Below the pieces are notes generated by a model. That model was not told where the DNA came from, made no database searches, and worked only from the letters and a program-made list of their open reading frames with translations. A stretch of 33,480 bases of DNA from Helicobacter pylori PMSS1 (GTDB lineage: Bacteria; Campylobacterota; Campylobacteria; Campylobacterales; Arcobacteraceae). A program made the translations under genes and the position numbers. Below are positions 1 to 33,480 of this stretch, piece after piece. The number at the start of each line of letters is the position of its first letter. The first letter of the stretch is position 1. The stretch is taken from positions 1-33,480 of the forward strand of contig CAMCYD010000012.1 of NCBI GenBank assembly GCA_945883785.1, given 5' to 3'.

Positions 1-40
1 TTCTTTCTAATTTTTCTACAGGTCCTCTATATCTTGCCAT
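1..40 (-). CDS. rpsD: 30S ribosomal protein S4, N-terminal fragment
   Basis: Only the first 13 codons lie in the window; the gene runs off the left edge. The visible residues MARYRGPVEKLER are the conserved N-terminus of S4, a primary 16S rRNA binder that often also represses its own operon. It begins 10 nt after the rpsK stop, with a Shine-Dalgarno AAGGAG in that gap, and is the fourth gene of the rpmJ-rpsM-rpsK-rpsD order usual for the bacterial alpha operon. Confidence 0.93.
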   Translation of the reverse strand, partial: MARYRGPVEKLER

Positions 41-50
41 GCTTTACTCC

Positions 51-443
51 TTACACTCTTCTTCGTTTAGGAGGTCTACAACCGTTATGTGGTAAAGGAG
101 TAACATCTTTAAACCATTTAACTGTAATACCTTCTGTTGAACCAATTGCCTTAACGGCTGTATCTCGTCCAGAACCAGGTCCTTGTACTTTGATACCTAC
201 ATTTTTAATCCCATGCTCAATAGCTTTTGCTATAGCACTTTCCGCTGCTGCTTGAGCTGCGAACGGTGTAGATTTTTTACTACCTTTAAAACCAAGATTT
301 CCAGCACTTGCCCAAGAAATTGTATTTCCTGCATTGTCAGTTACTGTAACCATTGTATTGTTAAATGTTGCAGCAATATGTACTATACCATCAGCAATAT
401 TTTTTCTTACAACTTTTTTTCTAGTTACTTTTCTTTTTGCCAT
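51..443 (-). CDS. rpsK: 30S ribosomal protein S11
   Basis: Its 130 residues match the usual length of S11 (about 129). Visible family signatures are the basic N-terminus [15 protein letters not shown], the [18 protein letters not shown] strand, the [14 protein letters not shown] segment and the C-terminal [15 protein letters not shown] that contacts rRNA in the 30S platform. It sits 13 nt downstream of rpsM and 10 nt upstream of rpsD, so it is surely co-transcribed. An AGAGGA ribosome binding site precedes the ATG. Nothing is unusual. Confidence 0.98.
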
Positions 444-456
444 AATTTTTTATCCT

Positions 457-828
457 CTATTTCTTAGCTGCTGCACCGATAGTTTTTTTCTTACCTTTTC
501 TTGTTCTAGCATTAGTTTTTGTCTTTTGCCCTCTACAAGGTAACCCTTTTCTATGTCTTATTCCTCTATAGCTTCCTAAGTCCATTAAAGCTTTAATGTC
601 CATAGCTACTTTTTTTCTTAAATCACCCTCAACCATATAGTTTGCTTGAATTTCATTTCTAATAGCAGCCGCTTCATCTTCAGTCAGCTCATTTGCTCTT
701 TTATTGAAATCAATACCAGTTGCAGTTAATATCAATCTTGATGTATGTAAACCTATACCGAACACATAAGTTAAAGCATATTCCATTCTCTTTTTGTTTG
801 GTAAGTCTGTACCAGCAATTCTTGCCAT
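457..828 (-). CDS. rpsM: 30S ribosomal protein S13
   Basis: A 123-residue protein beginning [26 protein letters not shown], the conserved S13 N-terminal helix-two-turn-helix region, and ending in the lysine/arginine-rich tail that reaches toward the decoding site ([22 protein letters not shown]). Length is normal (E. coli 118). Its ATG lies 3 nt after the rpmJ stop, and its Shine-Dalgarno AAGGA is inside the last codons of rpmJ, so the two are probably translationally coupled. Confidence 0.98.
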
Positions 829-831
829 TGC

Positions 832-945
832 TTATCCTTGTCTTTGTTTATGTTTTTTTACTTCGCAGATTACTCTTACGATACCTCTTCTCTTGACAAT
901 TTTACATTTGTCACACATCTTCTTAACTGAAGCTCTTACTTTCAT
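832..945 (-). CDS. rpmJ: 50S ribosomal protein L36
   Basis: A 37-residue gene read directly from the minus strand: it begins [15 protein letters not shown] and ends KKHKQRQG. It carries the zinc-ribbon ligands C11, C14, C27 and H32, so this is the zinc-binding (C+) form of L36. A strong Shine-Dalgarno AAGGACG lies upstream of the ATG. It is the first gene of the visible operon. infA, which often precedes rpmJ, is absent; instead there is a 370-nt intergenic region with a structured leader. Confidence 0.96.
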
Positions 946-979
946 AGTAACCGTCCTTCAAAAATATTCTGAATCTACA

Positions 980-1037
980 GGTGCTTACAAGCTCCCAATT
1001 TTGGATTGTTGAGCTTTAAACCTTCTGGATTTGCACC
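980..1037 (-). promoter_or_regulatory. Structured 5' leader of the rpmJ-rpsM-rpsK-rpsD operon
   Basis: On the minus strand an outer stem GGTGC (1037-1033) pairs with GCACC (984-980). It encloses AAGCTC (1016-1011) paired with GAGCTT (994-989) and an inner CAAT (1008-1005)/ATTG (999-996) closing a CCAAA loop. A TATAAA -10 candidate (minus, 1048-1043) would place the transcript start close to the base of this fold. Leaders of this operon are known targets of S4 autoregulation in other bacteria; that role is only inferred here. Confidence 0.45.
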
Positions 1038-1048
1038 AACTCTTTATA

Positions 1049-1317
1049 AAATTAAAAAGTAAATTTTATAAAAACTTCTCTTTAGCTATAGAAACAGGAC
1101 GGGATTGTAGTTAAATAAAACTTAATTGGAGGTTAGAAAGCCAGTAGTATTGTCACTATAATTTGATTTAGCATCAAGTTTCAATCAATACAATAGCAAA
1201 TAAGTATTAATGTATTAATTCTGCTTATATTTATTATTTATTTACAAAACTTACATTTAAGTTCCCACTTATAAATTATTCGTTATATTTTTGGAAATCA
1301 AATGACAAGGAAATAAA
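1049..1317. other. Gene-free AT-rich intergenic region between divergent operons
   Basis: No ORF or RNA gene is recognisable. It separates the minus-strand ribosomal operon from the plus-strand flavoprotein gene. Duplicated TATAAA hexamers facing the ribosomal operon are present near 1043-1072. On the plus strand a TATAAT (1157-1162) is the best -10 match, but no convincing -35 precedes it. The short palindromes near 1205-1218 are low complexity. Confidence 0.5.
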
Positions 1318-2808
1318 ATGCTAAACAATAGAAATATGAAACAAGATTTGGAGCAAATAGACTCTATTCTTAAAGAACATGGAATATCAAGAAGAGATGC
1401 TCTTAAAATGATGGGTCTCGGTGGAGCTGGTTTAATGATTGGTGGTACTGAAGCCGAGGCTGCTACTACATTAAAAGCTAGTGATGCTAAAGGGAAAATA
1501 GTTATTGTTGGTGGTGGATTGTCTGGTGTTGCAACGGCTGCAAAACTAACACACTCTCTTTCAAATCCTGACATTACTGTTATCGAGCCAAATCCTAATT
1601 CTGTTTCTTACCAACCAGGACAAACTCTTGTTGGTGGTGGTCTTTGGACAAAAGATAGTATTACTTACGAAACAAAAGATTTTATGCCAAATGGTGTGAA
1701 ATGGATTCAAGATAAAGCTGTAGAATTTAATCCGACTGCAAATGAATTAAAAACTGCTGGCGGAACAGTAATTAAATATGATTTCTTAATCATTGCAACT
1801 GGTTTAGTAAATGATTATGGGATGATTAAAGGTCTTGAAGAAGTTGGTGAAGTATATACTTTAGATAAAAACGATGCAGTAAAAGCTAGAAAAATCTTAG
1901 GACAAAATGGAATTTGTTCTGTTTATTTCGCAGAAGGTGCACCAGACACTTGGACACAAATGCAAAAATTTATAGCTGATTCAAAATCTGGTAAAAAAGT
2001 AACTGGTCTTTTCCCAGAGCCTCACACACCTTTTAAATGTGGTGGAGCTCAAAAGAAAATGGTAAACCTTACAAATGCTAGATTAGTTGAAGCAGATGCA
2101 AGAGCAAATGCTGATCTTCAATTTACTACAAATGGTGGGAAATTATTTGGTGTTCCTGAATATCATACTGCTATTGAAGGTCAAATGAAAACTAGAGGAG
2201 TAAATGTAAGCTATAATCATAAATTTGTAGGAGTAGATTTAGCAAATAAAGTAGCTAAGTTTGAAAAACATTGGGAAGAGAAAGGTGCTTATGATAAGGA
2301 CCTTGAAGAATTTGAAATGATTACAAAAACAGAATTAGTTGATATGAAATATGATTTCTGTCATGTTATTCCACCAGAAAAGGCTCCAAACGAGATTGCA
2401 AAATCAGCACTTGGAAGCGATAAAGGTTGGGTGCCTGTAAACAAAGAAACAATGCAACATGTAACTTTCCCAAATGTATTTGCACTTGGTGATGTTGCTG
2501 CTGTTCCGCTTGGTAAAACAGGAGGAAGTGCTAGAAAACAATATTCTGTAGTTTGTCAAAACTTAGTATCATTGATGGAAGGAAAAGAGATGACTGCTAA
2601 ATATGAAGGATATACAGTTTGCCCACTTATCACAAATATCGGAACAGTTATGCTAGCTGAATTTAAATGGAATCCAACTGGACCAGGTGCTGTTATGGCT
2701 CCTTCGTTCCCACTTGATCCAACACAAGAAAGATGGATTTATTGGTTATTGAAAGTTTATTTATTGAAACCAATGACTATGTACGGAATGCTTTCTGGTA
2801 GAGCTTAA
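1318..2808 (+). CDS. Sulfide:quinone oxidoreductase-type FAD flavoprotein, Tat-exported
   Basis: A 496-residue pyridine-nucleotide-disulfide-type flavoprotein. A twin-arginine signal (SRRDALKMMG, residues 24-33, with an AEAA cleavage-like site near 46) indicates folded export to the periplasm. A Rossmann VIVGGGLSGVATA motif binds FAD at about 62-74. Candidate redox cysteines are in PFKCGGAQKK and in YTVCPLITNIG, and the C-terminus has the SFPLDPTQERW segment typical of SQR-like enzymes. SQRs and flavocytochrome c flavoproteins oxidise sulfide and pass electrons to quinone or cytochrome c. A Shine-Dalgarno AAGGAA lies 5 nt before the ATG. A small membrane protein and a cytochrome c-like protein follow, suggesting a short sulfur-redox cluster. 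The SQR subtype cannot be assigned by eye; a flavocytochrome c FccB-like role is the alternative. Confidence 0.78.
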   Translation: MLNNRNMKQDLEQIDSILKEHGISRRDALKMMGLGGAGLMIGGTEAEAATTLKASDAKGKIVIVGGGLSGVATAAKLTHSLSNPDITVIEPNPNSVSYQPGQTLVGGGLWTKDSITYETKDFMPNGVKWIQDKAVEFNPTANELKTAGGTVIKYDFLIIATGLVNDYGMIKGLEEVGEVYTLDKNDAVKARKILGQNGICSVYFAEGAPDTWTQMQKFIADSKSGKKVTGLFPEPHTPFKCGGAQKKMVNLTNARLVEADARANADLQFTTNGGKLFGVPEYHTAIEGQMKTRGVNVSYNHKFVGVDLANKVAKFEKHWEEKGAYDKDLEEFEMITKTELVDMKYDFCHVIPPEKAPNEIAKSALGSDKGWVPVNKETMQHVTFPNVFALGDVAAVPLGKTGGSARKQYSVVCQNLVSLMEGKEMTAKYEGYTVCPLITNIGTVMLAEFKWNPTGPGAVMAPSFPLDPTQERWIYWLLKVYLLKPMTMYGMLSGRA

Positions 2809-2838
2809 TCTTTAATTAGTATTAACAAGCTAATATTC

Positions 2839-2872
2839 TGCCTCAGACTTCGGTTTGGGGTATTTTTATTTT
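2839..2872 (+). terminator. Rho-independent terminator after the flavoprotein gene
   Basis: CCTCAGAC (2841-2848) pairs with GTTTGGGG (2853-2860), including two G-T pairs, around an extra-stable C(TTCG)G tetraloop. The run TATTTTTATTTT follows. Confidence 0.8.
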
Positions 2873-2881
2873 AGTCATTTT

Positions 2882-2933
2882 GGAAGTGAGGCTTTAGCCT
2901 CGCCTTTTTATGCGGGGCCAAAGTCCCACTTCC
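2882..2933. repeat. REP-like 52-nt imperfect palindrome
   Basis: GGAAGTG (2882-2888) pairs with CACTTCC (2927-2933). Inside, GGCTTT/AAAGTC and GCCTCGC/GCGGGGC continue the stem with two mismatches and G-T pairs, leaving a T-rich loop near 2904-2911. It is clearly more GC-rich than its surroundings and lies just 8 nt before the ribosome binding site of the next gene. Such GC-rich long hairpins are typical of REP or small non-autonomous repeats. Confidence 0.55.
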
Positions 2934-2953
2934 ATTAATTTAGGAGAAAAGTT

Positions 2954-3181
2954 TTGAAAAAAGAATTAATGATTTTTGGTGGTATTTTTTTATTTCTAGC
3001 GATTGGAATGCATTTTAAAGAGTGGATTCATCATCCAATTGACCATATTTTAGCTTTACAAAATGCTGGTGCTTATGGTTTAGGTGTTATTCATCCTCTC
3101 GTCTTTACATTATTTGTTTATCTTGTTTTTATTGTATTAAGAACTATTCAAAGATTTATTTCACGAAAAAAAATAAGATAA
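2954..3181 (+). CDS. Small two-helix inner-membrane protein, unknown function
   Basis: A 75-residue protein with two predicted transmembrane helices (about residues 5-20 and 42-65), a His-rich inter-helix stretch (HFKEWIHHPIDH) and a basic C-terminus RKKIR. The start is a TTG chosen because a clear AGGAG (2942-2946) lies 7 nt upstream; the first internal ATG is only five codons further on. I do not recognise the family. Its position between a sulfide-oxidising flavoprotein and a cytochrome-like protein suggests, but does not prove, a role in the same respiratory pathway. Its stop codon lies inside a short imperfect tandem repeat of AAATAAGATAAAAAA (about 3166-3205). Confidence 0.65.
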   Translation: MKKELMIFGGIFLFLAIGMHFKEWIHHPIDHILALQNAGAYGLGVIHPLVFTLFVYLVFIVLRTIQRFISRKKIR

Positions 3182-3219
3182 AAAAGAGAGAAATAAGATA
3201 AAAAATAAGGGAATAAATA

Positions 3220-3247
3220 TTGATTTTAAATATTTTTCTGATACAAT
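3220..3247 (+). promoter_or_regulatory. Sigma-70-like promoter for the cytochrome c-like gene
   Basis: TTGATT (3220-3225) and TACAAT (3242-3247) are separated by 16 nt, giving a leader of roughly 23 nt before the ATG at 3277. The spacer is T-rich, as is common in Campylobacterota promoters. Confidence 0.5.
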
Positions 3248-3276
3248 CTCTTTCTAAAAAAAATTAAGGAGAAAAG

Positions 3277-3591
3277 ATGAAATTATTAAAAATTGCATTC
3301 GTTGGAGCTTTAGCTCTAGGGTTCGCTACTACAGGTGCTTTAGCAAATGCTGACAAAGGTCAAAAATTATATGCTAAAAAATTAAAAGATGATTGTGGAA
3401 TGACTGGTGCTAAAATGGCAGCAAAACATACACAAGCTCAATGGGAAAAAATCGGAAACGGTGCTGGACTTGAAAAAGAAATCAAAACTATTTGTCCAAA
3501 AGCTGGAGATGTTGATGATAAATTTTTAGAGCATTACTATGATTTCTTCTATAAATTTGCAAGTGATTCAGGAAATGTTCCATCTTGTTAA
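3277..3591 (+). CDS. Secreted cytochrome c-like protein lacking the CXXCH heme motif
   Basis: A 104-residue protein with a Sec signal peptide (residues 1-23, ALA cleavage). The mature part looks like a small monoheme cytochrome c in pattern (NADKGQKLYAKK..., MAAKHTQAQWEKIGNG) but has no CXXCH. The only cysteines are C40, C73 and the C-terminal C104 in SGNVPSC. It is therefore not an ordinary c-type cytochrome, although it may keep the fold or hold another cofactor or disulfide. It has its own promoter, a good AAGGAG ribosome binding site and a strong terminator. It follows the SQR-like flavoprotein, so a link to sulfur or periplasmic redox is plausible. Function unknown. Confidence 0.72.
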   Translation: MKLLKIAFVGALALGFATTGALANADKGQKLYAKKLKDDCGMTGAKMAAKHTQAQWEKIGNGAGLEKEIKTICPKAGDVDDKFLEHYYDFFYKFASDSGNVPSC

Positions 3592-3610
3592 TTTTTGGAT
3601 AGATATGCGA

Positions 3611-3640
3611 AAGGGTCGGGTTTAAACCGACCCTTTTTTT
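3611..3640 (+). terminator. Rho-independent terminator after the cytochrome c-like gene
   Basis: Perfect 9-bp stem AAGGGTCGG (3611-3619) / CCGACCCTT (3627-3635) with a 7-nt loop, followed by a T7 run. Confidence 0.92.
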
Positions 3641-3749
3641 ATTCTAATCATAATAAAGAATAATATCACATTCAGAATGATGTAAGTTTAAAAGGCTTAC
3701 AATTATTCTTAATAAAGTTCAATTTATTGAATGAAAAAAAAGGAAAAAA

Positions 3750-5375
3750 ATGAAAAAAATAATAACTCTTTCGGCTTTTGTAGCACTTGCAACAACAAAT
3801 TTAATGGCTGCAGATATAGATACAAAAATCAGTGAAATGGAAGCAAAAATCACAAAACTTGAGGAACAACTTAGTCAAGCAAGTAAAACTTTAACTGAAG
3901 TAAAAGCACATGATGGAAATGACAATATTAAATTTAGTGTAGATTTTAGAACTGCATTTGATAGTATTCATTATGATATGGCAAGTGGAGCTAAAAAATC
4001 AAATCCTGATTTATTAACAAATAGACTTTGGTTAAATATGGGCTATGCACCAGATGTAAACACAATGTTTAAAGGGAAACTTTCTTACTTAAAAGCATAT
4101 GGGGATACAGAAAATCATAGTCAATCAAATACACAACCAGGGTATGCAGACTTTGACTGGGTTACAAATGAAAATGCAACAGATAATACTTTAAAAGTAA
4201 AAGAAGCTTACTGGCTCTATATGAATGATACTTTTATGGGAAATCCAGTAGCTTGGACTATGTCAATCGGTAGAAGACCATCAACTGATGGACTTGGTGT
4301 AAATTTGAGAGAAGCTCAAAAAGAAAATTCTCCCCTTTCTCATACGGTTAATGTTGAGTTTGATGGACTTAGTGCTAAATTTGACCTTGATAAAATTACT
4401 GGTGTCAAAGGGATGTGGTGGAAACTATGTACTGGTAGAGGTTTAACAAATGCGAAACAAAGATTTTCACAGGATGGGTCTGATTATTCAGCGGATTATT
4501 CAAGCACAACAAAAACAAAAGATATCAATATGTATGGATTTATATTTGTACCATATGACAATGGACAATATAGTGTTTCTACAAACTGGGCAAGAGCTGA
4601 GAATTTAATCGGGTTTGACCAAACAAGTATGAATATGGCTGGATTCGTGGCTGCTGGGTATAATCCAGACACTGCAAATCCAGCAAATGGAAGTCCAACA
4701 GAATGGGCTGATGGAACAGATTTACCAAGTACACAACCAACAACTGCTGCTTTTGCTAAAGCTAAAGCAGCTAATATTGCAGCTTATGCTCCACAATTTC
4801 AAAGTTTTGGGGATATGGATTTAGCTACTATTATGTTTAAAGCTGAAGGTGTTGGTGAAGAGATAAATGATTTCTTGGATAACACTAAAGTATTTGCTTC
4901 TTGGGCTCAAAGCACAACTAGACCAAAAGGAAGTTTCACACATATGACTTCAACTGGTTCTGAACAAGGAGGAATGTTAGGAAGTCCTAATAGCCAAACG
5001 GGGACATCAATTTGGTTAGGGGCAAATATGCCTTGTCTTTTAACTGAAGATGGAAGAATAGGAGTAGAGTGGAATAAAGGAAGTCAATACTGGCGAGCTG
5101 TAACTTATGGTGAAGATACTATGACTGGAAGTAAAATAGCAGCTAGAGGAACTGCACTTGAAGTGTACTACACAAAACCAATCAATAAAGCTTTAAGTTT
5201 TGACCTTAGATACACAAAAATTGACTATGACTACACTGGAAGTAATAGTTTCTTTGGAGATGATGGAAAACCAATCACTATAGCAGCAGCAAAAGCAGCA
5301 TTTACGGCTGGAACTGGTGGAGATGTTGTTGAAAAAGCAACAGATTTTAGAGCTTCTATAAGCTATAGATTCTAA
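3750..5375 (+). CDS. Outer-membrane beta-barrel porin-like protein (DUF3373 type)
   Basis: A 541-residue exported protein with a signal peptide (MKKIITLSAFVALATTNLMA, cleaved near residue 20). A short coiled coil follows (about 22-52, IDTKISEMEAKITKLEEQL). Then come many alternating amphipathic strands ending in SYRF, where the terminal Phe is the usual beta-barrel assembly signal. The segment VDFRTAFDSIHYDMASG...NRLWLNMGY matches what I know of the DUF3373 family, abundant in Campylobacterota. An alanine-rich stretch (ATAAFAKAKAANIAA) probably forms an external loop. An AAGGA Shine-Dalgarno precedes the start, and the gene stands alone between two terminators. Substrate unknown. Confidence 0.75.
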   Translation: MKKIITLSAFVALATTNLMAADIDTKISEMEAKITKLEEQLSQASKTLTEVKAHDGNDNIKFSVDFRTAFDSIHYDMASGAKKSNPDLLTNRLWLNMGYAPDVNTMFKGKLSYLKAYGDTENHSQSNTQPGYADFDWVTNENATDNTLKVKEAYWLYMNDTFMGNPVAWTMSIGRRPSTDGLGVNLREAQKENSPLSHTVNVEFDGLSAKFDLDKITGVKGMWWKLCTGRGLTNAKQRFSQDGSDYSADYSSTTKTKDINMYGFIFVPYDNGQYSVSTNWARAENLIGFDQTSMNMAGFVAAGYNPDTANPANGSPTEWADGTDLPSTQPTTAAFAKAKAANIAAYAPQFQSFGDMDLATIMFKAEGVGEEINDFLDNTKVFASWAQSTTRPKGSFTHMTSTGSEQGGMLGSPNSQTGTSIWLGANMPCLLTEDGRIGVEWNKGSQYWRAVTYGEDTMTGSKIAARGTALEVYYTKPINKALSFDLRYTKIDYDYTGSNSFFGDDGKPITIAAAKAAFTAGTGGDVVEKATDFRASISYRF

Positions 5376-5398
5376 AAATCTTTTCTTTACAAGATTTC

Positions 5399-5428
5399 AA
5401 AAAGGTGGTAGAGATGCCACCTTTTTTT
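5399..5428 (+). terminator. Rho-independent terminator after the porin gene
   Basis: AAAAAGGTGG (5399-5408) pairs perfectly with CCACCTTTTT (5417-5426) around an 8-nt loop, and a T run follows. Confidence 0.92.
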
Positions 5429-5466
5429 ATTCACTTTTAAGGGGAATTTTTCTATAGTTTCATTTT

Positions 5467-5481
5467 CCGACCGTTGGTCGG
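5467..5481. promoter_or_regulatory. Probable TetR operator upstream of the efflux operon
   Basis: The perfect inverted repeat CCGACC-GTT-GGTCGG lies 19 nt upstream of the TetR start codon. It overlaps the only promoter-like sequence there: GGTATAGT at 5480-5487 would be an adjoining -10. TetR repressors commonly autoregulate through such palindromes. Confidence 0.75.
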
Positions 5482-5499
5482 TATAGTTGAAAGGATACA

Positions 5500-6042
5500 A
5501 TGATAAAGAAAGATCTCAAAAGAAAAAATATTGCAAAGTCATGTTGCGAACTTTTTGCAAAAAATGGATTTTCAAATATTACTGTCAATGCTATTGCCAA
5601 ACAAGCTGGGATTGGGAAAGGGACAGTGTATGAATATTTTGAAAAAAAAGAGGATATTATTTTGGAATTGATGGGGTGTTTGCAAGAGGAATACGATAAC
5701 AATCTTACCTCTTTCGATAACCAAAATCACACACCAAAAGAGAAGCTTTTTTCACTTTTTGAGATTTTTTTGAGTGATGATGAAAAGATTTCGATGCAAA
5801 AAGAGATCTATAAACAATTTTTGATTGTCACTCTATCTTCACCAACTGAAACTATATTAAACTATCATGAACAATTACGAAACAAATATATCTCTGTCAT
5901 CAAAACAATCTCACAAGACTTTGATGGTGGATTGATTTTTGATACGATTATTGGTTTTTTCACTGTTAGTATTAGTACAAAAAATTATGATTTGAAAAAA
6001 ACAATTACAGATTATCTTGACCTTATAGGAGGCACACATTGA
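5500..6042 (+). CDS. TetR-family transcriptional regulator of the efflux operon
   Basis: A 180-residue regulator. The N-terminal helix-turn-helix (about residues 7-53: AKSCCELFAKNGFSNITVNAIAKQAGIGKGTVYEYFEKKEDI) fits the TetR consensus closely, including GxGxGTxYxYFxxKEDL. The all-helical C-terminal half would bind a small-molecule ligand and dimerise. It is the first gene of a five-gene operon for tripartite export, its stop overlaps the start of the TolC-like gene, and a perfect palindromic operator lies just upstream. It most likely represses the operon until a pump substrate is sensed. The ATG is preceded by AAAGGA. Confidence 0.92.
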   Translation: MIKKDLKRKNIAKSCCELFAKNGFSNITVNAIAKQAGIGKGTVYEYFEKKEDIILELMGCLQEEYDNNLTSFDNQNHTPKEKLFSLFEIFLSDDEKISMQKEIYKQFLIVTLSSPTETILNYHEQLRNKYISVIKTISQDFDGGLIFDTIIGFFTVSISTKNYDLKKTITDYLDLIGGTH

Positions 6043-7412
6043 GAAAAGAACTACTCTTTTTGCTAACGACTAGCTCACTTTTTGCAAGTCAAATTAGTTT
6101 TGAAGAAGCACTTTTGAAAACACTTGATAACAATAAAGAGCTTAAAGCAAAAAAATTAGATATAGACACAAGTAAAGCAAACTACCGAAATGCAAGAGGA
6201 TATGAGTTAGGAACTCTCACTTTTAATGAAAATATTGCAAATTCAAATAATGCTATGAATGTTTTTGGGATGAAACTCAGTGCAAGGGAAGCAACTTTTG
6301 GTGATTTTGGATTTAGTGATTTTAATCCAGCACTTATGACGCCTGCTGGTATGCCTACATTATTAGCCACTACTCCAAATGATTTAAATCATGCAGATGC
6401 ACGAACAAATTTTGAAACAAAACTCACTTACGAACTCCCAATTTTTACAGGATACAAACTCCAAAGTGCAAAAGAGATGTCAAAACTTCAAGTCAAAGCA
6501 AATGAAGCAAAATACAATTTTGATGAAAAACAACTGCAAATTGAAGTTCTCAAAGCTTACAATGGTGCAGTTGCTGCAAAATATTTCATAACAGCAACAA
6601 ACAAAATAAAAGAGACTTCAAAAGCTTTTGTGTATCTTGCAACTGAGATGTTCAAAGAGGGTTATGCTACAAATATCGATATTCAACAAGCAGAAGTTTT
6701 TGATATGAAAATCAACACGATGATGCTTGATTCTAAAAATCAATACTCTTTAGCACTTGCTTATCTAAAATTTCTCACAAATGATAAAGAGATTGATGCG
6801 GTAAATGAATTTAAAACTATCAAGCCAAATGAAGAAAATCTTGAAGTGCTTCAAAATTTAGCACTTTCAAATAGAGATGATTTGAAATGGATGGAACAAA
6901 ATACAAAAACAATGGCAACAAAAATAGAATTTGAAAAAAGTGCTACTTATCCAATGATTGGGTCTCATTTAGAATATGGATACAATGGCAATCAAATAAA
7001 TAATATTAACGGTTCAAAGGATTATTACACTCTAGCTGTTGGACTAGAATATAAAATCTTTGATGGACTTACAACCGCTTCAAATATTGAAAAAGCGAAA
7101 ATAGACTATGCAAAAACGCAACATTATTTAGAATATATGAAAGAGGGTTTGAAACTCGGTGTCGAGAAAGCACATCTTACTAGCAAAACAAAAGCAGCTG
7201 TTTTGGAAGAAAAACTAAAAGCTCAAAATTTGGCAGCAGATATCGTAGAAAAAGCAAAAGAGATGTACAAAAATCAACTTATGACGATGAATGATTTGTT
7301 GCTTCAAAGTGCAAATGAACAAAAAGCAATAACTGATGTAATAATGGCAAAATATGAACTTACCCTCGCTTTAGCTGAACTGCAACTCTCAATCGGTAAT
7401 GATTTAAAATAA
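6039..7412 (+). CDS. TolC-family outer-membrane efflux channel
   Basis: A 457-residue outer-membrane factor. A short signal peptide (cleaved after FA near residue 16) is followed by two repeats of long alpha-helical hairpin plus beta strands, as in TolC. The EEALLKTLDNNKELKAKKLDIDTSKANYRNARG motif at the N-terminus and the repeat in the second half are typical. It would provide the outer-membrane exit duct of the RND pump encoded downstream. The start is a TTG overlapping the TetR stop (TTGA). It is chosen because a full AGGAGG (6027-6032) lies 6 nt upstream, giving translational coupling to the regulator. Confidence 0.9.
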   Translation: MRKELLFLLTTSSLFASQISFEEALLKTLDNNKELKAKKLDIDTSKANYRNARGYELGTLTFNENIANSNNAMNVFGMKLSAREATFGDFGFSDFNPALMTPAGMPTLLATTPNDLNHADARTNFETKLTYELPIFTGYKLQSAKEMSKLQVKANEAKYNFDEKQLQIEVLKAYNGAVAAKYFITATNKIKETSKAFVYLATEMFKEGYATNIDIQQAEVFDMKINTMMLDSKNQYSLALAYLKFLTNDKEIDAVNEFKTIKPNEENLEVLQNLALSNRDDLKWMEQNTKTMATKIEFEKSATYPMIGSHLEYGYNGNQINNINGSKDYYTLAVGLEYKIFDGLTTASNIEKAKIDYAKTQHYLEYMKEGLKLGVEKAHLTSKTKAAVLEEKLKAQNLAADIVEKAKEMYKNQLMTMNDLLLQSANEQKAITDVIMAKYELTLALAELQLSIGNDLK

Positions 7413-7424
7413 AGGAAATAATAG

Positions 7425-8168
7425 ATGAAAAAAATAATAACACTTACACTTTTATGCTTAGTAACTTATGCAAATGCTTTAGAATTTAGTGGAACAGTTA
7501 TCTCTGACAATGAAAAATATATCACAAGTAGAAATATGGGATATGTGACAAATGTCTATGTGAGCGAAGGTTCTTATGTAAAAGCTGGCGACCCCCTTTA
7601 TGATATCGAGGCTGAAGATATGAGCCAAAAGAAAAATCAAGCAAATTTACAAGTCAGTATGTATGAAACACAAATGAATTTTGTGAAAATGAACACGGAA
7701 CGACATCAAAGGTTGTATGAAAAAGGGCTTGTAGCAAAAGTGCAAGTGGAGCAATTGGAGATGAATTACAAAAATCTTCAAGATATGGTGGCTATCGCAA
7801 AGTCACAAAGTCAAGAGGTGGATAATCAAAATAAATACTTTTCTATAAAAGCACCAAATAGTGGAATAGTGACAAAAAGAATGCTTAAAGTTGGAGAGAT
7901 GGCGATCCCTGGTATGCCAGCTATGGTTTTGACTGATATTAGTGATATTAAAATTCAAATTGAAGTAAATGAAAGTGACCTTGAGAAAGTCAAACTTGGT
8001 AAAAAAATCCCTTTCGAAATCCCATCAGTTGGGTATTCTTCAACAGGTGTCGTGAAGTCAATCGTTCCTAGTTTAAATCCACTTACTCATACTTTTATCA
8101 TAAAAATTGGATTTAATAAACCAAGCAAAGTGTATCCTGGAATGTATGCAAAAATCAATATCAACTAA
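7425..8168 (+). CDS. RND efflux periplasmic adaptor (membrane fusion protein), short form
   Basis: A 247-residue adaptor with a signal peptide (about 1-18). A split lipoyl/barrel-sandwich domain (GYVTNVYVSEGSYVKAGDPLYDIE and FSIKAPNSGIVTKRMLKVGEMAIPG) flanks a helical hairpin (about 65-130). A beta-barrel domain follows (IKIQIEVNESDLEKVKLGKKIPFEIP). It ends at VYPGMYAKININ, so the C-terminal membrane-proximal domain of longer adaptors (350-400 residues) is largely missing. It would join the inner-membrane RND pump to the TolC-like channel. It lies 12 nt after the channel gene and 10 nt before the pump gene. Confidence 0.9.
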   Translation: MKKIITLTLLCLVTYANALEFSGTVISDNEKYITSRNMGYVTNVYVSEGSYVKAGDPLYDIEAEDMSQKKNQANLQVSMYETQMNFVKMNTERHQRLYEKGLVAKVQVEQLEMNYKNLQDMVAIAKSQSQEVDNQNKYFSIKAPNSGIVTKRMLKVGEMAIPGMPAMVLTDISDIKIQIEVNESDLEKVKLGKKIPFEIPSVGYSSTGVVKSIVPSLNPLTHTFIIKIGFNKPSKVYPGMYAKININ

Positions 8169-8178
8169 AGGATAAGTG

Positions 8179-9801
8179 ATGTCAATAGAAATATTAGCCA
8201 ATCTCAAACCAAAAGATACCGCTGGGAAACTAGCAAAAAACTTTATTTACAATCCACTTACTTCTGTTTTAGCTGTATTTTTACTTCTTATTGGGTATTT
8301 AGCTTTAGAGATTATGCCTAGAGAAGAGGACCCGCAAATCGCTATCAGTGGTGGAAGTATCATAGTGCCTGCACCTGGACTGAGTAGCAAAGAGATAGAA
8401 AAACTTATCACCGAACCACTTGAACAAAAACTACGAGAGGTAAGTGGAGTTGAACATATTTATGGTGTCAGTACAGATAATGTAGCGATTGTCAATGTGA
8501 TGTACTTTATCGGACAAAATAGAGAGATTTCAAACCTTAAGATCTACGATAAAGTGATGCAAAATATGGATATGATGCCAAAAAATGCGATGCAACCACT
8601 TATCAAACCACTTGATATCGATATCGATATCCCTATTGTCAATATCGCTTTTTATCAAAAAAACCAAAATGTTTCTTACAATACTTTTGTTCAAACAGTT
8701 GAAAATCTCAAAAAAGAGATAAATACAATACAAAATATTTCAAAAACTGGGCTCAAAGGGGCAAAAAGAGAACAGTTTAATGTCGATGTTGACCTGCATA
8801 AACTTAAAAGTTATAACCTTTGCTTGGGGCAAATAGCTGATGGAATCAAAGCAATCTCTACAAGAGTTCCAGATATAAGCTCAAAAACAGGGGATAATAA
8901 ACTTGTCGTTTTTGGGATAAAAAATGCTATTGAAACAGTAGAAGATATCGAAAATATAATAGTTGCACAATATATGGGAAGTGCTATTTATCTAAGAGAT
9001 GTAGCGAAAGTAACTTCAGGATTAGATTTCCAAAAAGAACAAAGTGCAAAAATGATATTTAAAGAGAATAATCAAATCAAAGAGGTAAATCAAGTAACGC
9101 TCACTATCGCAAAACTTGCAGGGACAAATGCCGTTTTTGTAGCAAATGATGTGGAAACACTTTTAGCTTCAAAAGAGGCATCGTTAGAAAAGATGGGAAT
9201 TGGTTATAAAACAACAAGAAACTATGGAGAAAGAGCTGATGAAGCTGTTAATGAACTTGTCCATCACCTTGTGATTACTATTATTATTATCGCCGTTATG
9301 CTTGTATTTTTCCTTGGTTGGAAAGAATCTTTGATAGTTACTTTTACCGTTCCAGCTATTTTGGCTGTTACTTTGTTTGTTGCTTATATGGGTGACCAAA
9401 CTATCAATCGTATCACTTTATTTGCTTTTTTACTCTCTTTGGGACTTCTTGTCGATGCTGCTATTATAGTGATTGAAAATATCCATAGACACCTTCATAC
9501 TCATGGAAGTGAAAGTAGAGATATGGATGAACTTCTTGTAACTGCAACCGATGAGATAGGAGCACCGACTAATATCGCAACATTAGCTATTATTTTAACA
9601 ATGGTTCCTATGGCGTTTGTTGGGGGAATGATGGGGGAATTTATGAAACCAATCCCACTCAATGTTCCGATTGCCCTTATCGCTTCATTGTTTATCGCTT
9701 ATATTTTCACCCCCTATTTAAGTAAAAAACTACTCAAACGAAATGAGGACGGAGCACACCATCATACAAAACAAGAGAATATAAAAATGGAGGAAAAATA
9801 G
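8179..9801 (+). CDS. RND efflux pump, N-terminal half
   Basis: This is the first repeat of an RND permease, 540 residues. It contains TM1 (NPLTSVLAVFLLLIGYLALEIMP), the periplasmic porter subdomains (PAPGLSSKEIEKLITEPLEQKL...), then TM2-TM6, with TM4 GLLVDAAIIVIENIHRHLH carrying the acidic proton-relay residue (one Asp where AcrB has two). It ends after TM6 in a hydrophilic His-rich tail. The stop TAG is directly followed, in the same frame, by the ATG of the second half, so a single codon splits the protein. The ATG at 8179 is preferred over a GTG at 8176 because AAGGA lies at a better distance. Confidence 0.9.
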   Translation: MSIEILANLKPKDTAGKLAKNFIYNPLTSVLAVFLLLIGYLALEIMPREEDPQIAISGGSIIVPAPGLSSKEIEKLITEPLEQKLREVSGVEHIYGVSTDNVAIVNVMYFIGQNREISNLKIYDKVMQNMDMMPKNAMQPLIKPLDIDIDIPIVNIAFYQKNQNVSYNTFVQTVENLKKEINTIQNISKTGLKGAKREQFNVDVDLHKLKSYNLCLGQIADGIKAISTRVPDISSKTGDNKLVVFGIKNAIETVEDIENIIVAQYMGSAIYLRDVAKVTSGLDFQKEQSAKMIFKENNQIKEVNQVTLTIAKLAGTNAVFVANDVETLLASKEASLEKMGIGYKTTRNYGERADEAVNELVHHLVITIIIIAVMLVFFLGWKESLIVTFTVPAILAVTLFVAYMGDQTINRITLFAFLLSLGLLVDAAIIVIENIHRHLHTHGSESRDMDELLVTATDEIGAPTNIATLAIILTMVPMAFVGGMMGEFMKPIPLNVPIALIASLFIAYIFTPYLSKKLLKRNEDGAHHHTKQENIKMEEK

Positions 9802-11493
9802 ATGTATAGCCATCACAAAGAGGGGAAATTTGAAGCATTTATCCATAATATACTTGTAAATAAATCTAAAAAAACTATCGTTATCCTGACCACTTTACTG
9901 TTTCTCGCTGGTTCGATTATGATGTTTCCGACTAAAATCGTGTTAGCAAAAATGCTCCCAGGGAAAAGTACTAATACCTTTACAGTTTATGTCGATACAC
10001 CATCAGGAAGTAGTATAGAAGAGACAAAAAAAGTAGCTAGTTGTGTGACGAATATTTTACAAAAAGAGAAAGAAGTTGTTGATTTGGAACTCTTTTTAGG
10101 AGAGGGTTCACCTCTTGATTATGCTGGACTTGTCAAAGGGAGTGGTATGAAAAAAGGGGAGCAATATGCTGAAATTGTTGTCAATCTCACCGATAAAAGT
10201 ACAAGAGATGAAAAATCATTTTCTATGGCTCAAAGACTACGACCAATTATAAATAAAGAATGTAGTGAAATAGTTCCAAATACAAGTATCAGGTTTATCG
10301 AAATGCCAGCTGGTCCCCCTACTTTAGCGGATATTGTTGTTGAAGTATATGGTGAAGAAAATCAAAAAGTAATTGCACTAGCAAATGAAGTGAAGGTTAT
10401 CTTATCAAAAACAGACGGGCTTGTGGATGTTGATGTGATGGCTGATGAAGTGTATAAAAAATATCAAATTGTCCCTATCAAAGATAAAATAAGTAGAAGT
10501 GGCTTAAGTGTTGAACAAGTCAATAAAATACTCTATTTAGCTTTTGAAGGGATGGAAATAGCTGTCAAAGATACAATCAAAGCAAACCATCAAATACCAA
10601 TTTTTGTCACTCTTAGCGAGAGTACAAAAACAATTTCAACAAATTCTTTAGAAAATCTCAAAACAAAACTGAGTTCTTTAAATCTTATGAGTAAAAGTGG
10701 ATTTATGGTACCGCTAACGGAAGTTGTGGAGATACAAGAAACTACATCCCTCCCAACTATTTACCATAAAGATTTAAAAACTATGGCAAATGTTGTTGCT
10801 ACTACGGATATGGTAAGTCAAGTGTATCCTCTTTTAGATGCTAGAGAAAAGATGATGGAACATTTTTCAAATAAATACGAGGTCAATAAAGTAGCTGGAA
10901 TCACCACTTTTATGTTTGACCTTGAACTTAAAGACAAAGTTACAGGGGAAAGTTATCTTCTAAGATGGGATGGGGAGATGAAAGTGACACTTGATACTTT
11001 TAGAGATTTAGGAGCTGCATTTATAGCTGCCCTTATCCTTATTTTCTTACTTCTTGTGATTTATTATAAATCTTTTGCGATTAGTGGAATTATCCTTGCT
11101 GGAAGTTTTTTATCAATTATTGGGGTGATTATTGGGCATTTTGTAGCTGATTTAGTGACAACGGAAACTTTCTTTTTAACTGCGACTTCCCTTATTGGGT
11201 TTATCGCTTTGATGGGGATAAGTTCAAGAAATTCTCTTCTTTTGATAGACTTTGCAAAAAGCTTGATGACGGAACACCATATGGAGAAAAAACGAGCAAT
11301 AGCTATTGCAAGTGCGACGAGAGCTAAACCAATTATGCTTACAGGGATTGCTATCATTTTAGGTTCTGCACTCCTTGCGAGTGACCCTGTATTTGGTGGA
11401 CTTGGAGTGGCTCTTATCTCTGGAACTATCGCTGCTGTCATCGTTTCACTTATATTTATCCCTGTACTTATGGATAATTCTAAAGCCATATAG
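9802..11493 (+). CDS. RND efflux pump, C-terminal half
   Basis: This is the second repeat of the RND permease, 563 residues: TM7 (KTIVILTTLLFLAGSIMMFP), the second porter/docking domain (TPSGSSIEETKKVASCVTNIL..., PAGPPTLADIVVEVYGE) and TM8-TM12, including TM10 MGISSRNSLLLIDFAK with its conserved basic and acidic residues. It starts immediately after an in-frame TAG and has its own GGAGG (9789-9793) 8 nt upstream, so it can be translated separately. The two halves together equal one normal RND protein (about 1,100 residues). A clean split at the internal duplication boundary suggests both halves are functional as separate chains. Confidence 0.9.
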   Translation: MYSHHKEGKFEAFIHNILVNKSKKTIVILTTLLFLAGSIMMFPTKIVLAKMLPGKSTNTFTVYVDTPSGSSIEETKKVASCVTNILQKEKEVVDLELFLGEGSPLDYAGLVKGSGMKKGEQYAEIVVNLTDKSTRDEKSFSMAQRLRPIINKECSEIVPNTSIRFIEMPAGPPTLADIVVEVYGEENQKVIALANEVKVILSKTDGLVDVDVMADEVYKKYQIVPIKDKISRSGLSVEQVNKILYLAFEGMEIAVKDTIKANHQIPIFVTLSESTKTISTNSLENLKTKLSSLNLMSKSGFMVPLTEVVEIQETTSLPTIYHKDLKTMANVVATTDMVSQVYPLLDAREKMMEHFSNKYEVNKVAGITTFMFDLELKDKVTGESYLLRWDGEMKVTLDTFRDLGAAFIAALILIFLLLVIYYKSFAISGIILAGSFLSIIGVIIGHFVADLVTTETFFLTATSLIGFIALMGISSRNSLLLIDFAKSLMTEHHMEKKRAIAIASATRAKPIMLTGIAIILGSALLASDPVFGGLGVALISGTIAAVIVSLIFIPVLMDNSKAI

Positions 11494-11502
11494 GCTTTAG
11501 AA
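11478..11502. repeat. Perfect hairpin spanning the pump stop codon
   Basis: TTCTAAAGCC (11478-11487) pairs perfectly with GGCTTTAGAA (11493-11502) around ATATA. It overlaps the pump stop codon and the repeat at 11500, between convergent genes. There is no T run, so it is not a standard intrinsic terminator, although it may halt transcription or protect the 3' end. Confidence 0.5.
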
Positions 11503-11516
11503 TTTGCAAGTGGCTC
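11500..11516 (+). repeat. Short copy of the dispersed GAATTTGCAAGTGGCTC repeat
   Basis: This 17-mer is identical to the end of the repeat copy at 17581-17597 (opposite strand) and close to the ends of the copies at 17672-17742 and 30426-30499. It sits 1 nt from the stop codon of the minus-strand histidine kinase. Confidence 0.6.
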
Positions 11517-11517
11517 T

Positions 11518-12681
11518 CTAGATTATTATTGTAAAACGAGCACCTTCTCCATATTCTGTTTCAACATTTGCTACACTCATTGTTCCATTAAATTTATTTA
11601 AAATTTGCATAGACATATAAAGTCCAACACCAGAACCTTTTCCCTCTTCTTTTGTAGTAAAGTTTTGTTCAAATATTTGAGACAAAATACTTTCAGGTAT
11701 TCCACCTGCATTATCAGTTACAGTCAATTGTGTTCTTCCATCTTCTAATTTTGAAATTTCAAAAATAATCTTTTTTGCATTATTATTTGTTCTCATAAAT
11801 TCATCTTTAGTGTTGTTGATTAGATTGATAAGAATATGAATAAATTCACTTTTTATGCATTTAATAACAATTGAAGTATCGCCTCTTATTTCAAGTTCTA
11901 TATAATGTGAATTTAAAACACTGCTCATAATACCTTGTATTGTAGTTATAATTTCTTCGAAACTAACATTGAGAAGCACTTCGTCAGCTCTAAAAAACTT
12001 TCTAAAAGTATCGACAGTGTCCAGTAAATGTTTTATTTGAATTTGAATAACTTTTGTCGATTCTTGTACCTCTCGTGAACCAATTGATCCATTTATTTCA
12101 ATCTGATAATCTAAAGATTGAGCCATAAATGAAATAGTTGTGAGGGGTTGTTTCCATTGATGGGCTACGGCGTCCATCATTTCACCCATTTGTGCTGCTT
12201 TTGTTTGTTGCATAAGTTGATGGTCTTTTAATAAATTTTTTTGAACCTCATCATAAACTTTTTTTTCTAAAGTTTTATTAAATTCAATTAACTTCTTTTT
12301 GTCTGTAATATTTTCTCGGATAGCGTTATACCCTACAATCTCGCCATCACTATTTTTTTCACACACTATAGTTGCATAAATCCAATACAACTCGCCATTT
12401 TTAGCTTTATTTTGAATCTCTCCACACCATATTTTACCACTTGAAATAGTGTTCCATAGCTCTCTAAAAAGTTCTTTAGGAACATTTGGTGACCTCACAA
12501 TATTATGATGATGACCTAGTAATTCATCTTTAGAATATCCAGATATTTTACAAAAACCGCTACTTGCAAAAGTAATTATCCCTTTAGCATCTGTTTTAGA
12601 AACAATTAAATTTTTGTCTAATATATCCAGTAAAGCTGCTGACTTACTTAACGACTCAATGTTGTTTACTAATGTATTCAT
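11518..12681 (-). CDS. PAS-domain sensor histidine kinase, soluble and orphan
   Basis: A 387-residue kinase with no transmembrane helix. An Aer-type PAS domain occupies about 20-125 (IVSKTDAKGIITFASSGFCKISGYS...), followed by a coiled-coil linker and a HisKA-like H-box MDAVAHQWKQPLTT with phospho-acceptor H174. The HATPase part has the N box (HILINLINNTKDEF), G1 (DNAGGIP), F box (FEQNFTTK) and G2 (GKGSGVGLYMS). The H-box form is common in Campylobacterota. Aer-type PAS domains often bind FAD and sense redox or oxygen; that is an inference here. No response regulator is adjacent. It is divergent from the MBL-GAF-HD gene, sharing a short intergenic region. The ribosome binding site is weak. Confidence 0.88.
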   Translation of the reverse strand: MNTLVNNIESLSKSAALLDILDKNLIVSKTDAKGIITFASSGFCKISGYSKDELLGHHHNIVRSPNVPKELFRELWNTISSGKIWCGEIQNKAKNGELYWIYATIVCEKNSDGEIVGYNAIRENITDKKKLIEFNKTLEKKVYDEVQKNLLKDHQLMQQTKAAQMGEMMDAVAHQWKQPLTTISFMAQSLDYQIEINGSIGSREVQESTKVIQIQIKHLLDTVDTFRKFFRADEVLLNVSFEEIITTIQGIMSSVLNSHYIELEIRGDTSIVIKCIKSEFIHILINLINNTKDEFMRTNNNAKKIIFEISKLEDGRTQLTVTDNAGGIPESILSQIFEQNFTTKEEGKGSGVGLYMSMQILNKFNGTMSVANVETEYGEGARFTIII

Positions 12682-12747
12682 ATTTACTACTTTATTTTAA
12701 TTTTTAATCTTCAATGCTATCACAATGAAATTTAACTTTGCATAAGA

Positions 12748-12753
12748 TATAAT
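12748..12753 (+). promoter_or_regulatory. -10 element (TATAAT) of the MBL-GAF-HD gene
   Basis: A consensus TATAAT in the context CATAAGATATAATC, 30 nt before the ATG at 12784. The transcript start would fall around 12760, which disfavours the upstream TTG at 12769 as start codon. No good -35 is seen. Confidence 0.5.
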
Positions 12754-12783
12754 CAAGAAAATCTATAATTGTTGGGCATACTT

Positions 12784-15201
12784 ATGAAAAATTCTATCAA
12801 AATACTCGGGGCTTATGGTGCAAAAACATTAAATACTGCTATGACATGTTTACAAGTTGATGAAGAGATTTTAATAGATGCTGGAAATATTTTATTTGGT
12901 CTCGATAAAGCAGCAAAAAAAATCAATCATATTTTTTTAACCCATACTCATCTTGACCATATAGTTGATATACCATTCTTGATAGACATTTTTTTTGAAA
13001 GTCGCACTAAACCACTCACTATTTATGGATTGAGTGGAAGCATTGAAAATATTAAAAATTATATTTTTAACTGGGCTATCTGGCCAGACTTTTCTCAAAT
13101 TCCACTCACAATTGGTGGAGAAAATAGTATTATTTTTAAAGTATTGGAAGTCGGGGAAGAGATAGAGATAAATGGGACAAAACTAAAAAGCATCAAAACT
13201 GAACATACAGATTCTAGCTGTGGATATGTTATCACAAAAGATGAAAATGCTGTTTTTTTCACATCAGACACCTATAAATGCCAAAATATTTGGGAGGAAG
13301 TAAATAATAATCCAAAAATAAAATCTTTAATTATAGATGTTTCATTTCCATCTATCTTAAATAAACTTGCATTTGACAGTAAACATTTAACTCCAGAATT
13401 GCTCAAGGAGGAATTAGAAAATCTCAAAAGAGATGATATAAAGATTTTTATTACTCACATAAAACCAATATTTTTAGACGAGATAAAAGATGAAATAAAA
13501 ACAAAATATCCAAATTTTTTACGAGGTGGTCGTATTTTAAATGATGGAGATATGCTAAATCTCCCTAACGGTACCATCAAAGAAAATCTTACAAAAACAC
13601 AACTTGATAGAATTTATATTAGTCAATTGATAGATATTGGGTATTCGCTTACAAGTGAAAGAAACTTTGATGTTTTATTGGAAAAAATCTTGTTAGGTGC
13701 GAAAAAATTATCAAATGCTGACGGAGGAACACTTTATCTTCTAAGTGAAGATGAAAATAATTTAGAGTTTACTGTTGTTCAAACAGATTCTTTAAAAATA
13801 AAAATGGGTGGAACTTCTGGAAAAATTACTTGGCCAAATGTTAAACTGTATGATGAAAAAGGCGATGAAAATTATGAACAAGTTGCTGCTCTATGTGCAT
13901 TAACTGGACAACTTATCAATATTGATGATGTTTATTTTGCTAAAGACTTTAACTTTGAAGGAACTAAAAAATTTGATGCAGGTACTGGATATAGAACAAA
14001 ATCTATGTTAGTCGTCCCCATGACAAACCATGAAGGTAAAGTTATAGGTGTTTTGCAACTTCTTAATAAACTAAGTGAAACCAATGAGATTATAGATTTT
14101 AATCAAGATGATGAAAATCTTATCCTTTCTATGTCTTCGCAAGCTGCTGTTTCTATTTCAAACAATAGACTCATTGAGGGATTAGAAAAACTTTTGATGG
14201 ATTTCATCAAATCAACCGCTGATGCGATTAGTGAAAAGTCAAAATACACAGGTGGACACATCAACCGTGTTGCCGAAATTGCATCTTTGATAGCAAAGGC
14301 TATAAATGATGATAACGATAGTATTTTTAAATCAAAAACATTCAACGAAGATGAATTAAAACAAATTGATATATCTGCTTGGATGCACGATATTGGAAAA
14401 ATCACAACACCTGAATACATTGTCGATAAAGCTACTAAACTTGAAACAATATATGACCGAATTGAAACTATTATTTGCAAAGCAGAGATACTGAAACGAG
14501 ATATTGAAATAGAGTACTTGAGAACCTCAATGGTAACAAAATCAAATGCTGTACAAGAAGAATTAACAAAAGAATTTGTAAAAATGAAGAAAGAGATTGA
14601 AGATGATGTTGTGTTTTTGAAATTAGCCAACAAAGGTAGTGAGTATATGAGCGATGAATATCTACTTAGACTTCATAAAATTGCTACTAGTGGCTTAATA
14701 GTTGATGGGGAAAAAATCAATTTATTAACAGACAATGAACTCTACAATCTCTCAATACGAAAAGGTACGCTCACAAGCGAAGAAAGAACTGTCATAAATA
14801 ACCATGTAGTCGTAAGTTATAATATGTTAAATAAACTCATATTCCCTAAAAAACTAAATCGAATTCCAGTGATTGCTGGGTCACATCATAAAACAATAAA
14901 AACAAATGAAGCTGGACGACATTTTGGATATGGAGCTGAAAGTATTATGAATTTACCTATGAGTTTAGAGGATAGGATTTTAGCCGTTGCTGATGTTTTT
15001 GAAGCTGTTACTGCAAGTGATAGACCATATAAAGACCCAAATAGCCTCAACCATTCTCTTCAAATTTTAGCAAGTATGGCTAAAAATGATGAGTTGGATT
15101 ATGGCTTAGTGAAGTTTTTTATTGATAAAAAAATATACGAAGAATATTCTCTACATAATCTTAAAAAAGAACAAATTGATAAAGTAACAGTAAGTTTATA
15201 A
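12784..15201 (+). CDS. MBL-fold phosphodiesterase - GAF - HD phosphohydrolase fusion
   Basis: An 805-residue cytosolic protein with three modules. Residues about 1-265 are a metallo-beta-lactamase fold with THTHLDH (metal ligands H54, H56, D58, H59), EHTDSSCGY, SDTYKC and THIKP, most like class II cyclic-nucleotide phosphodiesterases. Residues about 285-465 are a GAF domain. Residues about 470-800 are an HD phosphohydrolase related to HD-GYP (TGGHINRVAEIA, MHDIGKI near 533-539, ADVFEAVTASDRPYK), with a roughly 100-residue helical insert after the HD dyad. The GYP motif itself is missing; that region reads GSHHKTIKTNEAGRHFGYG. It may therefore hydrolyse one or two cyclic nucleotides under GAF control. 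The ATG is favoured over the upstream TTG by the promoter position. No Shine-Dalgarno is evident. Confidence 0.82.
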   Translation: MKNSIKILGAYGAKTLNTAMTCLQVDEEILIDAGNILFGLDKAAKKINHIFLTHTHLDHIVDIPFLIDIFFESRTKPLTIYGLSGSIENIKNYIFNWAIWPDFSQIPLTIGGENSIIFKVLEVGEEIEINGTKLKSIKTEHTDSSCGYVITKDENAVFFTSDTYKCQNIWEEVNNNPKIKSLIIDVSFPSILNKLAFDSKHLTPELLKEELENLKRDDIKIFITHIKPIFLDEIKDEIKTKYPNFLRGGRILNDGDMLNLPNGTIKENLTKTQLDRIYISQLIDIGYSLTSERNFDVLLEKILLGAKKLSNADGGTLYLLSEDENNLEFTVVQTDSLKIKMGGTSGKITWPNVKLYDEKGDENYEQVAALCALTGQLINIDDVYFAKDFNFEGTKKFDAGTGYRTKSMLVVPMTNHEGKVIGVLQLLNKLSETNEIIDFNQDDENLILSMSSQAAVSISNNRLIEGLEKLLMDFIKSTADAISEKSKYTGGHINRVAEIASLIAKAINDDNDSIFKSKTFNEDELKQIDISAWMHDIGKITTPEYIVDKATKLETIYDRIETIICKAEILKRDIEIEYLRTSMVTKSNAVQEELTKEFVKMKKEIEDDVVFLKLANKGSEYMSDEYLLRLHKIATSGLIVDGEKINLLTDNELYNLSIRKGTLTSEERTVINNHVVVSYNMLNKLIFPKKLNRIPVIAGSHHKTIKTNEAGRHFGYGAESIMNLPMSLEDRILAVADVFEAVTASDRPYKDPNSLNHSLQILASMAKNDELDYGLVKFFIDKKIYEEYSLHNLKKEQIDKVTVSL

Positions 15202-15212
15202 AAAGCTATTTT

Positions 15213-15279
15213 CTTTTAGATAAACTCGTTTTCAAGGAAACTCGTTTACTTCCTCCTAGCTTTAAGATAAACTCGTTTT
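15213..15279. repeat. Direct repeat duplicating the end of cmoB
   Basis: CTTTTAGATAAACTCGTTTT (15213-15232) and CTTTAAGATAAACTCGTTTT (15260-15279) match in 19 of 20 positions with a period of 47 nt. The second copy encodes the KRVYLK end of CmoB and the first lies just beyond its stop. A third partial AAACTCGTTTA lies between. This looks like a local tandem duplication of the gene's 3' end. Confidence 0.7.
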
Positions 15280-16163
15280 GGCGCAGGATAACCCTCTACT
15301 GTTTTGTTTTTATCCTCGCTATCTAAAAAGTCTTCCAAACTACACTCAAAACTCCAAGTGGTTGCTCTTTGTTCTGTACTATCTGTTTTTGTGATTTCAA
15401 GCACTTCTATATCTTTAAACCCAGCACGATTGAGCCAATTTTTGAAACATTTTACAGTAGGGATAAAATAGATATTTGGAATCATCGCATATCTCTCAAA
15501 CGGTGTCAAACATACCTCATCTTCCCCATCAATCATAAAACTATCTACGATTATCTCTCCCTCAGGGTTAAGACTTTTTGCAAGTGCTTTAAGAGTAGTT
15601 ACAGGGTCACTTCTATGGTATAAAACCCCCAGCATAAAGATAAAATCAAATTTATGTGGATAAAGTTCAATATGCTCAACTCCAAGCATCTCATAAACAA
15701 TATCACTTTTTACAAAACTATTTACAAAATCAAACTGGCTTCTAAATACAGCCGAGGGGTCAAATCCTACAAGTTTTTTAGGGGTATCTTCAAGCATCCG
15801 AAACATATAGTAGCCATTATTACACCCAACATCTGCTACCACTTTATCTTTAAGATTGAAATACGGACGAAGCAAGTTGTACTTTTTATTTGACTGCCAT
15901 TCACTATCAATTTGGAGTCCACAAATATCAAAAGGACCTTTTCTCCAAGGTATCAAAGTTTTTGCATTTTTGGTTAAAGTTTCGAATTCCTCCTCGCTTA
16001 AATCTTCCCTATCCCCTACTTTAAACCAATCGATACACTGATATTCATACTTTTGTTTATTTGCAATAAGAGCAATATTGCTAATAGCATCTCTCATAGG
16101 GACTATGTTTTTCCAAGTAAGCCACTTTTCTCGTTCCAGCTTAATTCTTTCTAAATTTTTCAT
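15246..16163 (-). CDS. cmoB: tRNA U34 carboxymethyltransferase
   Basis: A 305-residue SAM-fold enzyme that transfers a carboxymethyl group from carboxy-SAM to 5-hydroxyuridine at position 34 of tRNAs, forming the cmo5U wobble base. It shows IPWRKGPFDICGLQIDSEWQS, the SAM-binding DVGCNNGYYMFRML, FMLGVLYHRSDP, RYAMIPNIYFIPTV and the C-terminal KTVEGYPAPKRVYLKAR, all close to E. coli CmoB (323 residues). cmoA, which makes carboxy-SAM, is not in this window. The gene is convergent with the MBL-GAF-HD gene. Tandem 11-nt repeats lie in its 5' region and a duplicated 3' end lies after the stop. Confidence 0.96.
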   Translation of the reverse strand: MKNLERIKLEREKWLTWKNIVPMRDAISNIALIANKQKYEYQCIDWFKVGDREDLSEEEFETLTKNAKTLIPWRKGPFDICGLQIDSEWQSNKKYNLLRPYFNLKDKVVADVGCNNGYYMFRMLEDTPKKLVGFDPSAVFRSQFDFVNSFVKSDIVYEMLGVEHIELYPHKFDFIFMLGVLYHRSDPVTTLKALAKSLNPEGEIIVDSFMIDGEDEVCLTPFERYAMIPNIYFIPTVKCFKNWLNRAGFKDIEVLEITKTDSTEQRATTWSFECSLEDFLDSEDKNKTVEGYPAPKRVYLKARRK

Positions 16164-16176
16164 TTCTTTCTCTCAA

Positions 16177-16198
16177 TTAACACTTAATTAACACTTAA
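16177..16198. repeat. Two perfect tandem TTAACACTTAA units upstream of cmoB
   Basis: Identical 11-nt units abut at 16177-16187 and 16188-16198, beginning 14 nt upstream of the cmoB start. Each unit is bracketed by TTAA. On the minus strand a TATAGA hexamer lies just upstream (near 16202-16207), so the units fall within the likely untranslated leader or near the transcript start. Confidence 0.6.
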
Positions 16199-16247
16199 GT
16201 TCTATAATTCCCTTACCTAAAATAAATAAAGCACAATTCAAAACATA

Positions 16248-17471
16248 TCACAAAATTATAACATCCACTAAATCACCAACATTTAGTGGAGCTTTTACTT
16301 CCCCTTGTATCAAAAGCCCAGTATCCCCTAACATATTCGTTAAAATAGCACTTGTCCCTGATTTTTTTCCATCAAAATCTACATAATATTTTCCATCAAT
16401 AAGGTTCAAATTACAAGCTTCAAAGATAGTTTTATCCCCTTTTACATCTACTTTTTCATTTAAAATAGCTTTGATGAGAGGTAACTTTTTATCTCCACCT
16501 TGTAGTTTAAAAAAAAGTGGCAATACAAAAAGGGCAAAAGTAACCGTACTACTATAAGCAAATCCAGGAAGTCCAACGATAAATTTATCCCCTTTTTGAG
16601 CAATGATTATATGTTGCCCTGGTTTGATATTGACCCCTTGAAAAAGGAGCGTTGCCCCAAGTTCCTCTTTGATAATATCTTTTACAAAATCATAGTCCCC
16701 AACACTGACCCCACCAGTTGTCACAACGATATCGCTTGTAAAAAGAGCCGTTTGGATAAGATGTAAAATGGATTTTTTATCATCTTTTACAACACCCATT
16801 TGATTGACATTCGCACCATATTTTTTTCCTAGTGCTTCAAGTGTAAGATGATTTGTACTTCTTATTTGAGCCTTATTTGTTTGAATTTCACCCAAATCAA
16901 GTATCTCGCTCCCTGTACTTGCTATTGCTATTGTAGGGATTTCGTACACTTCCACTTCACTAAGATTGAGCCCAGCCATCACACCAATTTCAGCAAACCC
17001 AATCTTCGTACCACTTTTGATAAGCACCTCATCTTTTTTGTAACTCTCCCCAACCTCTCGAACCGCAAATCCAAAAGGGACTTTGTGAGTTGTCTCGATT
17101 GTGCCATCCTCAACTCTCACATTTTCAATAGGGATCAAAGTATCACTTCCACTTGGCATCAAAGAACCTGTAAAAGTTTTCACACAACTCCCACTTTGGA
17201 CAAGAAGCCCATCATCACTCCCAGCTGGATTTATTCCACTTATCTTAATGTGACCCAATTTTTGGTCATCAAACTGTATCGCATACCCATCCATAGCAGA
17301 TGTTGGAAACTCTGGATAATTTCCCATTGCTACGATATCAGTTGCTAAGATTTTTCCCAAACTTTCCATCAAAGAGAGCTTTTTTATAGCCCTTTTTGTT
17401 ATCTCTACACTTTGTAATATCTCTACACTTTTTTCATAAGAGATAAACTTTTTTCCTCTTTCACAACTCAT
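16248..17471 (-). CDS. moeA: Molybdopterin molybdenumtransferase MoeA
   Basis: A 407-residue enzyme that inserts molybdate (or tungstate) into adenylated molybdopterin, the last step of molybdenum cofactor synthesis. Visible are the N-terminal SYEKSVEILQSV and FPTSAMDGYAIQ, the GSDTLIPIENV region, the MoCF-binding TTGGVSVGDYDFVKD signature and INIKPGQH-like VNIKPGQHIIIAQKGDKFIVGLPGFAYSS. Length is normal. It stands alone, not in a moa/mob cluster, and marks the left core-gene border of the accessory block. The ribosome binding site is poor (AGAAG). Confidence 0.96.
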   Translation of the reverse strand: MSCERGKKFISYEKSVEILQSVEITKRAIKKLSLMESLGKILATDIVAMGNYPEFPTSAMDGYAIQFDDQKLGHIKISGINPAGSDDGLLVQSGSCVKTFTGSLMPSGSDTLIPIENVRVEDGTIETTHKVPFGFAVREVGESYKKDEVLIKSGTKIGFAEIGVMAGLNLSEVEVYEIPTIAIASTGSEILDLGEIQTNKAQIRSTNHLTLEALGKKYGANVNQMGVVKDDKKSILHLIQTALFTSDIVVTTGGVSVGDYDFVKDIIKEELGATLLFQGVNIKPGQHIIIAQKGDKFIVGLPGFAYSSTVTFALFVLPLFFKLQGGDKKLPLIKAILNEKVDVKGDKTIFEACNLNLIDGKYYVDFDGKKSGTSAILTNMLGDTGLLIQGEVKAPLNVGDLVDVIIL

Positions 17472-17580
17472 TTTTTCTTCTTTCTCAATATTTTTTATTA
17501 TTTTATCATTTTATCTTTTGATTCTTTGTTTGTATCACTTTATCCATTCTCAAGCTCTTTAAACCTTTGGTTTATCCTTT

Positions 17581-17655
17581 TGAGCCACTTGCAAATTCAA
17601 ACAAATGATTATAAACAGTTTCAATCATCATCTTTCCCCTTTAAAAATAACCATT
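17581..17655 (-). repeat. Dispersed repeat, copy A (SD + MMIETVYNHLFEFASGS fragment)
   Basis: Read on the minus strand it runs from AAATGGTTATTTTTAAAGGGG through an ATGATG to GAATTTGCAAGTGGCTC. It matches the copy at 30426-30499 at all but a few positions. It contains a ribosome binding site (AAAGGGGAAAG) and an ORF of about 19 codons (MMIETVYNHLFEFASGSKG, then stop). The sense of translation is uncertain: the other strand reads EPLANSNK-stop. It looks like a truncated gene end that has been copied around the genome. Confidence 0.6.
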
Positions 17656-17671
17656 TGCATGGAGCAAAAAG

Positions 17672-17742
17672 TGATTTTTAAAGTGAAAATCTAATAATTG
17701 CTACTATTTATACTCAAAATCTTTGAATTTGTAAGTGGCTCT
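17672..17742 (+). repeat. Dispersed repeat, diverged copy B, inverted relative to copy A
   Basis: From GATTTTTAAAGTGAAAATC to GAATTTGTAAGTGGCTC it aligns along its whole length with the copies at 17581-17655 and 30426-30499 but is more diverged and has no ORF. With copy A it forms a 160-nt imperfect palindrome. It ends 1 nt before the stop codon of the minus-strand dinD-like gene. Confidence 0.55.
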
Positions 17743-17743
17743 T

Positions 17744-18619
17744 TTATATTTCTTTATCTTTTTTAGGCAATGCACTTTGTTTTATCATCTTTTTTGCATC
17801 TGATTTTACTCTTCGTTCTAGCTTCTTCAAATCCTCCGCTGGTGGCAATTCTTCTGGTTTAATACCTCTTTCAGTTAAAAGTCCCCGTACACTTTCATTA
17901 TTTTGTATATGTTCACTAGTGATGGAATTTTCACCATAAAGATTTTTTTGTTTTACATTGTGATTGGTGATTTCTGTTGCTAGATTTTTAGCGGTGATAG
18001 TGATTGTGGGCAAAAAGTCAGCCAAAGGGCGACTAGCAGGTATACCTAATTTATCTTTCATATTTTGTGTAGTATTTCCACCAAAAAGTGCTGTATCTCC
18101 TTTTGACCTTATTCGACCAAATCCACTATCATCTACTCCTCTTTCATAGATATTTTTTGAGAGTTCCGTTTCGGATTCTCTCAGTTTTGCCCTTGCTTGA
18201 AGTCTATCTTCTAGCTCCAATCTTTGCTCAATTAATTCTTGTTTTCGTGTTTGTATTGCAAAATAGGTTTGAGCAAAAGCGATTTGCTCTTTTTTGCTAT
18301 CGCCATTTTGAGCGATAAGATAACAAGCATATCTTGTAAGTATAATATCTTCTATCGGTCTTTGTGTATTTGAGCCTATTGATACCATTTTCGTGATATC
18401 ACGAAAATGATCTGATACTTCTATATTAGAGTTTTCACAAGCTATTTTTGCCTTTTGGATTACATTTGCAAAATTTTCCCATCTCTCATATCCGAGTACC
18501 TTTTGCAAATCTCTAGCATACCAGTATTCTATCAAGCTATCTTCAAGTGTGTTGGATAGTTGATTGAACTCATTTTGAAGTGTTATTATCGATTCTTTGT
18601 CCATTTTGTATCGCTCCAT
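17744..18619 (-). CDS. dinD: DinD-like DNA-damage-inducible protein
   Basis: A 291-residue protein with strong DinD signatures: EYWYARDLQKVLGYERWENFANVIQKAKIAC near the N-terminus, then DIILTRYACYLIAQNGDSKKEQIAFAQTYFAIQTRKQELIEQR. A charged middle part and a lysine-rich C-terminus (RRVKSDAKKMIKQSALPKK) follow. E. coli DinD (about 274 residues) is SOS-induced and inhibits RecA strand exchange; the first segment also resembles phage antirepressor/BRO-type domains. The start may be the first ATG (18619) or the internal ATG five codons on, which has GGAG upstream. I see no LexA-type palindrome in the leader. Often found in accessory regions, as here. Confidence 0.8.
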   Translation of the reverse strand: MERYKMDKESIITLQNEFNQLSNTLEDSLIEYWYARDLQKVLGYERWENFANVIQKAKIACENSNIEVSDHFRDITKMVSIGSNTQRPIEDIILTRYACYLIAQNGDSKKEQIAFAQTYFAIQTRKQELIEQRLELEDRLQARAKLRESETELSKNIYERGVDDSGFGRIRSKGDTALFGGNTTQNMKDKLGIPASRPLADFLPTITITAKNLATEITNHNVKQKNLYGENSITSEHIQNNESVRGLLTERGIKPEELPPAEDLKKLERRVKSDAKKMIKQSALPKKDKEI

Positions 18620-18680
18620 TTTTTCTTTTTGTTATCCTATCATCTTTTGGAAATTTTCTTTAAAAACATTACAATTTGAC

Positions 18681-18694
18681 AGATTTTATTGTTT
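18681..18694 (+). repeat. AGATTTTATTGTTT repeat, left copy
   Basis: The identical 14-mer recurs at 23130-23143. Both copies are followed, at different distances, by CTTCTAGTTCYAAAGCT. The pair brackets the regulator/DUF1566/cyclase interval as direct repeats. Confidence 0.4.
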
Positions 18695-18710
18695 ATATTT
18701 TCCCTTCTAG

Positions 18711-18784
18711 TTCCAAAGCTCCAGCTTTGGAATTTATACTAAAATTTATATTGCTATATGCATTCCAAATGTGGACATTTGGAA
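18711..18784. repeat. REP-like palindrome doublet
   Basis: Two perfect 10-bp hairpins: TTCCAAAGCT-CC-AGCTTTGGAA (18711-18732) and TTCCAAATGT-GG-ACATTTGGAA (18763-18784). They share the outer seven base pairs and differ in the inner three by fully compensating changes. The second is followed by the CGAG that often trails REP palindromes in proteobacteria. No RAYT-type transposase is in the window. Confidence 0.7.
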
Positions 18785-18806
18785 CGAGTGACAGTTGGCT
18801 AATTGT

Positions 18807-19298
18807 TTATATCTCTTTATCTAACTTTTCATACTCTTTAAGTCTTTCAATAGCTTTATCAATAAAATCAGCAGGAGCGAAAGGGAGTAGAGTTATAAAT
18901 TTTTCTATTTTTTCATCAGTTGTTTTTGTATTCATAATAGCTTTATCATAGTTAATACCAATATCATTTTTCATTTGAGAATAGATAAAGTGATTGAAAT
19001 ACTCCAACTCTTCCTTTGAAGCATTTTGTAAAAAGTATTTGAAACATCGTTTTCTTGTCTTTGATGAGTTGTCAAAAAGCTCTTGCTCGATAACATCCAA
19101 TACATCAGCAACAAAAGGTATCAACTCAATAGGTATATTTATTCTACCGTTTAAATAGCTATAAACAGCAGATAAAGATGGCACCTCCTTTATCCTGCTA
19201 ACTGTTGGTTGTAAATTTAATAACTTTTGAGAAAACTCTTTTTTTGTCATTCCTTTTTGTTTTATCAATTTATTGATATTCTCTTGAATTGAAAGCAT
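18807..19298 (-). CDS. XRE-type helix-turn-helix regulator
   Basis: A 163-residue protein with a lambda-repressor-like N-terminus (IQENINKLIKQKGMTKKEFSQKLLNLQPTVSRIKEVPSLSAVYSYLNGRINIPIELIPFVADVLDV, about residues 4-68). A helical C-terminal part of unknown function follows. The segment between the recognition helix and the next helix is longer than usual. AAGGTG precedes the ATG, with a TATAAT (minus, 19326-19321) and a near-palindrome at 19356-19369 upstream. It is divergent from the DUF1566 lipoprotein gene and could control it, itself or dinD. Likely an accessory or prophage-type regulator. Confidence 0.75.
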   Translation of the reverse strand: MLSIQENINKLIKQKGMTKKEFSQKLLNLQPTVSRIKEVPSLSAVYSYLNGRINIPIELIPFVADVLDVIEQELFDNSSKTRKRCFKYFLQNASKEELEYFNHFIYSQMKNDIGINYDKAIMNTKTTDEKIEKFITLLPFAPADFIDKAIERLKEYEKLDKEI

Positions 19299-19355
19299 AA
19301 TATTACACCTTATGTATTTTATTATAATTCAACAATAATCTGTACTATCTAAGTT

Positions 19356-19369
19356 GTAATTTAAACTAC
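19356..19369. promoter_or_regulatory. Candidate operator between divergent XRE and DUF1566 genes
   Basis: GTAATTTAAACTAC is a 14-nt palindrome with one mismatched pair. It lies between a minus-strand TATAAT (19321-19326) facing the XRE gene and a plus-strand TATAAT (19376-19381) facing the lipoprotein gene, the expected place for a shared operator. Confidence 0.4.
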
Positions 19370-19456
19370 ACTATGTATAATCATTCGATTAATTAAGTCT
19401 TTATGAAAAGATTGGCTTAAGTTAAGAAGCAAATTTTACATAGGGATGAAAAACAG

Positions 19457-20830
19457 ATGACAAGATTTAGAAAAATAAGTTTTAGGCTACTAATGACTAC
19501 TGTTATTGGTTTCGGCTTCAATGGTTGTGGCGGAGGAGGCGATAATTCAGCTCCACAACAACAGATTAATACTGAAAAATGGGGATTTTTAATTGATTCT
19601 CAAGTAGAAGGTATAGATTATACTTGTGGCTCTATTAGTGGTACTACAGACTCAAATGGTAAATTCTTTTATGATACAACCAAATGTCCAAATGGCATTG
19701 AATTCAAATTAAATAATTTATCACTTGGAATTGTCAATCCATCAAAAATTAATTCCTATCTAACAATCCAAGAGTTAGCAGGAACCGCTAGAAAAGACAT
19801 TTCAGATTTAACAGTACAAAAGATAGCCGTTTTTCTTCAATCGTTAGATGAAGATGATAATGCTTCAAATGGCATTCTAATTAGTCAAAATATCAAAAAT
19901 GCTATCACATTAGATGGAAATCTAGCAGATAAAACAGACAATGAAATTACTGCAGAAATCACAAAACCGACAATAAGTAAAACAGTAAAAGATACAAATA
20001 GTGCATTACAGCATCTTACTGAGAGTACCAATAAAATTGATTATACAAGACCCATATCAACAAATAGTTTTTCAATACCTATGAACGGGGCAGTAAATGT
20101 TGGTATTTATAGTTGGATTATCCTGAATTTTGATGAAGCCATGGATGCAGAATCTATTACACCACAAAATATTACATTAGATGGAAATAAAACATTTTTG
20201 ATTTGTAATTATAATTCCACAACAAAATCAGCTCTCTGTGAAATGGCAGATGGGGTAAAATTTAATGAAAATACAAAATATACAGTGACTGCAAATGTTT
20301 CAAATGCACTGAATAGAAAAAAAAGGATAACAACAAGCTTTACAACTGGAAAACTTGATACTAAACCTCTTTTAAGAACAGGACAAACTACAAGTTATGT
20401 AAATTATGATGATGGATATTATGCCAATCAAGGTCTCGGAAAACTTAGAAGTTTTACAAAAATAAATCAATTAGTAACTGATAATGTTACTGGACTTATA
20501 TGGCAAGATGATATTGCTGTAACAAGCAGTATTCTTGGCATAAATACCAGCTCATATTGTAATAATCTTGATATTGGTAGCTATTCAGATTGGAGACTTC
20601 CAACAATAGAAGAATTAGCAACCATTTCAAGTAAAGGTCAATATAGTCCTGCCATTTTCAATACTTTTTCAAATGTTTCTGCTGAAGACTATTGGTCATC
20701 TACGACTGCCTATCTTGGTATGATTTCAAGTGGCTATAAATGGACTGTAGGTTTTGGTGATGGTGGTAGTATTAGTTGGAGTGGAACAACAAGTGGTTTG
20801 AGAGTTCGTTGCGTTAGAACAAATAATTAA
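19457..20830 (+). CDS. Lipoprotein with Ig-like and C-terminal Lcl (DUF1566) domains
   Basis: A 457-residue secreted lipoprotein. The signal ends in a lipobox-like FNGC with C24, followed by GGGG. Residues about 36-185 resemble a domain frequent in such lipoproteins (VEGIDYTCGSISGTTDSNGKFFYD... VFLQSLDEDDNASNGI). Residues about 190-295 look like a Big_5-type Ig domain (PMNGAVNVGIYSWIILNFDEAMD). Residues about 330-457 are Lcl/DUF1566 (GLIWQDD, DWRLPTIEELATI, YWSSTT, GLRVRCVR). Lcl domains have a C-type-lectin-like fold and act in adhesion in some bacteria; the ligand here is unknown. AGGGA lies 10 nt upstream of the ATG. A second Lcl gene follows after 11 nt. Confidence 0.82.
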   Translation: MTRFRKISFRLLMTTVIGFGFNGCGGGGDNSAPQQQINTEKWGFLIDSQVEGIDYTCGSISGTTDSNGKFFYDTTKCPNGIEFKLNNLSLGIVNPSKINSYLTIQELAGTARKDISDLTVQKIAVFLQSLDEDDNASNGILISQNIKNAITLDGNLADKTDNEITAEITKPTISKTVKDTNSALQHLTESTNKIDYTRPISTNSFSIPMNGAVNVGIYSWIILNFDEAMDAESITPQNITLDGNKTFLICNYNSTTKSALCEMADGVKFNENTKYTVTANVSNALNRKKRITTSFTTGKLDTKPLLRTGQTTSYVNYDDGYYANQGLGKLRSFTKINQLVTDNVTGLIWQDDIAVTSSILGINTSSYCNNLDIGSYSDWRLPTIEELATISSKGQYSPAIFNTFSNVSAEDYWSSTTAYLGMISSGYKWTVGFGDGGSISWSGTTSGLRVRCVRTNN

Positions 20831-20841
20831 AAAGGCAAAAA

Positions 20842-21312
20842 ATGAAAAATAATAAAAGTATAATGTTACGAAAATTATTAATTGGAATATTCTTAATATG
20901 CTATCCATCTTTTCTGCTACAGGCAGATTATTTACGAAATGATATTAAAATGATTGTACTAGATAGTTCTAGTGGTTTAATATGGCAAGATGATAATTCG
21001 TCAAAAAATTTGATTGGTAATTGGTCAACAGCAATTACTACTTGTGAAAATCTTATATTAGGTGGATATACTGATTGGCGACTTCCAAATTTTAATGAAT
21101 TAAATAGCATTACAAGTAAAACAAGTGTATGGAAATCAATTAAAAGTACATTTATAAATATTGCAGATGAGAAATATTGGAGTAGCACCATAATGATTAA
21201 TTCAACAGGAACTGCATGGACTGTAAACTTTAGTCTTAATAGTCCTATGACTTTTGGCGGTAGCAATAAAAATGATGGCTACAATATTCGTTGTGTAAGA
21301 GGTGGATTCTAA
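20842..21312 (+). CDS. Small secreted Lcl (DUF1566) domain protein
   Basis: A 156-residue protein with a hydrophobic signal peptide (LLIGIFLICYPSFLLQA, cleaved near residue 28) and then a single Lcl/DUF1566 domain. The conserved landmarks are in order: SSGLIWQDDNSS, GGYTDWRLPNFNELNSI, KYWSSTIM, AWTVNF and YNIRCVRGGF. It is a paralogue of the last third of the preceding lipoprotein, lacks its lipobox and Ig module, and lies 11 nt downstream behind a short AAGGC ribosome binding site. The two are probably made together, perhaps one anchored and one released. Function unknown. Confidence 0.8.
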   Translation: MKNNKSIMLRKLLIGIFLICYPSFLLQADYLRNDIKMIVLDSSSGLIWQDDNSSKNLIGNWSTAITTCENLILGGYTDWRLPNFNELNSITSKTSVWKSIKSTFINIADEKYWSSTIMINSTGTAWTVNFSLNSPMTFGGSNKNDGYNIRCVRGGF

Positions 21313-21333
21313 TATTGTTATCAAATCTTTTCA

Positions 21334-21368
21334 GCAATAGGTTCTCCTCCTATTGCCACCCTATTTTT
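21334..21368 (+). terminator. Probable terminator after the DUF1566 pair
   Basis: GCAATAGG (21334-21341) pairs perfectly with CCTATTGC (21349-21356) around a 7-nt loop. A T5 run follows after CACCCTA, so the T tract is not immediately adjacent. Confidence 0.55.
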
Positions 21369-21400
21369 AGCTCATTTGTAACTTTGCAAATGAGCTAAAA
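21365..21400. repeat. Perfect 14-bp hairpin between convergent genes
   Basis: TTTTAGCTCATTTG (21365-21378) pairs perfectly with CAAATGAGCTAAAA (21387-21400) around an 8-nt loop. The T arm comes first and the A arm second, so it is not a conventional bidirectional terminator. Confidence 0.6.
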
Positions 21401-21409
21401 TAATTATAT

Positions 21410-21523
21410 CCTCCTCTTGAACCAGTAGCAAACCGCATACAAGCACACAACATTTGTCACATAGCAATCCCTACCACTTCCCGACTTCTCCCATTAAACA
21501 AAAATTATTAACTTTTGGATTTA
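21410..21523. other. Gene-free, locally GC-richer segment
   Basis: The stretch around 21418-21500 is markedly less AT-rich than its neighbours and holds no ORF with a start and normal length. In one minus-strand frame two blocks, GRSREVVGIAM and, after a stop, CMRFATGSRGGYNYFSS, look like coding debris. It could be a decayed gene or remnant of a mobile element. Confidence 0.35.
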
Positions 21524-22306
21524 TTAAGTCATCATTCTAATTAAAATTTGAGCATATTTAATACTGTCAAATACCAAAGGTTTTAGTACTTCTTTTGAAC
21601 CATGTACATCTGACATTTTTGCTCTGAGTTTTTGCATTACAAAAGCAATTTGATTTAATGAACCCTCCAAGTTTTTATTTAAAGGTAAGCTATCCGCATC
21701 TAGCCAGTTAAGACCAGATAATTCATTTTCAATATTTGACATAATTCCAACTGCTTCGATAGATTTTTTACATTTTTCTTGAAACGAAGTACTATCTGGA
21801 TCCCCTAAATTTTTTTGATTATATATTTCATATGTTACACTATCTACGGCGGAACATACTGAAGCCAGAGCTCCACTCAAGTCACCATCTCTAAATCGTA
21901 TAGAAGCTTTGATTAAGTCTTCATGAGACTTTTTATGCAATTCTTTCAACTCTGACAAATCCAATATTTCAATTGGAATAATTTTATTATCATATAATTG
22001 CCAACCAAGCCTTTCTAAATATTTATCGAGTTTTGGTCTTACAGCTATATCTCTTTCAAGAATCTCTTCTGTTACGATATTAACAAAATGTTTAAAATCT
22101 TCATCTGAAAGCTCTTTTATATTTTTATCAATTTCATTTATCAATTGACTTTTGCTATTACCTCCAGAATATTTTTGTTCCATATGGCTTAATAATATTC
22201 TACCTAAACCAGCTAATCCAACAATTTGTTTAATATTTGCAAATGTAAAATTTTCTTCTAAAATTGTGCTTAAAACATTCCAAATTATATTTATATTTCT
22301 TTCCAT
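21524..22306 (-). CDS. Abortive-infection (Abi_C/HEPN-like) protein, putative cyclase-linked effector
   Basis: A 260-residue soluble protein in two parts. Residues about 1-95 are a helical domain (FTFANIKQIVGLAGLGRILLS...) that I do not recognise. A short strand segment GWQLYDNKIIPIEIL leads into residues 125-260, which resemble the abortive-infection C-terminal domain: LSGALASVCSAVDSVTYEIYN and then KLRAKMSDVHGSKEVLKPLVFDS. R228 and H235 form an RX6H motif, the signature of HEPN ribonucleases. AAGGAC lies 7 nt before the ATG. It follows the cyclase-like gene on the same strand after 74 nt, so the cyclase product may activate it; that is inference. Confidence 0.68.
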   Translation of the reverse strand: MERNINIIWNVLSTILEENFTFANIKQIVGLAGLGRILLSHMEQKYSGGNSKSQLINEIDKNIKELSDEDFKHFVNIVTEEILERDIAVRPKLDKYLERLGWQLYDNKIIPIEILDLSELKELHKKSHEDLIKASIRFRDGDLSGALASVCSAVDSVTYEIYNQKNLGDPDSTSFQEKCKKSIEAVGIMSNIENELSGLNWLDADSLPLNKNLEGSLNQIAFVMQKLRAKMSDVHGSKEVLKPLVFDSIKYAQILIRMMT

Positions 22307-22318
22307 TTATTGTCCTTT

Positions 22319-22386
22319 GTCTAACGGTTGAGTTGAAAATAAATTGCTGACATAGTAATTTATTTCTCTCCAATGATTTGTTAGCC
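22319..22386 (-). repeat. attC-like recombination site between the cyclase and Abi genes
   Basis: Read on the minus strand: R''-like GGCTAAC (22386-22380) overlaps the cyclase stop codon. TTGGAG (22373-22368) faces CTCAA (22332-22328), pairing with one extrahelical G. An inner stem AAATAAATT/AATTTATTT surrounds an 11-nt loop, then two bases, then R' GTTAGAC (22325-22319), which fits GTTRRRY. The 2-nt L'-R' spacing and total length of 68 nt fit integron attC sites. R'' deviates at one position. No integrase is in the window. Confidence 0.5.
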
Positions 22387-23004
22387 TTTTAATGCTGATA
22401 ACATACCAGTATATTTCAATTTATAGCTATCTTTATAATTCTTTTCAAAACTTTCTATCTCATTATCATTTTCAACCATCCAATAATAGTAGTAATGTTT
22501 TATAGTTTTTTTAAGTAAAGGTATACTGAAATTTTGAATATCTTCATTATCATTCAATACTATTCGACATTGTCCAGGTTCTAGCTTTGGAGTACCGTTT
22601 TCGTTATCTAAAAATGCTGTTACATAAGCATTTCCATATATAGGGTTTTTTGAAATTCCTACAAATTCAATTCTATTGTGATAACTAAAATTTCCATATG
22701 AAATGCTTGTTGTTGTCATAATATCATCTGCAATTAGTTTTATATTAATTTCTTTTATAACTTTTAAAATATTTTGTAATTTTGTCTTTTTTTCTATATT
22801 GTTATTTTGGACAAATAATACACCACAATCTGAGATAAAAATAGCACCGATATTTTGATTGTTTTGCAATACATCATAACCTGCTTGATTTAATTTATCA
22901 AGTGCATTGACAGCTTGTGAACCATCACCTTTCATCATTTCTTTGAATCCAGATATATCTAAAAATGCAACAAATGTATTTCCATTAAAGTTTGCTATTG
23001 CCAT
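22381..23004 (-). CDS. Class III nucleotide cyclase-like protein (Pycsar PycC-like)
   Basis: A 207-residue single-domain protein. It starts with FVAFLDISGFKEMM, in which D16 is the first metal-binding Asp of class III cyclases, and has IFISDCGVLFV with D59 as the second. TSISYGNFSY and then NPIYGNAYVTAFLDNENG...CRIVL match the order seen in stand-alone defence cyclases (PycC), where the residues read I-x-G-x-A-x3-A-x2-L-E...P-R-I. PycC enzymes make cCMP or cUMP on phage infection and trigger a neighbouring effector. The Arg usually found before I-x-Y-G is Thr/Ser here, so activity or base preference may differ. AAGGA and a clear promoter lie upstream. An Abi_C-type gene follows. Confidence 0.7.
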   Translation of the reverse strand: MAIANFNGNTFVAFLDISGFKEMMKGDGSQAVNALDKLNQAGYDVLQNNQNIGAIFISDCGVLFVQNNNIEKKTKLQNILKVIKEINIKLIADDIMTTTSISYGNFSYHNRIEFVGISKNPIYGNAYVTAFLDNENGTPKLEPGQCRIVLNDNEDIQNFSIPLLKKTIKHYYYYWMVENDNEIESFEKNYKDSYKLKYTGMLSALKG

Positions 23005-23051
23005 GAATATATTCCTTTTTATTTTATAGACTAACTATTTATTGAACATAC

Positions 23052-23079
23052 ATTATATATAAAAGACCCTAAAACTCAA
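23052..23079 (-). promoter_or_regulatory. Sigma-70-like promoter of the cyclase-Abi unit
   Basis: On the minus strand TTGAGT (23079-23074) and TATAAT (23057-23052) are 16 nt apart, and the cyclase ATG is about 48 nt downstream of the -10. This is the best promoter in the accessory block. Confidence 0.6.
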
Positions 23080-23129
23080 AAAATAATAGCAAAAAAGATA
23101 ATTTTTATTGACAAATATGGCATTTCGAT

Positions 23130-23206
23130 AGATTTTATTGTTTCAATCTTTTGTAAAGCTGACTTTAATCGGTTGGTACTTTCGAAAAATCACCAACTAA
23201 AATCAG
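23130..23206. repeat. Right-hand AGATTTTATTGTTT copy and adjoining inverted repeat
   Basis: The 14-mer at 23130-23143 equals 18681-18694. Next to it CTGACTTTA-(ATCG)-GTTGGT (23159-23177) pairs with ACCAACTAAAATCAG (23192-23206), apart from a small bulge. CTTCTAGTTCTAAAGCT, a near copy of the segment at 18704-18720, lies at 23235-23251 beside the uvrB stop. Confidence 0.4.
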
Positions 23207-23257
23207 TATTACGGAAGTTGTTTTTACTTCTACTCTTCTAGTTCTAAAGCTATATTT

Positions 23258-25231
23258 TCACAACTGCTTTATCTTCTCAATCTCATCTCTAAGCCTGATA
23301 GCCTCTTCAAAATTCAAATCTTTTGCAGCTTTACTCATCTGTTTATTTAGTTCAGCAACCAGTTTTTGTCTTTCCCCTGCTGGCATTTTAGTCAATCTAT
23401 CAAGTTTAAGTGCTACGGTGTCGTACTCTTCCATTTTCAAATCTTCATCAAGTCTTCTAATTGTTGTCGTTGGTGTGATATTATGGAGTGTGTTAAATTC
23501 CTCTTGGATTTTTCTTCTATTTTGTGTTGTTTCTATCGCAAACTTCATACTATCAGTTATCTTTTTGGCAAACAATAGCACTTTTCCATTACTATTTCTT
23601 GCAGCCCTTCCCATAGTTTGAATAAGGCTTGTTTTACTTCTTAAAAACCCCTCTTTATCGGCATCTAAAATAGCAACCATTGAAGCTTCAGGGATATCCA
23701 AACCTTCCCGTAAGAGATTTATCCCCACAAGTACATCAAATTGTCCAAGACGAAGTTGTCTTATGATTTGATTTCTCTCAATCGCATCGATTTCAGAGTG
23801 CATATATTTGACCCTAAGCCCCAAATCATTGTAGTAAGTTGTAAGTTCCTCTGCCATTTTTTTGGTCAAAACAGTGACTAAAACCCGCTCATTTCTTGCC
23901 ACAACTTTTTTTATCTCATCGTGCAGTCTCTCCACTTGATAAGTGCTATCGATTATTTCAATAAGTGGGTCAAGAAGCCCAGTTGGTCGGATAATTTGCT
24001 CCGCCACTATCGCACTCATATTTGTTTCAAGGGCATTTGGTGTAGCACTTACAAAAAGATAATTTGCTTTTTTATTGATAAATTCATCAAACATAAGGGG
24101 ACGATTATCAAGTGCCGATGGAAGCCGAAAACCATAATCCACCAAAACAGTTTTTCTACTTCTATCTCCAGCATACATCCCACGAAACTGCGACAAACTC
24201 ACATGAGATTCATCAACAATTAAGAGATATGGGCGGTTCATCGCTTCAAAATAATCTATAAGTGAATAAGGAGTTTCTCCCACTTGTTTGTCAGTCAAAA
24301 GTCTCGCATAGTTCTCAATCCCTTTGCACATTCCTGTTGCTTCAAGCATTTCAAGGTCAAATTCAACCCTTTGTTTAAGTCTTTGATACTCCACAAGTTT
24401 GTCATTTTCTTTAAAATATTGAAGTCTCTCACTGAGTTCCTCTTCTATAGTTTCTATAGCTTTAGCTAATCTCTTTTGCGAAACTATAAAAGGATTGACA
24501 CTATAAAGGATAAAATCTTCTAAACTTTCTGTTTTGTTGTTTGTGAGATATTCGTATTTTGTGATACTCTCGACATCATCTCCAAAAAACTCAATTCGGA
24601 TATATTCTTCTTGATAATAAGCTGGAAAAACATCGATAACATCGCCATTTACCCGAAAATCACTTCTATCAAAAAACTTATCATTTCGTTTGTATCCCAT
24701 CTCTACAAGTTTTAAAAGTAAAGTTCGTTGGGAGTATTGTTGACCAACTTCAAGCCTTTGGACATTTTGTTTATATTCATCTGGATTTCCAAGCCCATAA
24801 TTCGCACTTACAGAGGCAACACAAACTATGTCTTCAAAACTAAGAAGTGATGCAGTTGTAGAGAGCCTCAATCTTTCAAGTTCGGAGTTAATTGAGCTAT
24901 CTTTTTCTATAAATAAATCTTGCCGTGGGATATAAGCTTCAGGCTGATAATAATCATAGTAAGAGATAAAATACTCCACATGATTATCAGGGAAAAAGCC
25001 ACGAAATTCACTATAAATCTGAGCTGCTAGGGTTTTATTATGGGTCATTATCAGTGTTGGCATCTGTAAAGCTTCTATCACTTTTGCCATAGTGTAAGTC
25101 TTACCACTTCCTGTAACTCCAAGAAGTGTGTTATATTTATTGCCATTTTTTATAGAGGCGGTCAGTTGCTCTATCGCTTTTGGTTGGTCTCCTGCTGGAG
25201 TATAAGGTGTGTGTACTTTGAATGGTGTCAT
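23258..25231 (-). CDS. uvrB: Excinuclease ABC subunit B
   Basis: A 657-residue DNA damage-recognition helicase of nucleotide excision repair. Visible are Walker A GVTGSGKT (about 39-46), the beta-hairpin with [20 protein letters not shown] of motif [10 protein letters not shown] of motif [33 protein letters not shown] and [11 protein letters not shown] of motifs V-VI, and a C-terminal UVR domain ([21 protein letters not shown]) that contacts UvrC. I chose ATG at 25231 ([17 protein letters not shown]), which fits the family start. A TTG at 25273 would add 14 unlikely residues and overlap uppP. The gene lies directly downstream of uppP and marks the right core border of the accessory block. Confidence 0.97.
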
Positions 25232-25254
25232 AGAATAAAGGTATCTCTCAAAAT

Positions 25255-26022
25255 TTACACCACAAAAAACCAAAAAGTTAATCCAACAATGATTCTATAG
25301 ACTCCAAAAGCGACAAATGTATGAGTTGTAAGAAACTTCATCATCGCTTTTACTGTGACAAAAGCAACTCCAAACGCCGTAACAAAACCTATCGCTAAAA
25401 GGGAATAATCATCGATTATCATCTCGCTTCTATTTTTGTACAAATCATAAAAAGTAGCCACAAACATAGTTGGAATGGCAAGTAAAAATGAAAATTCAGC
25501 TGCACTTTTACGACCTAGGCCAGCAAACAATCCACCAATCATAGTTGCTCCACTTCTACTTGTCCCTGGAACCATAGAAAAACTTTGGAATAACCCAATA
25601 GTAAGTGCCTCTTTGATACTCAAATCATCAATAGTTTTATCTTTACTATCATCGTGATTTCTCCTAAAGTATTCGATAATCAAAAAGATAATTCCACCAA
25701 CAACAAGCATAATAGCAACAGTTTCTATCCCAAAAAGTGCTTTGATAGTTTTATAAAACAAAAATCCAAAAACAGCAGTTGGCAAAAAGGCTATGATGAT
25801 TTTTACCCAAAGGATTTTTTCACTCAAAAGTCGCTTCGCAAAAAGAAATAAAACTGCCAAAATACTTCCAAGTTGGATAGCAACTTCAAAAGTTTTGTGT
25901 GCATTTGTTTGTTCTAGTCCTAAAAGATGGGAAGCCATGATAAGGTGTCCCGTACTTGAAATGGGTAAAAACTCTGTCAAACCCTCGAGTGTTCCTAAAA
26001 TTATCGCATCAAATATTGTCAT
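25255..26022 (-). CDS. uppP: Undecaprenyl-diphosphatase (bacitracin resistance type)
   Basis: A 255-residue polytopic membrane enzyme that recycles undecaprenyl pyrophosphate to the monophosphate carrier for peptidoglycan and other envelope polymers. It carries the two family signatures: [19 protein letters not shown] near the N-terminus and [20 protein letters not shown] at about 150-170. About eight hydrophobic helices are visible, and the length is normal (E. coli 273). It lies 6 nt after mqnA and 23 nt before the uvrB ATG, giving a compact minus-strand run mqnA-uppP-uvrB. Confidence 0.97.
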
Positions 26023-26028
26023 AAATTT

Positions 26029-26697
26029 TTATTTTCCTTTCTTGATTGTGTGTGCTAATGTAAAAAATTTTTTGAGAGCAAGTTTTTCTTTATGTCCTAT
26101 TTTATAACTTATTTTTGTAAGATAGTGTTTGATTTGATTTTTACTGAGTCCACTTCGCTCAGAATAGATATCCAGAGTATATTGTGGGATATAGACTCTT
26201 GTATTTACAAACTTTTTTGAAAGCTTTTCTAGGCTTTTTTGATGTTTGTTGAAACACAATCTTGCAAAAACAAAAGGAAGATTATATCTCTCATTCCACA
26301 CTTTTGCCAAATCTTGAAAATCTCTATTTTCCCCATAATGATAGTAATACAAAGCTTTATCTCCTATCAAAACCTCCCCATTGAGCTCTAAAACTTGAGC
26401 TAGTGTATTTGAAGTATCTGATTGGTAGTCTTTTTTATAATTTTCCTCTCCTATAGAAAGGACAGATAAAACTTCCCTTTTTGCGACTATTCCTGCATCT
26501 AAACATTTACAATTTTTAGAGATGATTGAGGAGATAAATGCAGCATCAATTTGTTTTTTTTGAAACTTTTTATTTATCTGCGATGGATACGATTTTTTAT
26601 AATTGATGATTTGTTTTGTTTGTGTTGAGGTGATGTTTTTTTTGAGAAATATGTAAAATGGGAGAAGATTGATAAAATCAATTTTAGCAAATATCAT
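26029..26697 (-). CDS. mqnA: Chorismate dehydratase, futalosine menaquinone pathway
   Basis: A 222-residue periplasmic-binding-protein-fold enzyme that dehydrates chorismate to 3-enolpyruvylbenzoate, the first committed step of the futalosine route to menaquinone. It shows FAKIDFINLLPFYIFL, PSQINKKFQKKQIDAAFISSIISK, LDAGIVAKREVLSVLSIG, SNTLAQVLELNGEVLIGDKAL and NLPFVFARLCFNKHQ, in family order. It is shorter than many homologues (about 270) through a reduced C-terminus. Campylobacterota use this pathway for their only respiratory quinone. Confidence 0.92.
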   Translation of the reverse strand: MIFAKIDFINLLPFYIFLKKNITSTQTKQIINYKKSYPSQINKKFQKKQIDAAFISSIISKNCKCLDAGIVAKREVLSVLSIGEENYKKDYQSDTSNTLAQVLELNGEVLIGDKALYYYHYGENRDFQDLAKVWNERYNLPFVFARLCFNKHQKSLEKLSKKFVNTRVYIPQYTLDIYSERSGLSKNQIKHYLTKISYKIGHKEKLALKKFFTLAHTIKKGK

Positions 26698-26792
26698 AAA
26701 AGAAAGCCTCTTAATTTTTATAGTGAATTGGTATAATAGCTAACTAAGCCTTTTATAAAGAATAAAAAAGGGTATAAAAATTGGAGGTAGCT

Positions 26793-27578
26793 ATGAGGAT
26801 AGATTTGCACAATCACACTTATTTATGTAATCATGCACAGGGAGAGATGGAAGATTATGTCCTAAAAGCCATTGAGTTGGGGATAAATACATTTGGATTT
26901 AGTGAACATGCACCTATGAAAGATTTTGAAGATGGATATCGTTTAGTTTTAGAAAAGCAAGATTTTTACCAAAATAGTGTTCTTTCTTTGAAGGAAAAGT
27001 ACAAAGATAAAATTGAGATACTTTTAGGATATGAGGTGGATTATATTGAGGGAGATTATCTTCTTGATGGTATAGTAAATGCACCTGTAGATTATTTAAT
27101 AGGTTCTGTTCATTATCTTGATAGTTGGGGATTTGATAATCCAGAATTTATTGGGGAATATAAAAAAAGAGATATTGATGTGATTTGGGAAGAATATTTT
27201 AAAGCAATGCAAAGTATGGCACGAAGTGGGAAATTTGATATTGTTGGGCATTTTGATTTAATGAAAGTGTTTAATTTTTTACCAAAAAAGAATATGAAAG
27301 AACTTTGTTTTGAAGCTTTAAAAGAGATAAAAAAAGCCGATATGGTGATAGAGCTCAATAGTTCAGGTTTACGAAAAGAGGTAAAAGAGCAGTATCCTTC
27401 AAAAGATATTTTGAAGCTAGCTTTTGAATTAAAGATTCCTATAACTTTTGGCTCAGATGCTCATAATATAGAACAAATTGGAATATATTATGATAAAGTT
27501 TTGGAAATAGCTCAAAATGTAGGTTACGAAAATTGCATTTCTTTTAGAAAAAGAGAAAAAATATCCAATAGATTTTAA
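26793..27578 (+). CDS. PHP-domain histidinol-phosphatase-like phosphoesterase
   Basis: A 261-residue metal-dependent phosphoesterase of the PHP family. It begins MRIDLHNHTYLCNHAQG (HxH metal ligands) and continues with INTFGFSEHAPM, GYEVDYIEGD, YLIGSVHYLDSWGFD, FDIVGHFDLMKVF and a C-terminal ELNSSGLR...PITFGSDAHNIEQIG. These are the motifs of HisK/HisJ-type histidinol-phosphate phosphatases, which catalyse the penultimate step of histidine synthesis. I chose ATG 26793 over TTG 26781 because GGAGG (26783-26787) sits 5 nt before it. No other his gene is near, so another small phosphate ester as substrate cannot be excluded. Confidence 0.85.
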   Translation: MRIDLHNHTYLCNHAQGEMEDYVLKAIELGINTFGFSEHAPMKDFEDGYRLVLEKQDFYQNSVLSLKEKYKDKIEILLGYEVDYIEGDYLLDGIVNAPVDYLIGSVHYLDSWGFDNPEFIGEYKKRDIDVIWEEYFKAMQSMARSGKFDIVGHFDLMKVFNFLPKKNMKELCFEALKEIKKADMVIELNSSGLRKEVKEQYPSKDILKLAFELKIPITFGSDAHNIEQIGIYYDKVLEIAQNVGYENCISFRKREKISNRF

Positions 27579-27607
27579 GTTTATAAGCTTAAAGTAGCTA
27601 AAATCAA

Positions 27608-27640
27608 ATTTTACACAATCCTCTGATTGTGCTTGAGAGC
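27608..27640 (+). promoter_or_regulatory. Shared leader stem-loop, copy 1 (DHH gene)
   Basis: CACAATC (27614-27620), loop CTCT, GATTGTG (27625-27631), flanked by ATTTTA and CTTGAGAGC. It lies about 28 nt before the DHH-family start codon. A homologous element with a conserved stem precedes glnA. Confidence 0.5.
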
Positions 27641-27658
27641 AAAAAATAAGGAGTTGGA

Positions 27659-28588
27659 ATGACACAAAAAGTTTATAGACTTGTAACAAGAAGTGATATG
27701 GATGGATTGGTTTGTGGTACATTACTAAAATATTTAGGAATTATTGATGAAATTTCTTTTGTACATCCAAAAGATATGCAAGATGGGAAAATAGAGATAA
27801 CAGAAGATGATATCACAACAAATTTACCCTATGTTGATGGTGTTCATATCGCTTTTGACCATCATTTTAGTGAAACATTAAGAAATGAAAAAAGAGAAAA
27901 TCACATAATCATTCCAGAAGCACCAAGTGCTGCTGAGGTTGTTTATCAATATTATGGCGGTACAAAAACATTTCCTGCTAGATTTAAAGATATGATGGAT
28001 GCTGCAAACAAAGCTGATAGTGCACAATTTAATATGGAAGATATTTTGCATCCAAAAGATTGGGAACTTCTCAGTTTCCTGATGGATAGCCGAACAGGAC
28101 TTGGAAGATTTAGAGAATTTACAGTTTCAAATTATCAACTTATGATGGATTTAATAGACTATTGTGCGGAGCATAATATTGAAGAGATACTAAACCTTTC
28201 TGATGTAAATGAGAGAGTTGAACTTTATTTTAGATATGAAAAAGAATTTAGAGAACAATTAGAAAGATGTACGACTATCTATAAAAATTTAGCAATCATT
28301 GACTATAGGGACGAAGAACTCATTTATCCTGGAAATAGATTTTTAGTCTATGCATTGCACCCTGAAGTAAATATCTCCATTCATGCTGTTTGGGGCAGAA
28401 ACAAACAAAATGTAGTTTACAGTACTGGAAAATCTATTCTCAATAAAACATCCAAAACGAATGTTGGCGAATTGATGCTCAAACATGATGGCGGTGGACA
28501 TGAAGCTGCTGGCGGATGTCAACCCTCTCATGAGATTGCTGCTAGAGTTTTAGAAGAGCTGATTGAAAAAATAAATAATGACGGTTAA
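27659..28588 (+). CDS. DHH-family phosphoesterase
   Basis: A 309-residue DHH/DHHA1 phosphoesterase. The DHH part has RSDMDGLVCGTLLKYLG (motif I Asp pair) and VHIAFDHHFSETLR (the DHH triad variant). The C-terminal DHHA1-like part has GELMLKHDGGGHEAAGGCQPS. Family members act as exopolyphosphatases, nanoRNases or cyclic-dinucleotide phosphodiesterases; no partner here decides between them. GGAG lies 6 nt before the ATG, and a stem-loop shared with glnA is in the leader. A perfect 15-bp hairpin follows the gene. Confidence 0.85.
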   Translation: MTQKVYRLVTRSDMDGLVCGTLLKYLGIIDEISFVHPKDMQDGKIEITEDDITTNLPYVDGVHIAFDHHFSETLRNEKRENHIIIPEAPSAAEVVYQYYGGTKTFPARFKDMMDAANKADSAQFNMEDILHPKDWELLSFLMDSRTGLGRFREFTVSNYQLMMDLIDYCAEHNIEEILNLSDVNERVELYFRYEKEFREQLERCTTIYKNLAIIDYRDEELIYPGNRFLVYALHPEVNISIHAVWGRNKQNVVYSTGKSILNKTSKTNVGELMLKHDGGGHEAAGGCQPSHEIAARVLEELIEKINNDG

Positions 28589-28602
28589 TTGATTTTATTA
28601 GT

Positions 28603-28637
28603 TAGAAAGAATGTATAAAAAATATACATTCTTTCTA
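28603..28637 (+). terminator. Perfect 15-bp hairpin after the DHH gene
   Basis: TAGAAAGAATGTATA (28603-28617) pairs perfectly with TATACATTCTTTCTA (28623-28637) around AAAAA. It lies 14 nt past the stop codon. The downstream T content is low, so it may act as a 3' barrier rather than a strong intrinsic terminator. Confidence 0.5.
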
Positions 28638-28680
28638 TTGAAGTTTGATATTAGTTTTGATAGAATGTTTGACAATTAAA

Positions 28681-28712
28681 ATTTAACACAGTCTTTTGAT
28701 TGTGCTTTAGGC
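28681..28712 (+). promoter_or_regulatory. Shared leader stem-loop, copy 2 (glnA)
   Basis: CACAGTC (28687-28693), loop TTTT, GATTGTG (28698-28704), flanked by AATTTAA and CTTTAGGC. It aligns with 27608-27640. The single change inside the stem (A to G) keeps pairing as G-T. Confidence 0.5.
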
Positions 28713-28716
28713 GTGA

Positions 28717-28744
28717 TTTTCTAAAGAATAAGTTCTTTAGAAAA
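28717..28744 (+). promoter_or_regulatory. Perfect 12-bp palindrome in the glnA leader
   Basis: TTTTCTAAAGAA (28717-28728) and TTCTTTAGAAAA (28733-28744) are separated by TAAG, about 60 nt before the glnA ATG. It could be a dimeric regulator site or an RNA hairpin. No sigma-54 promoter (GG-N10-GC type) is apparent. Confidence 0.5.
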
Positions 28745-28804
28745 TGAAACAAATAATAAAGTGAGGGTTACCTTCATTTTTAGAATAAAAATTAAGGAGA
28801 TAAA

Positions 28805-30232
28805 ATGGGAAAATTTGTTAATAATATTGAAGAGTTCATGGCTTATTGTAGTGAAAATGAAGTACAGTTTGTAGATTTTAGATTTACTGATTTAAAAGGT
28901 ATGTGGCATCATGTTAGTTATAGAATGAGTGCTATCAATAAAGACAATTTAAGTGCTGGTTTACCATTTGATGGAAGCAGTATTGATGCTTGGCAACCAA
29001 TCAATCAATCAGATATGATTCTTAAACCAGATGTTCCAACTGCATTTTTAGATCCATTTACAGCTGATGTTACAATCATTGTATTTTGTGATGTTTATGA
29101 TATTTATAAAGGTGATTTGTATGAAAAATGTCCAAGAAGTATCGCTAAAAAAACACTTAAATATGCTGAAGAATTAGGTATAGCTGATGCTGCATATTTT
29201 GGACCTGAAAATGAATTTTTTGTATTTGATGATGTAAAAATAATTGATGGAATGAATGAGTCGTATTATAAGGTTGATTCAACAGAGGGTGCTTGGTCTG
29301 ATAACACTTCTTATGAGGGTGGAAATATGGGTCATAGACCAAGAGTTAAGGGCGGTTATTTCCCAGTAGCCCCTATCGATAGTGGTGTTGACATGAGAGC
29401 TGAAATGATGCTTGTACTAGAGCAAGTTGGTCTTGAAGTAATCCTTGGACATCATGAGGTTGCACAAGGTCAACATGAAATAGGTATAGTTTTCTCTGAT
29501 ATTATTGGTGCTGCTGATAATGTTCAAAAATTAAAATATGTAATCAAAATGGTAGCTCACTTAAATGGTAAATCTGCTACATTTATGCCAAAACCACTTT
29601 ATGGTGACAATGGAAATGGTATGCATGTACACCAATCTTTATGGAAAGAGGGTAAAAACTTATTTTATGCTCAAGGTAGTTACGGGAATATTTCTGAGAC
29701 AGCTAGACATTACATTGGCGGAATTTTCCAACATGCTAGAAGTGTTGCATCGTTTACAAACCCATCAACAAACTCGTACAAAAGACTTATTCCAGGATTT
29801 GAAGCACCTTCAATCTTAACATTCTCTTCTCAAAATAGAAGTGCATCTTGTAGAATTCCTTATGGTGCAGGTGAAAAAGCTACTAGAATTGAGATGAGAT
29901 TTCCAGACAGTACATGTTGCCCATACTTAGCATTTGCAGCTATGATGATGGCTGGACTTGATGGTATAAAAAATAAAACAGAACCTATTGGACCTATGGA
30001 TGAAGATTTATATGAATTAACACTTGATGAAATTAGAGAAAAAGGTATTCCTCAAATGCCTCATACTTTAAGAGGTGCATTAGAAGGTTTAATCAGAGAT
30101 AATGAGTATTTACAACCAGTATTTACACCTGAATTTATAAATGTTTATCAACATTACAAATTTGAAACTCAAGTTTGGCCATACGAAGCTAGACCTACAC
30201 CATTTGAATTTAAAACAACTTATTCTTGTTAA
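28805..30232 (+). CDS. glnA: Glutamine synthetase, type I
   Basis: A 475-residue GSI enzyme that makes glutamine from glutamate, ammonia and ATP. It carries [28 protein letters not shown], the metal-binding [24 protein letters not shown], the ATP-site [18 protein letters not shown] and [11 protein letters not shown]. The C-terminal segment [10 protein letters not shown] keeps the tyrosine that is adenylylated in the GSI-beta group. AAGGAG lies 6 nt before the ATG. The 216-nt leader has two hairpins, and a strong terminator follows, so it is monocistronic. Confidence 0.98.
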
Positions 30233-30251
30233 GATAAAGTTTTATTTTACT

Positions 30252-30284
30252 AAAAGGTCAAGGGGAAATCCTTGACCTTTTTTA
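30252..30284 (+). terminator. Rho-independent terminator of glnA
   Basis: AAAAGGTCAAGG (30252-30263) pairs perfectly with CCTTGACCTTTT (30270-30281) around GGAAAT, and the T run continues. Confidence 0.93.
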
Positions 30285-30425
30285 TTGCAGTAGAAATCTC
30301 ATTTAATGTTTTCTCAGTTTTTACTCATTTTACAAACTCCCTTTTACTAAGTGTCTCCAACTATTAATCCCTAGAAAGAGTTATGAAGCACTAGCTCTAT
30401 TTTAGTATGTATTTATTATTTTAAA

Positions 30426-30499
30426 TGGTATTATTTTTAAAGTGAAAAGATGATGATTGAAACTGTTTATAATCATTTGGTTGAATTCGCAAGCGACTC
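30426..30499 (+). repeat. Dispersed repeat, copy C
   Basis: It aligns nearly end to end with the copy at 17581-17655 (minus strand), from AAATGGTATTATTTTTAAAG to GAATTCGCAAGCGACTC. Read as MMIETVYNHLVEFASDS, two of the differences from copy A are synonymous third-position changes, which hints at past coding. It ends 5 nt from the stop codon of the minus-strand PAS-EAL gene. Confidence 0.6.
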
Positions 30500-30504
30500 C
30501 TCTA

Positions 30505-32097
30505 TTAAATATTTAAAGCTTCTATCGCCAAGAAGTCATTTGGCTCTCCCAAGTAATATCCCTGAAGGTAATCAATACCAATACTTACAACAACATCATG
30601 TACTTCTTTACAAGAAACAAACTCAGCTACTGTTTTAATATTTTGTTTGTCTGCAAATATTTTAATTGTTTCTACAATATCCCTACTATATTTATTTTGA
30701 TGGATATTTTTTATAAGACTTCCATCAATCTTTAGAATATCAGGCTGAAAGCTAAGTAGTCTCTCAAAATTTGAGTGTCCTGCACCAAAATCATCAATTG
30801 CAATTTTTACTCCAAAAAGTTTTACAAGTGAAATAAAATCTATCACAACATTAAAATCATTTACCTCTTCATCCTCGAGGAGCTCTAAAACAAGTCTTGA
30901 AGCGATATCAGAATTCATTGTAATCATAGTAATAAGCTTATTTCTAAGGTCAACATCTTCTATATCAAGTGTTGATAAATTAATCGATATCTCTTTATCT
31001 GTTATTCTTAACATTCTTATCGAATTTTCTACGATAGCTTCTGTTATCTGATGATAATATTTCCCATTCTTAGCCGTTTCCAGAAAAAAGAATGGCGAAA
31101 GAACCTGACCATTTTCTTTTTTGAGTCTCACTAGAGATTCGTACTTTTCTATTTTCCCATTTTTTGCATTGATAATTGGTTGAAAATAAGATTTTATATT
31201 ATCACTTTCAATAGCTTTTTTAATTATATTAACGGTATGCAAATTCCCTTTTGCTTTTTCCTTCTCTTGAAGAGTAAAACTATCTGCATACATAAACTCT
31301 TTCTTAAATTGTGTAGCTTTTTTTAATCCTATCAAAACATCTTCATATATATATTCTTTTCTATTTCCATAACTTAAAATTACATTTAAATCATACTCGT
31401 ATGTTCCAAATTTTAAAACACCATCTTTTATATTTTGTTGAAATTTTTTAAGTTGCATAACATTTGATTCGCTCAAAACTACACTATCTTCCAAATCCTT
31501 AACCATTGCAAAAATACCATTTTCAAGCTGAAATACTTTTGGAAATACACACCCAACTGGACAATATTCTAGCAAATGATCTGCAAATTTATTTTCGATT
31601 ATAGCTGTAATATCTTTGCCATAAAAACTTTCAAGAGTTTCATATCCTTCAATTTGAAGCATCACAAGAAGTGGATTTTTGATTTTTTTTAGCTCATCTG
31701 ATAAAAGTTTTTTAGCATTAATCATATTGCTTACATCGTACCGTAATGCAATATATTCGACTATTTCACCATATTGATTTAAAATAGGGCTAATAATTGC
31801 GTCAACATAATATGCTCTATTGTCTTTTCTTTTATTTTTTATCTGACCAACCCAAGTCTTTTTTTTATTTTTTATAGTATCCCACATACTTTCAAATACC
31901 GATGGGTCAACATCCTCATGTCTCGAGATAGAATGAGGTTTCCCCATTAATTCATCAATTGTATAGCCAGAAATGTCTGCAAATCTTTGGTTTGCAAATA
32001 TTATTTTTCCATTTAAATCCGCTTTTGACACGATGATATTATCATCAATTAAATCTTTATATTGTTGAAGTATTATTAATTCATTATTAAAAGCCAT
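30505..32097 (-). CDS. PAS - degenerate GGDEF - EAL c-di-GMP phosphodiesterase
   Basis: A 530-residue cytosolic protein. An Aer-type PAS domain occupies about 20-125 (VSKADLNGKIIFANQRFADISGYTIDELMG). A GGDEF-like region (about 130-280) lacks the GGDEF motif and should not make c-di-GMP. The EAL domain (about 295-525) keeps the catalytic set in recognisable form: ESL near 320, NLSTLD, LVLELLEDEEV, DDFGAGHSNF near 434, KIDGSLI, AEFV and QGYYLGEP. It most likely hydrolyses c-di-GMP in response to a redox or ligand signal. Its PAS domain resembles that of the histidine kinase at 11518. No ribosome binding site better than AAGGA(TTCGT) is seen. Confidence 0.9.
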   Translation of the reverse strand: MAFNNELIILQQYKDLIDDNIIVSKADLNGKIIFANQRFADISGYTIDELMGKPHSISRHEDVDPSVFESMWDTIKNKKKTWVGQIKNKRKDNRAYYVDAIISPILNQYGEIVEYIALRYDVSNMINAKKLLSDELKKIKNPLLVMLQIEGYETLESFYGKDITAIIENKFADHLLEYCPVGCVFPKVFQLENGIFAMVKDLEDSVVLSESNVMQLKKFQQNIKDGVLKFGTYEYDLNVILSYGNRKEYIYEDVLIGLKKATQFKKEFMYADSFTLQEKEKAKGNLHTVNIIKKAIESDNIKSYFQPIINAKNGKIEKYESLVRLKKENGQVLSPFFFLETAKNGKYYHQITEAIVENSIRMLRITDKEISINLSTLDIEDVDLRNKLITMITMNSDIASRLVLELLEDEEVNDFNVVIDFISLVKLFGVKIAIDDFGAGHSNFERLLSFQPDILKIDGSLIKNIHQNKYSRDIVETIKIFADKQNIKTVAEFVSCKEVHDVVVSIGIDYLQGYYLGEPNDFLAIEALNI

Positions 32098-32166
32098 ACG
32101 AATCCTTTTTATTTTAAAGATTTCGATTTTAGTACATTAGTACTTTAATTTTGATAAACTAGCCTC

Positions 32167-32889
32167 ATGGAAATACTCTATCAATTATTTATCAAAAAAA
32201 CAATTCAAGCAAATCAAAAAATCAAAAAATATATCACTTGTCATCTATCCGAAGAAGATTACAAAGACAACCACTCAACAGGTGAAGGTGGGGATAATAC
32301 AAAACAAATTGATATTATCGCTGAAAATATTTTTGTTTCTTTTTTAGGTACATTTAGTGATATTTTCAGCGAAGAAAGTGGGCTTATAAAATCTAATAAA
32401 TCGTTATTTAAAAATGCTCTTATTCTATTGGACCCACTTGATGGGAGCGATAATTTTTTATCAAATTTTCCATATTATGGAACTTCTGTTTCGCTAAGGA
32501 TAAACACTATTCCCACTATCGGCATTGTTTACAATCTTATAAATGACAAATACATATTCCGCACACCAAATACTACAAATTTTTTGCGCAATGATTTTTT
32601 GCATAGTAATTTTGGAATTTTTGAAAGAGCTTACACAAGACCAGATATAGTAGAAAGATTACATACTTTTCAACTTAAATTTAGAAGCCCAGGAGCTAGT
32701 GCTTTATCTTTGGCAAATGCTGTTAATTTTAGTTTTTTTCTCCTTGCTGGGAAGATAAGAGATTTTGATGTTGATGCTGGATTATTCATTTGTAAAGATT
32801 TATATATATTTCAAAATAAAGATTTCTTATTAGTCTCCAAGAATACCATTATTTTTGAAAATGTTAAAGAAATTATTAAAGATTATTAG
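32167..32889 (+). CDS. Inositol-monophosphatase-family phosphatase
   Basis: A 240-residue member of the lithium-sensitive, Mg-dependent phosphatase fold. The metal-binding motifs are seen in order: EESG (about 73-76), LLDPLDGSDNF (about 89-99) and FDVDAGLFI near 200, where WDxAAG is usual. RSPGASALSLANAVN precedes the last motif. Family members act on inositol phosphates, fructose-1,6-bisphosphate or 3'-phosphoadenosine phosphate (CysQ); the substrate cannot be chosen here. It is a little shorter than typical (about 260). There is no obvious ribosome binding site, and the leader is very short, with a paired TTAGTAC motif upstream. A ferredoxin gene follows after 41 nt. Confidence 0.82.
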   Translation: MEILYQLFIKKTIQANQKIKKYITCHLSEEDYKDNHSTGEGGDNTKQIDIIAENIFVSFLGTFSDIFSEESGLIKSNKSLFKNALILLDPLDGSDNFLSNFPYYGTSVSLRINTIPTIGIVYNLINDKYIFRTPNTTNFLRNDFLHSNFGIFERAYTRPDIVERLHTFQLKFRSPGASALSLANAVNFSFFLLAGKIRDFDVDAGLFICKDLYIFQNKDFLLVSKNTIIFENVKEIIKDY

Positions 32890-32930
32890 GTTATAACTCC
32901 AAAACTTTAATTTTAACATAGGAAATAAAA

Positions 32931-33185
32931 ATGTCATTAATGATAACTGATGAATGTATTGCATGCGATGCTTGTAGAGAAGAATGCCCAAACGATGCTA
33001 TTGAAGAGGGAGATCCAGTTTATATCATAGACAGTGATAGATGTACTGAGTGTGTAGGTCATTACGAAGAACCTGCTTGTGTTGAAGTGTGTCCTGTTGA
33101 TTGTATTGTTGTAGACCCTGACAATCAAGAAACAATGCAAGAACTTAAATTTAAATTTCAACAACTTCAAGAGGAAGACAACTAA
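32931..33185 (+). CDS. YfhL-type 2[4Fe-4S] ferredoxin
   Basis: An 84-residue ferredoxin with two 4Fe-4S cluster motifs: CIACDACREECP near residues 9-20, and CTECVGHYEEPACVEVCP near 38-55, where the widened spacing is characteristic of the YfhL/Alvin-type family. It has an acidic C-terminal tail. It would act as a low-potential cytosolic electron carrier; the partner is unknown. AGGAAA precedes the ATG. The Ppx/GppA gene starts 4 nt after its stop, so they are probably co-transcribed. Confidence 0.93.
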   Translation: MSLMITDECIACDACREECPNDAIEEGDPVYIIDSDRCTECVGHYEEPACVEVCPVDCIVVDPDNQETMQELKFKFQQLQEEDN

Positions 33186-33189
33186 CTAG

Positions 33190-33480
33190 ATGGCAAAAAT
33201 AACAACTATCATCGACATTGGTTCAAACTCAATGCGAATGGTAGTGTTTAAAAAAACAAGTCGTTTCGCTTTCCATCTTATCAATGAAACAAAATCAAAA
33301 GTAAAAATTTCAGAAAATTCTTACCAAAATAATGGATTTCTTCAAGAGATTCCGATGATACGAGCTTTTAATGCGATGGAATCTTTTTTAAATATATCGA
33401 AAAATCTTAAATCAAGAAAAATACTGTGTGTCGCGACTTCAGCACTTAGAGATGCTCCAAATAAAAATGAATTTTTATCA
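33190..33480 (+). CDS. Ppx/GppA-family phosphatase, 5' part
   Basis: Only 97 codons are present; the gene runs off the right edge. It starts MAKITTIIDIGSNSMRMVVFKK, the phosphate-1 loop of the ASKHA-fold Ppx/GppA enzymes, and continues to KILCVATSALRDAPNKNEF, matching the family's VATSAxRxAxN motif. These enzymes degrade polyphosphate or hydrolyse pppGpp; the two activities cannot be told apart from this fragment. It lies 4 nt after the ferredoxin stop, with GAGGAAG inside that gene's last codons. Confidence 0.9.
   Translation, partial: MAKITTIIDIGSNSMRMVVFKKTSRFAFHLINETKSKVKISENSYQNNGFLQEIPMIRAFNAMESFLNISKNLKSRKILCVATSALRDAPNKNEFLS

Follow-up and report, generated by a model that had tools for sequence, protein, structure and literature searches.

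A predicted tripartite RND efflux pump of Campylobacterales with a permease encoded as two adjacent half-genes and a shortened adaptor

Introduction

The architecture of AcrB-like permeases and of their adaptors is regarded as fixed, with one chain per permease protomer and a membrane-proximal domain in the adaptor. The typical RND permease is a single chain of about 1,000–1,100 residues that contains two repeats, although this arrangement is not strictly required, and HAE-1 permeases of the AcrB, MexB and AdeB type are made as one polypeptide. Halves belonging to the RND superfamily are known in SecD and SecF, which many bacteria encode by separate genes and others as a fusion. These proteins are protein-export factors, however, and do not form a tripartite pump with an adaptor and a TolC-type channel.

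Two further systems offer partial parallels. MdtB/MdtC is a heteromeric RND pump produced from two permease genes of one operon (PMC7015380). MdtB and MdtC are each a homologous permease derived from gene duplication, whereas in the pump described here each gene corresponds to one half of a fission. Split-Doa10 of Kluyveromyces represents a natural, genus-wide fission of a polytopic membrane protein (PMC3464245), but it is a eukaryotic ubiquitin ligase and is unrelated to RND permeases. For the adaptor component, a review gives the membrane-proximal domain for all RND adaptors and describes it as essential in AcrAB-TolC (PMC8277102).

Here, we analyse a locus that very likely encodes a tripartite RND pump whose permease naturally consists of two paired one-repeat polypeptides, the product of an old single fission, and whose adaptor is truncated. 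Among the papers listed in searches of one open-access library, some of which were directed at neighbouring topics, we saw none that describes an RND efflux permease split in this way, and the word “split” does not occur in the examined passages of a paper on RND systems of Aliarcobacter butzleri (PMC8300790). Such silence does little to show that the split is undescribed, and the public annotation already contains both halves as separate CDS.

Results and Discussion

Organisation of the locus and classification of the permease

The window, by which we mean the whole analysed stretch of 33,480 nucleotides, corresponds to contig 12 in an assembly of 2.65 Mb and 193 contigs. Among named relatives, an Arcobacteraceae MAG is the nearest, with a C half that is 93% identical. 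The genes of interest form a tight run on the plus strand in the order regulator, channel, adaptor, N half and C half. The putative operon is led by a TetR-type regulator (5500–6042; PF00440, E 1.1e-13) and continues with a TolC-type outer-membrane efflux protein (6039–7412; PF02321, E 9.1e-36), the gene of which has a TTG start as listed and overlaps the regulator gene by 4 nt. The periplasmic adaptor of 247 aa (7425–8168; PF16576, E 1.6e-25) is followed by the N-terminal half of the RND permease, spanning 540 aa (8179–9801; E 1.4e-76) with a possible alternative GTG start at 8176, and by the C-terminal half, spanning 563 aa (9802–11493; E 1.4e-45). Adaptor and TolC-type channel genes (6039–8168) thus adjoin the permease, as is expected of a tripartite efflux operon.

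Both halves scored above the gathering score of 28 for ACR_tran (PF00873), with 258.6 bits for the N half and 155.9 bits for the C half. Across the 1,021 positions of this profile, the N half covers 3–499 and the C half 526–1016. The break falls between the two RND repeats, in the linker, which confirms the placement given in a preliminary description of this DNA. In likeness to the AcrB/MexB/AdeB-type HAE-1 permeases, which share PF00873, both repeats and the relay positions in TM4, TM10 and TM11 can be aligned. In contrast to the curated HAE-1 NCBIfam subfamilies, the split permease remains below the cut-offs even with the bits of the two halves added (about 335 for NF033617, cut-off 1250; about 289 for NF000282, cut-off 1250; about 269 for TIGR00915, cut-off 940.35). 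The cut-off of the HME family typified by CusA and CzcA (TIGR00914, 701.45) was not reached either, with 137.1 + 70.8 bits for the two halves. The best matches of the C half among solved structures were TriC and MexK (PDB 6vej, which we take to be TriC, and 20yy); these chains also carry Arg at the TM10 Lys position but, unlike the split permease, are each one chain with two Asp residues in TM4.

Among the nine RND matches listed for the host genome, an internal stop was present in the split locus only, several of the other listed matches spanning just part of the profile.

The junction between the half-genes

The TAG stop of the N half occupies 9799–9801 and the ATG of the C half begins at 9802 in the same frame (junction 9799–9804, plus strand), exactly as first described. 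The joint frame comprises 1,104 codons, the TAG included, in agreement with the earlier statement that one protein of 1,100 residues would result without this codon. The GGAGG reported 8 nt before the second ATG was also recovered, at 9789–9793 on the plus strand and within the 3′ end of the N-half gene, where it would serve as the ribosome-binding site of the C half. A GGAGG located 4–15 nt upstream of an ATG was found for just two of the 660 plus-strand ATGs in the window. TAG itself is an ordinary stop here and ends 5 of 28 selected ORFs in the window, including the two permease ORFs (8179–9801 and the one ending at 11493).

Comparison of 137 distinct split loci placed this junction in context. 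The gap between the halves ranged from −14 to +20 nt, with a 1-nt overlap in 50 loci, a 4-nt overlap in 38 and a zero-nt gap in 13, of which 11 have TAG-ATG. Abutting in-frame TAG and ATG codons are not special in themselves. The nearest second start lay between −4 and +2 nt from the stop of the first gene in 110 of the 137 loci; a start within a few nucleotides of an upstream stop is the spacing typical of coupled translation. SD matches of at least 4 nt preceded 133/137 junction starts versus 984/5086 internal in-frame ATGs, and matches of at least 5 nt preceded 83/137 versus 213/5086. The enrichment indicates that the start of the C half has a genuine ribosome-binding site.

The shared frame raised the possibility that programmed or leaky amber readthrough yields the functional fused permease, with the separate halves being by-products. 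The frame of the window is indeed open across a single TAG, and the halves are in frame in 25 of the 137 loci. In the remaining 112, however, they are out of frame, and this includes the closest relative (L013/L039; C half 93% identical), in which a TAATG overlap places the second gene in a different frame. Four congeners at approximately 80–93% identity (G002, G004, G005 and G007) are all split, two with an in-frame TAG and two in another frame. The in-frame or out-of-frame state changed 10 times across a tree that included 128 split rows, and a second stop between the halves was present in 2 of 23 in-frame loci that were checked. The strong SD match before the second start also argues against readthrough as the source of the functional protein, which we consider very improbable. 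Because the frame varies among junctions, the in-frame TAG is a passing state and not a readthrough signal; the shared frame is incidental, reached by chance as the junction drifts. Low-level readthrough giving a fused form, as previously proposed, therefore lacks support as a conserved feature, although it may occur in the species of the window.

Distribution and history of the split

Homologues were obtained by searching 100 relatives with the read-through protein; the C half was used to search a collection of named species genomes, and further stretches were fetched. Loci were kept only if both halves were present, a procedure that would miss lone halves; six genomes contained at least seven matches to one half only, which were left out (G003 C78, G006, G028, G041, G053 C73 and, twice, G061). 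Removal of 12 duplicates, recognised by their last 400 residues, from 158 loci left 146 distinct loci. The permease was encoded by two adjacent genes in 137 of these and by a single gene in nine. Several same-family orthologues had been taken as fused on account of open frames of 1,068–1,086 aa, but a codon check of the fetched sequences showed their halves to be separated by a stop, and these candidates were dropped. One record (L040, DYPS01000004.1) is titled Desulfosporosinus sp. while its C half is 82% identical to that of the window; over the last 400 residues it matches a genome of the window’s own genus (L017, G004), and the record name looks wrong.

The first tree contained 137 of the 146 loci (128 split and 9 fused), the other nine being too short to include. 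One branch with a support of 100 parted the nine fused rows from the split rows. The fused loci, with 41–48% identity in the N half, form a sister clade and are not re-fusions within the split clade. A rooted tree of 81 rows combined 72 hand-picked loci, of which 66 are split and 6 fused, with two named plasmid records, five outgroup sequences and two paralogues; the two plasmid records and the five outgroups are the seven examined among 51 plasmid records matched. Its 68 split rows formed one clade (SH-aLRT 100), next to which lay the six fused rows from Campylobacterales. The remaining seven rows, namely five plasmid relatives from Bacteroidota, Cyanobacteriota and Pseudomonadota and two paralogues from the host’s own genome, were all fused. 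Row L151 has a long branch and an unsure placement in both trees. Based on the full support for the split clade together with the fused sister clade and outgroups, one old fission is the simplest history.

With a threshold of E ≤ 1e-60, the C half was matched in 42 of 150 genomes sampled from the class; the open frame measured 1,156–1,181 aa (fused) in six of these and 551–676 aa in the other 36. A sample of 200 genomes from the phylum gave 52 matches to the C half, with the same six fused. The pump is common but patchy, and two genomes (G064 and G083) each carry both the split and the fused kind. In Sulfurovum mangrovi ST1-3 and on plasmid pSULKU01 of Sulfuricurvum kujiense, the locus is annotated as two adjacent CDS, each named “efflux RND transporter permease subunit”.

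The preliminary description had left two options, a stable two-subunit pump or a recent nonsense change rescued by re-initiation, and had named a comparison of orthologues as one check and relatives that all encode one fused chain with no upstream GGAGG as one ground for refutation. The comparison supports the first option, the split being retained in 137 of 146 distinct loci and in one clade, so that relatives are far from uniformly fused.

Selection on the halves and their proton-relay residues

Against six relatives, dN/dS was 0.055–0.141 for the N half and 0.065–0.185 for the C half, values to be read in view of high dS (0.86–1.59) and of one C-half comparison that covers 92 codons only. 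These ratios point to purifying selection on both halves. They also bear on the second option and, more broadly, on the reading of a decaying gene that was broken lately by a nonsense mutation, or seems broken through a sequencing error, in a single genome. A single TAG does part the halves in the window, yet the four congeners are split as well, two of them in another frame; with both halves under constraint and two isolate records annotating two CDS, we regard this explanation as refuted and its probability as negligible.

Pairwise distances of the N and C halves were strongly correlated across 128 loci (r = 0.968), whereas the nearest neighbour by distance was identical for both halves in only 71 of them. 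A read-through fold of the joined chain, based on 11 in-frame rows, gave a pLDDT of 50.2 and a pTM of 0.29, probably reflecting the shallow alignment, and is too poor to serve as evidence of co-folding.

The relay of AcrB comprises residues that we take to be D407 and D408 in TM4, K940 in TM10, and R971 and T978 in TM11. The 128 split rows depart from this HAE-1 pattern of TM4 Asp-Asp, TM10 Lys, and TM11 Arg and Thr. The first TM4 Asp and the TM11 Arg and Thr are each present in all 128 rows, but the position of the second Asp is occupied by Ala in 118, Asp in 8, Ser in one and Thr in one, and the K940 position by Arg in all 128, where AcrB has Lys. In the nine fused rows, the second position is Ser in five and Asp in four. 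As these rows vary there too, the second-Asp change is in part common to the fused sister clade and does not follow simply from the split. In AcrB, a change of D408 to Ala abolishes activity, which counts against the reading favoured here. In the split pump, some other residue or a relay with a single Asp must take over this role, or the pump works in another way.

The reduction of the Asp pair to one residue in 118 of the 128 split rows can also be read as a sign that the halves are separate or partly independent proteins, for instance homo-oligomers of one half or subunits in unequal stoichiometry, and do not build one protomer. Half-size RND-type proteins do exist, as SecD and SecF illustrate. 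However, the halves are neighbours in 137/137 split loci, within the −14 to +20 nt noted above (only two-half loci having been collected), they evolve in step, and the conserved relay residues are spread over both, with TM4 in the N half and TM10 and TM11 in the C half. Independent halves are accordingly judged unlikely, if somewhat less so than readthrough. Most likely, as judged from these sequence patterns, the two halves are made by coupled translation and assembled into one RND protomer.

The adaptor and its missing domain

The window adaptor has a signal-peptide-like N terminus followed by hairpin, lipoyl and beta-barrel domains, matched by PF16576 and PF13437, and it ends after the beta-barrel; TIGR01730 is covered only to position 244 of 322. 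Adaptor lengths were compared in 66 distinct split loci with an ORF of at least 100 aa ending near the permease start and in eight of the nine fused loci, which had enough upstream DNA. One ORF (L100; 581 aa, flagellin-like by eye) lacked adaptor homology and was set aside from the 66. The adaptor measured 236–282 aa in 65/65 split loci and 345–349 aa in 8/8 fused loci, and full adaptors of fused relatives from other phyla measured 334–377 aa (n = 4). The window adaptor ends opposite residues 269–274 of the eight fused-clade adaptors, the last 72–76 residues of which, together with a short N-terminal stretch, have no counterpart in it. Among 21 further split loci from basal and distant lineages (20 stretches and L168), an adaptor homologue was present in 15, all ending at the same motif and one clipped on its N side by the end of the stretch; no homologue was found in the other 6 of 21. 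In L168, from S. kujiense pSULKU01, the split permease directly follows a TetR gene, and no adaptor homologue was found in 13.6 kb.

The AlphaFold2 model of the window adaptor (pLDDT 88.8, pTM 0.62) aligned with residues 40–298 of AcrA (9tg4_G; full chain 397 residues; Z 14.9, rmsd 10.9 over 242 residues) and with residues 17–260 of MexA (2v4d_B; Z 14.9, rmsd 9.3 over 226 residues). The large rmsd values would fit hinged domains, and Foldseek TM-scores were only about 0.5, as expected for such domains; for this reason, reliance was placed on the alignment end points. The last residue of the model lies within both alignments, which reach AcrA 298 and MexA 260, so that the missing part is the C-terminal membrane-proximal domain. 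Sequence and model alike show this domain to be absent from the window adaptor.

A parallel is provided by EmrA, the adaptor of an MFS pump, to which HlyD is similar. EmrA also lacks a membrane-proximal domain (PMC4446572; PMC4158417), but large periplasmic domains are missing from the transporter with which it works, whereas the window adaptor accompanies an RND permease with periplasmic parts matching the RND profile.

Proposed origin and assembly of the split pump

Returning to the reading that we favour, a pump with a naturally two-part permease, tree and outgroups suggest that a single gene fission occurred in a Campylobacterales ancestor. The fission site would be the linker between transmembrane helices 6 and 7, as placed by profile positions and with a cytoplasmic topology assumed from AcrB. 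Translation of the C half would start from a ribosome-binding site of its own, located where the N-half gene ends, probably through coupled re-initiation, and the halves would pair non-covalently to give the usual protomer, presumably within a trimer. The partner of this permease would be the adaptor, now devoid of a membrane-proximal domain. Given the absence of this domain, docking between adaptor and permease would have to differ from that of AcrA and AcrB.

A broader proposal is that these loci constitute a distinct class of RND tripartite pump, widespread in Campylobacterales, with a protomer formed by a half-permease heterodimer and adaptor docking without a membrane-proximal domain, and that the fission, the domain loss and the second-Asp change are linked. 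We put this forward tentatively, the balance tipping slightly against it; fission and adaptor domain loss divide the same two clades, and their link amounts to one contrast without repeated events. If true, the class would differ from AcrB in how the adaptor makes contact and possibly in how protons are coupled. A long-conserved natural system lacking both features offers a direct way to ask whether assembly and proton coupling require the covalent link between repeats and the docking domain of the adaptor. For annotators, the adjacent half-permeases of this pump are not pseudogenes.

Other genes in the window

Elsewhere in the window, the product of 1318–2808 is a flavoprotein with a sub-threshold match (158.9 bits, cut-off 525) to the selenoprotein-type sulfide:quinone reductase family NF049943. 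The 810-aa protein encoded at 12769–15201 combines an RNase Z-like metallo-beta-lactamase with GAF and HD domains, a combination that we judge unusual. The gene at 17744–18619 encodes a lone BRO-N domain protein, a type frequent in mobile elements. Two adjoining genes (19457–20830 and 20842–21312) each encode a C-terminal Lcl_C domain and perhaps represent a tandem duplication.
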